The notes: a model not told the origin generated them from the sequence alone. Shown: positions 1-64,000, numbered from the stretch's first letter. The stretch is DNA of 64,000 nucleotides from Chryseobacterium sp. (GCF_029240215.1 NZ_JARBTK010000004.1:62001-126000), one strand, 5' to 3'. Made by a program: numbers and translations.

Positions 1-967
1 AAGGAAAAAGGTAAACGACAAGCGGTGCATTCAACCAGTTTGTATTGGTGCTGATCACAATATCGTGCGTCAATGGAAGAACCAGTAAAATACTTATGGC
101 AAAACCAACTACACAGAATGAAACAACATATATCCAGCTGAATTTCTTTGAGAAAAATCCTGACAAGAATCTTCCCAGAGCAAAAGCTCCCGCCAAAACT
201 GCACCTGCCTGAATACTCATCGACGTAGGAACTTTTAAAATTTCTTTATAAAAAGTCGGCGTCCAGGTCTGGAAACTTTGTTCAACCAAAACGAATAAAA
301 AAGCACACAATAAAAAGAATAAAACTTTTTTGTAACTGAATAAACTGATACTGTTTTTGAGATCTCCAAGCAAACTTGTCTCTTCACTTTTAGCATCGTT
401 TTCATTTAGTTTGGAAAAAAAGAGAAAAAGAAAAGACAAAACCGACAGACCTCCCAAAACCCAATATGCATTCAGCCAATAAGTAGATTTAGGATTATTG
501 TCATCCATAAAAAGGCTGAAAAGTACATTTCCCATCAAAACACCAACCATGAAAAACCCTTCAAGAAATCCCATAAAACTGGAGTGTTCTTTATCAGTTT
601 CTGTAACCAGACCTATCGATGTGAAAACTGAAATTTTGATTAGGGCAAAAGAAATCCCTACAATGGCAAATAACAATTTAAAGAACCAGAACTCATTGGC
701 AAACGGCATTACAAAACACATACAGCTTACCAAAAAAAGTGCGATAAGCATTGAATTTTTGATTCCTATTTTAGGTAAAAATGAGGCTAAAATAAATGAG
801 CAGATTGCAATCGGAAGATCTTTGAAACCTTCCAAGACGCTCGCCTGAGATTTTGAGACATCAAAATTCTGCTGCATCTGCAAAATCACTGTCCCAACAG
901 AATTGAGAAGGATTGCAAAGACGAAATAATTTAAAAACAAAGCTGCTTTTATGTTGAAATTTTTCAT
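1..967 (-). CDS. MFS transporter, C-terminus truncated by the window edge
   Basis: Minus-strand reading from ATG at 967: MKNFNIKAALFLNYFVFAILLNSVGTVILQMQQNFDVSKSQASVLEGFKDLPIAICSFILASFLPKIG...; open to base 1; multiple hydrophobic helices. The track lists only an antisense ORF here. Confidence 0.85.
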   Translation of the reverse strand, partial: MKNFNIKAALFLNYFVFAILLNSVGTVILQMQQNFDVSKSQASVLEGFKDLPIAICSFILASFLPKIGIKNSMLIALFLVSCMCFVMPFANEFWFFKLLFAIVGISFALIKISVFTSIGLVTETDKEHSSFMGFLEGFFMVGVLMGNVLFSLFMDDNNPKSTYWLNAYWVLGGLSVLSFLFLFFSKLNENDAKSEETSLLGDLKNSISLFSYKKVLFFLLCAFLFVLVEQSFQTWTPTFYKEILKVPTSMSIQAGAVLAGAFALGRFLSGFFSKKFSWIYVVSFCVVGFAISILLVLPLTHDIVISTNTNWLNAPLVVYLFP

Positions 968-1090
968 GGAGTTAATTTCTTGGTGGCTAAGATAGAAGCA
1001 TTTCAGTTAACGTTAATTTAACATAGTAAATCAATATTTGAACTATATTAATATAATTGCTATTTTTATAACCTAAATATCATTAACTAA

Positions 1091-1990
1091 ATGAAAGTTA
1101 CTTTTGAAAGAGTAATTCCTGATGAAAAGAGCTCTTTTCGCACGATTCACAACAACTCACCCATCTCAGAATTCAAATGGGAATATCATTATCACCCGGA
1201 AATTGAGCTCGTGTGCGTAATTTCCGGGAGTGGAACACGACACGTTGGCTACCACAAAAGCAATTATACGAGTGGCGATTTGGTATTAATTGGTTCCAAT
1301 ATTCCACATTCGGGATTTGGTTTAAATTCGATTGATCCGCATGAAGAAATTGTTCTACAATTCAGACAGGAAATTTTGCAGTTTCCTGAACAGGAAGTGG
1401 AAGCAAGATCTATTAAAGATTTATTAGAACTTTCGAAATACGGTATAAAATTTCACAGAAAAATAAAAAAAGTGATGATTCCAAAACTGAGACTGATGCT
1501 GGAATCTGAAGGTTATAAAAGATATTTATTGCTGCTGGAAATCCTCTTCGAACTTTCAAAGTCTAAAGATTACGAACTGTTGAATAACGAAATTATGCCT
1601 TACACCATCATTTCAAAAAACAAAACAAGACTGGAAAATATTTTCACCTTTGTAGAACGCAACTACGACAAAGAAATTAATATTGAAGATGTAGCAAAAT
1701 TGGCAAACCTAACGCTTCCCGCATTCTGTAATTTTTTTAAAAAAGCAACCCAAATCACGTTTACAGAATTCGTAAATCGATACCGCATTAACAAAGCTTG
1801 TTTATTAATGGCGCAGGATAAAAGCATTTCAGAATGCAGTTACAATTGCGGCTTTAACAATGTAACTTACTTCAATAGAATGTTTAAAAAATATACAGAA
1901 AAAACACCCTCAGAGTTTATTAAGAATTTCTCACACAACAAAGTTAATGTAGATTTGAAAGTTGAGGCTAAAGCTACATTTTTAGAATAA
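1091..1990 (+). CDS. AraC family transcriptional regulator with N-terminal cupin
   Basis: Cupin-like N-terminus (HYHPEIELVCVISGSGTRHVG) and AraC HTH C-terminus (FNNVTYFNRMFKKYTEKTPSEF). Confidence 0.92.
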   Translation: MKVTFERVIPDEKSSFRTIHNNSPISEFKWEYHYHPEIELVCVISGSGTRHVGYHKSNYTSGDLVLIGSNIPHSGFGLNSIDPHEEIVLQFRQEILQFPEQEVEARSIKDLLELSKYGIKFHRKIKKVMIPKLRLMLESEGYKRYLLLLEILFELSKSKDYELLNNEIMPYTIISKNKTRLENIFTFVERNYDKEINIEDVAKLANLTLPAFCNFFKKATQITFTEFVNRYRINKACLLMAQDKSISECSYNCGFNNVTYFNRMFKKYTEKTPSEFIKNFSHNKVNVDLKVEAKATFLE

Positions 1991-1994
1991 AAAA

Positions 1995-2016
1995 AGCTGC
2001 TCAAAATTGAACAGCT
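1995..2016. terminator. Hairpin between convergent genes
   Basis: AGCTGcTCAAaaTTGAaCAGCT between the stop at 1990 (+) and the stop at 2040 (-). Confidence 0.7.
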
Positions 2017-2039
2017 GATATATTTTAAATAATGAAAAG

Positions 2040-2594
2040 TTATTTCCATTTAATATTGCAACCCATACTTGGTCTTTGAATTTCTTCCTGTGGCTCACCA
2101 ATCAAAAGGTTTTCAAAAGCAATAATCAAATCTTCACCAGTCACTTCTTTATGATTTCCCGGTCTTGAATCATCCATCTGCCCTCTGTAAATAAGGTCTA
2201 ATTTATCATCAAAGAAAAAGAAATCCGGAGTACAAGCTGCGTCATAAGCTTTCGCAATCGCCTGGCTTTCGTCATATAAATAAGGAAAATCAAAATTTCT
2301 CTCGATCTGGAATTCAATCATTTTTTCAGGAGAATCTGCGGGATATTTTTCAACATTATTTGAGTTGATCGCAACAAATTCAATCCCTGCTTCATTATAA
2401 TCTTCATATAATTCTGTCAACTTATCAATGATGTGAAGTACAAACGGACAATGATTGCACATAAAAATCACCAAAGTGCCTTTTTCACCTTTCAGATCAT
2501 CTAATGACTGAACTTCATTGCTTTTTGAAGGATTAGGAAGTTCAAAAAAAGGTGCTTTTGTACCTAATGCCAACATATTTGAGGGAGTATTCAT
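2040..2594 (-). CDS. Thioredoxin-like/AhpC-TSA redoxin family protein
   Basis: Redoxin fold motifs GTLVIFMCNHCPFVLH and FFFFDDKLDLIYRGQMDDSRPGN. Confidence 0.85.
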   Translation of the reverse strand: MNTPSNMLALGTKAPFFELPNPSKSNEVQSLDDLKGEKGTLVIFMCNHCPFVLHIIDKLTELYEDYNEAGIEFVAINSNNVEKYPADSPEKMIEFQIERNFDFPYLYDESQAIAKAYDAACTPDFFFFDDKLDLIYRGQMDDSRPGNHKEVTGEDLIIAFENLLIGEPQEEIQRPSMGCNIKWK

Positions 2595-2817
2595 ATCTTT
2601 TTTATTTTGTCCACAAAGATAAAGATTTCTTTTAGTAGTTACTAAAACAATAATCTAATTGAGTTAGGCTATTTAATCTATTAATTTTTACAATAATTAA
2701 AGAATAACTTACTTCAACTCCCATCCCGTCAGCAAACTGCAAATCATAAAGTTCTTCAAAGTCTTTCTTTATAAGTTAAATTTCAAAAATTATTTGGTTC
2801 GTATAGTCAAATGTTTG

Positions 2818-2825
2818 TATTTTTG
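2818..2825 (+). promoter_or_regulatory. Bacteroidota -7 element of the tetR gene
   Basis: TATTTTTG matches TAnnTTTG; possible -33 TTG at 2794-2796; directly abuts the operator palindrome. Confidence 0.55.
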
Positions 2826-2838
2826 CTAACACTGTTAG
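2826..2838. promoter_or_regulatory. Putative TetR operator copy 1 (autoregulatory)
   Basis: CTAACACTGTTAG, perfect 5-bp arms, 13 bp before the tetR ATG. Confidence 0.6.
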
Positions 2839-2850
2839 TAAAATAAAATC

Positions 2851-3447
2851 ATGGGCTTACATGAACGTCGTCAAAGAGAAAAAGAATCTATCCGTGCAAA
2901 TATTTTGCAGGCAGCATTCTCTTTGGCTAAAACTGACGGTTGGGCATCTCTTTCTATCCGTAAAATTGCAGATGCTATTGAATACAGTGCTCCCGTTGTT
3001 TATGATCACTTCGAAAACAAAGAAGCAATTTTATATGAAATCTCAATAAATGGTTTTCACTGTTTGCAGATAGAATTATTGAAAGCTCAGAAAAAACACG
3101 AAACACCTGAAGATCAGTTGACGGCAATTGTAGATGCCTACTGGAATTTTGCTTTTAAGAATAAAGAATATTACCAATTGATGTTTGGTCTTGGAATGCA
3201 GTGTAGCGGAAAAGGTTTGATGAAAGAAGAATTTTCGTCTTTCCAGGATATGCTTTACGACTGTACTTACGAAATTATCAAGAAAAAAGGCTCAAATGAG
3301 AACAATGCTTGTCACTCTTCTCATGCTCTGTTTTCAGCAGTTCACGGATTGATTTCGATTATGATGATGAGAAACGATGACATCCCTTCTACAATGAATA
3401 AAACAACTTTGGACGAAACAGTTTCGGCTTTTATTAAATCATTGTAA
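2851..3447 (+). CDS. TetR/AcrR family transcriptional regulator
   Basis: N-terminal HTH: ILQAAFSLAKTDGWASLSIRKIADAIEYSAPVVYDHFENKEAIL. Confidence 0.93.
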   Translation: MGLHERRQREKESIRANILQAAFSLAKTDGWASLSIRKIADAIEYSAPVVYDHFENKEAILYEISINGFHCLQIELLKAQKKHETPEDQLTAIVDAYWNFAFKNKEYYQLMFGLGMQCSGKGLMKEEFSSFQDMLYDCTYEIIKKKGSNENNACHSSHALFSAVHGLISIMMMRNDDIPSTMNKTTLDETVSAFIKSL

Positions 3448-3466
3448 ATTTTTTTTGAACTAAAAA

Positions 3467-3479
3467 TTAACACCGTTAG
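3467..3479. promoter_or_regulatory. Putative TetR operator copy 2
   Basis: TTAACACCGTTAG followed by GAAAAGTAACA. Confidence 0.55.
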
Positions 3480-3588
3480 GAAAAGTAACATAGAATAATT
3501 AACATTATTCAATTAAATTAAAAATAAAAAACTTTAAAATGAAACATAACTTCTTTACATTATTTCTGGCAATTTTTTTCCCTTATCA

Positions 3589-3601
3589 TTAACACTGTTA
3601 A
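3589..3601. promoter_or_regulatory. Putative TetR operator copy 3
   Basis: TTAACACTGTTAA followed by GAAAAATAACA. Confidence 0.55.
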
Positions 3602-3711
3602 GAAAAATAACACACAAAAACAACTCACCCAAATTTATATTTAAAAATTGTAAACATGAAAATTACACATTAACTCAACATTAAAAATGTTTTATTTTTT
3701 TTAACCAAAAC

Positions 3712-3724
3712 TTAACACCGTTAG
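3712..3724. promoter_or_regulatory. Putative TetR operator copy 4
   Basis: TTAACACCGTTAG followed by AAAATATTACA; upstream of the adaptor gene. Confidence 0.55.
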
Positions 3725-3792
3725 AAAATATTACATCAATTAAATTAAAAACAACATTACTTAATCTAACATTTTATTAAAAATAAACTAAA

Positions 3793-4953
3793 ATGAAAAT
3801 AACAGCAAAAACAAAGATTATCGTACTTATATCGAGTATTATTCTTTTACAAAGTTGTACTAAAGCAGCAGAAGGCACAAACGCTGCACCACCTGCACCA
3901 GAATTGCCTGTATATACTGTGATCACCTCTCCTGCTACAGTTTATCAGGAATTCCCAACTGCACTAGAAGGAAAAAATAACGTAGAAATCAGATCACAAG
4001 TTGACGGATATTTAGATAAAATTTATGTAGAAGAAGGTGCTTATGTGAGAGCCGGACAAGCATTATTTAAAATAGATTCAAGAGCTTACGGAGAGCAAAT
4101 GAATATGGCCAATGCCAATTTACAGGTTGCCAACGCCAATATTCAGAAAGCAAAAGTAGAAGTTGACAGACTTCAGCCATTGGTTGCTGCAAAGGTAGTT
4201 TCTGATGTACAATTGAGAACTGCAAAAGCGAATTATGCAGCAGCAGTTGCAGCAGCATCACAGGCAAAAGCTTCAGTCGGTGGAGCAAGAATCAACGTAG
4301 GATTTACAACCATTACTGCGCCAGTAAGCGGATACATTGGGAGAATTCCTTACAAAAAGGGAAGTTTAATTTCAAGAACAGATCCAAGTCCTTTGACTTT
4401 ATTATCGGACATCAGCGAAATTTATGCATACTTCTCTCTAAGCGAACTGGATTTTATTGGTTTCCAGAAAAAATATCCGGGAGCGACCTTAAACGAGAAA
4501 CTGAAAAACATGCCGATGGTAGATTTAGTTATCGCAGATAACACCACCTATCCTGAAAAAGGTAAAATGAGCATCGTTGACGGACAGTTTGACAAAACCA
4601 CAGGTGCAATAAGCGTTCGTGCAGTTTTCCCAAATGCAAACGGAGCATTGAGAACAGGAAATACAGGTAGAGTTCGTATGCCGCAACTATTTGCCAACAC
4701 ACTTGTTATTCCTCAGGAATCGACCTTTGAAATACAAGATAAAGTCTACGTTTATGTAGTTGGAAAGGATAAAAAAGTAACCTCAAAACCTGTAACGATC
4801 TCAGGAAAAACAGACAGCTATTACTTTATTTCTGAAGGACTTGCTGTTGGTGAGAAGATCGTTTACACAGGAATCGGGGCTTTGAAAGATGGAGTAATGA
4901 TTCAGCCGAAAGCGATTTCATCTGACAGTCTTTTAAGAGCAAGACCTTTGTAA
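3793..4953 (+). CDS. RND efflux periplasmic adaptor subunit (lipoprotein)
   Basis: Lipobox LLQSC; biotinyl-lipoyl-like EIRSQVDGYLDKIYVEEGAYVRAGQALFKID; MFP family layout. Confidence 0.94.
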   Translation: MKITAKTKIIVLISSIILLQSCTKAAEGTNAAPPAPELPVYTVITSPATVYQEFPTALEGKNNVEIRSQVDGYLDKIYVEEGAYVRAGQALFKIDSRAYGEQMNMANANLQVANANIQKAKVEVDRLQPLVAAKVVSDVQLRTAKANYAAAVAAASQAKASVGGARINVGFTTITAPVSGYIGRIPYKKGSLISRTDPSPLTLLSDISEIYAYFSLSELDFIGFQKKYPGATLNEKLKNMPMVDLVIADNTTYPEKGKMSIVDGQFDKTTGAISVRAVFPNANGALRTGNTGRVRMPQLFANTLVIPQESTFEIQDKVYVYVVGKDKKVTSKPVTISGKTDSYYFISEGLAVGEKIVYTGIGALKDGVMIQPKAISSDSLLRARPL

Positions 4954-4998
4954 AAAGCGTTTAAACTTTTAATACAAAAGTCAGAAAAGCGTTTAAAC
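4953..4998 (+). repeat. 14-bp direct repeat in the adaptor-permease spacer
   Basis: AAAAGCGTTTAAAC at 4953-4966 and 4985-4998. Confidence 0.8.
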
Positions 4999-5020
4999 AA
5001 CATTAAAAAATAAATTTCTT

Positions 5021-8000
5021 ATGTTAAAAAAATTCATAGATAGACCGGTACTTTCTACGGTTATCTCCATTATACTATTGCTGTTGGGAGCGATGTCGGT
5101 TTTTAACCTTCCGATTACGCTGTTTCCCGATATTGCACCACCGAGTGTGCAGGTGACGGCATTTTATCCGGGAGCGAATGCAGAAGTTGTTGCCCGTTCT
5201 GTTGCAGTTCCTATTGAGGAAGCTGTGAACGGTGTTGAGAACATGACGTACATGACCTCCAACTCAAGTAACGACGGATCCATGACTTTGAGCGTATTTT
5301 TCAAGCAAGGTTCAGATCCGGATAACGCAGCAGTAAACGTTCAAAACCGTGTTTCTAAAGCGATGAGCCAGCTTCCGCAGGAGGTTGTACAGGCGGGAAT
5401 TTCGACTCAGAAAGTTCAGAACAGTATGATTATGTTTATGGGATTGTCAAGTGATGATCCAAAACAATATGACGAACTTTTCTTACAAAACTATTTGAAA
5501 ATCAACGTTATTCCACAAATCCAGCGTATTCCGGGAGTTGCTCAGGCTCAGGTTTTCGGAACGAGAGATTATTCAATGAGACTTTGGCTGAAACCAGATA
5601 GATTAGCAGCCAATAATCTTTCTCCGCAGGAAGTTTTAGCAGCAGTTAAAGATCACAATTTAGAAGCTGCACCAGGACGTTTAGGACAAGGAAGCAAGGA
5701 AACTTACGAATATATCTTAAAATATAAAGGTAAATTAAATAAAAATGCAGACTACGAAAACATTGCCATCAAATCAAACAGTGACGGTTCGTTTTTAAGA
5801 TTAAAAGATGTTGCGAGAGTAGAATTCGGTTCTTACACTTATACCGCAGCCAACAGAATGGATGGTAAACCTGTAGCAGGATTTGCCATTTTACAGACTG
5901 CAGGTTCTAATGCAAATGAAATTCTAACTGATATTGAAAAGCAGGTTGAGCAAATGAAAACTACCCTACCTAAGGGAGTTGAACCCATCATCATGTATAA
6001 TTCAAAAGACTTTTTGGATGCGTCAATTCATCAGGTTGTAGAAACATTAGTAATTGCATTCGTTCTGGTATTTATTGTAGTATTTATTTTCCTTCAGGAT
6101 TTCAGATCTACATTAATTCCTGCGATTGCTGTTCCGGTTGCGATCATTGGTACATTTTTCTTCCTTCAAATGTTTGGTTTCAGTATCAACATGTTGACCT
6201 TGTTTGCTTTGGTTCTCGCTATTGGAATTGTGGTGGATGATGCGATTGTCGTCGTTGAAGCCGTCCATTCAAAAATGGAACAAACAGGAATGCCAGTTGA
6301 ACAGGCAACTACGCATTCAATGAGTGAAATTTCCGGAGCCATTATTTCCATTACGTTGGTGATGTGTGCGGTGTTTATTCCGGTTGGTTTTATGCAGGGT
6401 CCGGCTGGAGTTTTCTACAGACAATTTGCCTTTACTTTGGTGATTGCCATTATGATTTCAGCCGTTAATGCATTGACTTTAAGTCCGGCTTTATGTGCTT
6501 TATTATTAAATGATCCACAAGGAGAACATGGCGAACACGGTCAGAAAAAAGGTTTTGGAGCGAAGTTTTTCAATGCTTTCAACAAAAGCTTCAACAACAT
6601 GACCAAAAAATATATTTACAGCCTTAAATTTTTAATTAAAAATAAATGGGTTGCCGTTACTGGTTTAGCGTTGATCACGGCTGCAAGTGTTTTCTTAATT
6701 AACAAAGCTCCTACAGGATTTATTCCAACAGAAGATCAGGGATTTGTTTTATACGCAGTGAATACGCCTCCAGGAAGTTCATTAGACAGAACGCACAGAG
6801 CCACTGAACAGATTGATAAAATCATCAACGGTGAAAAAGCCAAAAACCACCTTTGGGTTGCCGACGGAATGAACTTTATAAGTAATTCTAACGCGTCTCC
6901 TTATGCTGCAGGTTTCATCAAGCTTAAAGATTTTGAAGATCGTGGCGAAGTGAAAGATCCCGATCAGATAGCAGCAGCCTTGACAGGAAAAGTGGCACAG
7001 GTAAAAGATGCCAATGCATTCTTCTTCAACTTTCCGACGGTACAAGGTTTTGGTAACGTTTCAGGATTTGAATTTATGTTGCAGGATAAAACCAACGGTT
7101 CATTTGAGCAGTTGGGAACAACCACTCAGACATTTATCGGGGAATTGATGAAGCGTCCGGAAATTGCTTTTGCCTTTACAACTTACGCAGCAGGAAATCC
7201 TCAGTACACAATTGATGTAGATACGGATAAAGCCAATCAGTTGGGCGTTTCTGTGACAGAATTGATGCAGACGATGCAGATTTATTATGGAAGTAGCTTT
7301 GTTTCAGATTTCAACAGATTCGGAAAATATTACAGAGTGATGGCTCAGGCAGATATTCCTTACAGAACCGATGCGAATTCTATGGAAGGAATTTATGTTA
7401 AAAATAAAACTGGCGAAATGGTTCCTGTAAAGACTTTGGTGACATTAAAAAGAACTTTCGGACCTGAAACAGTTTCAAGAAACAACTTATTCAACGCTGT
7501 AACAATTAATGGAACTCCAAAACCTGGTTACAGTACCGGAGACGCCATCAAAGCCGTAGAAGAAGTTGCTCAGAAATCACTTCCTAGAGGTTACGGTTAC
7601 GAATGGACAGGAATTACCCGTGAAGAAATCAAAACCGGTGGACAAACTGCTTTTGTATTCATGTTAAGTATCTTGTTTGTGTATTTCTTACTGGCAGCTC
7701 AATATGAAAGTTATATTCTTCCATTTGCGGTTATTTTGACCATTCCTACAGGGATTTTCGGAGTATTTGCTTTCACAGGATTGGCCGGAATTGATAACAA
7801 TATTTATGTTCAGGTCGGATTAATTATGCTCGTCGGATTGTTGGCGAAAAATGCGATTCTGATTGTAGAATTTGCTGTTCAGCGAAGAAAAGCAGGAAAA
7901 ACATTGATTGAATCAGCTCTTCAGGCTTCAAGATTACGTTTAAGACCAATTTTGATGACTTCATTTGCTTTCATCATCGGTATGTTACCATTAGTTTGGA

Positions 8001-8203
8001 CGCAAGGTGCAGCAGCAAAAGGAAATCACTCCATCGGAATCAGTACCGTTGGCGGAATGTTCACAGGAGTTGTCTTCGGAATTTTCATCATTCCGGTAAT
8101 GTATGTGATCTTCCAGTATTTACATGAAAAAATGCCAAGCAGAAAAAATAAAAGACTTCTAAAACAAAAACAACAGGAAGAACTTCTAGCAACAGCACAC
8201 TAA
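5021..8203 (+). CDS. Efflux RND transporter permease (HAE1/AcrB-like)
   Basis: 1060 aa; FIDRPVLSTVISIILLLLGAMSVFNLPITLFPDIAPPSVQV; GIVVDDAIVVVEAV. Confidence 0.97.
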   Translation: MLKKFIDRPVLSTVISIILLLLGAMSVFNLPITLFPDIAPPSVQVTAFYPGANAEVVARSVAVPIEEAVNGVENMTYMTSNSSNDGSMTLSVFFKQGSDPDNAAVNVQNRVSKAMSQLPQEVVQAGISTQKVQNSMIMFMGLSSDDPKQYDELFLQNYLKINVIPQIQRIPGVAQAQVFGTRDYSMRLWLKPDRLAANNLSPQEVLAAVKDHNLEAAPGRLGQGSKETYEYILKYKGKLNKNADYENIAIKSNSDGSFLRLKDVARVEFGSYTYTAANRMDGKPVAGFAILQTAGSNANEILTDIEKQVEQMKTTLPKGVEPIIMYNSKDFLDASIHQVVETLVIAFVLVFIVVFIFLQDFRSTLIPAIAVPVAIIGTFFFLQMFGFSINMLTLFALVLAIGIVVDDAIVVVEAVHSKMEQTGMPVEQATTHSMSEISGAIISITLVMCAVFIPVGFMQGPAGVFYRQFAFTLVIAIMISAVNALTLSPALCALLLNDPQGEHGEHGQKKGFGAKFFNAFNKSFNNMTKKYIYSLKFLIKNKWVAVTGLALITAASVFLINKAPTGFIPTEDQGFVLYAVNTPPGSSLDRTHRATEQIDKIINGEKAKNHLWVADGMNFISNSNASPYAAGFIKLKDFEDRGEVKDPDQIAAALTGKVAQVKDANAFFFNFPTVQGFGNVSGFEFMLQDKTNGSFEQLGTTTQTFIGELMKRPEIAFAFTTYAAGNPQYTIDVDTDKANQLGVSVTELMQTMQIYYGSSFVSDFNRFGKYYRVMAQADIPYRTDANSMEGIYVKNKTGEMVPVKTLVTLKRTFGPETVSRNNLFNAVTINGTPKPGYSTGDAIKAVEEVAQKSLPRGYGYEWTGITREEIKTGGQTAFVFMLSILFVYFLLAAQYESYILPFAVILTIPTGIFGVFAFTGLAGIDNNIYVQVGLIMLVGLLAKNAILIVEFAVQRRKAGKTLIESALQASRLRLRPILMTSFAFIIGMLPLVWTQGAAAKGNHSIGISTVGGMFTGVVFGIFIIPVMYVIFQYLHEKMPSRKNKRLLKQKQQEELLATAH

Positions 8204-8210
8204 TAATAAA

Positions 8211-8342
8211 TGATTAACAAAACTTTGAGAGATGAAAATCGCGCAAAATTTTTCTTCAATTTAATTTGTAAGATTTTCCAAACTAAGCAAAGTATTTTCT
8301 CCTACTAAAGACTTCTTTGCTTACCGCTCAAAGTTTTGTGAT
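8211..8342. repeat. Nested inverted repeat between permease and outer membrane factor genes
   Basis: Outer arms TGATTAACAAAACTTTGAG / CTCAAAGTTTTGTGATCA; inner arms AAGCAAAG / CTTTGCTT. Confidence 0.7.
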
Positions 8343-8362
8343 CAATTTAAATATATAGACTT

Positions 8363-9775
8363 ATGAAAAGAGTAAAAAATATAATCATCGCTTTTGGGAT
8401 TGCATTAGGTGCAGTTTCTTGTGTGCCGAAATTGGCATATCAGGAAACGAAACCCGAACTTCCCGAAACATTCAAATATACTGCGACTGCAGATACTGCA
8501 AGCGTTGCCAACTTAGAATGGAAACAGTTTTTCAACGACCCGATGTTGCAAAATTTAATTGAAAAAGGAATTAAAAATAATTTCGATTTACAGATTGCTT
8601 TAAAACAAGTTGCTTCTTCACAGGAAAAACTGAAACAGGCAAAATATCTTCAATATCCCGATGTAGGTTTCGGAGTTTCTGCGCAGATTTCAAAGCCTTC
8701 AAAAAACAGCATGAACGGGCAAAGCTTAAATTTATTTTTAGGGCAAAGTCATGTCGAAGATTATAATGCAGCATTTAATTTATCTTGGGAAGCAGATATT
8801 TGGGGCAAAATCAAAAATCAGCAGGAAGTTTCAAAAATGCAGTATCTGCAGACTTATGAAGCGACAAAAGCAATTCAGACACAGGTTGTTGCGGCGATTG
8901 CTCAGGGCTATTATAATTTATTGATGCTTGATAAACAATTGCAGATTGCAAAATCAAATTTAGATTTAAGCACCAACACCCTTTCTCTCACAGAAAAATT
9001 ATGGCAAAGCGGCGACACGACTTCGTTGGGAGTTCAGCAAGCTACAGCTCAGAAACAATCTACAGAGCTTTTGATTACTCAATTAGAACAAAATATTGCG
9101 ATTCAGGAAAATGCATTGAGCATTTTAGTTGGTGAAAATCCAAACAAAGTCAACAGAACAATTGAAATGTCCGACACTTCTTTACCACAGGAAATTTCTG
9201 CCGGACTTCCTGCAGCGATGGTGAGCCGTCGTCCCGATGTTCGTCAGCAGGAATTGGTTTTACTGGAATCAAATTCAATCGTAGGAATTGCTCAGGCAAA
9301 TATGTATCCTTCATTGAAAATTACAGCAGCTGGTGGAGTTAATTCATTTAAAGTTGATAACTGGTTTTCAATTCCGGCTTCTTTGTTCGGTTCTGTTTTA
9401 GGAGGATTGACTCAGCCTATTTTTCAGAAAAGACAATTGAAAACAGATTTAAATGTTGCCAAAATTCAGAGAGAAAAAAACGTTTTGGCTTTTCGTCAGT
9501 CTGTCTTGAATGCAGTAGGCGAAGTTTCTGATGCATTGGTTTCCAATGAAAGTTTAAAAGTTCAGGAACAAAAAGCCAGCGAACAAGTGACAACCTTAAA
9601 AAACGGAATAAAAAGTGCCGAAATGCTTTATAAAGGCGGAATGGCCAATTACTTAGAAGTGATTACAGCTCAGGGAAATTCTTTACAGGCTGAACTGAAT
9701 CTTGCGTCCGTAAAAAGACAGAGGTTGAGCAGTATTGTAGACTTGTACCGTGCTTTAGGTGGAGGATGGAAGTAG
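8363..9775 (+). CDS. TolC-like outer membrane efflux lipoprotein (OprM/NodT type)
   Basis: GAVSCVPKLAYQ lipobox; AAFNLSWEADIWGKIKNQQEVSKMQYLQTYEA; C-terminal NLASVKRQRLSSIVDLYRALGGGWK. Confidence 0.94.
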   Translation: MKRVKNIIIAFGIALGAVSCVPKLAYQETKPELPETFKYTATADTASVANLEWKQFFNDPMLQNLIEKGIKNNFDLQIALKQVASSQEKLKQAKYLQYPDVGFGVSAQISKPSKNSMNGQSLNLFLGQSHVEDYNAAFNLSWEADIWGKIKNQQEVSKMQYLQTYEATKAIQTQVVAAIAQGYYNLLMLDKQLQIAKSNLDLSTNTLSLTEKLWQSGDTTSLGVQQATAQKQSTELLITQLEQNIAIQENALSILVGENPNKVNRTIEMSDTSLPQEISAGLPAAMVSRRPDVRQQELVLLESNSIVGIAQANMYPSLKITAAGGVNSFKVDNWFSIPASLFGSVLGGLTQPIFQKRQLKTDLNVAKIQREKNVLAFRQSVLNAVGEVSDALVSNESLKVQEQKASEQVTTLKNGIKSAEMLYKGGMANYLEVITAQGNSLQAELNLASVKRQRLSSIVDLYRALGGGWK

Positions 9776-9856
9776 TAAATTAATTATATTGTTTGAAGTG
9801 CGGTCTTTCGGGATCGCATTTTTTTGTTTAAAGTAAAAACATTTTTAGCATCCGAA

Positions 9857-9980
9857 TTGTCTTTCAGAGCGAAACGCAGTGAAGCGTGGAATCTAAGTTA
9901 TATTTTTAGAGATTTATTTTGCAATATTGTTGCCGAGATTCCTACGGAAATCGAAGATTCGACGGAGTCAATGGCAAAGT
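9857..9980. repeat. GTCATTCC-type dispersed inverted repeat, copy 1 (long form)
   Basis: TTGTCTTTCAGAGCGAAACGCAGTGAAGCGTGGAATCTAAG ... AGATTCCTACGGAAATCGAAGATTCGACGG. Confidence 0.6.
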
Positions 9981-9990
9981 GTACGTTGTA

Positions 9991-10911
9991 TTATTTTTGA
10001 AATTCTTCATTAATATATTCAATCAATCCATCAAAATCCTTCTGAGAATATCCCAACTTCAAATAATGAATATCATCCGCTTTTCGATACCAGGTCAATT
10101 GTCGCTTTGCATATCTTCTGCTATTTTTCTTAATTTCAGAAATAGCAAAATCCAATTCCCATTCACCTTCAAAATATTTAAATAATTCTGAATAACCCAC
10201 TGTATTCAAAGCTGTCAAACCTTTAAATTTTTCCAAACCTTTTGCTTCATCCAACAAGCCTTTCTCAATCATGATATCAACGCGTCGGTTGATTCTGTCG
10301 TATAATTCTTCTCTCGCAGCTTCAATTCCGATCCGAATAACGTTAAAATCTCTTGAGTCTTGAGAAACAGCAATCAATTCAGAGTATTTTTTATCCGTTT
10401 GCCAAATAACATCTATTGCACGCAAAAGCCTTCTGTGATTATGAAAATCTACAACAGAAAAATATTCAGGGTCGAGTTCTTTCAATATTTCCTGAAGTTT
10501 TTCAATTCCTTCATGATCCAGAATTTCCTGTAATTTATTCTGATTTTTTTCACTGGCTTCCGGCAAATCATTCAGACCTTCAATAACCGCTTTTTCGTAC
10601 ATCATACTTCCGCCAACTAAAATGACGGTATCGTATTTTTCAAAAAGTTCGTTGAGTTTATTTAAAGCATCTTCCTCGTATTGTCCAATCGAATAATATT
10701 CCTGAACAGAAAGATTTCCTATAAAATGGTGAGTTGCTTCTGCCAATTCTTCTGCAGACGGAGAAGCGGTTCCGATGATCATTTCTTTAAAAAACTGACG
10801 CGAATCGCAGGAAACAATTTCTGTATTGAAATGTTTTGCCAAATCAATTGCCAATCTCGTTTTTCCAATTCCGGTAGGTCCTACAACAGAAATCAAATTT
10901 TTCGCTTTCAC
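9991..10911 (-). CDS. miaA: tRNA dimethylallyltransferase
   Basis: VVGPTGIGKTRLAIDLAKHFNTEIVSCDSRQFF; KKNSRRYAKRQLTWYRK. Confidence 0.95.
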   Translation of the reverse strand: MKAKNLISVVGPTGIGKTRLAIDLAKHFNTEIVSCDSRQFFKEMIIGTASPSAEELAEATHHFIGNLSVQEYYSIGQYEEDALNKLNELFEKYDTVILVGGSMMYEKAVIEGLNDLPEASEKNQNKLQEILDHEGIEKLQEILKELDPEYFSVVDFHNHRRLLRAIDVIWQTDKKYSELIAVSQDSRDFNVIRIGIEAAREELYDRINRRVDIMIEKGLLDEAKGLEKFKGLTALNTVGYSELFKYFEGEWELDFAISEIKKNSRRYAKRQLTWYRKADDIHYLKLGYSQKDFDGLIEYINEEFQK

Positions 10912-10929
10912 AGTGCTAATTTAAATGTT

Positions 10930-10937
10930 TATCTTTG
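10930..10937 (+). promoter_or_regulatory. -7 element of yicC-like gene in the miaA/yicC divergent spacer
   Basis: TATCTTTG matches TAnnTTTG, 18 bp before the ATG at 10955. Confidence 0.5.
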
Positions 10938-10954
10938 TACAACAATAAAAAAGT

Positions 10955-11812
10955 ATGATTTTATCAATGACCGGCTTCGGTAGAGCCGAAGGTGTTTTTG
11001 AAGGAAAAAAGATTTCTATCGATATTAAATCACTGAACAGCAAGAGCTTTGATTTGAATATCAAAATTCCTTTGCGTTACAAAGAAAAAGAATTTGAAGT
11101 AAGAAAAATTCTGAACGATAGAATCATCCGCGGAAAGGTAGATTGCTATATCAATATTGAGAATCTTGAAGAAACAAATGATGTAAAAATCAACAGAAGC
11201 CTGATTGATTCTTACATGAATGAGCTTAAAAATATAGCTTCTGACGGACCCGATTTTGAATACCTGAAAATGGCGGTTAGACTTCCGGATGCAATCACTT
11301 CACGACCTGACGAATTAACGGAAGGCGAATGGGAATCTTTGGCTAAAATTGTCAATAATGCTGTTGATAAATTCCAGGAATTTAGAAAAACTGAAGGGAA
11401 AATTCTTCACGAAGAACTGGAAAGAAATATCAAAAATATCGATAAATCTTTGGCAGAAGTCGTTCCTTATGAGGAAGTAAGAATTAATGCAGTGAAAGAA
11501 CGTTACATGAAAACTTTAAAAGAGTTTGAAAACGTTGACGAAACAAGATTCTATCAGGAAATGGCTTATTTTACTGAAAAATTAGACATTCAGGAAGAAA
11601 AAGTAAGACTTTCCCAACACTTGAAATATTATTCTGAAGTGATGGAAAACGAAGATTTTAACGGAAAAAAACTAGGTTTTATTTCACAGGAAATCGGAAG
11701 AGAAATCAATACTTTAGGTTCAAAAGCCAATCACGCCGAAATTCAGAAATTGGTGGTGATGATGAAAGATGATTTGGAAAAAATTAAAGAACAGACTTTA
11801 AACGTATTATAA
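10955..11812 (+). CDS. YicC family protein (endoribonuclease family)
   Basis: MILSMTGFGRAEGVFEGKKISIDIKSLNSKSFDLNIKIP; C-terminal MKDDLEKIKEQTLNVL. Confidence 0.94.
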   Translation: MILSMTGFGRAEGVFEGKKISIDIKSLNSKSFDLNIKIPLRYKEKEFEVRKILNDRIIRGKVDCYINIENLEETNDVKINRSLIDSYMNELKNIASDGPDFEYLKMAVRLPDAITSRPDELTEGEWESLAKIVNNAVDKFQEFRKTEGKILHEELERNIKNIDKSLAEVVPYEEVRINAVKERYMKTLKEFENVDETRFYQEMAYFTEKLDIQEEKVRLSQHLKYYSEVMENEDFNGKKLGFISQEIGREINTLGSKANHAEIQKLVVMMKDDLEKIKEQTLNVL

Positions 11813-11813
11813 T

Positions 11814-11900
11814 TTAGTTGTTAGTTTTTAGTTTTTGGATGAAAAATGTTTACTAAAATACTCTTCAAAAGCTAAATACTAAAAACTAAACACCAATAAC
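11814..11900. repeat. Inverted array of TTAGTTTTTAG-like units between yicC and gmk
   Basis: Left TTAGTTGTTAGTTTTTAGTTTTTGG; right GCTAAATACTAAAAACTAAACACCAATAAC. Confidence 0.6.
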
Positions 11901-11904
11901 AAAA

Positions 11905-12477
11905 ATGAATAAGGTTATCATATTTTCAGCGCCATCGGGAAGCGGGAAAACGACATTAGTAAAACATTCGTTGGAAGCAATTCCGGAATTGGAATTTTCC
12001 ATATCATGCACAACGAGACAACCGAGAGGAAGTGAAGTTCATGCCGTAGATTATCATTTTTTGAGTCCTGACGAATTCAGGCAAAAAATTTCGGAAGATG
12101 CTTTTGTAGAATTTGAAGAAGTGTATACTGATAAATATTACGGTACTTTAAAATCTGAAGTCGAAAAGATCTGGAACTTGGGGAAAGTTGTTATTTTTGA
12201 CGTTGATGTGAAAGGCGGGGTTTCCTTAAAAAAATATTTTGGTGAAAAAGCTTTGTCAATTTTCATAGAACCACCTTCCATTGAGGAATTGGAACGAAGA
12301 TTGATCTCCAGAGGAACGGATGATGCGGAAACCATCAAAACCCGGGTAGCAAAAGCAGAAGAAGAAATGTCTTATGCGAAAGAATTTGATAAAATCGTGA
12401 TTAACTCCGATTTAGATATTGCAAAAAGAGAAATAGAAAGTTTAATAAAAAAATTCATAGAAGAAACCAGAAGTTAG
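11905..12477 (+). CDS. gmk: Guanylate kinase
   Basis: IIFSAPSGSGKTTLVKHSL P-loop; SISCTTRQPRGSEVHAVDYHFLS. Confidence 0.96.
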   Translation: MNKVIIFSAPSGSGKTTLVKHSLEAIPELEFSISCTTRQPRGSEVHAVDYHFLSPDEFRQKISEDAFVEFEEVYTDKYYGTLKSEVEKIWNLGKVVIFDVDVKGGVSLKKYFGEKALSIFIEPPSIEELERRLISRGTDDAETIKTRVAKAEEEMSYAKEFDKIVINSDLDIAKREIESLIKKFIEETRS

Positions 12478-12549
12478 AGATTAGAAGTTAGTAAAACACC
12501 GGCAAATTCCGGATCAAATCTAACTTCTAATTTCTAAAATCTAACTTCT
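12469..12549. repeat. Inverted array of AGAAGTTAG units overlapping the gmk stop codon
   Basis: Left AGAAGTTAGAGATTAGAAGTTAG (12469-12491); right CTAACTTCTAATTTCTAAAATCTAACTTCT (12520-12549). Confidence 0.7.
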
Positions 12550-12574
12550 ATCATCAAAAAACATTGAGGTTGAT

Positions 12575-13594
12575 ATGAGTACCGAAACATTAGAAAAAGC
12601 TAAATCTGCGATTCCTGTTAGAGGATTTTTAGATATAAAAGATTTGGTAATTCCTCAAGGAGAAGAATTGGTAAAAGCGATTCTTCAATTGAAAGAAGAG
12701 AAAAATGCGGTAATATTGGCGCATTATTACCAACCTGGAGAAATTCAGGATATTGCGGATTTCCTTGGAGATTCCCTTCAGCTGGCAAGACAGGCAAAAG
12801 ACACGAATGCTGATATGATCGTATTCTGCGGAGTCCATTTCATGGCAGAAGCAGCGAAGATTTTGAATCCCACGAAAAAAGTAGTTCTTCCTGATACTAT
12901 GGCGGGATGCTCTTTGGCAGACGGATGTTCAGGGGAAGGTTTGAGAAAGATGCGAGAGCAACATCCAAATGCTTTGATAGCAACCTACATCAACTGTAAT
13001 GCTGAAACAAAAGCAGAAAGTGACATCATTGTAACCAGTTCAAACGCTGAAACGGTAATCGAAGCTTTACCGAAAGACAGACCGATTATTTTCGCTCCGG
13101 ATAAAAATTTAGGAAGATATTTATCTCAAAAAACGGGTCGTGATATGATTCTTTGGGATGGAAGCTGCATCGTTCACGAAGCATTTTCAATGGAGAGAAT
13201 TGCGCAGCAGTTGGCTGATAATCCTGATGCTAAATTAATTGCACACCCGGAAAGTGAGGAATCAGTGTTGAAGTTGGCTCATTTTATTGGTTCTACTTCT
13301 GCTCTTTTAAACTACGTTGAAAAAGAAGATTGTCAGAAATTTATCATCGCAACAGAGGAAGGAATTCTTCACGAAATGAGAAAACGTGCTCCTCATAAAG
13401 AATTGATTCCTGCTTTGGTTTTTGACGAAAGCTGTAACTGCTCAGAATGTTTCTACATGAAACGAAATACAATGGAAAAACTGTATTTATGCATGAAATA
13501 TGAGCTTCCTGAGATCATTATCGATGAAGAATTAAGGTTAAGAGCTTTGAAACCGATTGAAGCAATGCTTGATCTTTCGAAAAGCATCAAATAA
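12575..13594 (+). CDS. nadA: Quinolinate synthase
   Basis: AVILAHYYQPGEIQDIADFLGDSLQLARQA; VFCGVHFMAEAAKILNP; CNCSECFYMKRNTMEKLY. Confidence 0.97.
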   Translation: MSTETLEKAKSAIPVRGFLDIKDLVIPQGEELVKAILQLKEEKNAVILAHYYQPGEIQDIADFLGDSLQLARQAKDTNADMIVFCGVHFMAEAAKILNPTKKVVLPDTMAGCSLADGCSGEGLRKMREQHPNALIATYINCNAETKAESDIIVTSSNAETVIEALPKDRPIIFAPDKNLGRYLSQKTGRDMILWDGSCIVHEAFSMERIAQQLADNPDAKLIAHPESEESVLKLAHFIGSTSALLNYVEKEDCQKFIIATEEGILHEMRKRAPHKELIPALVFDESCNCSECFYMKRNTMEKLYLCMKYELPEIIIDEELRLRALKPIEAMLDLSKSIK

Positions 13595-13619
13595 AGTACA
13601 ACAACGAAAAATATAAGAA

Positions 13620-13865
13620 ATGAATAGTGCATTTAAAAAGGCATTCAAAATCTATAAATATTTGGTTTCAATATTTATAGTTGTCTTTTTAATTTATTTT
13701 CTAGTAGATGATTATGACTTAGTTATCAATAGTTCTTACTCAACTATGACACTATTTTATGTGATGGCTTTGGTTATTTTTTATGCATTCATTTTTTCGT
13801 GCTGGTTTTGGTTAATAACTTCGATTACTATTATTCTTGATTTTTACACCAAAGAAACAAGATGA
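13620..13865 (+). CDS. Hypothetical small membrane protein
   Basis: 81-aa ORF with two hydrophobic segments, downstream of nadA. Confidence 0.6.
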   Translation: MNSAFKKAFKIYKYLVSIFIVVFLIYFLVDDYDLVINSSYSTMTLFYVMALVIFYAFIFSCWFWLITSITIILDFYTKETR

Positions 13866-14025
13866 TTTTTTATTTATTTTTTATGGAAGCATAAAAATTT
13901 ATGTTTATCAAAGGTTGTTGCGAAAAGCTTTAACACCAATAGAGACAATAGTTAATCTTTTGATAGTGTAGATAAACTTAACAGCGGGTTTTCACTCGCT
14001 TTTTTAGCTTACAACTAATCCATTA

Positions 14026-14096
14026 AGTTTGTCATTCCGTAGGAATCTAAGCCATCATTTTTAAAGCTAAGCCAAAATTCCTACGGAATAACAAAC
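14026..14096. repeat. GTCATTCC-type dispersed inverted repeat, copy 2
   Basis: AGTTTGTCATTCCGTAGGAATCTAAGC ... ATTCCTACGGAATAACAAAC. Confidence 0.85.
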
Positions 14097-14153
14097 CATA
14101 TATTTACAAATTGAATTTAAAATAAGCAGTTTATACAATTTAAATATCAAACC

Positions 14154-14537
14154 ATGAGCAAAATATTCTTAGAAGATGTAAAAATCTACGCTTACCACGG
14201 TGTTCTTCCGGAAGAAAACATCATCGGAACCTATTATATTTTAAACACAGAAATCCACACAGATTTGTGGGAAGCGGCAGTTTCTGATGATTTGAATGAT
14301 ACAATAAGTTATGCAGACATCAACGAGATCATTCATAATGAAATGAAGATCTCATCTAAATTATTGGAGCATGTTGCAGGAAGAATTATTACTAAGATCA
14401 ACGAGAAATTTAATCAGATTTCTTATATCAAACTAAGAATCACCAAAACAAGCCCACCAATGAAAGGTGAAATGAAAGGCGCAAGTATCGAGCTTGAAAA
14501 AAGTTTTTTATTAGGTGGAATTAAAGGAAATGAGTAA
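14154..14537 (+). CDS. folB: Dihydroneopterin aldolase
   Basis: MSKIFLEDVKIYAYHGVLPEENIIGTYYILN; ISYIKLRITKTSPPMKGEMKGASIEL. Confidence 0.93.
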   Translation: MSKIFLEDVKIYAYHGVLPEENIIGTYYILNTEIHTDLWEAAVSDDLNDTISYADINEIIHNEMKISSKLLEHVAGRIITKINEKFNQISYIKLRITKTSPPMKGEMKGASIELEKSFLLGGIKGNE

Positions 14538-14563
14538 TTTTCAGTTTAAAAAATCAGAATCAA

Positions 14564-15928
14564 GTGAAAATATTCAGCATAGTATCTCTGTTTCTTTCCA
14601 TTGGAATTTTTGGGCAGAGCAACACGACTTCAGGTGATCCTATTTACAATTTCCCAAAAATAAAATCGAGCATTACGATGCCGGTTACAATTCCGTTGTC
14701 GGAAATCAGCAATATGATCAATGCTTCGGTAAAAGATCTGATTTTTCAGGATGATTCTTATAGTGACAACGATAATGACCAATTCAAAGTAAAAGTCTGG
14801 AAAACACGCCCGATACGATTAATCGGAAATGCCAACCAGAATATTTTTATCGAAGTTCCTTTAAAAATATGGGCAGAAAAAGGAATCGGAACGTTGGGAG
14901 TTTACACGTATCAGGAAACGACTTTTGAAACGGTGATGTATTTTAAAACAGCATTAAGCTTCAAAAATAACTGGACGATCAGCACTTTTACACAACCAAT
15001 GGGTTTCAAATGGGTCAAAAAACCTGTTCTGGATTTTGGGAAAATTCAAATTCCTATAACTTCTTTAGTAGAAAAAAGCTTAAAAGAACAGCAATACAAG
15101 TTTTGCAAAACGATCGATCAGCAAATGGCATCTCAGCTTAATTTTCAGCAATACGCTGTTTTGGCTTGGAACGCTTTTTCGCAGCCATTCAATATTTCGG
15201 AAGAATATAATACATGGTTAAAAATCACTCCAATTAATGTCAATATCACTCCTTTAAAATTCTATGGAAATCAAATTGATACCAATATAGGTATCGACAT
15301 TTTTTCTGAAACCTACACAGGAACAAAACCCGAAGCTTCACAACCGGCAAAAGCTGTGATGAACTTTAATTTTATTCCGCTTTTAGCGGATCAATTTGTT
15401 TTGCAGACTACTGCGAACATTCCATTTTCTGAAGCGACTGGCATTGCCAGAAAAATGTTTCTGAACAAAGAATACGATATAAGAGATTCTAAAGTAAAAA
15501 TTACAGATATCAAAGTTTACGGTGAAGCAAACCGAATCATGATTGAAGCAGAAATGGAAGATTACATCAACGGAACCGCATTTATTTCCGGAATTCCTGT
15601 ATATGATGAACTGAAAAAGAAAATCGTTTTGTCTGATACAAAATTCAAATTAAAAACCTCCAATATTTTACAAAAAACTGCTACGCTTCTATTCAAAGGA
15701 AAAATCGTAAAAATGATCGAAGATGAATACGGAATTCCTACTTCTGATCTGGAAAATTCGTCTAAAAAAAGCATAGAAGAAGCATTTAACAAAGAATATT
15801 ACAAAGGCTTGAAAATGAGCGGCAAGGTTTTCAATCTGAAACCTCATCAGATTCTTTTAAACAATTCCGGAATTACGGCTGTTATTGACACCAACGCAAA
15901 TTTAAGATTTACTTTAAAAGGATTTTAG
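14564..15928 (+). CDS. DUF4403 family protein, GTG start
   Basis: Signal peptide; SSITMPVTIPLSEISNMINASVKDLIF; PLKIWAEKGIG. Confidence 0.75.
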   Translation: MKIFSIVSLFLSIGIFGQSNTTSGDPIYNFPKIKSSITMPVTIPLSEISNMINASVKDLIFQDDSYSDNDNDQFKVKVWKTRPIRLIGNANQNIFIEVPLKIWAEKGIGTLGVYTYQETTFETVMYFKTALSFKNNWTISTFTQPMGFKWVKKPVLDFGKIQIPITSLVEKSLKEQQYKFCKTIDQQMASQLNFQQYAVLAWNAFSQPFNISEEYNTWLKITPINVNITPLKFYGNQIDTNIGIDIFSETYTGTKPEASQPAKAVMNFNFIPLLADQFVLQTTANIPFSEATGIARKMFLNKEYDIRDSKVKITDIKVYGEANRIMIEAEMEDYINGTAFISGIPVYDELKKKIVLSDTKFKLKTSNILQKTATLLFKGKIVKMIEDEYGIPTSDLENSSKKSIEEAFNKEYYKGLKMSGKVFNLKPHQILLNNSGITAVIDTNANLRFTLKGF

Positions 15929-15961
15929 ACCAACTATAAAACTAAAAACATTAATAAAAAC

Positions 15962-16471
15962 ATGAGAAAATATTTACAAATTATTGACAGACAAAGAGCT
16001 ACAAAATGGGCAAGAGTTGCTAACATTGTTATTGACAGAATTGTTTTTAATTTACTATTTTTTGCGCTTGGTCTCGCAGGAGGAATCGTAGACGGAATTT
16101 TTGGAATATATTATTTTACCAAATTTTTTGATCAGTTAGCAGATTTGGGAAGGGTTGCAGATATTATTATAACGAGTATTATCTTTTTCTTTTATATTTT
16201 CTTTGTTGAATATCTTACAAAGGGAAGAAGTCTCGGAAAATTTGTGACAGGCACCAAAGTGATTATGATTGACGGCGAAGAGCCAACGGTACGGGATTAT
16301 TTTATCCGAAATATTGCCAGGCTGGTTCCTTTCGATGCTTTATCTTTTTTAGGAGAAAACGGATGGCACGACACCTGGAGCGACACAAGAGTAATTAATA
16401 TCAAAAATTATGAAGCTGAAAAACAGGCTAAAAGCGATATCGAAAGTCTGGGAAAGCAAGAAATCGCATAA
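15962..16471 (+). CDS. RDD family membrane protein
   Basis: RATKWARVANIVIDRIVF; EYLTKGRSLGKFVTGTKVIMIDGEEPTVRDYFIRNIARLVPFDALSFL. Confidence 0.88.
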   Translation: MRKYLQIIDRQRATKWARVANIVIDRIVFNLLFFALGLAGGIVDGIFGIYYFTKFFDQLADLGRVADIIITSIIFFFYIFFVEYLTKGRSLGKFVTGTKVIMIDGEEPTVRDYFIRNIARLVPFDALSFLGENGWHDTWSDTRVINIKNYEAEKQAKSDIESLGKQEIA

Positions 16472-16499
16472 AAACTTTGTTTTGAATTATAAAATCTTC

Positions 16500-16507
16500 T
16501 ATATTTG
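16500..16507 (+). promoter_or_regulatory. -7 element of the tRNA-Cys gene
   Basis: TATATTTG matches TAnnTTTG, 14 bp upstream of the tRNA 5' end. Confidence 0.55.
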
Positions 16508-16521
16508 CACCACTTAAAAAT

Positions 16522-16592
16522 GGTACTTTGGCCGAGCGGCTAGGCAGTGGTCTGCAACACCATCTACAGCGGTTCGAATCCGCTAGGTACCT
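16522..16592 (+). tRNA. tRNA-Cys (GCA)
   Basis: Acceptor GGTACTT/AGGTACC, T-arm GGTTCGAATCC, anticodon loop CTGCAAC; CCA not encoded. Confidence 0.92.
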
Positions 16593-16598
16593 CACAAA

Positions 16599-16628
16599 AA
16601 CTCCGATCTTTTGATCGGAGTTTTTTTT
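16599..16628 (+). terminator. Intrinsic terminator after tRNA-Cys
   Basis: ACTCCGATC TTTT GATCGGAGT followed by a T run. Confidence 0.85.
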
Positions 16629-16948
16629 ACTTATTATTCATCGGAATATTTAATTTTTACTTTCTGGAATAAAAATATATCTTATATGAACCCAAGCAAG
16701 ATTATTAGTAAAATCTTGACTTAATGTATCGTTGCAACTTAAGAACATAATAATCAAATCAATAATAACTGATTATGAATAAATACATTTAATAAATTCA
16801 TTATTATTAAGTATTTATCAAATAAAATTGAACACCAAATACAAAACAGAATTAATTTTAACATTTTCTTAACTAAAACTTGGCTTCATAATTGAACGTA
16901 CCACATTGTAAAGCTGAAAAGTTTGTTTAAAAATTAAAAATTTGAGTT

Positions 16949-17485
16949 ATGAAAAACATATTGTTAACAGGTTTTTTATCAGTCATGGTGCTGACAGCCT
17001 GCAAAAAAGATGACCAAGTTGCAGAGAAATCTCTTGAACAGCAAAAAATAGAGTTTCAGGCAAGACAACTTGAAATAGAAAAGCAAAAATTAGCAATTGA
17101 AAAAGAAAGATTTGCTTACGAGGCTCAGAAAAGAACAGACAGTATTGCTGAAGTTCAAAAAGCAAAAGAAGCTGCAGCCGCCGCAAAGCCGCAGGTGATA
17201 AGAGAAACAAAAACAATCTACAGAGACAACCCTTCATCATCTAACAACAGCGTTGCCAACAATGGAGGAAGCTCATCACAAGGTACAACAGCTAAGAAAA
17301 AAGGAATCAGTGAGGCCGCAAAAGGTACTGCGATAGGTGTTGTAAGTGGAGCTGCTCTTGGCGCCCTTGTCAACAAGAAAAACCGTGGTGGTGGTGCTGT
17401 AGTTGGCGGTATTATTGGTGGTGCTACAGGTTATACATTAGGTAGATCACAGGATAGAAAAAGCGGACGAGTACAGCCGAGATAA
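16949..17485 (+). CDS. Glycine-zipper (YMGG-like) lipoprotein with central coiled coil
   Basis: LTACKK lipobox; EKQKLAIEKERFAYEAQ; GTAIGVVSGAALGALVNKKNRGGGAVVGGIIGGATGYTLG. Confidence 0.8.
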   Translation: MKNILLTGFLSVMVLTACKKDDQVAEKSLEQQKIEFQARQLEIEKQKLAIEKERFAYEAQKRTDSIAEVQKAKEAAAAAKPQVIRETKTIYRDNPSSSNNSVANNGGSSSQGTTAKKKGISEAAKGTAIGVVSGAALGALVNKKNRGGGAVVGGIIGGATGYTLGRSQDRKSGRVQPR

Positions 17486-17508
17486 ATAAAATCATTTCAG
17501 AAAACAAT

Positions 17509-17538
17509 AAAAGATTGCTTATTTTTAGGCAATCTTTT
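17509..17538 (+). terminator. Intrinsic terminator after the glycine-zipper gene
   Basis: AAAGATTGC ... GCAATCTTT followed by TTT; overlaps the start of the track ORF at 17515. Confidence 0.75.
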
Positions 17539-17541
17539 TTT

Positions 17542-19179
17542 ATGCTTTTAATTCTACTCACCATAATTGTTATTGTTCCCGCTCTTTCAGGTTGGGGAAA
17601 ATTATTTGAGACCATCTTTAAAACCCAGTTAAGTAAAGAGATTTCAGGGAAAATTATTTTTGGAATTTTTGGAATCTCAATTGCCTGGACTGTTTTGGCT
17701 TTTTTTATTCCGATAAATTTATATGTTGAGGTTCCCACAATCTTAATAGGTCTACTCTACTTTTTTAAGGAAAAATTACATCTTCATCTGGATCATTTTT
17801 CTCGAAAGAACTATTGGCTATTAACAATAAGCTCCCTATTTATTTTATTTTGCGGATCATTTCATCCTTACATTTTAGACCATTTCGGATACTACCTACC
17901 AAGCATACAATGGCTGAAAGAATACGGTCTGGTAAAAGGAATTTCAAACCTTGATCTTGTACTTGGTCAAATGTCGATGTGGCATATTTTCCAGGCAGGA
18001 TTTTCAAATTTTACTGATCCTTTCTTAAGAATAAACACAGTTTTACTGATTGTATATTTACTTTACATTATTGAGAAAAAAAGTTGGATTCAACTATGCT
18101 TTCTTCCCGTTCTACTTCTGTTTTCGCAATCCCCAAGTCCTGATTTGCCTGTAATTATTTTTTCTTTGATTGTTTTAAACGAAACTCTTTCCAACAACAA
18201 AAACACAGCAATCCTCTTTGCTTTTTCTGTCTTTGTTTTTGCGATAAAGCCAACAATGATCTGGTTACCGATCTTTACTTTTCTCCACTCTATTTTCATT
18301 ATCAAATCTCAATTTAAAAGTGCAATCCCAGGAATTCTAATCTTCTTTTTATTTTGTTTAAAAAACATCTGGACATTCGGATACCCAATTTTCCCCATCC
18401 CGATTATTGACTTAGGATTTATTTGGAAACCCAATCAGGAGTTATTAAAATCCTCTTCTCAATTTGCAATTTTAAAAACTTTCGACAATCAGTATTCTTA
18501 TCCGGAAATACAAAAATTCTCAACATTCGACTACATTAAAAACTGGCTGTTTTTAGATGGAATTAAATCTGTCATCAATATTTTATTTGTTTTAAGTTTA
18601 CTTATTTTCATCATTTTCACTTTTATTAAAAAAAATAAAATCATCACTTTTATTTATATTTCATTGATCATAAAAAGTATTTTAGTTTTACTATTTTCAG
18701 CACAATACAGGTTTTTCATCGATGTATTTTTTGTGATCATTTTTGTAATGCTTTTTACTTATTTGAATGAAAAGAAATCGTTCTTAATTTATTCAGTATT
18801 AATGATATTTTTCGTCAGTTTTATAACTTTTCCTTCTGTTGCAGCTCAATTCATTCCAAGTTACAGAATGTCATCATTCATGGGAAAATTTAAATCTGAA
18901 CAATTATACAAACCTTCAGTTTACGAATATAAAAAATACCACTCTTTCGAAACAGGAAATTTGAAATTTAATGTCTCAGAGAAATATCCCTTTAACTTTG
19001 ATACGCCAATTCCCGCAATTTCTGAAAGCTTCATTTTCGACTATCAAAAAGCAGGAATCTTCCCTCAGTTGATTGATAAAAATAATATCCGAAAAGGTTT
19101 TATTTCAAAAGAAATGACGGAAAGTGAGCAAAAACAGGTCGAAAAAATAACTGATAAAATCACAAACTCTTATAAATAG
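17542..19179 (+). CDS. Polytopic membrane protein (hypothetical, possibly glycosyltransferase-like)
   Basis: Long ORF with ~10+ hydrophobic segments; ATG at 17542 preferred because the track start at 17515 lies in the terminator hairpin. Confidence 0.7.
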   Translation: MLLILLTIIVIVPALSGWGKLFETIFKTQLSKEISGKIIFGIFGISIAWTVLAFFIPINLYVEVPTILIGLLYFFKEKLHLHLDHFSRKNYWLLTISSLFILFCGSFHPYILDHFGYYLPSIQWLKEYGLVKGISNLDLVLGQMSMWHIFQAGFSNFTDPFLRINTVLLIVYLLYIIEKKSWIQLCFLPVLLLFSQSPSPDLPVIIFSLIVLNETLSNNKNTAILFAFSVFVFAIKPTMIWLPIFTFLHSIFIIKSQFKSAIPGILIFFLFCLKNIWTFGYPIFPIPIIDLGFIWKPNQELLKSSSQFAILKTFDNQYSYPEIQKFSTFDYIKNWLFLDGIKSVINILFVLSLLIFIIFTFIKKNKIITFIYISLIIKSILVLLFSAQYRFFIDVFFVIIFVMLFTYLNEKKSFLIYSVLMIFFVSFITFPSVAAQFIPSYRMSSFMGKFKSEQLYKPSVYEYKKYHSFETGNLKFNVSEKYPFNFDTPIPAISESFIFDYQKAGIFPQLIDKNNIRKGFISKEMTESEQKQVEKITDKITNSYK

Positions 19180-19229
19180 TATCAATTCAAAGACTTTATT
19201 ATCTGAATAAAAAACGGTAATTTTGTAGT

Positions 19230-20300
19230 ATGTTCAATACTTTAGGGAATCTGCTCAGCCTGACGACTTTCGGTGAAAGTCATGGTCTTGCATATGGCGG
19301 AATCATCAATAATTTTCCGGCTGGTCTGGAAATTGATTTAGAAAAAATCCAACACGAGCTTGGCCGAAGAAAACCTGGTCAGTCAGCTATCGTGACACAA
19401 CGTAAAGAAAGTGATACTGTGAAATTTCTTTCAGGAATTTTTGAAGGAAAAACCACCGGAACTCCAATCGGTTTTATGATTGAAAATGAAAATCAAAAGT
19501 CGAAAGATTACGATCACATTGCACAATCATATCGTCCGAGTCATGCAGATTTTACCTACGATCAGAAATTCGGAATCAGAGATTATCGCGGTGGCGGAAA
19601 ATCTTCTGCACGTGAAACCATCAATTGGGTGGTTGCGGGAGCTTTGGCAAAACAGCTTTTATCAGATATCGAAATTAATGCTTACGTTTCTTCCGTAGGC
19701 GAAATTTTCTGTGAAAAACCCTATCAGGATTTAGATTTTTCTAAAACCGAAAGCAATGAAGTTCGTTGCCCCGATACGGAAACTGCCGAAAAAATGATTT
19801 CAAAAATCAAAGAAATCAAAAAAGAAGGCAACACAATTGGTGGAACGATAACTTGTGTGATCAAAAAAGTTCCTGTCGGAATTGGCGAACCTGTTTTTTC
19901 TAAATTACAGGCAGAATTGGCAAAAGCAATGCTCAACATTAATGCCTGCAAAGGTTTTGAATATGGGAGCGGTTTTTGTGGTGCTAAAATGACAGGAAGC
20001 GAACATAACGATGCTTTCAATACAGATTTTACCACAAAATCAAATCTTTCAGGCGGAATTCAGGGTGGAATTTCAAACGGAATGGATATTTATTTCCGTG
20101 TAGCTTTTAAACCTGTCGCAACTATTTTAAGACCTCAGGAAAGTGTTGATAAAGACGGAAATGCCGTTACCGTAGAAGGAAAAGGAAGACATGATCCATG
20201 TGTCGTTCCGAGAGCTGTTCCGGTGGTGGAAAGCTTGGCAGCTTTCGTATTGGCCGACCTGTTTTTGATCAATAAAACAAGAAATATCAATCAATTTTAA
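19230..20300 (+). CDS. aroC: Chorismate synthase
   Basis: [59 protein letters not shown]. Confidence 0.97.
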
Positions 20301-20318
20301 ACATAAATATTTTAGGTA

Positions 20319-20882
20319 ATGCAAAATTACTGGGAAAAAAGTATCTCTTTTGAAGAGTATCTTGAAATCGGAAAACATAGATTAGAAAATCCTGCCAATC
20401 AACAGGAAATCGATTATAGACAATATTACGAACTGGGACTTCAGAGAATCGACAGAACATTAAAAAAGTATGTTCCTAATGAAGATCAGTTAAAAGAATT
20501 AGAAACCAAAAACTTTGACGGAAAAATTTTAATTATTTCCGAAGTTTGGTGTGGCGACGCAAGCTCAACCGTTCCTGCTTTGGTGAAATTTTTCGAAGGT
20601 AAAAATGAGGTTAGAATTTTCCTTAGAGACAGTGATAAAAGCTTAATCAATCAATTCTTGACCAACGGAACAGAATCTATCCCTAAAGTTATTATTCTGG
20701 ATAAGGATTTTAACGTAAAAAATTCCTGGGGACCACGTCCAAAATATGGTAAAGAATTGTTGATGAAATACAAAGCTGATCCTGAAAATTATACAAAAGA
20801 TCATTTTTATAATGATTTGCAATTGTATTATGCGAAAAACAGAGGAAAAGACGCGGTTCAGGAAATATTGGAGTTGTTGTAG
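20319..20882 (+). CDS. Thioredoxin family protein with WCGD in place of WCxxC
   Basis: ILIISEVWCGDASSTVPALVKFF; ESIPKVIILDKDF. Confidence 0.85.
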   Translation: MQNYWEKSISFEEYLEIGKHRLENPANQQEIDYRQYYELGLQRIDRTLKKYVPNEDQLKELETKNFDGKILIISEVWCGDASSTVPALVKFFEGKNEVRIFLRDSDKSLINQFLTNGTESIPKVIILDKDFNVKNSWGPRPKYGKELLMKYKADPENYTKDHFYNDLQLYYAKNRGKDAVQEILELL

Positions 20883-20920
20883 TTTTTATTAATAATTTAG
20901 TTATCAATAATATTACATTT

Positions 20921-21005
20921 AGTTTGTCATTCCGTAGGAATCTAAGCTGAATTTATAAAATTTATTCTGTCAATAATTTGTTGAGATTCCTACGGAATGA
21001 CAAAA
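20921..21005. repeat. GTCATTCC-type dispersed inverted repeat, copy 3
   Basis: AGTTTGTCATTCCGTAGGAATCTAA ... TTGAGATTCCTACGGAATGACAAAAA. Confidence 0.88.
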
Positions 21006-21054
21006 ATGCAGTTTAATTTTTTCCATTTAAAACAATTTTTATTAAACAGTAAAA

Positions 21055-21594
21055 ATGAAAAAAAATATAATTTATATCGTATTAATTGCCATTATCGGAG
21101 TAATCGTTTTTGTTCCCGGAGTAAAAGACAAGTTGAAAGATGTATTCTTCCCGGTTGCAACGATAGAAAGTGCCGTACATATTGAAGCAGATGATTATGA
21201 TGTAGACCTGCAGGGAATCAACGTTCCAAGTACCAATATGAAGAATTTCAGAAACAAACCTGTTTTTTTGAATTTTTGGGGAACATGGTGTCCTCCATGC
21301 AGAAAAGAATGGCCATCAATTCAAAGATTGTATGACCGGAGAAAAGACAATATAGATTTCGTTTTGATTGCGATGAAAGATGAGGAGCCAGCTGTAAGAA
21401 AATTTCTTAAAGAAAATAATTATACCGTTCCCGTATATATTGCACAAAGCCCGATCTCAGAAAAAATACTTCCAAAAGCATTCCCTACAACGTTCCTGCT
21501 TGACGAAAACGGAAGAATCCTCATTAAAGAAGACGCAGCAACAGACTGGGATTCAGAATCTATTCATCAGTTTATAGATAACATCATTAAATAA
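21055..21594 (+). CDS. TlpA-like thiol-disulfide oxidoreductase
   Basis: PVFLNFWGTWCPPCRKEWPSIQRLY. Confidence 0.92.
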   Translation: MKKNIIYIVLIAIIGVIVFVPGVKDKLKDVFFPVATIESAVHIEADDYDVDLQGINVPSTNMKNFRNKPVFLNFWGTWCPPCRKEWPSIQRLYDRRKDNIDFVLIAMKDEEPAVRKFLKENNYTVPVYIAQSPISEKILPKAFPTTFLLDENGRILIKEDAATDWDSESIHQFIDNIIK

Positions 21595-21673
21595 GTTTTA
21601 ACTTAAATTATAATTTGTTGGTACAGAATTTGCGAAGTTTAGAGAGTTGAAATTATTTTAAAACAAACACAAA

Positions 21674-22018
21674 ATGAAATATTCAAAACTTAATTTGGCT
21701 AAAGAAGCAATCAGTCACAAAGGCTTCGTAAAAAAAATACCTGACATTTTCAGAATGGTAAAAATGTGGAAAAGAGGAGAATATCCTGTAAAATCGATAG
21801 ATCTTATTCTACCGTTAGTCGGTCTTCTTTATGTTATTTCTCCCATAGATATCATTCCTGATTTCATTATTGTTGCAGGAGTTTTAGATGACATTGCTGT
21901 CTTATCTTTAGCAATTCCAAAACTGATCCGTGAAGTAGATAAATTTCTACTTTGGGAAGCCGAACGAAAATACAGCACAGACGGCTCGAAGATAATTGAT
22001 GCTGAAATTATAAAATAA
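21674..22018 (+). CDS. YkvA/DUF1232 family protein
   Basis: VKSIDLILPLVGLLYVISPIDIIPDFIIVAGVLDDIAVL. Confidence 0.88.
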   Translation: MKYSKLNLAKEAISHKGFVKKIPDIFRMVKMWKRGEYPVKSIDLILPLVGLLYVISPIDIIPDFIIVAGVLDDIAVLSLAIPKLIREVDKFLLWEAERKYSTDGSKIIDAEIIK

Positions 22019-22022
22019 AATT

Positions 22023-22052
22023 AAACCATTCCTTTTCGGGATGGTTTTTTTT
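22023..22052 (+). terminator. Intrinsic terminator
   Basis: AACCATTCC TTTTC GGGATGGTT followed by a T run. Confidence 0.85.
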
Positions 22053-22175
22053 TGTAAATGATCAGTTGCTTCTAGTTAATTTCAAAATACGAATTCACAT
22101 TTTCACCTGCGAAGCAAAATTCACAATTGACTTTTAACATCATTTCCTTAAATTTGCAATATCTAATAAAAAATA

Positions 22176-23534
22176 ATGGAAAGTAAAAAAGAATTCTTTT
22201 TGGAGTGCTACAAATTGGGCATCATTAAATTCGGAAGATTTACCTTAAAAAGCGGAATTGAAAGTCCGTTTTATGTAGACTTAAGACCTTTAGCTTCAGA
22301 TCCTAAAATTTTGAAAAATTTGGCAAATTATTTATTGGAAATGCTTCCATTGGATAATTTCGATCTGATCTGCGGAGTTCCTTATGCTGCACTTCCAATG
22401 GCTACGGCAATGTCTCTGGAAAGCTATATTCCATTAATTATTAAAAGAAAAGAAGCAAAAAATTACGGTACAAAAAAACTGATCGAAGGAATTTACCAGA
22501 AAGGGCAAAACTGCCTTTTGGTAGAAGACGTGATCACTTCCGGAAAATCTTTGATTGAAACCATTGCAGAAGTTGAGCAGGAAGATCTTAAAGTTGCCGA
22601 CATCGTTGTCGTTCTTGACAGAGAGCAAGGTGGGAAACAGCTTTTGGAAAGCAAAGGATACAGAGTTCATACTCTTTTCAATATTTCAGAAGTTTGTACC
22701 ATTCTTCAGGAAGAAGGCGAACTTTCTGATGATGAAGTAAAGAGAATTCAGGATTTTCTTGCCGGAAATCATATTCAGTTTGAAGAGATTACCAGACTTT
22801 CTTATCAGGAAAAATTTGAAACTGCACAGCATTCCGTTTCAAAAAAATTATTAGAAATTGCTTTGGCAAAAGAATCAAATCTTATCGCTTCTGCTGACGT
22901 TACTACAACTCAGGAATTATTGGAACTGGCAGAAAAAGTGGGACCACATATTATTGCTTTAAAAACACATATCGATATTATTTCTGATTTTGATTACCAA
23001 AATACGATTGTTCCGTTGAAAGAATTGGCTTCAAAGCACAAGTTTTTATTAATGGAAGACAGAAAATTTGCCGACATCGGAAATACACAGGAACTACAAT
23101 TCACAAGTGGTGTTTTCAAAATTACAGATTGGGCAGATTTTGTGACTTCTCAGGTTATCGGAGGTTTTGAGTCTTTAGACTGTTTCAAAAATGTAGGCGT
23201 TGTGGCAATTATCGGTATGTCTTCAAAAGGAACTTTAACGACGAACAGCTACAGAGAAGAAGCTTTGAAAGTTGCTTTATCACATCCGAACGTTATTGGC
23301 GGAGTTTCCCAGAACATTCTTCCTGAAGAAATGCTGTTATTTACACCTGGAGTCAACCTGGCAGATTCAGGTGACGGAAAAGGTCAGCAATACAATACTC
23401 CGGATCATGTTTTCAAAACGCTTCATACCGATTTCATCATCGTAGGAAGAGGAATTTACAAATCTGATAACCCTGGAGAAGCTGCTATAACTTATAAAAA
23501 TAAAGGTTGGAAAGCCTATTTGAATTCTTTGTAA
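22176..23534 (+). CDS. Bifunctional orotate phosphoribosyltransferase / OMP decarboxylase (UMP synthase architecture)
   Basis: OPRT: LVEDVITSGKSLIETIAEVE and YGTKKLIEG; OMPDC: ALKTHIDIISDF, LLMEDRKFADIGNT, LFTPGVNL, IIVGRGIYKSDNP. Confidence 0.93.
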   Translation: MESKKEFFLECYKLGIIKFGRFTLKSGIESPFYVDLRPLASDPKILKNLANYLLEMLPLDNFDLICGVPYAALPMATAMSLESYIPLIIKRKEAKNYGTKKLIEGIYQKGQNCLLVEDVITSGKSLIETIAEVEQEDLKVADIVVVLDREQGGKQLLESKGYRVHTLFNISEVCTILQEEGELSDDEVKRIQDFLAGNHIQFEEITRLSYQEKFETAQHSVSKKLLEIALAKESNLIASADVTTTQELLELAEKVGPHIIALKTHIDIISDFDYQNTIVPLKELASKHKFLLMEDRKFADIGNTQELQFTSGVFKITDWADFVTSQVIGGFESLDCFKNVGVVAIIGMSSKGTLTTNSYREEALKVALSHPNVIGGVSQNILPEEMLLFTPGVNLADSGDGKGQQYNTPDHVFKTLHTDFIIVGRGIYKSDNPGEAAITYKNKGWKAYLNSL

Positions 23535-23607
23535 CAAATAGTAATTCAACAGAAAAATCATCTTTATTGTATTTAAAAAAAGTTATATTTGATGCTTTAT
23601 CATCAAA

Positions 23608-26430
23608 TTGAAAAAGTTTAGTATTTGTTTTATTTTGTTTTGGGGAGTTGTGCAGGTTTCTGCACAGAAAGACAGCGTTTTTGTTGTGGCAAAACTATCT
23701 CAGAACAAAAAAATTCTTGAGGTAAAACAGGAAATTATTTATCATAATTATTCTGAAAAACCTTTAGACAGCATAAAACTTCTCAATTGGGTAGCAGCTT
23801 ACAACAAGAGAGGAACTTCTTTGGTTTACCGAAAACTTGAAGACCGAAACAACAGTCTCCATTTTGCAAAACCTGAATTGTTGGGTAAAACTTTTGATCT
23901 GAAGATCAGCAACGATGATAATCAACTGGTCACCAAAAATAGCTTATCTGAGGAGAATTTATTTTTTGTTTTAAATAAACCTTTACCGGTTGGCGAAAGT
24001 ATAAAATTACAATTGCACTATCAGATTCAGCTTCCTGATAAGAAATTTACAGGATACGGAACTTCTGAAAACAATATTGCTTTAAAATATTTCTTTATTG
24101 TTCCGGATCATTTTGATCCGGACAATATTTTTTCAAAAAATTATCTTGATATTGAAGAATCGATTAATTTCAACACTTATTGGACAGTCAATTTTGATCT
24201 TCCCGGAAAAAATTATTTTACTGAAGGAAATCTCCAGCAAACCAATACCAATTCTTTCAACGGATATTTAGATACCGATCCTGAATTTGTAATTTCTCAA
24301 AATCAATTTCAGACAATAAAAATAAATTCAGAAGACATTCAGACCGAAATTAAATTTGGGTATCCTATCAGTCCGCAGGAAATTCAGAATTTGGAATTTT
24401 TCCTCCCGCTTCAACTTAGATTTATCAAAGAAAAAATAGGTTATGTACCTGAAAGAATTTTCATTTCAGATAAATTCAGGGCAAAAGAAGATTTTTTTGG
24501 AAATAATGATATAAGTTTCTGGAAATTCAGGTTTAAACTTTTCACAGACGCTGAAAAAGTTGATCTCGATTATTTCGGAATCATCACCAAGAAAATTCTT
24601 GATCAGAGCATCATCGCCGACAAACAGGATGATCATTGGTTTAAAAATGGTCTGAAATCGTATCTCGAAATTCAATATTTAAAAAGATTCTACGGAGAAA
24701 CAAAGCTTTTGGGAAAATTACCCGAAACAAGTATTATAGGAATTAAACCTTTAAAATGGTTCCATGCCTCAGATGTTAAATTGCTCGACCGTTATGGTTT
24801 GGCTTACCAATACATCATGTCGCAAAATCTTGATCAGAAAATTGATGAGCCTTTTTCTGCATTAAGTAATTTCAATGATATGGCAATCAGCAGCTTTGAA
24901 ACAGGAAGTCTTTTCAGTTTTTCTGCCAATAAAATGGGTGAAGAAAATTTTAATACTTTAGTTAAAACTTACATTGCCGAAAACAGAGACAAGAAAATCA
25001 ACCCTGAAGATTTTCTGAAACAACTTTCACAAAAAGAACCGTCAACTGATTATTTAACTGAGTTTTTCAAACAAAAGAACAGGGTCAATTTTAAATTGAA
25101 AAAATTTAAAACTAAAGATGACTCATTGGAAATCAGGATTGCAAAAAATACAGACAAAGCGATCCCTGTAAAGCTGGAAACCCAAACCAGAGATGGCGAA
25201 AAAAATTCTTATTGGATAGAAACAACCGAAAACGAAAGACTGAAAACCGTGAACCTTCCTGCTGAAAATATTTACAAGATCACTTTGAATGATGATTATA
25301 TTTTCCCGGAAGCCAATTATCGTGACAATTTTTTATATACAAAAGGTTTATTTTCAAATTCAAAAAAAATTAAATTTAAACTGATCAAAGATATTCCTAA
25401 TCCTGAGTTCAATGAAATTTATCTGAATCCGCGAATCAGATTCACCAATACGTATGACAAGTTTTTGATTGGAATAAATTTTAAAAACCAGTCTCTTTTT
25501 GATCAGAAATTTCTTTATTCCATTACTCCGTCTTTCAGTACGGGAACAGGAAAATTGACTGGATCAGGAGCAGTTGAATATTCATTTCTTCCCGCAGAAA
25601 GCATTATTCAAAGTCTGACTTTTGGAGTTTCAGGATCATATTTCCATTATGATTATGATCTTGCTTATCAAAAAGCTTCGCTATATTCTGCTATCAGATT
25701 TAGGAAAAATCCGAGAAGCACGGTTAGTCGTGGCGCCAGTTTTTCTTATAACTATTTTCAGAGAGATCTGAACGCAAAAATGATTGCAGATCGCGATTAC
25801 GAAAAATACAATCTCTGGACACTTGGATATGGATATGCCGATAACCAGATGATTCACGAGAAAAGCTTTAGCATCAGTACCCAGGGAATGCACGATTTTA
25901 ATAAAATTACCGCAGAAGCTTTCTATAGGTGGGAATTTGCACCGAGACAAAAGCTGAGTCTGAGATTATTTGGAGGATATTTTGCCAGAAATGAAACGAG
26001 AAACAACACTTTCGATTACGGAATTTCAAGAGTTTCCGACTATTCTTTTTCTTACAATCTTTTGGGACAAAGTGCAACCGGCGGGATTTTGTCTCAGCAA
26101 TTCGTTTTGGCAGACGGTGGTTTTAAATCTTTTATCCCCGGAACGGTTAATCGATGGATCACTTCCTTGAATGTTGACACGAGTGTCTGGAAAATTTTTC
26201 ATATCTACGCAGATGCCGGAATTTATAAAAACAAAAATAATCCTACACAGTTTATCTGGGACAGTGGTGTAAAAGTAAGAGTGATTCCTGATTTTCTTGA
26301 AATCTACTTCCCTGTACAGTCTTCTCTGGGCTTTGAGCCCGGTTTTAAAGATTATGGAAAAAGGATCAGATATACTTTAATTCTGAATCTGAGTACAATT
26401 ATTAATGCAGCAAGAAGAGGTTGGTATTAA
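23608..26430 (+). CDS. M1-aminopeptidase-like protein without HExxH, C-terminal outer-membrane barrel-like region; TTG start
   Basis: Signal peptide; DHWFKNGLKSYLEIQYLKRFYG resembles the M1 post-HExxH segment; C-terminal aromatic alternating strands ending YTLILNLSTIINAARRGWY. Confidence 0.65.
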   Translation: MKKFSICFILFWGVVQVSAQKDSVFVVAKLSQNKKILEVKQEIIYHNYSEKPLDSIKLLNWVAAYNKRGTSLVYRKLEDRNNSLHFAKPELLGKTFDLKISNDDNQLVTKNSLSEENLFFVLNKPLPVGESIKLQLHYQIQLPDKKFTGYGTSENNIALKYFFIVPDHFDPDNIFSKNYLDIEESINFNTYWTVNFDLPGKNYFTEGNLQQTNTNSFNGYLDTDPEFVISQNQFQTIKINSEDIQTEIKFGYPISPQEIQNLEFFLPLQLRFIKEKIGYVPERIFISDKFRAKEDFFGNNDISFWKFRFKLFTDAEKVDLDYFGIITKKILDQSIIADKQDDHWFKNGLKSYLEIQYLKRFYGETKLLGKLPETSIIGIKPLKWFHASDVKLLDRYGLAYQYIMSQNLDQKIDEPFSALSNFNDMAISSFETGSLFSFSANKMGEENFNTLVKTYIAENRDKKINPEDFLKQLSQKEPSTDYLTEFFKQKNRVNFKLKKFKTKDDSLEIRIAKNTDKAIPVKLETQTRDGEKNSYWIETTENERLKTVNLPAENIYKITLNDDYIFPEANYRDNFLYTKGLFSNSKKIKFKLIKDIPNPEFNEIYLNPRIRFTNTYDKFLIGINFKNQSLFDQKFLYSITPSFSTGTGKLTGSGAVEYSFLPAESIIQSLTFGVSGSYFHYDYDLAYQKASLYSAIRFRKNPRSTVSRGASFSYNYFQRDLNAKMIADRDYEKYNLWTLGYGYADNQMIHEKSFSISTQGMHDFNKITAEAFYRWEFAPRQKLSLRLFGGYFARNETRNNTFDYGISRVSDYSFSYNLLGQSATGGILSQQFVLADGGFKSFIPGTVNRWITSLNVDTSVWKIFHIYADAGIYKNKNNPTQFIWDSGVKVRVIPDFLEIYFPVQSSLGFEPGFKDYGKRIRYTLILNLSTIINAARRGWY

Positions 26431-26483
26431 AAAAACAGCTGCCTCTCGACAACTGTTTTACTTTTATCTTAATTAAGTTTAAA

Positions 26484-27344
26484 TTAATCTTTTAAAATTT
26501 TCTGAGAAACCGGTTGATTATTGACTGTTCCTGTAACAATATAATTTCCTTTTTGTAATTCGGCAACATTTAAAGCAGACCCTCCTTTTACTGAAGCAGT
26601 TTTCACTAACTGACCCGATAATGTATACACTTTAATGTTTTCTACATCAGAAGCGAAAACAATCTCATCAGTTTTTACCAACGAATTTTTAATAAATCCT
26701 GGTTTCTTAGAGACATCAGTAATATCATTTACCGCTAAAGTTCCTGATGACTGCGGAGTTGGCAGTGTCACAGTAAAATCAATGTTGTTATTATTGGTAT
26801 CGCCGTTTGTTCTGGTAATTGAATTTAGAATCGTCGGCGACGGAGCAGCTCCGGCCCCTTCAAACTGATTCGCTAAGCCATATCCTACAAAGTCTAAGAC
26901 ATTAGCTGAAGTAGGCCCAGTAACCTGCGTTGCATTGCTTGCCAAAGCAATTTTTCCTGAAGTAAGTGCAAGACCAACTCCTACTCCAACACTGGGAGAA
27001 CCATCAAAATTCAAGAGAACATTTACAATAAGATTAGGATTGACTAAATTAATCAGTCCACCTAATCCATCAGATCCTTGCTGAATTAAATACGTTTGCC
27101 CCGGAGCCAGACTGATATTGGGCAAAGTATTGTACTGAGTAAAAGCTCCTGTTGAAGATGCATACTGAATGGTCGCTCCATTAAGAGAAGCAGCAGAAGT
27201 ACCAATGTTTTTCAATTCTATGAAATCATTTGTAATGGCTGCGCCTAAAATTCCGCCACCGGTATAGACTTCATTTATTACAATCTGAGCATTAAAAAAT
27301 GCAGCTATCGAGACAAGCCCGATAAAAGTAAATACTTTTTTCAT
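26484..27344 (-). CDS. Lamin-tail-domain secreted protein with T9SS type A sorting domain
   Basis: IVINEVYTGGG...NDFIELKNIGTSAASLNGATIQYAS; C-terminal KVYTLSGQLVKTASVKGG...QPVSQKILKD. Confidence 0.83.
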   Translation of the reverse strand: MKKVFTFIGLVSIAAFFNAQIVINEVYTGGGILGAAITNDFIELKNIGTSAASLNGATIQYASSTGAFTQYNTLPNISLAPGQTYLIQQGSDGLGGLINLVNPNLIVNVLLNFDGSPSVGVGVGLALTSGKIALASNATQVTGPTSANVLDFVGYGLANQFEGAGAAPSPTILNSITRTNGDTNNNNIDFTVTLPTPQSSGTLAVNDITDVSKKPGFIKNSLVKTDEIVFASDVENIKVYTLSGQLVKTASVKGGSALNVAELQKGNYIVTGTVNNQPVSQKILKD

Positions 27345-27460
27345 AACGATAATATTTTGTTTGGTTAATAAAATAAAAACAAAAACAATACCAGATACTT
27401 AAAAATATCAAAATTTTGTTAAATTATCTTAAAATCAAACTAACTAAAATAACACAAAAA

Positions 27461-27481
27461 AGCCACTTCAATGAAGTGGCT
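27461..27481. terminator. Hairpin downstream of the T9SS fossil
   Basis: AGCCACTTCAATGAAGTGGCT. Confidence 0.7.
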
Positions 27482-27503
27482 ATATATGCTGAAATTGTTT
27501 TAA

Positions 27504-27544
27504 AGATTAGTCTTTCAAAATCTTCTGAGAAATTGGTTGGTTAT
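27504..27544 (-). pseudogene. Fossil T9SS C-terminus (NQPISQKILKD-stop)
   Basis: Reverse complement AACCAACCAATTTCTCAGAAGATTTTGAAAGACTAA encodes NQPISQKILKD*, matching the ends of the 26484 and 30133 proteins; no start or upstream domain. Confidence 0.75.
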
Positions 27545-29275
27545 TTATTTCTTGATAAATTTCTTCTTAAAAATGCCATGTTTTGTTTCAATATTAATGA
27601 TATAAACACCTGATGGAAGATCAATTACATCTATTTTATTCTCGTTTAACACTACATTAAAAGTTTTCCCATCAACACCAACCACAGAAATACTTTCAAT
27701 TTTCGAATTTGTCTTAATGTTTAATATATCTGATGTAGGGTTAGGATAAATCTCTACTCCCATTATGTTTTTTTCTTCGTACAACTTTTGTGAATTTCGT
27801 AAATCTAAAAACATATTGTCTCTCTGAGCTGTATTTTTACTTTTACCAACATTTTCTGAGCAATTACAGTCTTCTATTTTTGCTAAAAAATTAGCACCAT
27901 TTTCAATATACGTATTGGGTAAAAGTGAAATATTATTTCCGGCCTTCATTATAATGTTTTTACCTGAACTTATGCTATAATTTGATTCAGCTACAATTGA
28001 TTGACTAGCTTGATAAGTATGACTGCTATTATTTTCTTGAGAAGATAAATTAATTGAAGCAAGACAATAATAGCTGGTGCTTTCTGAAAGATTTGGCACT
28101 AATTGAGGAAGATCATTTCTAGATCCTACGCTTATTGCATTTGAAGGCATGTTTGAAAAATAAATTGCATAAAGATCTGCATAGCTCTGTCCATAAACAT
28201 CCGGGTTAATAATTTGTCCTAAATACTTTTCCGTATCATTGTATGGCTTATAAAAATAAATATCCCCTTTTTTATTTCTCTGCAAAGTAATTATTCCAGT
28301 TGTTCCTAAATTAACTTGTGCATTCGGTACAGACGTATATATTAAATTATTATTTGTTGAATTGAGTAAATCTACTGAATAAAACATACTCCCAACTAGA
28401 TTCCCTTGAAGTTTACCTGCGTAAAGTATGTTTGCATATTGATTGAATTCCAAATATAAAGGCTCTAAACTAGCTATTGAAAGGGTAAAATCTGAAGTTA
28501 TTAATCCAGAAAAATTATTAAATGAATAAATTATGCTTTCATTATTCGCATTATATCCTTGAATATTTGAAACACTTAAAAAATTAGTAAAATTACTACA
28601 GGTATTTATATTAGGTGAAGCTTTGATGAAACTTATATGAGGAAAAGTATTATTTCCAGAGGTAATTAAATTATTAACAATTGGAGTATTGCTGAGTCCT
28701 TGGCTATTTAAATTATAGGAGTAGACTTTAGAGTCTGTCAGCACCAGAACCCAAAAAGAATTATTATCTCCATGCGGAACCACTGTTACACCCTTTGCAT
28801 TATTAAAAATATTCCCGAACTCATTCAATATAGGAATTTTTTTGAGATTTGAAACGGCACCTAATGGCTGACCATTCATTAAACCTCCTAAAGACATATC
28901 GACAACTGAATAATATGCAAAATAACCATTATTAGTAGTTACATCTGAGCTAAAAATATAGTATAAATCAGCATTAGTTGGATGTTTAACAATAGCTGTT
29001 TGACTTCCTGCATGCTGTATGTCTCCATTTGACATAAATTGATGATCCCTATTCCAGACCTGATTACCATCCGTATAAAATAATAAATTTCCGTTACTAT
29101 CGCTTACCGAACCAGATGAAATCATGGAAGACATCTGACTATTCGTAATAATTTGTGGATTGGAGTTTGAGAAATTAAGAGCTGCCATATTCCCAAAATA
29201 CCAATTGTTATTTTCTCCTTGAGAAAAAACAAACAATGGCAATATCAATAAAAATGTTATATAAAATTTTTTCAT
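27545..29275 (-). CDS. T9SS type A sorting domain protein with Bacteroidota NNWYFG surface-protein N-terminus
   Basis: NNWYFGNMAALNFSN...NGNLLFYTDGNQVWNRDHQFM; C-terminal VEIYPNPTSDILNIKTNSKIESISVVGVDGK. Confidence 0.8.
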   Translation of the reverse strand: MKKFYITFLLILPLFVFSQGENNNWYFGNMAALNFSNSNPQIITNSQMSSMISSGSVSDSNGNLLFYTDGNQVWNRDHQFMSNGDIQHAGSQTAIVKHPTNADLYYIFSSDVTTNNGYFAYYSVVDMSLGGLMNGQPLGAVSNLKKIPILNEFGNIFNNAKGVTVVPHGDNNSFWVLVLTDSKVYSYNLNSQGLSNTPIVNNLITSGNNTFPHISFIKASPNINTCSNFTNFLSVSNIQGYNANNESIIYSFNNFSGLITSDFTLSIASLEPLYLEFNQYANILYAGKLQGNLVGSMFYSVDLLNSTNNNLIYTSVPNAQVNLGTTGIITLQRNKKGDIYFYKPYNDTEKYLGQIINPDVYGQSYADLYAIYFSNMPSNAISVGSRNDLPQLVPNLSESTSYYCLASINLSSQENNSSHTYQASQSIVAESNYSISSGKNIIMKAGNNISLLPNTYIENGANFLAKIEDCNCSENVGKSKNTAQRDNMFLDLRNSQKLYEEKNIMGVEIYPNPTSDILNIKTNSKIESISVVGVDGKTFNVVLNENKIDVIDLPSGVYIINIETKHGIFKKKFIKK

Positions 29276-29294
29276 AAATTCAATTTTATATAAA

Positions 29295-30020
29295 TTATTT
29301 CATTCTTTTTTCTAAAGCTTCGATTCTTTTCTGTTGCTCGATAGTATATAGCGTAAGTTCTTCTATTTTCTTCAAAAGAAGAATGTTCATTTCCTTTAGC
29401 TCTATCCCGTTTTTCATAGCTTCTTCTGTCGTTGGAACTTCGGGTAGATGACCATTTTCATTAATAAAGTTTTCTACAGCTTTTAACGGCATTAGCTTAT
29501 AATCTTTTTTGAATACATAATCTGCCCAACCATTATTGGCTGCAATATCTACTTTTACTTTTTCTGTACGAATGCCGTCTTTTACAAAAAGTTTGTATTG
29601 ATTACAATCTGAACAGGTAGCTAATGTTTTGGAACCTATAACAACTCTACCATCATTAAGACTATCCTCTTCTAAGTAAACTATCCGATTTTCTCCATCA
29701 ACTCTCATGGGAAAATAGTCCCATGGAGCATTAAAGACAGTAAAAGCATTTGTCACCTCATCAATTTGGAATTTTGCCTTTCCTCCAAAAATATTAAAAC
29801 CTATACCAGGATATGAAACATTGAATCCAGTTTGATTACTAATTTTAAATCGCTCAATATTGTTAGTTTTAAAAACTAAATCCTGATTATCAGTAGTTCC
29901 AATAAAGTTTGTTCCCGACGTTGTTCCTGCATTTCCAGTTAAAGACCAATTTTGCGCATTTGCAAATAATCCGCTCAATACTGTAAGTAAAACAATAGTT
30001 TTCTTCATAATAATTTTCAT
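29295..30020 (-). CDS. Secreted protein with C-terminal coiled-coil (tail-fibre-like); start may be at internal Met
   Basis: MPLKAVENFINENGHLPEVPTTEEAMKNGIELKEMNILLLKKIEELTLYTIEQQKRIEALEKRMK. Confidence 0.7.
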   Translation of the reverse strand: MKIIMKKTIVLLTVLSGLFANAQNWSLTGNAGTTSGTNFIGTTDNQDLVFKTNNIERFKISNQTGFNVSYPGIGFNIFGGKAKFQIDEVTNAFTVFNAPWDYFPMRVDGENRIVYLEEDSLNDGRVVIGSKTLATCSDCNQYKLFVKDGIRTEKVKVDIAANNGWADYVFKKDYKLMPLKAVENFINENGHLPEVPTTEEAMKNGIELKEMNILLLKKIEELTLYTIEQQKRIEALEKRMK

Positions 30021-30081
30021 TTTAAAGGTTATGTATTTTTTTTAAATTTAAATAAAATTTTAGTATTACAAACAAAAAAAA

Positions 30082-30101
30082 CAGTTACCAAGAGATAACT
30101 G
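30082..30101. terminator. Intrinsic hairpin
   Basis: CAGTTA ... TAACTG flanked by A and T runs. Confidence 0.65.
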
Positions 30102-30132
30102 CTTTTTTATTCGATTTTCAATCGTTATTTAT

Positions 30133-31053
30133 TTAGTCTTTCAAAATCTTCTGAGAAACAGGTTGGTTATTTACAGTTCCTGTTACTATGTAATTTCCTT
30201 TTGCTAATTCAGCAACGTTCAAAGCAGCACCGTCTTTTACAGAAGCAGTTTTCACAACCTGACCTGTAAGCGTGTAGATCTTAACATCTTTCACATCAGC
30301 TCCGAAAGTGATTTCTTCGTTTTTTACAAAAGTGTTTTTTACAAAGCTTGATTTAATTTTGTTCAAATCTGAAACAGCAAGAACTATAGGTGACGTGGTT
30401 GTTACTACTAAATTATCTATTTCAATAAATGGAGTTTCAGTTACACTATCTTGTCTTAAAAAGAAAGTACTTGCTGATGTTAAATCCGTTCCAGTATGTG
30501 TATCTATTGGTGTAGCTAATAAATTATTTACCCATAAATTTACTGTATCATCAGAGGTACCTGGGTTAAAGTTATACCCTACGGTAATCTGATAAGTTTG
30601 ATTGATATTATAGTCCGCTGTAGTCCACGTTGTAGTTGCCCCTACTGCAGTTCTAACCTCAATACCTAATTTATATGTAGTATCAGTGATTTTTTTCGTC
30701 CATATAGTACCACCAAAAGTAGTATTATCCTGTCCAAAACCAGCAAAATACCCACCATCTGCCAATGTTGCAGCAGTAACATTAGTTATTTTTAAATCCA
30801 TTGAATAAAAAACACTCCCAGAAGTTACAGGTGTAATAGCTTGCTTCAAATCTTCACCAGCTCCATCAAATTTTACAACACCAGATTGAACTAAAATTTT
30901 GTCTGTAGCATTTGCAGATTGTACCGCCCAGTTACCTTGTCCATTAAGATCTCCGTTTGGATAAGTAAATGTTTCATTATAAGGTAGAGTTGCTTGTGCA
31001 TTTGCAAAAGCTGCAACCGCAACAACGCCTAAAACAGTAAAGATTTTTTTCAT
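30133..31053 (-). CDS. Secreted T9SS type A sorting domain protein
   Basis: Signal peptide; lectin/LamG-like beta region; C-terminal DVKIYTLTGQVVKTASVKDGAALNVAELAKGNYIVTGTVNNQPVSQKILKD. Confidence 0.83.
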   Translation of the reverse strand: MKKIFTVLGVVAVAAFANAQATLPYNETFTYPNGDLNGQGNWAVQSANATDKILVQSGVVKFDGAGEDLKQAITPVTSGSVFYSMDLKITNVTAATLADGGYFAGFGQDNTTFGGTIWTKKITDTTYKLGIEVRTAVGATTTWTTADYNINQTYQITVGYNFNPGTSDDTVNLWVNNLLATPIDTHTGTDLTSASTFFLRQDSVTETPFIEIDNLVVTTTSPIVLAVSDLNKIKSSFVKNTFVKNEEITFGADVKDVKIYTLTGQVVKTASVKDGAALNVAELAKGNYIVTGTVNNQPVSQKILKD

Positions 31054-31203
31054 AACTTAAATTTTTAATTATTAATAATTTACACTGCAAAATTAGTGGA
31101 TTTTTTTCATTTAAGACAATATTAAGGTTAATTTTCTGTTAATAACGCTAAAAGCCCTATCGCTCACATTTTTTAGTTATTTTTACCAATTATTTTTAAA
31201 GAT

Positions 31204-34200
31204 TTGCGGAATTCGGTTCTGATTTTCTTACTTTTTTTCTTGGGCTTATCATTGAATAACGCTCAAATCTTCTCGTGGAAAAACCCCAACATTCCGAAAG
31301 ACAGCATCAAAAAAGACAGTATCCTTGCGGCAAGGCTTGAACAGGACATTTTCGCAAAAGACACGATGGATTTTGTGAAAACCAGCAACAGAATCATTGT
31401 AGACGAAGCAGTATTAGCAAAAAATGATAAAAAAAGATTTTTAGGAGAATTGAATTCTAAAGGATCAATCATCCGCGGGATTACTTTCGGGAACAATCAG
31501 GGGCAATCTGTACAGAGTTCGATGGATCTGCAGATTTCCGGAAGATTATCAAAAGATGTAACAATTTTAGCAAGTATTTCTGATCACAACTTACCGATTC
31601 AGGCAGATGGATATACGCAGACTCTTGAAGAATTTGACAAAATCTACATGCAGCTCAACATTAAAGATAAATCAATTCTTCGAGCGGGACATCTGGATCT
31701 TTTAGATGACAAAAATTATTTCGCCAAGTATCAGCGACGAAGCATGGGACTCCAGTTTCAGACGCAATTCGGAACTGAAAACAAAACTTTTGTAGATGTT
31801 TCTTTGGGTGTAGCGCGAAGTGAATTTCACAGAATCCGTTTTCAGGGAGTAGAAGGAAATCAGGGACCTTATCGTTTAACAGGAAAAAACGGCGAGCAGT
31901 TTATCACACTTATTTCCGGTTCTGAGCAGGTTTTTATTGACGGTATTTTGATGAAACGTGGTGAAAACCAGGATTACGTTATCAATTATAATACAGGAGA
32001 AGTTACCTTTACCAGTTTCCGTCCGATTTTCCAGCAGAATTTTATTACTATTTCTTTCAATTATACCAACCGGAATTATTCAAGATATTTATTTACCGGA
32101 AAACTGGAACATCAACGCGAGAAATTCAAAATCGGACTCAACTGGTTCATGGAGAATGACAACAAAAATGCGCCTTTAGCTTTAAATCTATCCAAAGAAG
32201 ACGAGCAGATTTTAGCAGATGCAGGCAATGATCCCAATCTGATGTATGCTCCGTCAGGAGTTGTAGCAGAATATGATGTCAATAAAATACTTTATAGCCT
32301 AGTACAAGACACCAATGGAAGTCATTATCAATTCTCTACGGATGTTACACAGACTTTATATACTGTTTCTTTCACCTATTTCGGAGCTAATCTCGGAGAT
32401 TATAAGCTCACTCAAACCACAAATAACGGACGTGTTTTTGAGTACGTTGGTCCAAACTCAGGTGATTACAGAGCAGTTAGAAAACTGCCTTCTCCACAAA
32501 AATCACAGGTGTACACCGTAAATTCCGAGTATCTTTTAAAAGACGGGAAAATAGGAGCAGACATTTCTTTAAGCAACTATGATCTCAATTTGTTTTCATC
32601 AAAAGATTCTGATCAGAATTTAGGATATGCCGCAAGAATTTTCGGGAACAAAACATTTACGAAAAACAGCTGGAAGGGAACTCCGAGCTTTGAATATCAA
32701 TACATCGACAAACAATTTCATATTCTCGACCGTATTAATGATGTAGAATTCTCCAGAGATTTCAACTTGGCGCAGGAATTCAGCGGAAGAACCCAGAACA
32801 GATTTATATTCAATTTCCTTAATAAATGGAACAACAAATCAACGTTAAACTATCGTGTAAACTACCTTGATGAACAAGATTCTTATAAAGGAATTAAAAA
32901 TGATTTAGATTTTAGCTGGATCAAAGGAAAATTCCTTACCAAAGGAAACTTATCATACCTTGATACCAATGCAACTTTGCAGGATACAAAATTCATCCGT
33001 GGAGGTGCTGCAACGGAGTACACAGGAAAAAAAGGAAGCTGGTCTTTGGGCGGAAGTATGGAGCACAACGAAAAGAAATTTAATGACACCCAATTAATGG
33101 ATGTCACAAGCTTCAGTTGGAAAGAATTGTTTGTTCAGAAAAAAATCGGTGATAGCGCAAGAACGAAACTTTTGTCTAAAGTTTATGTAAGAGATAATGA
33201 CTCTGTACGTGACAACAGGCTTCAGAATATGAACAGAATCTTAGGTTTCATGGCGGAAAGTCAGCTAATCAAGACAGAAAAAACCACCTTAAATGCTTTA
33301 ATTCATTACAGAAAATTCTTCTACAAAAATGAAGATGTTGATATGAATCAGAATAAAGATTTTGTAGTAGGAAACATTCTTTATAACCAGCAGTTATTTA
33401 AAAACGGAATGCGTCTGCAGGCATTTTACGAATTAGGAAACGGACAGGAAGCGCAACGTGAATTTCAATATATTAAAGTGACCGATGGGCAGGGAATTTA
33501 TAAATGGACCGATTACAACGGTGACGGGGTTCAGCAGTTAGATGAATTTGAAATTGCAGAATATTCCGATTTGGCGCAATACATTAGGATTTACACCAAT
33601 TCCGTCCGGTATATTCCTTCCAATAAAAACAAGCTGCAGTTGGCATTATTTGTTAATCCTGCAATTGTTTTCAACTCAGAAAATAAATTTTTAAAACGGT
33701 GGAATTTTAATGTTTCATTAAATTCTCAAAACTCATATTTTAAAAGAGATAAAGTTTTGGTTTTAAATCCGTTTGAAAAAAGCGATGACCAGATTCTCAA
33801 GAATCAGAATATTCTGGCATCCGTACAGTTTAATCCTACCGAAAAATCGGGTTGGAACGGAAATTACCGTTTCATCGCCAATGACAACCTCATCAATGCC
33901 AATTTCAGCAACGAAGAACGGAATCAGACTTCGCATTTCGTGAATCTTGGATATTGGTTTAATAAAGAATTCAGGGTAGATTGGGAAAACTCTGTTCACG
34001 ATTTGCAAAACTCTTCACAGCTTTTTGCAACTAGAGATTACCGACTGAATAATTTTGAAACCAAACCCAAAGCAACCTACAAATTTACCGACGCCATACA
34101 GGCCGAATTTTCTTCAGCTTATCGTGAAAAGAAAAGAGTAGACGGTGAAGAACTTCTGAAAGCTTTTGACATCACCGGGACAATTCAGTGGGAACGTAAG

Positions 34201-34437
34201 AAAACTTCGATCAGAGGAAATTTCTCTTTCATTAATAATGATTTTACCGGAAACAATTTCAGCATCGTGGGAAATCAAATGCTTGACGGCTTAAAACCTG
34301 GAAAAAACCAAGTTTGGAGTGTGTTTATTCAACAGGCAATCAATTCTTTCTTACAATTAAATTTAAATTACGAAGGCAGAAACTCAGGCGACCGCACGAT
34401 TCATATTGGAAGTATGCAGGTGAAAGCTAGTTTTTAA
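31204..34437 (+). CDS. Large outer-membrane beta protein with SprA-like segments; TTG start
   Basis: GSIIRGITFGNNQGQSVQSSMDLQISGRLSKDVTILASISDHNLPIQADGYTQTLEEFDKIYMQL and VFIDGILMKRGENQDYVINYNTGEVTFTSFRPI. Confidence 0.72.
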   Translation: MRNSVLIFLLFFLGLSLNNAQIFSWKNPNIPKDSIKKDSILAARLEQDIFAKDTMDFVKTSNRIIVDEAVLAKNDKKRFLGELNSKGSIIRGITFGNNQGQSVQSSMDLQISGRLSKDVTILASISDHNLPIQADGYTQTLEEFDKIYMQLNIKDKSILRAGHLDLLDDKNYFAKYQRRSMGLQFQTQFGTENKTFVDVSLGVARSEFHRIRFQGVEGNQGPYRLTGKNGEQFITLISGSEQVFIDGILMKRGENQDYVINYNTGEVTFTSFRPIFQQNFITISFNYTNRNYSRYLFTGKLEHQREKFKIGLNWFMENDNKNAPLALNLSKEDEQILADAGNDPNLMYAPSGVVAEYDVNKILYSLVQDTNGSHYQFSTDVTQTLYTVSFTYFGANLGDYKLTQTTNNGRVFEYVGPNSGDYRAVRKLPSPQKSQVYTVNSEYLLKDGKIGADISLSNYDLNLFSSKDSDQNLGYAARIFGNKTFTKNSWKGTPSFEYQYIDKQFHILDRINDVEFSRDFNLAQEFSGRTQNRFIFNFLNKWNNKSTLNYRVNYLDEQDSYKGIKNDLDFSWIKGKFLTKGNLSYLDTNATLQDTKFIRGGAATEYTGKKGSWSLGGSMEHNEKKFNDTQLMDVTSFSWKELFVQKKIGDSARTKLLSKVYVRDNDSVRDNRLQNMNRILGFMAESQLIKTEKTTLNALIHYRKFFYKNEDVDMNQNKDFVVGNILYNQQLFKNGMRLQAFYELGNGQEAQREFQYIKVTDGQGIYKWTDYNGDGVQQLDEFEIAEYSDLAQYIRIYTNSVRYIPSNKNKLQLALFVNPAIVFNSENKFLKRWNFNVSLNSQNSYFKRDKVLVLNPFEKSDDQILKNQNILASVQFNPTEKSGWNGNYRFIANDNLINANFSNEERNQTSHFVNLGYWFNKEFRVDWENSVHDLQNSSQLFATRDYRLNNFETKPKATYKFTDAIQAEFSSAYREKKRVDGEELLKAFDITGTIQWERKKTSIRGNFSFINNDFTGNNFSIVGNQMLDGLKPGKNQVWSVFIQQAINSFLQLNLNYEGRNSGDRTIHIGSMQVKASF

Positions 34438-34486
34438 GATTAGAAACAAAATTAGTAATCATTCCTGTTTTTTAATCAAAACATCG

Positions 34487-34576
34487 AGTTTGTTATTTCG
34501 CAGAATCTTAATATTTTATTTTTCTGCATTTAGATTCCTACGGAAATCAAAGATTCCACGTAATGAATAACAAAAG
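34487..34576. repeat. GTCATTCC-type dispersed inverted repeat, copy 4 (long form)
   Basis: GAGTTTGTTATTTCGCAGAATCTTAAT ... AGATTCCTACGGAAATCAAAGATTCCACGTAATGAATAACAAAAG. Confidence 0.7.
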
Positions 34577-34620
34577 AATATTAATTCATTGTCAAAATTA
34601 ATCATCAAGCAAATAAATGT

Positions 34621-34693
34621 AAAGTTTGTCATTCCGGAGGAATCTCAACATTTCAGTAGTATTGCGGCAAGATTCTGTGGAATGACAAAGTGT
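34621..34693. repeat. GTCATTCC-type dispersed inverted repeat, copy 5
   Basis: AAAGTTTGTCATTCCGGAGGAATCTCAACA ... CAAGATTCTGTGGAATGACAAAGTGT. Confidence 0.75.
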
Positions 34694-34742
34694 ATTAGTT
34701 ATTATTAAATTTTAAATTTCCTATATTTGTTCAGTAATAAAA

Positions 34743-34815
34743 TACACGGGGTGCCCGCAAGGCTGAGATCATACCCGATGACCTGATTTGGATAATGCCA
34801 ACGTAGGGATGTCTG
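34743..34815 (+). promoter_or_regulatory. TPP riboswitch (THI element)
   Basis: GGGGTGCC..GGCTGAGAtcatACCCgatgACCTGATttGGATAATGCCAaCGtAGGGA, the diagnostic conserved core. Confidence 0.95.
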
Positions 34816-34838
34816 CTTAAAATATTTTCATTTTATGC

Positions 34839-34880
34839 TTTATTCGTTCGCATGCTTATCTGTGGTCAGAACCGAATAAA
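34839..34880 (+). other. Putative riboswitch expression-platform hairpin
   Basis: TTTATTCG-TTC (34839-34849) pairs with GAA-C-CGAATAAA (34869-34880), 15 bp before the ATG at 34896. Confidence 0.5.
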
Positions 34881-34895
34881 TCAATTCAAAATAAA

Positions 34896-35618
34896 ATGGA
34901 AGTAACAAAGTATTCCGGAGAACTTATTCCCCAACAAGACAAAAACTGGCAAGGAAGACCCGAATGGTTTTTCAACCGAGAACATACCGATACCTACGAA
35001 TTGTGGTATGAAGGCCGATACAAACGTGCCGAAATCTGGCAGAAAAAAGTAATGGAACAGCTCGTTTCCAAAGATCAGAGAGTAAAAACACTATTAGAAT
35101 TCGGCTGTGGCACTACCCGATTTACCCGTTGGTGGAAAAACATTGGGATCGAAGCAACAGGCGGAGATATTTCGCCTCTAATGCTCTCACAGGCGATTCA
35201 TCTTTTTGAAGGCGATCTGGTGATGGCAGATTCTCATTTTATGCCTTTTAAAGATCATACTTTTGATTCATTGGCATTTATCACAACATTTGAATATTAC
35301 AAAGATCCTGTAAAAGTCATTTGTGAGGCGGCTCGCGTTGCCAAATACGGAATCGCCATGGGGATGATGAACAGAAACTCTCCTAAAGTTGCACGAAGAC
35401 GTATACAGCAGTTATTTGGAAAAAATCCTTTTTATGTGACGGCAACTTTCTACACACCGAAAATGCTGACCGAAATTATCGAAAAAGCTTTAGTCGGAAG
35501 AAAATATACGATTGAATGGACGTGTACCGGATTACCAAAATGGTTTCCTGTTCAACAATGGAATGTTCCGGTTGGAGATTTTTTTGGTTTGTATATTCAG
35601 CTAAATGACGTGGAATGA
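34896..35618 (+). CDS. Class I SAM-dependent methyltransferase
   Basis: LLEFGCGTTRFTRWWKNIGIEATGGDISPLMLSQA motif I; FDSLAFITTFEYYKDPVKVICEAARV. Confidence 0.88.
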   Translation: MEVTKYSGELIPQQDKNWQGRPEWFFNREHTDTYELWYEGRYKRAEIWQKKVMEQLVSKDQRVKTLLEFGCGTTRFTRWWKNIGIEATGGDISPLMLSQAIHLFEGDLVMADSHFMPFKDHTFDSLAFITTFEYYKDPVKVICEAARVAKYGIAMGMMNRNSPKVARRRIQQLFGKNPFYVTATFYTPKMLTEIIEKALVGRKYTIEWTCTGLPKWFPVQQWNVPVGDFFGLYIQLNDVE

Positions 35619-36664
35619 GTGAAACTTTAGGAAAAATAAATCATTCCCAATTTGAAGATTTCCTGAAACAGCGATGCGGAAAAAAACGTGATGAAGTGCG
35701 TATTGGTCCTGAGTTTGGTGTTGATGTTTCCGTTGTAGATCTGCATGGCGGAAAAGCGATGGCTTTGACGAGTGATCCTTTGTCTCTGATTCCTTCTTTG
35801 GGTTTGGAAGAATCAGCGTGGCTGTCGGTTCATCTGATGGCGAACGATATGGCAACGACGGGTTTTGCTCCGATGTTTGGGCAGTTTGTTTTAAATCTTC
35901 CGGCACAACTTTCAAAAAATGATTTTGAAATCTATTGGAATTACATTCATCAGTTTTGTAAAGACATTGGTGTAAGCATTACCGGCGGACATACGGGATT
36001 CATCGAAGGACAAAATTCTACAATCGCAGGTGGCGGAACTTTGATTACGATTGCTCCGAAAGATAAAATTTTAGTTTCAAAATATGCAGACATTGGAGAC
36101 TCAATTTTAGTGACCAAAACAAGTGCACTTTCTTCAACAGCCATTCTCGCAATGAGCTTTCCAGAAACAGTAAAAAATAAAGTCGGTAAAGAATTTTACT
36201 ATTCTGCTTCAGCGTCTTTTTACGAAACCTCATCTTTGAAAGATGCTTTAACCGCAGTGCAAATTGATAATTCCGGAGTTACAGCAATGCATGATGTGAC
36301 GGAAGGCGGAATTTTGGGAGCGATTTACGAATTGGCAATTGCATCAGGCAACGGAGCTGAAATTATTAACGAAAAAATTCCAATTGGAGAAGTGCAGTCA
36401 GCAGTTTGCAATCTGTTTTCGTTAGATCCGAGATATTGTATTGGTGCAGGTTCTATGCTTATTACCTGTAAAAAAGAAAAAGCTTCGGAGATTATTTCAA
36501 GACTGGAAACCAATCAAATTCCCTGCGCAGAAGTGGGAAAGATGACCGAAAAATCTAATGGAATTAAATTAATTGAAAACGAAAAAGCAAATGATTTAAT
36601 GTATTTCGAAGAAGATCCTTATTGGAAAGCATTTTTTAACGCTTATAAAAACGGCTGGAAATAA
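35615..36664 (+). CDS. AIR synthase-related protein (ThiL/HypE-like ATPase fold)
   Basis: ALTSDPLSLI...WLSVHLMANDMATTGFAPMFGQFVLNLP; SITGGHTGFIEG; HDVTEGGILGAIYELA. Confidence 0.85.
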   Translation: MSETLGKINHSQFEDFLKQRCGKKRDEVRIGPEFGVDVSVVDLHGGKAMALTSDPLSLIPSLGLEESAWLSVHLMANDMATTGFAPMFGQFVLNLPAQLSKNDFEIYWNYIHQFCKDIGVSITGGHTGFIEGQNSTIAGGGTLITIAPKDKILVSKYADIGDSILVTKTSALSSTAILAMSFPETVKNKVGKEFYYSASASFYETSSLKDALTAVQIDNSGVTAMHDVTEGGILGAIYELAIASGNGAEIINEKIPIGEVQSAVCNLFSLDPRYCIGAGSMLITCKKEKASEIISRLETNQIPCAEVGKMTEKSNGIKLIENEKANDLMYFEEDPYWKAFFNAYKNGWK

Positions 36665-37293
36665 TGAAAAAGCAAACTGTACAATCAGGAATTTATCTGA
36701 TTATTGATCCTTCAATGGATGAGGAAATTCTATTTTCTAAATTAAATTTAATTGCAAAAGAAAAAATATCAGCTATTCAGATTTGGGACAATTTTAAAGA
36801 AGATCAGAATATTGAAGAACTGCTTTTAAAAATTTATGAGATTGCTTCGTCAAACAACATTCCGTTGATCATCAATAACCTTTGGAAATATTTGAAGCAA
36901 ATTCCTTTGAACGGAATTCATTTCGATGAAATTCCTAAAAATTTTAATGAAATAAAAAACGAGATCAACCGTGACTTCATTGTTGGAATCACCTGCAATA
37001 ATGAATCTTCAACAATTAAATACGCTGAAGAAAATCAGTTCGATTATATTTCTTTCTGCTCGATGTTTTCCTCAAAAACAGCAAATAGTTGTGAATTGGT
37101 CAACTTTGAAACGGTTCAGAAAGTTAAAAATATTTTCAATGGAAAAATCTTTTTAGCAGGCGGAATAGATTTAAATAATCTTAAAAATTTAGATGAATTA
37201 AATTACGACGGGATCGCTGTTGTTTCAGGAATAATGAGTGCAGAAAATCCGTCAGAAAGCATAAAAAATTATCATCAAAAAATTAAAAAGTAA
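36664..37293 (+). CDS. Divergent thiamine phosphate synthase/TenI-like protein
   Basis: TIM-barrel motifs PLIINNLWKYLKQIPLNGIHFDE, IVGITCNNESSTIKYAEENQFDYISF, KIFLAGGIDLNN, GIAVVSGIMSAENP. Confidence 0.75.
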   Translation: MKKQTVQSGIYLIIDPSMDEEILFSKLNLIAKEKISAIQIWDNFKEDQNIEELLLKIYEIASSNNIPLIINNLWKYLKQIPLNGIHFDEIPKNFNEIKNEINRDFIVGITCNNESSTIKYAEENQFDYISFCSMFSSKTANSCELVNFETVQKVKNIFNGKIFLAGGIDLNNLKNLDELNYDGIAVVSGIMSAENPSESIKNYHQKIKK

Positions 37294-37297
37294 AGCA

Positions 37298-37564
37298 ATG
37301 AGAATAAAAACCATAGAAAAACTGTGCTGTCCGTTTGACAGATCAGATTTAGATTTAACGATCATTTTACAAGACGAAACCGAAAATATCACAGAAGGTT
37401 TATTAATCTGTGGCAATTGCAAAAGAGTCTACCCGATCATCAGCGGAATCCCCATCATGTCACCCGATGAATACCGTGAATTCAAACTTGAACAACCCGT
37501 TTTACAACGCTGGGAAAAGCATTTAGAAGGCAAAAAAATAGAGAATTTCAGGTTGATTTCATGA
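37298..37564 (+). CDS. Trm112-like zinc-ribbon protein
   Basis: IEKLCCPFDRSDL ... EGLLICGNCKRVYPIISGIPIMSPDEY. Confidence 0.83.
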   Translation: MRIKTIEKLCCPFDRSDLDLTIILQDETENITEGLLICGNCKRVYPIISGIPIMSPDEYREFKLEQPVLQRWEKHLEGKKIENFRLIS

Positions 37565-37612
37565 CGATAACAACAATAGATAATTTCAAAATGCTGAAAG
37601 TTTAGAATTTCG

Positions 37613-37620
37613 TAAATTTG
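37613..37620 (+). promoter_or_regulatory. -7 element of dusB, 4 nt before the ATG
   Basis: TAAATTTG matches TAnnTTTG; ATG at 37625. Confidence 0.5.
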
Positions 37621-37624
37621 CGGC

Positions 37625-38620
37625 ATGATAAAAATAGGCAACATAGAACTGCCGGAATTTCCGCTTTTGCTTGCTCCGATGGAAGATGTAAGTGATCCGC
37701 CATACAGACGACTGTGTAAATTGCATGGTGCAGATCTGATGTATTCAGAATTTATCTCTTCTGAAGGCTTGATTCGTGATGCAATGAAAAGCCGAAAAAA
37801 ACTGGATATTTTCGATTATGAAAGACCTGTGGGAATCCAGATTTTTGGGGGTGACGAAGAAGCAATGTCGATGTCTGCAAAAATCGTAGAAACCGTAAAC
37901 CCTGATCTGGTGGACATTAACTTTGGTTGTCCTGTAAAAAAAGTGGTTTGCAAAGGTGCAGGAGCTGGAGTTTTGAAAGATGTTGATATGATGGTTCGTC
38001 TGACTAAAGCAGTTGTAAGTTCTACAAGTCTTCCTGTGACAGTGAAAACCCGTTTGGGATGGGACAGTAATTCAATCAACATCGATGAAGTTGCTGAACG
38101 TCTTCAGGAAACGGGAATTAAAGCTTTGACGATTCATGCAAGAACCCGCGGACAGATGTATAAAGGAGAAGCTGACTGGGAACATATCTCAAGAATCAAG
38201 CAGAACCCAAATATCGAAATTCCTATTTTTGGAAATGGTGATATCGATTCTCCCGAAAAAGCTTTAGAATATAAAAACAAATATGCCTGCGACGGAATTA
38301 TGATTGGCCGTGCTGCGATTGGTTATCCTTGGATTTTTAATGAAATCAAACATTTCTTTGCAACCGGAGAACATCTTGATGCACCGACGATTTCAGACCG
38401 ACTTTTGGCGGTTCGTCAACACGCAGAATGGAGTGCAGAATGGAAAGGTGAAAAATTGGGACTGATCGAAATGAGACAGCATTACAGCAATTATTTCCGT
38501 GGAATTCCTCATTTTAAAGATTTCAGAAGAAAATTTCTTGAAGTGTATAGTCTGGAAGAAATGGATGAAGTAATCAAAGAAACTCAGGAATTTTACGCAG
38601 AATATCAGGCGCAGGTTTAA
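37625..38620 (+). CDS. dusB: tRNA dihydrouridine synthase DusB
   Basis: LLAPMEDVSDPPYRRLCKLHGADLMYSEFIS; DINFGCPVKKV; GNGDIDSPEKALEYKNKYACDGIMIGRAAIG. Confidence 0.94.
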   Translation: MIKIGNIELPEFPLLLAPMEDVSDPPYRRLCKLHGADLMYSEFISSEGLIRDAMKSRKKLDIFDYERPVGIQIFGGDEEAMSMSAKIVETVNPDLVDINFGCPVKKVVCKGAGAGVLKDVDMMVRLTKAVVSSTSLPVTVKTRLGWDSNSINIDEVAERLQETGIKALTIHARTRGQMYKGEADWEHISRIKQNPNIEIPIFGNGDIDSPEKALEYKNKYACDGIMIGRAAIGYPWIFNEIKHFFATGEHLDAPTISDRLLAVRQHAEWSAEWKGEKLGLIEMRQHYSNYFRGIPHFKDFRRKFLEVYSLEEMDEVIKETQEFYAEYQAQV

Positions 38621-38660
38621 GCAATATTTATGTTGATTTAAACTTTTAAGTATAAAAACA

Positions 38661-38685
38661 AAACCCATCAAATTCTGATGGGTTT
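38661..38685. terminator. Hairpin AAACCCATCA-AATTC-TGATGGGTTT
   Basis: 10-bp perfect stem, T-rich downstream. Confidence 0.85.
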
Positions 38686-38728
38686 ATTTATTTCTACTAT
38701 GCATGGAAAAAGAAATTATTTTTTGATA

Positions 38729-39031
38729 TCAGTTTTCACCTCCTGATATGTTTTTTTCTACAGCTTTTGCGCCTTTTTTACTTTTATCACCTACCCAATT
38801 AGCACCTTTTTTAACGCCTTTTTCTGTAGCTTTGGCTCCTTTTTTTGCAGTATTACCTGTCCATTTTGCTCCTTTCTTAACACCTTTTTTAGTTGCGTCG
38901 GCTCCTTTTTTAGCAGCATTTCCTACAGCTTGAGCGTCTTTTTTTACTGTTTCTTTTACAGTTTGCTTTTCTTGTGCATTGGCAGATAATGTAATCAATA
39001 AAATTGCCAGAATTGAAATTGTTTTTTTCAT
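38729..39031 (-). CDS. Small secreted Lys/Gly/Ala-rich repeat protein
   Basis: Signal peptide MKKTISILAILLITLSANAQ then repeats KKGADATKKGVKKGAKWTGNTA / KKGAKATEKGVKKGANWVGDKS / KKGAKAVEKN. Confidence 0.8.
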   Translation of the reverse strand: MKKTISILAILLITLSANAQEKQTVKETVKKDAQAVGNAAKKGADATKKGVKKGAKWTGNTAKKGAKATEKGVKKGANWVGDKSKKGAKAVEKNISGGEN

Positions 39032-39131
39032 TGTATTTAAAAATTAGATTAAAATTACTACTTTATTTTATTTAAAATAAATTTTTAAGGTTTATTTCCC
39101 AGAAGTATCCGGTTGAAATATTAATACTTAA

Positions 39132-39163
39132 AACCCTTCCAGCATTTGAAACACTGGAAGGTT
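39132..39163. terminator. Inverted repeat
   Basis: AACCCTTCCAG ... CTGGAAGGTT. Confidence 0.55.
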
Positions 39164-39200
39164 GAATGTAAAATAGTCAGAAAAAAAATATAAAAATAAC

Positions 39201-39225
39201 AAACCCATCAGATTTTGATGGGTTT
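39201..39225. terminator. Hairpin AAACCCATCA-GATTT-TGATGGGTTT
   Basis: Same 10-bp stem as the hairpin at 38661. Confidence 0.85.
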
Positions 39226-39231
39226 GTTATT

Positions 39232-39975
39232 TTAATATCCTTCCAAAGAAGATTCATTTTTAATTAAAGCTAAAGCCGAGGAGGTTCCTATCCTTTTGAC
39301 ACCGAGATTGATCATCTTTTCGGCATCTTCGGGAGTTCTTACTCCGCCTGCTGCTTTTACGGGAAGTTTTCCGGCATTATCAAGCATTATTTTAATGCCT
39401 TCAAATGTTGCTCCGTTTGGTTTTCCGTTTTTGGTTTCATAAAAACCTGTTGAAGATTTTACAAAAATTTCAGATAAATCATTTTCAGAAAAATTTTCTT
39501 CTGCCCAATTGGAAATATTCTTAGTCAAATCAGCAATTTGCTCATCCGTTAAAGCTGCAATCTCGATGATCCATTTGGCAACTTTATGATGATTGATACA
39601 CAATTTTGTGCATCGCAAAAATTCATCTTTTACTAAATCTAAATTACCTTTCAGATATTCAGAATAATTGATCACAAAATCTAATTCGTCTGCACCTTCT
39701 TCGATTGCTTTTGTAGCTTCTGCTAATTTTTCATCAACAGAATTGGTACCTTCATGGAAACCAATCACCGTTCCTACGACAACCTCTGAATTCTTTTGCT
39801 GAATATATTTCTTGATCTCCGAAACATAATCGGGGCGAATCATGATTGCAAAAATACCATTATCAATAGCAACCTGCGCAAGATCTTTATCCGTCTGTAA
39901 AGTTTCTTCTTCCGAAAGACCTGATTGAGCAGGTGTTTTCAGATATGTTGAATCAAGATATCGAGCAATATTCAT
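39232..39975 (-). CDS. deoC: Deoxyribose-phosphate aldolase
   Basis: VVGTVIGFHEGTNSVDEKLAEATKAIEEGADELDFVINY; FVKSSTGF; VKAAGGVRTPEDAEKMI. Confidence 0.94.
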   Translation of the reverse strand: MNIARYLDSTYLKTPAQSGLSEEETLQTDKDLAQVAIDNGIFAIMIRPDYVSEIKKYIQQKNSEVVVGTVIGFHEGTNSVDEKLAEATKAIEEGADELDFVINYSEYLKGNLDLVKDEFLRCTKLCINHHKVAKWIIEIAALTDEQIADLTKNISNWAEENFSENDLSEIFVKSSTGFYETKNGKPNGATFEGIKIMLDNAGKLPVKAAGGVRTPEDAEKMINLGVKRIGTSSALALIKNESSLEGY

Positions 39976-39981
39976 GACAAC

Positions 39982-40452
39982 TTATACTTTTAACTGTCTG
40001 TAGATTCCTTGCTCCAATGAGATAAAAGTTTCCGTTCTGGTAACACCTTTCATTTTCTGAAGTTTATTTAAAATTTCCATCAAATGATCGTTGTCTTTGC
40101 ATAAAACTTTAAGGAAAATCGTGTAATTTCCTGTAGTATAATGTGCTTCTACCACTTCATTTACTTCTTTCAGTGATTTTACAACGTCATTGTAATGACT
40201 TGGCTGATCAAGAAACATTCCGATATAGGAAACCACTTTATATCCTATTTTTCTCGGATTAAGGAAGGAAATAGAGTTTTCTATCACTCCTGCATGTTCC
40301 AATTTTTTAATTCTTTGATGTACAGCTGTAGTTGAAATTCCTACCTGCTTTGAAATGAAAGCTAATGAACTTTTGGCATTATCCATCAACATATAGATGA
40401 TTTCTTTGTCTAGAGGGTCTAAGTGATAGCTTGTACTTGTTGAGTTTTTCAT
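39982..40452 (-). CDS. Lrp/AsnC family transcriptional regulator
   Basis: LDKEIIYMLMDNAKSSLAFISKQVGISTTAVHQRIKKLEHAGVI. Confidence 0.93.
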   Translation of the reverse strand: MKNSTSTSYHLDPLDKEIIYMLMDNAKSSLAFISKQVGISTTAVHQRIKKLEHAGVIENSISFLNPRKIGYKVVSYIGMFLDQPSHYNDVVKSLKEVNEVVEAHYTTGNYTIFLKVLCKDNDHLMEILNKLQKMKGVTRTETFISLEQGIYRQLKV

Positions 40453-40481
40453 CGTTGATTATTACTTTTTATATTGTCATT

Positions 40482-41414
40482 TTATTTCTTTAATACTACA
40501 AAAACAGGAAAATGATCACTGTAACCTCCCAAATAACGGGTTCCTGCATAGGTTCTGAATGGTCTTTCATTAAACATTTTATTGCGGCTCCTTAGCTTTT
40601 CCGGCTTAAAAATTCTGGCATCGTAAAAAGACAGAAGACGGTCATTCTCAAAGAAAGACTGCGATAACAGAATTTGATCAAATAATAAACCAGACTTATA
40701 ATGAAATGCAGAATAATTCTTAGTTGAATAAAGTTCCTGAAAAGGATTTTGAATCACTTTATTGCCTTTATCATCAAAAAGAATCTTCACTAAATTTTCA
40801 TCGTCCGGATTTTCATTAAAATCCCCGCACAAAATTACATTTTCTTTTTCTACATTTATGATCTGAAGAATTCTGTTTCTGATCTCGCCCAAAATATAAT
40901 TCCGTTTTGGCTGATTGATATCTTTTTCCCTTTTGGAGGGCAGATGCGCCACAAAAACATTAATGATCTCTTCCTTATACTTTATCTTTGAAAACAAAAC
41001 ATCTCTTGTGGTGTCATAGTTTTCCGGGTTATTATCTACAATTTCAAAAAAGAATGTGATTGCTTCGGAATCAAGAATCTCAATTTTAGATTTATCATAC
41101 AGCAAGGCAACATCTACCTTTCTTTCATCCATCGAATTATAATGCACAATGCCATAATGAGAATTGAATGGGCTCATTTCCACAAGATCTTCCAAAACCT
41201 TTCTTCCTGAGATCTCAGAAAGACCAATCATACATGGCAAAATACCTGTTTCTTCCTTCATCAGCTGGAAAACGTGAGAGATTTTGAATAACTTATCTCT
41301 GTATTTCCTTTCGTCCCAATTCCTGAGTCCTGATTTGGTGGGATCTAGCCTATGATTAGACGGAGGATCTGGCAAAAATAAATTTTCTACATTATAAAAA
41401 GCAAACAATTCCAT
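40482..41414 (-). CDS. Endonuclease/exonuclease/phosphatase family protein
   Basis: FYNVENLF; GLSEISGRKVLEDL; VILCGDFNENPDD; GYSDHFPVFVVLKK. Confidence 0.9.
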   Translation of the reverse strand: MELFAFYNVENLFLPDPPSNHRLDPTKSGLRNWDERKYRDKLFKISHVFQLMKEETGILPCMIGLSEISGRKVLEDLVEMSPFNSHYGIVHYNSMDERKVDVALLYDKSKIEILDSEAITFFFEIVDNNPENYDTTRDVLFSKIKYKEEIINVFVAHLPSKREKDINQPKRNYILGEIRNRILQIINVEKENVILCGDFNENPDDENLVKILFDDKGNKVIQNPFQELYSTKNYSAFHYKSGLLFDQILLSQSFFENDRLLSFYDARIFKPEKLRSRNKMFNERPFRTYAGTRYLGGYSDHFPVFVVLKK

Positions 41415-41684
41415 CTAACATTTTTGTATTGACCAGTCTAAAATTTTAATTTCAGAGTGTAAATTTATTGTTTTTTTCAGTACCACACCACATTTAATAA
41501 TTAAATTTCCACGTAAAAGGCATAAAATTTACCATAATCGTAAGCTTGTGAATTTATTCCGATCAAAATTTTAATATATTTAAAATTATTTTCATGAAAA
41601 TTTTTCCATTACATTGTGAATTACGTCAAAATACTGTGTTTGAAAACGATTACAATTGTTTTTTCTTCACAAAAAATAACCTTT

Positions 41685-42359
41685 TCAATGCAAAAGATCG
41701 GGACGTTTTTCCTGAGTAATTCTCACCGCTTCATCATGTCTCCATTCTTCAATTTTTGCAGAATTTCCGCTTAAAAGAATTTTTGGAACTTCCAAACCTC
41801 TATAAGACTCTGGCCTTGTATAAATCGGAGGTGACAGAAGGTCGTCCTGAAAACTGTCCGTCAAAGCACTTTGTTCATCATTCAAAACTCCCGGAAGCAA
41901 ACGGATAACAGAATCTGCCAAAACACAAGCTGCCAATTCACCGCCTGTCAATACATAATCTCCTATCGAAATCTCTTTCGTTATATGCAAATCTCTCAAT
42001 CTCTGATCGATCCCTTTGTAATGTCCGCAAAGGAAAATAAGATTATTTTTTATGGAAAGTGCGTTTGCTATTTTCTGATTCAATGTAACTCCGTCCGGTG
42101 TTAAATAAATCACCTCATCGTATTCTCTTTGAGATTTCAATTCAGAAATACATTTATCTATAGGCTCAATCATCATCACCATTCCTGCTCCGCCACCGTA
42201 AGGTTCGTCATCGATCTGCCTGTGTTTGTTGACCGACCAGTCTCTCAACTGATGAAAGTGTACTTCTACCAGACCTTTATCAACTGCTCTTTTCAAAATA
42301 GAAGTTCTAAACGGGCTTTCCATCAGTTCCGGCAATACACTTATTATATCAATTCTCAT
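41685..42359 (-). CDS. trmD: tRNA (guanine-N1)-methyltransferase
   Basis: [51 protein letters not shown]. Confidence 0.97.
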
Positions 42360-43618
42360 TGTTCCATATTATTTTTTTTATTGGGCGAAATAATCAGTCG
42401 CAAGGATGAATCTTTGTTAAAATAGCTCCACATCCAGTTAAAAAATATCGCCAGCTTATTTCGAACGCTCAAAATAAGCATTAAATGTAAAAACATCCAA
42501 AAATACCACGCTAAAAATCCCTGAAATTTTATAAAAGGTAAATCTACAACTGCTCTGTGCTTTCCGATTGTTGCCAATGAACCCTGATCTTTATACTCAT
42601 ATTCGTTCCATTCCGCAAGATTTTTTCTTAAAAAATTCTTTCCTAAATTTTTCGCCTGATTGATTGCAACATTAGCAACCTGAGGATGGCCTTGAGGATA
42701 TTTCGGAGTTTCCATGTAGGCAATATCTCCTATAGCATAGATATTGTCGTATCCTTTTACTTTATTAAAACGATCAACGATATATCTGTTTCTGATCAGC
42801 TTTTCAGAAGGAAAACCTTCAACCACATTTCCTACAACTCCCGCAGCCCAGATTACATTATTCGACGGAATCTGCTTTCCGCTTTTTAAAAATACTTTAT
42901 CACCATCATAATCAGTCACCACTTCTCCACTCATAAAGTTAACGCCGAGTTCTTTAAGATATTTTTCAGATTTTTCCTGAGCTTCAGGACTCATTACTGC
43001 CAAAGGTTTTTCTGTAGAACTTACCAAATTGATTTTAAGATTATTAAAATTCATGTACGGATAATCACGCGGAAGAATTTCTTTCTTCATCTCAGAAAAA
43101 GCACCTGCCAATTCTACTCCGGTCGGTCCGCTTCCGACGATGACGATATTCCAGTTTCCATCATCGCTACGGCTTTTTTCAAGAATCAGTTTTTCAAAAG
43201 TCATCAGCACGTGATTTCTGATACCGATCGCTTCCTGGGTATTTTTCATCCCGAAAGCTTTACTTTCAAGTTCTTTATTTCCAAAAAAATTGGTTTTGCA
43301 ACCTGTTGCAATGATTAGTTTATCGTAAGTGAATTCAGCCTCATCTGTAATGACTTTATTTTGGGAGGGAATAATCTCTTTAACTTCCGTTAAGCGAAAC
43401 TGTGTATTTCTGGAATTCTGAAAGATTTTCCGGAAGGGAAAAGAAATATTGGAGGGTTCGATTCTGCCACATGCAACCTGATAAAACAGCGGCTGAAACA
43501 TATGATGGTTTACTTTATCTAAAACAATTACTTTTTTGTTTTTATTGTTTAATGTTTTCGCAAGCTGCAGCCCCGCAAAACCTCCTCCGATGATGATGAT
43601 CTTTTCGCGTGTTTCCAT
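42356..43618 (-). CDS. NAD(P)/FAD-dependent oxidoreductase (NDH-2-like)
   Basis: [43 protein letters not shown]; 4-nt ATGA overlap with trmD. Confidence 0.9.
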
Positions 43619-43683
43619 AATACACAAATTTACTGATTTTATTTAGCATTTTCAGGAGCAAAAAGTTAGTTTTGCAAAACTTT

Positions 43684-44547
43684 ATGACCAGAAAAAAGTA
43701 TACCAAAAAAACTGCCAAAAGCATCCATAAAAAAAGACGTAAGAATTATTTTTTACGCCGAAAAATTCTTTTGGGAATATTGATCATTGCCCTTATCGGA
43801 ACAGGCTTTTACCTCAAACAGTCAATAAGTTACTATTACGCATTATATTTTAATAAATTCAGTCATAAAAAGCTTCATAATAGTGAAAATGAAACTTTAA
43901 GAATACAGAAAATTCTTAGTAACAATCTTGATAAAACGTACGGTTTTGACATTTCACATTATCAGAATAAAGAAGATATCAGTTGGGACAGTTTAAGTAT
44001 CGGAAATAAGACCATTCCTTTGGAATTTGTTGTAATGCGAGCAACAATGGGAAACAGAAGCGCAGACAAACATTTTGACGAATTCTGGCAACAGGCACAG
44101 AAACATAAACTGATTCGTGGTGCTTATCATTTTTACAGAGCTGATGAAGATCCTGTCATTCAGGCAAATAATTTTCTGGAGAATGTAAAACTTGAAAGCG
44201 GTGATCTGCCACCCATTTTAGATATTGAAAAAATTCCGAGAAGAAAATCAAATAAAAAACTGATTGAAGATCTGAAAATCTGGTGCAAAATTGTAGAAGA
44301 AACTTACGGTGAAAAACCAATCATTTACACGTATTATCATTATTACAAAGACTTTCTGAAAGGCGAATTTGACGACTATCCGCTTTGGTTAGCAAATTAC
44401 AATGATGTTCCTACTCCTTCTCCTGATGATGACTGGGATTTCTGGCAGTTCAGCGAAAACGGAATTGTGTATGGCATCAACACCAAAGTTGATCTGGATA
44501 TTTACAATGGCGGAGTTTGGTCTTTGAAGAGTTTGACTTTGGATTGA
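43684..44547 (+). CDS. Glycoside hydrolase family 25 lysozyme-like protein
   Basis: TYGFDISHYQNKEDISWDSL; RGAYHFYRADEDPVIQANNFL; LPPILDIEKI; preceded by -7 TAGTTTTG. Confidence 0.9.
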   Translation: MTRKKYTKKTAKSIHKKRRKNYFLRRKILLGILIIALIGTGFYLKQSISYYYALYFNKFSHKKLHNSENETLRIQKILSNNLDKTYGFDISHYQNKEDISWDSLSIGNKTIPLEFVVMRATMGNRSADKHFDEFWQQAQKHKLIRGAYHFYRADEDPVIQANNFLENVKLESGDLPPILDIEKIPRRKSNKKLIEDLKIWCKIVEETYGEKPIIYTYYHYYKDFLKGEFDDYPLWLANYNDVPTPSPDDDWDFWQFSENGIVYGINTKVDLDIYNGGVWSLKSLTLD

Positions 44548-44581
44548 GTTTAGATAATTATTTTTTAAAAATTTAATATTC

Positions 44582-44614
44582 AACGCTGAAAGGGTTTAAA
44601 ACCCTTTCAGCGTT
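44582..44614. terminator. 33-nt near-perfect palindrome between convergent genes
   Basis: AACGCTGAAAGGGTTT-A-AAACCCTTTCAGCGTT. Confidence 0.8.
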
Positions 44615-44645
44615 CTAAAGGATAACGTAAGCCAAATAAATAAAA

Positions 44646-45776
44646 CTACTTAAAAGGCTTTCTTTGAATCCATTCTATTGCCGGATTTAGTGAAGTAAAG
44701 ATTCTTTCTATAAATTGATTAATCAGGAGATTGCTATGTTTTATCAATCCGAATATTTCAACAGGTTTTGCTCCAATCGTAGACTTTATTTCTAAAGCAG
44801 TTCTTCCGAAAATAATTCGACTGAATTTCTCATTAATTCCAAACTCTACCATATCTAAAAGCATATTAAGATAGATTTGTTTTTCTTTTTGAAGTTCTTT
44901 GTCGTAGCCAAGAAAATAGGTATCAATATCTTTATTGTTGAGAACTAAAGTATAAAAACCGATCAGTTTTTCATCCAAATAATATCCGAAAACTCTGAAA
45001 TTTTCTTTTAAAGACTTTTTCATACTTTCAAAATGATTTTCTGTGAGGAAAAATGTGTTAAAGGTTGCATTTTCAGCAACATTCTGATACAGAATATTCA
45101 TTTCTTTCTGATGTTTTTTAATTTCATCAAAATGCATTTCAGATTTTAAAATTCCGTCTCTTTTTTTCTTGGCAGATTTGGCTCTGGTTCTGTATTTAGT
45201 TGAAAAAGCGTTGAGATAATCTTCAAAAGTCAACCAATTTTCCTTTACCCTTAAAATCATATTCGGCTGAACGGAAAATCTGAAAAAAGAACGATGATTT
45301 TTACCCTGAAAATATTTGATAAAACTCGCCTGATAATCTTTGTAAATAATGAGTGACGTTTTTCCTTCCTGCTTCTGCATTTCCCGAACAGCTTCATCCA
45401 AAAGCGGAATTACCTGATCAATAGTAATTTTTGACGCATCAAAGTAAAACCCGTTTTGTCCGGTGAGCATATTGTTGCCCAGAATCATCACATTTTTACT
45501 GAACTTTTTAGCAATAAAATTTTTTACGTCACACAAAACTTCATCTCTCTGAAAAGTTTTATGTTGGATAAAATTTAAATATTGAAACAAAGCACCGCCA
45601 ATCAATTCATCGGCTGAGAAAAATCCCACATAAAAGCACTCCATGTTTTTGGGACATGAAGTTTCTAAAGTCTCAAAGTATTCTTTAGACAACATAATAT
45701 TATGCTGCCCGATTACATCGTTCCAGTCATTGGGAATTTCTGACGAAAATTTGTATTTTTTAAAAGTATAAGACAT
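44646..45776 (-). CDS. GNAT/FemAB-like acyltransferase
   Basis: LIGFYTLVLNNKDIDTYFLGYDKELQKEKQIYLNMLLDMVEFGI GNAT-like C-terminal region. Confidence 0.65.
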   Translation of the reverse strand: MSYTFKKYKFSSEIPNDWNDVIGQHNIMLSKEYFETLETSCPKNMECFYVGFFSADELIGGALFQYLNFIQHKTFQRDEVLCDVKNFIAKKFSKNVMILGNNMLTGQNGFYFDASKITIDQVIPLLDEAVREMQKQEGKTSLIIYKDYQASFIKYFQGKNHRSFFRFSVQPNMILRVKENWLTFEDYLNAFSTKYRTRAKSAKKKRDGILKSEMHFDEIKKHQKEMNILYQNVAENATFNTFFLTENHFESMKKSLKENFRVFGYYLDEKLIGFYTLVLNNKDIDTYFLGYDKELQKEKQIYLNMLLDMVEFGINEKFSRIIFGRTALEIKSTIGAKPVEIFGLIKHSNLLINQFIERIFTSLNPAIEWIQRKPFK

Positions 45777-45781
45777 AAAAA

Positions 45782-45799
45782 AGGCTACAAATGTAGCCT
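45782..45799. terminator. Intrinsic hairpin
   Basis: AGGCTACA-AA-TGTAGCCT. Confidence 0.7.
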
Positions 45800-45820
45800 A
45801 TATTTTAAATGGTTTAAATT

Positions 45821-46339
45821 TTATTTTGGAGTCACGAGATTAAATCCGTCAATAGCGTACCAACCGCAGATTATTCCTCCCATTAAGGTAATCGTAATCG
45901 TCCAATATCCTGTATTGATAAAAATATATTTCCAGGATTTTCTTTCAAACATTGCATTAATTGCTATAAGAGGAAACACAAAGAAAACTCCTGTCATGAA
46001 AGAATGCAAAGCACCATGACCAAAAGACCTGAAAGCAGTTCCGTAATCATGCATAAATGCAGCAAATGAGGGTTTTGCCAAATCAGGATCTCCTCCCACC
46101 ATTCCCAAAGCGCCAAATTGATGGATGGTCACCATCTGCAGAAAAAAGCCAATCATTATTGATAAAATAATAGAAACAATAAATACCATTCCCATGCTTG
46201 TATCTTTCATTTTCTCTTCTGTCAATCCGGATTCCTTCATCCATATTTTTCCGAAAACCTTTGGATTATACCAAATAAATCCCATCAACAAAGGCACTAA
46301 TGCAGCAAATAATATTGCTAAAAAGTTAATTTGCATCAT
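45821..46339 (-). CDS. DUF1761 family membrane protein
   Basis: ALVPLLMGFIWYNPKVFGKIWMKESGLTEEKM. Confidence 0.85.
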   Translation of the reverse strand: MMQINFLAILFAALVPLLMGFIWYNPKVFGKIWMKESGLTEEKMKDTSMGMVFIVSIILSIMIGFFLQMVTIHQFGALGMVGGDPDLAKPSFAAFMHDYGTAFRSFGHGALHSFMTGVFFVFPLIAINAMFERKSWKYIFINTGYWTITITLMGGIICGWYAIDGFNLVTPK

Positions 46340-46425
46340 AATTTTAAGTTTTTGTTTATGTTTCCAAATCTACATTAAAAAAGTTTACAAAAATATATTT
46401 ATCTATTAAAAGCTTTAATATTTCG

Positions 46426-46433
46426 TATTTTTG
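46426..46433 (+). promoter_or_regulatory. -7 element of the ABC-F gene
   Basis: TATTTTTG matches TAnnTTTG, before the ATG at 46455. Confidence 0.5.
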
Positions 46434-46454
46434 CACCACAAAATTTGGATATCA

Positions 46455-48353
46455 ATGAATTACGTTGCGGCAGAGAATCTTACAAAGTCTTACGGGATTA
46501 AAACTCTTTTTAAAAATATTTCTTTCAACATCAATGAAGGTGACAAAATTGCCATTGTTGCCAAAAACGGAAGCGGAAAATCTACTTTGCTGAAAATTTT
46601 AATGGGAAAAGAAATCGCAGACAGTGGCTCTGTAATCATTAATAAAGACATTCAGGTGGTTTTGTTTGATCAGGAAATTGATTTTGAATCTGATCTGACG
46701 ATTGAAGAATTTATGATGACTTTAGATTCTGCTCCAATTTTGGCTTTAAAAAAATATCATCACGCATTGCTATCGGGAAATCCAGATGAAATGGAAATTG
46801 CATTAGCTGAAATGGAGATTCATAAAGCCTGGGATCTTGAAAATGAAATGAGCCAGATTCTTTCTCAGCTTAAAATCACAGACTTGACCGCCAAAATGGG
46901 AATGCTTTCCGGTGGACAAATAAAACGTGTTGCATTAGCCAAACTTTTAACAGAAACTAGAGCCGAACATCGTCACACCCTCCTGATCATGGATGAGCCG
47001 ACCAACCACCTTGATGTGGAAATGGTTGAATGGCTTGAAAGCTACTTAAATAAAGCAAAAATCACTTTGCTTCTTGTAACACACGACCGTTATTTTCTTG
47101 ATGCAGTTTGCGGAATTATCTGGGAAATGGAAGATCAGAATCTGTATTTCCACAATGGCTCTTATGCAACTTATCTGGAGAATAAAATGATTCGCGAGGA
47201 TAATATGAACTCTACCATCGACAAAGCACAAAATCTTTACAGAAAAGAGTTGGAGTGGATGCGAAGACAACCTAAAGCGAGAACCACAAAATCCAAATCC
47301 AGACAAGACGATTTTTACGAAACTGAAAAAGTAGCAAAAACCGATACCCGTAAAGAATCTTTGGAACTCGATTTTGAAATGAAGAGATTAGGTAACAAAA
47401 TTCTTGAACTTAAAGATATTTCTAAAAGTTATGGTGATAAATTGTTGCTGAAAGATTTCAGTTACTCGTTTCAACGTGGTGAAAAAGTAGGAATTGTAGG
47501 AAAAAATGGTGCCGGAAAATCTACTTTATTAAATATCATCCAAGGTTTTGAACCTAAAGATTCCGGAGAGATCGAAACGGGAGAAACCATCAAATTCGGA
47601 TATTTTTCTCAGAAAGGTTTAAAATATAAAGAAGACGAAAGAGTAATTGATTTCATCAAAGATATTTCTGAAAACTTTCCTTTAGCTAATGGAAAAACCA
47701 TTTCTGCATCACAATTTTTGAGACTATTCTTGTTTGATGATCAAACGCAATATTCTCCGATTTCTAAACTTTCGGGTGGAGAAAAAAGAAGACTGCATTT
47801 GATGTATATTTTATATCAGAATCCAAACTTTTTGATTTTTGATGAGCCTACAAACGATCTTGATCTTCCAACTTTGACGGTTTTGGAAAATTTCCTGTTA
47901 AACTTTCAGGGAAGTCTGATTATCGTTTCCCACGACAGATATTTTATGGACAGAATTGTTGATCATATTTTGGCATTTGAAGGTGAAGGAAAAATCAAAG
48001 ATTTTATCGGAAACTTCTCAGAATACAGAGAAAATAAAAAGTTGGAAGATGGAAGTCAGAAGAATGAAGAGAAAAAAGGCAAACCTGCAGTTGAAAAAGC
48101 GATTGAAACACCTGTAGTAGCAACCGTTTCAAAACCACAAGCTCCGAAAAAGAAACTCTCTTTCAAAGAACAACGCGAGTTGGAAACAATTGAAAAAGAA
48201 ATTCCTGAGTTTGAAGAAAAAAGAGCCAAAATTCTTGATCAGCTAAACAACGAAACAGAATACGAGAAAATCGCAAAACTTTCTGCAGAACTGGAAAGTC
48301 TATCTGAAAAACTCGAAAATCACGAAATGAGATGGCTTGAACTTCAAGATTAA
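46455..48353 (+). CDS. ABC-F family ATP-binding protein
   Basis: Two Walker A (AKNGSGKSTLL, GKNGAGKSTLL) and two signature motifs (LSGGQIKRVALA, LSGGEKRRLHLM); ATG at 46455 preferred over the track start. Confidence 0.95.
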   Translation: MNYVAAENLTKSYGIKTLFKNISFNINEGDKIAIVAKNGSGKSTLLKILMGKEIADSGSVIINKDIQVVLFDQEIDFESDLTIEEFMMTLDSAPILALKKYHHALLSGNPDEMEIALAEMEIHKAWDLENEMSQILSQLKITDLTAKMGMLSGGQIKRVALAKLLTETRAEHRHTLLIMDEPTNHLDVEMVEWLESYLNKAKITLLLVTHDRYFLDAVCGIIWEMEDQNLYFHNGSYATYLENKMIREDNMNSTIDKAQNLYRKELEWMRRQPKARTTKSKSRQDDFYETEKVAKTDTRKESLELDFEMKRLGNKILELKDISKSYGDKLLLKDFSYSFQRGEKVGIVGKNGAGKSTLLNIIQGFEPKDSGEIETGETIKFGYFSQKGLKYKEDERVIDFIKDISENFPLANGKTISASQFLRLFLFDDQTQYSPISKLSGGEKRRLHLMYILYQNPNFLIFDEPTNDLDLPTLTVLENFLLNFQGSLIIVSHDRYFMDRIVDHILAFEGEGKIKDFIGNFSEYRENKKLEDGSQKNEEKKGKPAVEKAIETPVVATVSKPQAPKKKLSFKEQRELETIEKEIPEFEEKRAKILDQLNNETEYEKIAKLSAELESLSEKLENHEMRWLELQD

Positions 48354-48367
48354 AAGATTTAAATACT

Positions 48368-48408
48368 AAAAAAGAGCTGTTCAATAATTTGAGCAGCTCT
48401 TTTTTTAT
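48368..48408. terminator. Intrinsic terminator after the ABC-F gene
   Basis: AAAGAGCTG...CAGCTCTTTTTTT. Confidence 0.75.
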
Positions 48409-48422
48409 GATGATATGAAGGA

Positions 48423-48581
48423 TTATTTATTTTTAATCATTGTAGAAATACTGTACAAGAGAAAAGCAGTTCCCAGAATAAGAAAACCGTATTTCAAATA
48501 CATATTGTCATTCACCAAAGTCAAACCGATTCCTACAAACAAAAGACCGATCACTGTAAAACTTGAGCTTCTTTTTTTCAT
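48423..48581 (-). CDS. Small two-helix membrane protein, absent from the ORF track
   Basis: MKKRSSSFTVIGLLFVGIGLTLVNDNMYLKYGFLILGTAFLLYSISTMIKNK*. Confidence 0.75.
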   Translation of the reverse strand: MKKRSSSFTVIGLLFVGIGLTLVNDNMYLKYGFLILGTAFLLYSISTMIKNK

Positions 48582-48589
48582 ATTTAATT

Positions 48590-49648
48590 TTAATTTAACT
48601 CAATAACTTTACCTTTCTTAGAACTTTCCAGTGCAGCTTCAATAATTTTCATATTCTGAACAACTTCATTTCCTAAAGACGGCAAAGCGTATCCAAAAAC
48701 GATATGTTCATAGATCTGCTGATAATAATTCATGTAATTTCCGGATTCGCTTGAAGTTAAAATTCTTTCAGATTCAGAATTTTCATTTGAATAATTTAAA
48801 ATTCCGTCAGATTCTTTTAAAGGTTTCATCCAGTCTTTTCCGTAAGTTGGAATTGCTCCGGCAGCCAATTCATTTTCCTGATCATCAGTTCTTTCCTGCA
48901 AAAAGCTTCCTTTATCTCCGAAAATTTTATAAGCATAATGATCCTCTTTGGTAAAAACTGAAGATTTCAATCTTACTCTTAAATCATTTTTATAATAAAG
49001 CAAAATTTCAAAATAATCATTGGCAAACTCTTCTCCTTTCATCGAAAATATGTCTGCAAAAAGTTTTTCAGGAAAACCAAAAAGCTGAGTTGCCTGATCA
49101 ATCAAATGAGAACCTAAATCATGAACTGATCCTGAACCATCTAATTCGGGATTTTCTTTATGCTCTTTTGCACTTGGTTCAGTTCTGAATCTATCAAATC
49201 GGATCTCAACTTCCTTGATATTTCCAAGTTTTCCTTCTGAAATAATTTTCTGTACCTGGAGATAATCACGATCAAATCTTCTATTTTGGTAAACACTTAG
49301 AAACAGATTTTTACTTTCTGCCAATCTTACCAATTCTTCAGCTTCTGTGACGTTTACCGTAAATGGTTTTTCTACGATCACGTTTTTCCCGGCTTCCAAA
49401 GCCATTTTTGCATATTCAAAATGGGTCTGAACCGGCGTATTGACAACCACAACTTCTATATCAGCATTCTGTAGCATTTCTTCTACTGAATGGTAAATTG
49501 TTGCATCGTGATATTTTTCTTTTGATTCTTCTTTCGTTCTTTCTACAATCGCCGACATAAAAAATCCGGGATGTTCTTTTAAAAATGGAGCGTGAAAAAT
49601 TTTTCCGCTCATTCCAAAGGCGCAAAGACCCACTTTTATCAATTGCAT
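48590..49648 (-). CDS. Gfo/Idh/MocA family oxidoreductase
   Basis: IKVGLCAFGMSGKIFHAPFLKEHPGF; NVIVEKPFTVNVTEAEELVRLAESKNLFLSVYQNRRFD. Confidence 0.93.
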   Translation of the reverse strand: MQLIKVGLCAFGMSGKIFHAPFLKEHPGFFMSAIVERTKEESKEKYHDATIYHSVEEMLQNADIEVVVVNTPVQTHFEYAKMALEAGKNVIVEKPFTVNVTEAEELVRLAESKNLFLSVYQNRRFDRDYLQVQKIISEGKLGNIKEVEIRFDRFRTEPSAKEHKENPELDGSGSVHDLGSHLIDQATQLFGFPEKLFADIFSMKGEEFANDYFEILLYYKNDLRVRLKSSVFTKEDHYAYKIFGDKGSFLQERTDDQENELAAGAIPTYGKDWMKPLKESDGILNYSNENSESERILTSSESGNYMNYYQQIYEHIVFGYALPSLGNEVVQNMKIIEAALESSKKGKVIELN

Positions 49649-49833
49649 ACATTTAATTTTCAACAAATATATTTATAAAAAACTCTTCTATGAAAAACAT
49701 AGAGTGAATATCTATAATCTATTATGTTTGAATATGACAAAAATCACAATAATTATTTTTATTAATTCTAAATAACACAAAACTTAATACTTACTTTTGC
49801 GACATTATTTAAATCCATTCCAAATAAAGTAAA

Positions 49834-52113
49834 ATGAAGAGAAATTTTATCTCACTGAGTTTTTTAGCTATTACAGTATCTGTAAGTGCTCAAATGAGAA
49901 ACAATTCTGAATCTGATACTATCAGAATCCAAAGCATTGAAGATGTAAATCTTCATAAAACAGGAAATCCAAATACAGCAAAACCGGCAACGACAAAATC
50001 AAATCTTACGGTAATGGAAAATCCCCAGGCGATTTCTATAGTTACCCATGAGATTATCGAACAACAGCAGGCAAAACAACTGAGTGATGTTCTTCAAAAT
50101 GTAAACGGAGTTTACCTTACTTCCGCAAGAGGTGGTTCTCAAGACAGTTTCGGAGGTCGTGGTTTTATTTTCGGAAACGATAATATTTATAAAAACGGAG
50201 CGAGAGTGAATAGCGGCGTTTTTCCTGAAGTGAGCGGACTTGAAAGAGTGGAAGTTTTAAAAGGAGCCACCGCAATGCTTTACGGAAATGCAGCAGCCGG
50301 AGGAATTATTAATTTAGTTACAAAAAAGCCAAAGTTTAATTTTGGAGGAAGTGTAGGAATGAACGCAGGAAGCTGGAATTCTTACAAGCCAATGGTTGAT
50401 ATTTATGGTCCGATTTCTAAAAATGTAGCTTTCAGAATGAATGGAACTTACGAGTATGCAGAGAGTTTCAGAGATGTGGTAAAATCTGAAAAGTATTATT
50501 TTAATCCTTCTTTCTTGTTTAATTTAAGCGAAAAGTCTCAACTAATTGTAGAAGCTGATTATCTTAAAAATGATCTTACTCCTGATTTCGGGATTGGGTC
50601 AATTACCAACAAAGATCAAAGCTATTCGCTTATTGACTGGTTACCTAGAAATACTTTTTTTGGAACCGACTGGCAATATCAAAATGTTCAGCAAGCTTCA
50701 ACAAACGTAACATTTAATCATCAAATTAATGACAAATGGGCGTTGAATGCCTCTACATCATATCAAAATTATACTAAAGATTATTTCTCAACGGAACGTA
50801 TACAATGGGCATATGCATCTCCTACTGCGACACGATTATCTTGGACCACACCACTAAACAAAACTTATAACGAACAAAATTATGGTTCTGTACAGGTAAA
50901 TGTAAATGGAGAATTCAATACAGGAAAAATCAATCATAAAGTATTAATTGGCACAGATGCAGATTATGGTCAGTCTGACGCAAATGCTTATAATTTGATA
51001 CAAGCTCCTACAAACATATTGTATTTGGATGACCCAAGTTCTTGGGATAATGGAAGCTTGGCAATGCCTGACTCTAATTTAAATACTAAGACAAGAACAA
51101 GGACAAGAAGAATTGGTGTTTACGCTCAGGATTTTGTTAGTTTAACAAAAGAATTTAAAGTAATCGCAGGTCTTCGTTGGTCATATCTTGAAAATATGCC
51201 GAGCTTAACAACCCGTTTTACGGCAAACGAAAAATTTGAAGTGGCAAATTCGGCAACTTCAGATAACGCTTTTTCACCAAAAGTAGGTTTTGTATATATG
51301 CCAAATGATAATTTCTCAGCATTTGCAACATATACCAATTCATTCGCAACAAATGCAGGTTATATGTCTGATATGATAACCAATCTGAATACTACCGGAA
51401 CAATTTCACAAGTTAGAGACAGAGTAAATGCCTTACCTAAACAAGGAATAAAACCTACCACAGTAGATCAATATGAAATAGGTGCTAAGAAAAATATTTG
51501 GAATAACGCTTTAGCAGTTAACGTTACGCTTTACCAAATTTTATATCATAACTTTTATCAGAATTTTTTCTATGTTGACAATGTAGGTTCTGTACAAACA
51601 CCAGATACAAATTTAAAAGAATTTGCAGGAAAAATGAGAAGCCGTGGTGTAGAATTGGATATTACCGGAAATCCTACAGAAAACCTTTCTATCATCGGAG
51701 GTTTTTCATATAACAACTCAGTCTATTTAGATACTCCTGAAAAAGGATATGTAGAAAAGCAGAGACTTGTAAGAACACCTGCAACGACAGCCAATGCATC
51801 AGTATTTTACAAATTCACAAACTATGTTCCGGGATTAAAAGCAGGAATAGGAGTTTATTATATCGGAGACAGAATTGCAGGTTGGAATGATTCAAAATCT
51901 ACAAATATTACCAGAAAAGATGTGAGCAGAAGTTTTGAACTAAAAGATTACACAACAGTTTCATTATCTTTAGGATACGAATGGAAAAAAATCTCTCTAC
52001 AAGGAAGAGTGGGTAACTTGTTTGATGTTGTAAACTACAACGTTCACGAAAATTACTCTGTAAACCCTATTACACCAAGAAATTACTATTTTACATTGAC
52101 ATACAGACTTTAA
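49834..52113 (+). CDS. TonB-dependent siderophore receptor
   Basis: Plug: AKQLSDVLQNVNGVYLTSARGGSQDSFGGRGF...ERVEVLKGATAMLYGNAAAGGIINLVTKKP; C-terminal barrel. Confidence 0.95.
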   Translation: MKRNFISLSFLAITVSVSAQMRNNSESDTIRIQSIEDVNLHKTGNPNTAKPATTKSNLTVMENPQAISIVTHEIIEQQQAKQLSDVLQNVNGVYLTSARGGSQDSFGGRGFIFGNDNIYKNGARVNSGVFPEVSGLERVEVLKGATAMLYGNAAAGGIINLVTKKPKFNFGGSVGMNAGSWNSYKPMVDIYGPISKNVAFRMNGTYEYAESFRDVVKSEKYYFNPSFLFNLSEKSQLIVEADYLKNDLTPDFGIGSITNKDQSYSLIDWLPRNTFFGTDWQYQNVQQASTNVTFNHQINDKWALNASTSYQNYTKDYFSTERIQWAYASPTATRLSWTTPLNKTYNEQNYGSVQVNVNGEFNTGKINHKVLIGTDADYGQSDANAYNLIQAPTNILYLDDPSSWDNGSLAMPDSNLNTKTRTRTRRIGVYAQDFVSLTKEFKVIAGLRWSYLENMPSLTTRFTANEKFEVANSATSDNAFSPKVGFVYMPNDNFSAFATYTNSFATNAGYMSDMITNLNTTGTISQVRDRVNALPKQGIKPTTVDQYEIGAKKNIWNNALAVNVTLYQILYHNFYQNFFYVDNVGSVQTPDTNLKEFAGKMRSRGVELDITGNPTENLSIIGGFSYNNSVYLDTPEKGYVEKQRLVRTPATTANASVFYKFTNYVPGLKAGIGVYYIGDRIAGWNDSKSTNITRKDVSRSFELKDYTTVSLSLGYEWKKISLQGRVGNLFDVVNYNVHENYSVNPITPRNYYFTLTYRL

Positions 52114-52140
52114 AATTTTATAACATTAATAATTTCTCAA

Positions 52141-52182
52141 TTCAAAGTGGAAGTTGCAATTTTGCAGTTTCCACTTTTGAAA
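52141..52182 (+). terminator. Imperfect hairpin between receptor and PepSY genes
   Basis: TTCAAAGTGGAA ... TTTCCACTTTTGAA with inner GCAA/TTGC. Confidence 0.6.
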
Positions 52183-52203
52183 TTTTAAACGAAAAAATAA
52201 TAT

Positions 52204-52719
52204 ATGGATAAGATCAAGGACACAAGAAGTTTTATGAGAGTTACACACCGTTATTTAGGCTTTTTTCTTGCCGGAATTATGGCGATTTATGCTATAAGTG
52301 GTGTTTTGCTAATTTACAGAGACACTGACTTCTTGAAAAAAGAAAATAAGATTGATAAAAAAATCGCAATAAACCTTTCAGAGAAAGAACTTGGAAAAGA
52401 GCTGAAAATAAAAAATTTCGAAGTTGAAAAAAAAGAAGGTGATGTTTTAAAATTCAAACAGGGAACTTACAATACATCAACAGGACAGGCAAAGTACACT
52501 AAAAAAGAGCTTCCTTTTGTGTTGGATAAAATGACGAAGCTTCACAAGTCACAGTCAAAAGATACTTTATCACCTCTTAATGCATTCTTCGGTGTATCCC
52601 TATTTTTCTTTGTGATCTCAAGTTTCTGGATGTTTAATCCTAAGACGAAAGCTTTTAAAAGAGGAATAAAATTTGCAATTGCGGGATTGGTAATTTCAGT
52701 CGTACTATTATTCATTTAA
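52204..52719 (+). CDS. PepSY-associated membrane protein (iron-uptake context)
   Basis: MRVTHRYLGFFLAGIMAIYAISGVLLIYRDTDFL; two terminal TM helices. Confidence 0.78.
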   Translation: MDKIKDTRSFMRVTHRYLGFFLAGIMAIYAISGVLLIYRDTDFLKKENKIDKKIAINLSEKELGKELKIKNFEVEKKEGDVLKFKQGTYNTSTGQAKYTKKELPFVLDKMTKLHKSQSKDTLSPLNAFFGVSLFFFVISSFWMFNPKTKAFKRGIKFAIAGLVISVVLLFI

Positions 52720-52870
52720 TTGTAATATCTGTAATAATTTTAGCCTAAACTGAGTATTGTGATATTTATCAAGTATTCATAAAATTGATTTGAAATATAT
52801 TTAGTGGCACATTTATTGAATTTACTGCATTATCAAAATAATGAACATTAAATATTAAAATTATAAACTT

Positions 52871-53461
52871 ATGAAAAAGCTAATTTTTACAGGAATATTG
52901 GCTGTTGCAGGATTGACCGGAACAGCAAATGCACAAATTCAGGAAGGAAACTGGATGGTAGGTAGTAGCTTACTTTCTAGCAACTTTGGTTTAAATACAG
53001 GAGCAGGTTACGATATCAAACTTCAGCCAAGAGCAGCATATTTTATCAAAGATAATGTTGCATTAGGAGGTTACGTTACTTTAGGATTCTCTAAACCAGG
53101 TGCAGGTGCATCAACACAATTTGATTACGGTGTTGGAGCTCTAGGTCGTTACTTCTTATCTCCGGGGGAAAAAGGTGTCGACAATTTATTGAATCATGGT
53201 AGATTCTTCTTGGAAGGTAATGTAGGAGTAGGTGGATTTAATGTGGAAAATGGTATCTCAACAACTGGTTTAGACTTTGGTGTAGGTCCTGGATATTCTT
53301 ACTTTATCACTCCGAATATCGGCGTTGAAGGTTTAGTAAAATACAACGGAGTAACTGGTTTTGGAAACGAAGGATTAACGTCCAGAATTAGTTTCAATGT
53401 AGGTTTCAGTATTTACTTACCTACTTCAAAAGCAAAAGCAGTTGCCAACGACTTAAAATAG
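52871..53461 (+). CDS. Outer membrane beta-barrel protein
   Basis: Signal peptide; MVGSSLLSSNFGLN...LQPRAAYFIKDNVALGGYVTLGF; C-terminal RISFNVGFSIYL. Confidence 0.82.
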   Translation: MKKLIFTGILAVAGLTGTANAQIQEGNWMVGSSLLSSNFGLNTGAGYDIKLQPRAAYFIKDNVALGGYVTLGFSKPGAGASTQFDYGVGALGRYFLSPGEKGVDNLLNHGRFFLEGNVGVGGFNVENGISTTGLDFGVGPGYSYFITPNIGVEGLVKYNGVTGFGNEGLTSRISFNVGFSIYLPTSKAKAVANDLK

Positions 53462-53479
53462 CAGCTTTGAAAATACAAC

Positions 53480-53513
53480 AAAAGCGGCTCGGAAAATTTT
53501 CCGAGCCGCTTTT
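53480..53513. terminator. 34-bp perfect palindrome, bidirectional terminator
   Basis: AAAAGCGGCTCGGAAAA|TTTTCCGAGCCGCTTTT between convergent genes. Confidence 0.88.
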
Positions 53514-53555
53514 TCAAATTAAAACTAAACTATATAATAAATAAAAAATCTAAGA

Positions 53556-54191
53556 CTATTTATTAGGTTGAGGTGTGTAGCGAAGATAAGGTTTGATCTC
53601 AGTGACACCTTTAGGGAAAATATTTCTTGCATCTTCAGTATTAATCGAAGGCGGAATAATGACATCATCACCATCATTCCAGTTTGCAGGAGTTGCGATT
53701 TTGTGAGAATCTACCAGTTGTAACGAGTCTAAAACTCGCAGAATCTCATTAAAATTTCTTCCTGTGGAAGCAGGATAGGTAATAATAAGCCTTACTTTTT
53801 TATCCGGATCAATGATTAATAAAGAACGTACAGTCGCTGTAAGTGATGCATTCGGATGGATAAAATCATATAGTGCTGAAACTTTTCTGTCTTTATCTGC
53901 AATGATCGGAAACTGCACATCAGTATTTTGGGTTTCATTGATGTCTTTGATCCAGTTTTTGTGATCTTCTACTCCATCGACGCTTAAAGCAATTACCTTG
54001 GTATTTCTTTGGTCAAACTCTGATATTAATTTTGAGGTATAACCTAGTTCTGTCGTACAAACCGGAGTATAATCTGCAGGGTGAGAAAATAAAATCCCCC
54101 ACGAATCTCCAAGATATTCATAAAAATCAATGTTTCCAGCAGTAGAATCTGCCTGAAAGTTGGGTGCGGTATCTCCTAGTTTAATTGACAT
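53556..54191 (-). CDS. 1-Cys peroxiredoxin (Prx6 type)
   Basis: LFSHPADYTPVCTTELGYTSKL; no other Cys in the ORF. Confidence 0.93.
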   Translation of the reverse strand: MSIKLGDTAPNFQADSTAGNIDFYEYLGDSWGILFSHPADYTPVCTTELGYTSKLISEFDQRNTKVIALSVDGVEDHKNWIKDINETQNTDVQFPIIADKDRKVSALYDFIHPNASLTATVRSLLIIDPDKKVRLIITYPASTGRNFNEILRVLDSLQLVDSHKIATPANWNDGDDVIIPPSINTEDARNIFPKGVTEIKPYLRYTPQPNK

Positions 54192-54287
54192 AACATTTTG
54201 TTTTTATTAGTCTACAAATTTAATAGACTTTTTGTTACTGGCAAAATTTTTGCTAGAAAATTTATTTATAATATTAAAAAATATTTT

Positions 54288-55175
54288 ATGGAGTACGGCT
54301 TAAGCTACGTAGATACGGTATATAAAGTTTTACAAAATTGGTATATCGCATTTGCGAAACTTACACCAAAGTTGGTTGTTGGTATTATTGTTTTTATGCT
54401 TTTTTTATTGACGAGTAAATATCTGAGTAAACTTGCGGTAAAAATCATGCATAAGGTTTTCCCTAAAACTAAAAAAGAAGGATCTATACTTACCATTATC
54501 GGAATTTTCAGATTTATTATAGTGATAATGGGAAGCTTTATTGCTTTAGAAATAATGGGCTTCAGCGGTTTCCTTTGGAAATTTATCGGAAGTTTAGGAG
54601 TTGCAGGTGTAATTGCCGGTGTTGCGCTAAAAGACCTCGTTTCGAGTATATTTTCGGGAATGCTGATTGGTATTGACAAAGCATTTAAAGTCGGAGATTA
54701 TATCATTATCGGCGGAAATTCGGGAACGGTAATGGAGATCGGTTTCTTAACCACAAAAATAATCAGTGATGACGGTAAAAAAGTATACATCCCGAATCAG
54801 GTGATTTTCAATGCACCTTTTTCAAATATTACGGCTTCTCCACAACGAAAAATTATTTTAGATTTTGAGATTCCTGCAGATGAAGATGTAAGCAAAGCAC
54901 AAATTGGTATTTTAGAGGTGATTAAAAGTTTAGAAAATATTGATAGGATAGAAAGTTCTGAGGTAATTTTCACCAACCTGAAGCAGGGAACATTTACTTT
55001 ACAGGCAAAATTCTGGATTGCTGTAGGAGCAAATATGCTTCAGATAAAAAGTGAAGCTTTAATGAAAATAAAAAAACGTCTGGATGATGACGGAATCCCA
55101 CTATTGACTCCAACAAGTATTAATATTACTAACAATTCTCCAATTGAGCCTCCAAAAGAAAATACGGAATTGTAG
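54288..55175 (+). CDS. Mechanosensitive ion channel family protein (MscS-like)
   Basis: LGVAGVIAGVALKDLVSSIFSGMLIGIDKAFKVGDYIIIGGNSGTVMEIGFLTTKI; ATG 54288 preferred. Confidence 0.92.
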   Translation: MEYGLSYVDTVYKVLQNWYIAFAKLTPKLVVGIIVFMLFLLTSKYLSKLAVKIMHKVFPKTKKEGSILTIIGIFRFIIVIMGSFIALEIMGFSGFLWKFIGSLGVAGVIAGVALKDLVSSIFSGMLIGIDKAFKVGDYIIIGGNSGTVMEIGFLTTKIISDDGKKVYIPNQVIFNAPFSNITASPQRKIILDFEIPADEDVSKAQIGILEVIKSLENIDRIESSEVIFTNLKQGTFTLQAKFWIAVGANMLQIKSEALMKIKKRLDDDGIPLLTPTSINITNNSPIEPPKENTEL

Positions 55176-55300
55176 ATTTTATTAATTTAAATCAAAGGTT
55201 ATTTTATTAAAACTCCAAAAGCCTCTTAACAAAAAATCACCCAAACGGGTTATTTTATCATGCTATTAAATTTATAAAATTTGTTTAAAAATTAATAGCC

Positions 55301-56191
55301 ATGAAAACAAAATTTTTATTAATATTTCTGTTGGGATTTGCAGGAATGATTTTCGGACAGGAAAATTCAAGTAGAATCTACTTTATAGTTTCAAAAAAAG
55401 AAGAATTAAATTTGAAACAAAAAAATTCATTAAAATATGATAAATGGTCTACCAAACAACTTGACTCTGTAAAAGATGTTTATAAAAACAATAAAACAGT
55501 TAAAGCCACAGAACAAATAACTGTAAATGGAGAAAAGCAAAATGTAACTAGAGACATAATCGTTGATGATAATTTTTTTAAAATGCTCGTCATAAAAAAA
55601 GAAATCAATGTAGATTCCGATTTTTGGGGATATGTCAAATTTGTAGATGATAAAGTTTATGTAAGTAGGAAACGTTTTAATGAAGTACTAGGAGACGATG
55701 TCTATTATTACAAACTTAAAAATGGGGATAAAATTAGATTACCTTTTATTGATGGAACAGTTTCTGTTTTTACAATCCCATTTAAATATAGATTTAAATA
55801 ACCTAATATATCAGAAGAATTCTCATCAGCGAGTCTCAATATCAATGTCTTAGCAGGTATTTCTTTTGGTAAAACAACATTTAGGTATCGTGAACAAGTT
55901 GATTGCAAAACTAATAATTCAAAACTCACTTTAGGATTATTTGTCGGATCATCCGTTGTAGAATTAAACAGCAGTAATACTTCTGCTGCCGAACAACCTT
56001 TAATTGGAGATGTAAAAATTACAAAAGGATTAGCAAGTATTGGTTTGGGAACAGCCTATTCATTTAACAAAATTAGTTTAGGTGGATTTTTAGGATGGGA
56101 TTACGCAATTGGAAATGATTCTGAAAAGTGGAATTATAACAAAAAGCCTTGGATTGGCATTGCTATAGGCTATTCTCTATTTAATCTATAA
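55301..56191 (+). pseudogene. Secreted/outer-membrane protein gene interrupted by one in-frame TAA (55799-55801)
   Basis: Frame stays open after the TAA for 129 codons (PNISEEFSSASLNINVLAGISFGKTTFRYREQ...WIGIAIGYSLFNL*), same frame as 55301 (891 bp = 297 codons). Confidence 0.8.
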
Positions 56192-56197
56192 CAAAAA

Positions 56198-56221
56198 AAA
56201 CCTTCCAAAATCGGAAGGTTT
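56198..56221. terminator. Intrinsic terminator
   Basis: AACCTTCC-AAAATC-GGAAGGTTT. Confidence 0.78.
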
Positions 56222-56244
56222 CATTATGCATATTTGATTGCTTA

Positions 56245-57267
<1,023 letters not shown>

Positions 57268-57287
57268 TTATTTAATTATATAAAATA

Positions 57288-58274
57288 TTAGATTGCTAAA
57301 ATTTCTGAAATCAAAAGAAGATCTTTGTTGATTTCGTTGTGTTTTTTAATGGCTTCTTCGATGGGTGTATAAACAATTTCGTTGGAACGCATTCCTGCCA
57401 TTACATTATTCTCTCCTACCATCAATCCGGTAACTGCACCAAAACCTAGTCTGCTCGCCAAAACTCTGTCGGCACAACTCGGTGATCCACCTCTTTGGAT
57501 ATGACCTAAGATAGCCACACGAATATCATAATCAGGAAATTCTTTTTTGGTCTGCTCAGCCAATTCATAAATATTGGCAAGCTTTTCACCTTCTGCAACT
57601 ACCACAATACTTGAGGATTTTCCTGTTTTCTCTGCATTTCTGAAGTTGGCAAACAACTCATCCATACTGTCTTTTTTCTCAGGAATCAAAATATCCAAAG
57701 CACCGGTTGCCAAACCACTGTTTAGGGCAATAAAACCTGCATCACGCCCCATCACCTCAACAAAGAAAACCCTGTTGTGAGAAGTTGCCGTATCACGGAT
57801 TTTATCAATGGCATCCATGGCTGTATTCAAAGCCGTATCAAAACCAATCGTATTATCTGTTCCGAAGATATCGTTATCAATCGTTCCCGGCACACCGATT
57901 ACTCTGATTCCGAATTCTTCATTAAAAATCTTCGCTCCGGTAAAAGTTCCGTCTCCACCGATGCACACCAAAGCTTCAATTCCGTATCTCACGCAATTGT
58001 CATAGGCTTTCTGGCGACCTTCTTTGGTCATAAACTCTTTGGAACGGGCAGATTTCAGAATAGTTCCACCTTGGTTGATTATATTTTTTACAGAACGAGG
58101 TCCCATTTTCAGGAAATCATCGTGGATAAGACCATTATAGCCTTCTCTCACTCCGTAACATTCGATATTATAATAATTGGCAGTTCTTACGACCGCTCTT
58201 AATGCTGCGTTCATCCCCGGAGAGTCACCTCCCGAAGTAAGAACTGCAATTTTTTTTACAGCACTTTCTTTCAT
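57288..58274 (-). CDS. pfkA: 6-phosphofructokinase
   Basis: IAVLTSGGDSPGMNAALRAVVR; CIGGDGTFTGA; GVPGTIDNDIFGTDNTIGFDTALN. Confidence 0.97.
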   Translation of the reverse strand: MKESAVKKIAVLTSGGDSPGMNAALRAVVRTANYYNIECYGVREGYNGLIHDDFLKMGPRSVKNIINQGGTILKSARSKEFMTKEGRQKAYDNCVRYGIEALVCIGGDGTFTGAKIFNEEFGIRVIGVPGTIDNDIFGTDNTIGFDTALNTAMDAIDKIRDTATSHNRVFFVEVMGRDAGFIALNSGLATGALDILIPEKKDSMDELFANFRNAEKTGKSSSIVVVAEGEKLANIYELAEQTKKEFPDYDIRVAILGHIQRGGSPSCADRVLASRLGFGAVTGLMVGENNVMAGMRSNEIVYTPIEEAIKKHNEINKDLLLISEILAI

Positions 58275-58435
58275 TTAGTAAAAAATTTCAAACACAAATT
58301 TACAAAAACAAGTTCAGATAACGGCAGTATCTTTAGAATACTTTTCATCCTTTAGTATCCTGTAAATTTAAAAGCAATTTGTTTGAGAAATAATTTACAT
58401 TTTTAATTTATGAAACTCAAAGCTAGACTTTCATA

Positions 58436-59194
58436 TCAATTCTTTTCAACTAAATATTTCCAATATCTTCTTGGAACATGCTGAATATGCAGTTTCAAAT
58501 TTTTCCTTTCCACAATATTTGTTTTTGTGAAATAACGTTGCCAAAGTGTTTGATAATTTTTTTCTTCATCATGAAACTTTTGCTGGTATTTATTTAAATC
58601 AATTTTTTCTTCAGGATAAAAGAAATCGCACGTTTCCAGATCATAAAGAATTCCATAGTTTCTTCTGAGATCATAAATCATCCATTTCTGATCCTGATAA
58701 CGGTCTTTGAAATGTTTTCTGATCAAAGGCAACACATTAAAATCCGGATCGATTTTAGCAAAGAAAACCTCATCCTGCATTTTTTCAAACCGAACAAAAG
58801 CTGTCATTCTGTGCCTTTCTCTACTTACCGATTTTGAAATCTTGGCAATTCTAAGAATATCATTATCTGCGTAATTTTGTAAAATATTCTCTTTAGGATA
58901 TTTTATAGATTGCTGTACGGCAGACAAAATAATTTGCTCTGAATCCTGTTCTTCGGATAAATAAACCTTAACCAATTCATGAATTCCGGATTTCCCAATG
59001 TTCTCTTCCAATTTATTTAAAACTCTCTCAGATTTCTCCTGTTGTGTGACAACTTCATGGATTTCTGCAAAAATATTTTTCTGATGATATCTCTCTTTTG
59101 AAACAATTTCCACATCACTGTACTTATATTCGAAAACTTCAAATACTGCAGTAAAAAGTCCGTCGAAACTGCCGTCGTAGAGTAAGGTGGTCAT
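58436..59194 (-). CDS. TIGR03915-like putative DNA repair/metabolism protein
   Basis: TLLYDGSFDGLFTAVFEVFEYK; SKSVSRERHRMTAFVRFEKMQDEVFFAKIDPDFNVLPLIRKHFKDRYQDQKWMIYD. Confidence 0.85.
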   Translation of the reverse strand: MTTLLYDGSFDGLFTAVFEVFEYKYSDVEIVSKERYHQKNIFAEIHEVVTQQEKSERVLNKLEENIGKSGIHELVKVYLSEEQDSEQIILSAVQQSIKYPKENILQNYADNDILRIAKISKSVSRERHRMTAFVRFEKMQDEVFFAKIDPDFNVLPLIRKHFKDRYQDQKWMIYDLRRNYGILYDLETCDFFYPEEKIDLNKYQQKFHDEEKNYQTLWQRYFTKTNIVERKNLKLHIQHVPRRYWKYLVEKN

Positions 59195-59300
59195 TTATTT
59201 ATTTTATCCATTAAGTTTGTTAAAGAAACTATTTATTTTTCTTAAATTTCATGAACAAATTAGTCATCCTCGTGAAAAAATTGTGAAATTATGTTTAAAA

Positions 59301-60560
59301 TTAAAACAATGTGAGTTGCTGCGAAAACTGATCCTGAAATTTAGAATTGCTTCCGCCAATTAAGAGTTTTTTCAGATTTAAATCTGTCAAATGTCTCAAG
59401 AAAACATTTCCTGCATTAAAATCTATGAAATATTTAGCACGATTCACTGCTGCACCCAATTTTTTCAAATGATCAATCGTCAAAACCTGAAAACGTCTCG
59501 CTGAAACAATTTTCTTCGCAGTTTTCACACCAATTCCCGGAATCCTGAGAATCATCTGATAATCTGCACTTTGAAGATTAATCGGAAACTGATCAAGATG
59601 TCGAAGTGCCCAACTTAATTTAGGATCAACTTCCAAGTCCAAAAACGGCATATGCGGATCTAAAATTTCATCAGCTTTAAATCCATAAAAGCGCATCAGC
59701 CAATCCGACTGATACAAACGATTTTCTCTCAACATCGGAACCGCCGTCGTTAAAGCTGGTAATCTATTATCTTCCAAAACCGGAACATATCCTGAATAAT
59801 AAACTCTTTTAAGATTATAATTTTTATAGAAATGATCAGCAACTTTGATGATTTGTAAATCATTCTCGTTGGTTGCACCAACAATCATTTGCGTAGACTG
59901 TCCTGCAGGAGCGAATTTCGGAACTTTCCTGAAAATTTTCTTCTCTTCTTTATATTGGGTAATTCCGCTTTGAATATATTTCATGGGATTGAGCATATCC
60001 TGTCGGTTTTTTTCCGGAGCCAATAATTTCAAACCACTTTCTGTCGGAATTTCAATATTAATTGATAATCGGTCAGCATACAAAGCTGCTTCCTGCATTA
60101 GAATATCACTTGCGCCAGGAATTGATTTTAAATGAATATATCCATTGAAATTTTCTTCCAGACGAAGTTTTTTTGCAACACGCACCAAACGTTCCATCGT
60201 TGTATCGGCATTTTTGAAAATTCCTGAACTCAAAAATAAGCCTTCAATATAATTTCTACGGTAAAAATTAATGGTTAAATCTACAACTTCTTCAACCGTA
60301 AAAGCCGCTCTTTTAATATCATTTGAGCTTCGTGAAACACAATAAGCACAATCGTAAATGCAATGATTGGTCAAAAGAATTTTGAGAAGCGAAACACATC
60401 GCCCGTCTTCGGTATAGGTATGGCAAATTCCGCTTGCAGAACTGTCTCCCAAAGCGCCTTTTTTATTTTTTCTTGAACCTCCGCTCGACGAGCATGACAC
60501 ATCATATTTTGCTGCATCGGCAAGAATTTCCAGTTTTTCTTTCAGGCGGTCAAAATTCAT
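59301..60560 (-). CDS. Putative DNA modification/repair radical SAM protein (TIGR03916-like) with C-terminal HhH
   Basis: CxxxCxxC as HCIYDCAYC; C-terminal ILRIPGIGVKTAKKIVSARR. Confidence 0.9.
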   Translation of the reverse strand: MNFDRLKEKLEILADAAKYDVSCSSSGGSRKNKKGALGDSSASGICHTYTEDGRCVSLLKILLTNHCIYDCAYCVSRSSNDIKRAAFTVEEVVDLTINFYRRNYIEGLFLSSGIFKNADTTMERLVRVAKKLRLEENFNGYIHLKSIPGASDILMQEAALYADRLSINIEIPTESGLKLLAPEKNRQDMLNPMKYIQSGITQYKEEKKIFRKVPKFAPAGQSTQMIVGATNENDLQIIKVADHFYKNYNLKRVYYSGYVPVLEDNRLPALTTAVPMLRENRLYQSDWLMRFYGFKADEILDPHMPFLDLEVDPKLSWALRHLDQFPINLQSADYQMILRIPGIGVKTAKKIVSARRFQVLTIDHLKKLGAAVNRAKYFIDFNAGNVFLRHLTDLNLKKLLIGGSNSKFQDQFSQQLTLF

Positions 60561-60757
60561 TTAAATTTAATTTAAAGCAGATTTAAAATCCAATTCCTTG
60601 TACAAAACTAAGTCCAAAATTGAGAAATATCACTCTTTTTTAAACTAACTTATCAACAAAAGGCAGTAACAAATTTACTATATTTACGGTCATTAAATTA
60701 TGCGTGAAATCGTAAACCATCGATTATCACCATATTTAAGAATTTAAAAATAACTCT

Positions 60758-62086
60758 ATGAATCACACACCGATCGAAGGTTTTTCTAAACTTACAAAAA
60801 AAGGAAAAATTGACTGGCTTGTCAATGAATATCTAGACGGAAACGCAGATTATCAAAACATACTCAATCAATACTGGAACGAAAATGCAGATCTTCAGAA
60901 ACTTCATGACGAGTTTTCTGAGAACACGATTTCCAATTTTTATATGCCTTACGGAATTGCTCCTAATTTTTTAATTGACGGAAAATTATTTGCTTTACCA
61001 ATGGCGGTTGAAGAAAGTTCAGTAGTTGCAGCAGCTTCAAAAGCAGCCAAATTCTGGATTGACAAAGGAGGTTTTAAAACCACGATCATTAATACAGAAA
61101 AATTAGGTCACACTCATTTCATTTTTAATACAGAATCGCATAAACTTCAGCATTTTTTTAATTTTAAATTAAAGAAAAAACTGTTTGAAGCCACAGAAAG
61201 CATCACTGCAAATATGAGAAACCGTGGTGGCGGAATTTTAGAAATAAAATTGATCGATAAAACCGCTGAAATGCCTAATTATTATCAGTTGAAAGCAAGT
61301 TTTGATACGGTAGATTCTATGGGAGCTAACTTTATCAATTCTTGTCTTGAGCAATTTGGTAAAACTTTAAAAGAACAGATTTCTCTTGAAGAAGATTTTA
61401 CACAGGAAGAAAAAGATTCTTTGCAGGTAGTTATGAATATTCTTTCCAATTTTACTCCGGATTGTATCGTGAGAGCAGAAGTTTCTTGTAAAATAGAAGA
61501 TCTGAAGGACGACAGCGGAATTTCAAATGAAGAATTTGCAAGAAAATTTAAACAAGCCGTTACGATTGCTGAGATCGAACCTTTCCGTGCAACAACACAC
61601 AACAAAGGAATTATGAATGGAGTTGATGCCGTTGTGATTGCAACCGGAAACGATTTCAGAGCAACTGAAGCTTGCGCACATGCTTACGCATCAAAGGATG
61701 GAAAATATTCTTCTTTGACACATTGTACAACAGACAACGGAATTTTCAGATTCTGGATTGATCTTCCTATTTCTGTGGGAGTTGTGGGCGGTTTGACGAA
61801 TCTTCATCCTCTGGTAAAATTTTCCCTTGCATTACTTGGAAAACCTTCAGCTCAGGAACTGATGAGTATTTTGGCGGTTTCAGGATTGGCTCAGAATTTT
61901 GGAGCATTGAGATCTTTAGTAACCACAGGAATCCAGAAAGGTCACATGAAAATGCATTTGCTTAATATTTTAAATCAAATGGGTGCGACCGAAGAGGAAA
62001 AACAGCATTTTGTGACCTATTTTAAAGATAAAACAGTGACGCATCATGAGGTTATCAATGAATTTAACAGATTAAGATCTCAATAA
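60758..62086 (+). CDS. Hydroxymethylglutaryl-CoA reductase, degradative (class II)
   Basis: LPMAVEESSVVAAASKAAKFW; THNKGIMNGVDAVVIATGNDFRATEACAHAYA; GVVGGLTNLHPLVKFSLALLGKPSAQEL. Confidence 0.95.
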   Translation: MNHTPIEGFSKLTKKGKIDWLVNEYLDGNADYQNILNQYWNENADLQKLHDEFSENTISNFYMPYGIAPNFLIDGKLFALPMAVEESSVVAAASKAAKFWIDKGGFKTTIINTEKLGHTHFIFNTESHKLQHFFNFKLKKKLFEATESITANMRNRGGGILEIKLIDKTAEMPNYYQLKASFDTVDSMGANFINSCLEQFGKTLKEQISLEEDFTQEEKDSLQVVMNILSNFTPDCIVRAEVSCKIEDLKDDSGISNEEFARKFKQAVTIAEIEPFRATTHNKGIMNGVDAVVIATGNDFRATEACAHAYASKDGKYSSLTHCTTDNGIFRFWIDLPISVGVVGGLTNLHPLVKFSLALLGKPSAQELMSILAVSGLAQNFGALRSLVTTGIQKGHMKMHLLNILNQMGATEEEKQHFVTYFKDKTVTHHEVINEFNRLRSQ

Positions 62087-62241
62087 TGTTTGGAATTATT
62101 GTCGCAGCTTTTATGTTAGCTTTCGGGGTTTTTCTACAGTTGACAAAAAATCCAAGGCTTGTTCATAATAAAAAATTCGCATGGGTTTTTATCGGAATTG
62201 GAACCATATCATTAATATTCAAAATTTTAAATTATAAATAA
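62086..62241 (+). CDS. Small membrane protein overlapping the HMGR stop (TAATG), absent from the ORF track
   Basis: MFGIIVAAFMLAFGVFLQLTKNPRLVHNKKFAWVFIGIGTISLIFKILNYK*. Confidence 0.72.
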   Translation: MFGIIVAAFMLAFGVFLQLTKNPRLVHNKKFAWVFIGIGTISLIFKILNYK

Positions 62242-62279
62242 AAACAGGTCACTTAAATCTGTTTAAATAAATCAATAAA

Positions 62280-62666
62280 ATGAAAACAATTACTTTAGTC
62301 TTCGGTGCCGCTTTCGGAATGTTATCTGTAATTTTGGGAGCTTTCGGAGCACATGCATTAAAAAAAATATTATCTTTAGAAAGACTGGAAAGTTTTGAGA
62401 CAGGAGTACGATATCAAATGTACGCAGCATTTTTTTTGCTGATTGCAGGTTACATTTTAAAGTTTGATACCTCATCTCAAAAATGGATTTCTATATTGAT
62501 GATTACAGGAACAATGTTATTTTCTTTCAGTATTTACGGTTTGAGTCTACAGGATTATTTAGGAGCAAACCTTAAATTTTTAGGACCTATCACTCCGCTT
62601 GGAGGATTATTGATGATTTTGAGTTGGGGAATGTTGATTTTTTATTTTGTAAAGAATAGAATTTAA
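62280..62666 (+). CDS. DUF423 family membrane protein
   Basis: FGAAFGMLSVILGAFGAHALKKILSLERLESFETGVRYQMYAAFFLL. Confidence 0.93.
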   Translation: MKTITLVFGAAFGMLSVILGAFGAHALKKILSLERLESFETGVRYQMYAAFFLLIAGYILKFDTSSQKWISILMITGTMLFSFSIYGLSLQDYLGANLKFLGPITPLGGLLMILSWGMLIFYFVKNRI

Positions 62667-62864
62667 CTTCATCAACAATAATTTCAGTTATAGACAAAAT
62701 AATTTATCACAAACGCAAAAACGATTAGAACACCAACTTGTTTTTGGTTGAAATTCAGACAAAGTCATGTAAGTTTTAATTTTTATCCTAATAATCTTGA
62801 ACTTCCGTGTCTTTTTATTAAATTTGTCAACCTTTTAAAATTAAAATATAATAATAAAAATAAT

Positions 62865-64000
62865 ATGAATCTTCACGAGTATCAATCAAAAGAGATTTTA
62901 TCAAAGTACGGAGTAGCAATACAACGTGGTTTCGTAGCTAATAACGTAGACGAAGCTGTAGCTGCTGCTGAAAAACTTACTGCTGAAACAGGAGCTCAGG
63001 CTTGGGTTGTAAAAGCACAAATTCACGCAGGTGGTCGTGGTAAAGGTGGTGGCGTAAAGTTCTCTCCAAACATGGATAAGCTTAAAGAAAACGCTCAAAA
63101 CATCATCGGAATGCAGTTAGTAACTCCACAAACTTCTGCTGAAGGTAAAAAAGTAAACTCTGTTTTGGTTGCAGAAGATGTTTATTATCCTGGAGAATCT
63201 GAAACTAAAGAATTTTATGTTTCTATTCTTTTAGACAGAGCTGAAGGTAAAAATACAATCGTATATTCTACTGAAGGAGGTATGGACATTGAGCACGTTG
63301 CTGAAGTAACGCCTCACTTGATCCACAACGAATTGATCGATCCCACTTTGGGTCTTCAGGGTTTTCAGGCTAGAAAAATTGCTTTCAATTTAGGTCTTGA
63401 AGGAAACGCATTCAAAGAATTTACAAAATTCATCACTTCTCTATACAATGCGTATGTAGGAATTGATGCTTCTTTATTTGAGATCAACCCTGTATTAAAA
63501 ACTTCTGACAACAAAATTATCGCTGTAGATGCTAAAGTAACTTTGGATGGTAACTCATTGTTCCGTCACAAAGATCTTGAAGCTTTAAGAGATACAAGAG
63601 AAGAAGATCCTTTAGATGTAGAAGCAGGTGAAGCTGGTCTTAACTTCGTAAAACTAGACGGTAACGTTGCTTGTATGGTAAACGGAGCTGGTCTTGCAAT
63701 GGCGACTATGGATATTATCAAATTATCTGGTGGTAACCCTGCAAACTTCTTGGACGTTGGAGGTACTGCTGATGCAGCAAGAGTACAGACTGCTTTTGAA
63801 ATTATCTTGAGAGATCCAAACGTGAAAGCAATCTTGATCAACATCTTTGGAGGTATCGTAAGATGTGACAGAGTTGCTCAAGGTGTTGTAGACGCTTATC
63901 ATGCTATGGGAAGCCTTCCTGTTCCGTTGATCGTAAGATTACAGGGAACTAACGCTGTAGAAGCTAAAAGATTAATTGACGAATCTGGTCTTCCGGTACA
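62865..64000 (+). CDS. sucC: Succinyl-CoA ligase subunit beta, truncated by window end
   Basis: From ATG 62865: MNLHEYQSKEILSKYGVAIQRGFVANNVDEAVAAAEKL...GAQAWVVKAQIHAGGRGKGGGVKF; INIFGGIVRCDRVAQG. Confidence 0.96.
   Translation, partial: MNLHEYQSKEILSKYGVAIQRGFVANNVDEAVAAAEKLTAETGAQAWVVKAQIHAGGRGKGGGVKFSPNMDKLKENAQNIIGMQLVTPQTSAEGKKVNSVLVAEDVYYPGESETKEFYVSILLDRAEGKNTIVYSTEGGMDIEHVAEVTPHLIHNELIDPTLGLQGFQARKIAFNLGLEGNAFKEFTKFITSLYNAYVGIDASLFEINPVLKTSDNKIIAVDAKVTLDGNSLFRHKDLEALRDTREEDPLDVEAGEAGLNFVKLDGNVACMVNGAGLAMATMDIIKLSGGNPANFLDVGGTADAARVQTAFEIILRDPNVKAILINIFGGIVRCDRVAQGVVDAYHAMGSLPVPLIVRLQGTNAVEAKRLIDESGLPV

Follow-up and report, generated by a model that had tools for sequence, protein, structure and literature searches.

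The described systems closest to the locus studied here are the canonical thi operon of Bacteroidota (thiC, thiE, thiD, thiG, thiH, and thiF), a TPP-controlled thiamine locus with a ThiE-family protein, and the TPP-controlled uptake loci of Bacteroides (OMthi and PnuT; PMC5613172), a paper whose main text mentions neither a methyltransferase nor an AIR synthase. A third relative is the small protein Trm112. Its eukaryotic partners act on translation components, and a 2017 review gives the function of bacterial Trm112 as unknown and mentions methyltransferase fusions (PMC5372719).

We analysed a 64,000-nt stretch of Chryseobacterium sp. DNA (the window) that contains a cassette of four genes. 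Like the thi operon, the cassette is TPP-controlled and encodes a ThiE-family protein, but it has no ThiC, ThiG, ThiH, ThiF, or ThiD, it adds a methyltransferase, an AIRS protein and a Trm112-like protein, and it is usually found where the thi operon is missing. With the Bacteroides uptake loci it shares the regulator and the phylum; carriers own such loci too, whereas the cassette itself encodes soluble enzymes only, with no transporter gene. The initial annotation of the window had proposed an uncharacterised system, and this agrees with the literature searched, in which we found no description of the cassette; coverage of subscription papers was thin, and an earlier description is possible. 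The cassette is probably an undescribed means to obtain or rebuild vitamin B1.

Gene Layout and Riboswitch

The features of the cassette are listed in Table 1. All Pfam domains scored above their cut-offs (Methyltransf_11 56.9, AIRS_C 74.7, AIRS 38.8, TMP-TENI 98.1, and Trm112p 36.6 bits). The methyltransferase and AIRS genes overlap by 4 nt (ATGA), the AIRS and ThiE-like genes by 1 nt (TAATG), and the ThiE-like and Trm112-like genes are separated by 4 nt. The tight packing of the four genes behind a TPP riboswitch, as first annotated, was confirmed by ORF coordinates, Pfam and the covariance model. The tRNA-dihydrouridine synthase gene dusB begins 60 nt past the Trm112-like gene and is part of the genus-specific flank.

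TABLE 1. Features of the cassette and its upstream region in the window.
Feature	Position	Strand	Evidence
TATATTTG, putative promoter -7 element	34722..34729	+	read off the sequence; ends 7 nt 5' of the aptamer
TPP riboswitch aptamer (RF00059)	34737..34826	+	cmscan 70.2 bits, E 8.9e-12 over the whole window
Leader, aptamer to start codon	34827..34895	+	folding; weak
Class I SAM-dependent methyltransferase, 240 aa	34896..35618	+	Pfam Methyltransf_11
ATP-dependent protein of AIR-synthase fold (new subfamily), 349 aa	35615..36664	+	Pfam AIRS, AIRS_C
ThiE/TenI-fold protein, 209 aa	36664..37293	+	Pfam TMP-TENI
Trm112-like protein, 88 aa	37298..37564	+	Pfam Trm112p

The aptamer scores well above the RF00059 gathering score of 54.3 bits, and the covariance scan found no second riboswitch in the 64,000-nt window. 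It does lie ahead of the genes, as had been annotated, but it begins 6 nt before the start originally given (34743). The Bacteroidota -7 promoter consensus is TAnnTTTG, which the putative element upstream of the aptamer fits. A predicted hairpin in the leader would pair the start-codon region; the leader does not exceed shuffled sequences in stability (z -0.21).

Conservation Across the Bacteroidota

Searching 198 Bacteroidota genomes for the AIRS protein gave 7 positive genomes, that of the window among them. The other six loci, which lie in unrelated surroundings, all contain the identical four genes in the identical order. A TPP riboswitch could be identified upstream in 7/7 when the window is included; among the six others, five exceed the gathering score and one lies below it (47.8 bits). 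A scan of a genome collection with the methyltransferase alignment gave 204 relatives, and the best 80 of these 204 were taken on. In these 80 loci the gene order is constant wherever the contig extends, and the few with fewer labelled genes are due to contig ends or mechanical ORF choice. With a covariance model trained on 15 riboswitches, a TPP riboswitch (58.5–81.1 bits) was located immediately 5' of the methyltransferase gene in 80/80 of them.

Chance does not account for the four-gene order, which six independent genomes share with the loci of the collection scan. The initial annotation had suggested looking for this synteny with an upstream RF00059 across the Bacteroidota, and the outcome was strongly positive: the cassette was recovered at 86 further loci in five Bacteroidota classes, with gene order and upstream TPP riboswitch kept. 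The conservation of the riboswitch upstream of orthologues was likewise borne out, both in the collection scan and in the sample genomes.

Flanking genes are shared within genera only. The neighbours differ by genus, and we found no constant fifth gene among the cassette loci. A quick tree of the concatenated proteins requires 23 changes of taxonomic order and contains tight cross-family pairs (Ferruginibacter with Pedobacter, and Algoriphagus alkaliphilus with Arenibacter), which suggests repeated horizontal transfer of the cassette. Neither the methyltransferase nor the ThiE-like protein had a match in the plasmid search, where the AIRS protein matched archaeal or other distant relatives only, and the viral contigs searched held no relative.

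Two Arenibacter strains have two diverged copies of the cassette each (L070 and L076; L067 and L086), and in Arenibacter strain F26102 two copies lie ~32 kb apart on a single contig. In Christiangramia a second TPP riboswitch (38 bits) is found on the opposite strand just past the cassette (L102:8819-8910, -).

Distribution Relative to Known Thiamine Genes

Among 120 Chryseobacterium genomes, the methyltransferase is present in 11 and ThiC in 100, one of the latter being an atypical gene in the carrier G207. Genuine ThiC is found in 0/11 carriers vs 99/109 non-carriers (Fisher p = 3e-10, a value that covers a single genus of related genomes and so overstates their independence). Ten Chryseobacterium genomes have neither ThiC nor the cassette, which shows that the cassette is an option and not a necessity for cells without ThiC.

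The G207 gene was rejected as a thiamine gene: it encodes 360 aa and comes directly after a SIR2-like gene and genes of a type I restriction system. It belongs to the ThiC family (Radical SAM ThiC, 192.5 bits; L204:5533-6615, in G207:C46, about 75532-76614), and this ThiC-like enzyme probably sits in a defence island.

The same trend is seen across the phylum. ThiC is missing from the window's genome and from six distant carriers, and ThiG is missing in 52/57 carriers. The five that keep ThiG belong to Salegentibacter, Mangrovivirga, Sphingobacterium (two), and Ferruginibacter, and the two of these that were inspected have a complete thi operon, so the cassette is not always a replacement for the pathway. 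Matches to ThiG or Thi4 that scored under 35 bits were put down to barrel or nucleotide-binding background and rejected. No genuine Thi4 was found in 35 carriers, where the matches listed reached at most 33 bits, mostly through a nucleotide-binding motif. The window's genome (93.8% complete) lacks ThiC, ThiG, and Thi4, so these genes give it no de novo route, as in most carriers. That the window itself holds no thi genes, as the initial annotation had pointed out, carries little weight as evidence; their absence from the whole genome is the informative observation.

ThiM and full-length ThiD are missing from all seven sampled carriers; the best ThiD match reaches 57.6 bits over half of the model, compared with 156–166 bits in pathway-bearing genomes. 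The only ThiE over the cut-off in these seven is the cassette's own, and thiamine pyrophosphokinase (TPK) is present in 7/7. Other TPP riboswitches in the sampled carriers precede TonB receptor genes, and another one in the window's genome precedes a PnuC/PnuT-type transporter. No importer specific to the cassette was found. The proposed link between the operon and thiamine is supported by the TPP riboswitch found throughout and by the near-exclusivity with ThiC and ThiG.

In the transporter operon of the window's genome (L011:4197-5811; G000:C11, about 334196-335810), the transporter gene overlaps a weakly acyl-CoA-dehydrogenase-like gene. Its product is possibly a further thiamine-linked enzyme.

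The ThiE-like Protein

The cassette protein shares with ThiE and TenI (PF02581) the fold and the thiazole-phosphate positions but not the pyrophosphate ligands. Its AlphaFold2 model (pLDDT 93) has B. subtilis ThiE (2tps) as best structural match, with a TM-score of 0.82, in line with the TMP-TENI domain hit. The more specific NCBIfam models are missed, both that of ThiE (94.2 vs 145.1 bits) and that of TenI (50.5 vs 251 bits). From the 2tps literature we take R59, K61, D93, D112, and K159 of B. subtilis ThiE to be the ligands of the HMP-PP pyrophosphate and Mg2+. These positions were cross-checked on E. coli ThiE (K-12 record). In 71 orthologues, R59 is replaced by W (71/71), K61 by N or H (69/71), D93 by N (D is retained in 3/71 only), D112 by P (62/71), and K159 by A, S, V, or T (69/71). 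E. coli ThiE retains all five ligands, as does the canonical ThiE of two cassette-carrying species.

The site is under constraint rather than decayed. The family retains Q57, N92, T156 (as Ser), T158, and the phosphate-site glycines (B. subtilis ThiE numbering), and has its own invariant residues W41, C132, and C143, along with C111 in 60/71 orthologues. As the pyrophosphate-binding residues are gone, the protein should not be a normal TMP synthase; the name "ThiE-like" from the initial annotation is thus right as to fold and family only. The loss of the HMP-PP site agrees with the missing ThiD, the maker of HMP-PP, so that two independent observations point in the same direction.

The AIRS Protein

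The AIRS protein has the fold of ThiL, HypE, and SelD and the four ATP-site aspartates common to them (D37, D54, D78, and D227, all invariant), but not their signature motifs or cysteines. Together with the AIRS and AIRS_C hits this places it in the AIRS superfamily. Its predicted model (confidence 92.9) is about equally near to the three enzymes. The top match is Aquifex ThiL, level with HypE and SelD, and an identity as ThiL was discounted because the other two score equally. The NCBIfam cut-offs are missed by far for ThiL (68.7 vs 184 bits), HypE (71.6 vs 251.6 bits), and SelD (52.7 vs 125 bits). DVTEGG and GGHT replace the DLSDG and GGDT of ThiL, the C-terminal cysteine of HypE is absent (the protein ends in ...NGWK), and so is Cys17 of SelD. 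The counterpart of SelD Lys20 does align: G6-K7 is invariant, and K7 aligns with K20 in profile and multiple alignments. An AIRS fold, as first annotated, is therefore well founded, whereas the ThiL part of that assignment does not hold.

Haloarchaea have full-length AIRS relatives (~30% identity). The best archaeal ones, in three Haloarcula species, are divergently arranged next to genes for a thiamine-binding protein and for the substrate-binding protein of a thiamine ABC transporter, a context that ties AIRS relatives to thiamine independently of the cassette. Relatives in Halobacterium, Haloferax, and Acaryochloris have other gene contexts. The divergent Haloarcula pairs are located on plasmids and adjoin katG (L211, L216, and L217).

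The Methyltransferase and the Trm112-like Protein

Of the four proteins, the methyltransferase is under the strongest constraint (mean pairwise identity 83%, 81 orthologues), compared with 60% for the AIRS protein, 47% for the ThiE-like protein, and 60% for the Trm112-like protein. It reached none of the NCBIfam models. In the Chryseobacterium carrier G290 (L166) it matches from residue 49 on, the conserved N-terminal segment being missing or out of frame.

The Trm112p hit of the small protein lies above the cut-off of 22 bits, and C10, C11, C38, and C41 are found in 71/71 sequences; the NCBIfam model Trm112_arch is missed (56.4 bits, cut-off 77). The protein matches the archaeal Trm112 chains 6zxw_H and 6f5z_C, and one of these structures comes from a Trm9-Trm112 complex. 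These matches make it plausible that the methyltransferase and the Trm112-like protein pair up. A four-cysteine protein encoded with a class I methyltransferase is what the cassette has in common with archaeal and eukaryotic Trm112 holoenzymes (6f5z, 6zxw). The known partners have tRNA, rRNA, or release factors as substrates, whereas the cassette is bacterial and lies in a thiamine-regulated operon.

Proposed Function and Alternative Explanations

We favour, with a probability of roughly 55%, the reading that the cassette is a self-contained module of thiamine supply, probably spread by horizontal transfer, which salvages or reassembles thiamine from vitamers without HMP-PP. The genes follow a TPP riboswitch as a single operon-like unit and are nearly exclusive with the known pathway. 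As the carriers usually lack the known route yet have TPK and uptake genes, we infer that low TPP would turn the cassette on and that thiamine or thiamine phosphate would be rebuilt from imported breakdown products or other vitamers. The methyltransferase, as a heterodimer with the Trm112-like protein, would methylate a small substrate, and the AIRS protein may spend ATP to phosphorylate or activate another one. The ThiE-like barrel would keep the thiazole-phosphate half of the ThiE site, make no use of HMP pyrophosphate, and join, exchange, or remodel the pyrimidine side, aided by C132 and C143. The product could then enter the TPP pool, either directly or via TPK.

A bolder proposal, which we consider distinctly improbable, is a thiamine route in which methylation takes the place of pyrophosphorylation in activating the pyrimidine. 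The leaving group of a pyrimidine vitamer (in aminomethylpyrimidine, for example, the amine) would be methylated by the methyltransferase-Trm112 pair. One of the cysteines in the ThiE-like protein would displace this group and hand the pyrimidine to thiazole phosphate, and the AIRS enzyme would provide ATP-dependent phosphorylation. Such a route would account at once for the presence of a methyltransferase and of the new cysteines and for the lack of ThiD, ThiM, and an HMP-PP site.

The near-exclusivity with ThiC and ThiG would also be expected if the cassette were an alternative de novo route, or half of one, that makes HMP, thiazole, or thiamine phosphate by chemistry unlike that of ThiC and ThiG, with the carriers being prototrophs. 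AIRS-fold enzymes (PurM, PurL, and HypE) close rings or activate amides with ATP, which the AIRS protein could do here, and the ThiE-like cysteines could handle sulfur. Four genes are few for two heterocycles, however, and the carriers retain TPP-controlled uptake genes and TPK. In addition, all thiamine-prototrophic leaf strains (21/21) had both ThiC and ThiG (PMC9666465), although carriers may not be among those tested; the main text does not name the carriers Leaf394 and Leaf176. A de novo role is therefore rather unlikely. The same distribution and TPP control fit a repair module as well, one that would undo chemical damage (by oxidation, ring opening, or deamination) to thiamine or TPP and help importers of scarce thiamine. 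Nudix damage pre-emption, known in thiamine metabolism, follows a similar logic, and the AIRS protein could re-activate a carbonyl with ATP. Methylation has no obvious role in repair, though, and the ten ThiC-less congeners survive without the cassette. Repair should also benefit strains that synthesise thiamine, yet the cassette occurs in 0/99 ThiC-bearing congeners, and we regard this explanation as unlikely.

The structural matches of the ThiE-like and AIRS models, to 2tps and to Aquifex ThiL (the latter tied with HypE and SelD), are what an ordinary if divergent TMP synthase (ThiE) and thiamine-phosphate kinase (ThiL) would give, with the methyltransferase and its activator as passengers. 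This is very improbable given the loss of all five pyrophosphate/Mg2+ ligands and of the DLSDG and GGDT motifs; the substrate suppliers ThiD and ThiM are absent, TPK renders ThiL superfluous, and the supposed passenger methyltransferase is the best conserved of the four proteins. The extreme conservation of the methyltransferase would suit an enzyme that, with Trm112, modifies RNA, protein, or a release factor in an operon that couples this modification to TPP supply, as would the translation targets of the eukaryotic Trm112 partners (PMC5372719). Across five classes, the pair occurs strictly together with the ThiE-like protein, the AIRS protein, and the TPP riboswitch; this speaks for a common pathway of small molecules and leaves methylation of a macromolecule with a very slight chance only.

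Significance

None of the thiamine routes known to us includes a methyltransferase paired with Trm112 or a ThiE barrel that lacks the pyrophosphate site, and for this reason the cassette is provisionally regarded as a new system. With it, a bacterial Trm112 may gain its first assigned task, and two well-studied folds a so far unknown reaction. If the methylation route were true, a bacterial Trm112 would have a known function for the first time and, to our knowledge, Trm112 proteins would have their first in small-molecule metabolism. With four genes, the system is amenable to knock-out and in vitro work. Around 200 public genome loci (204) encode relatives of the methyltransferase, and most of the carriers tested lack the genes usually used to score prototrophy. 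If the cassette rebuilds thiamine, predictions of vitamin requirement and models of cross-feeding for these Bacteroidota would be wrong.
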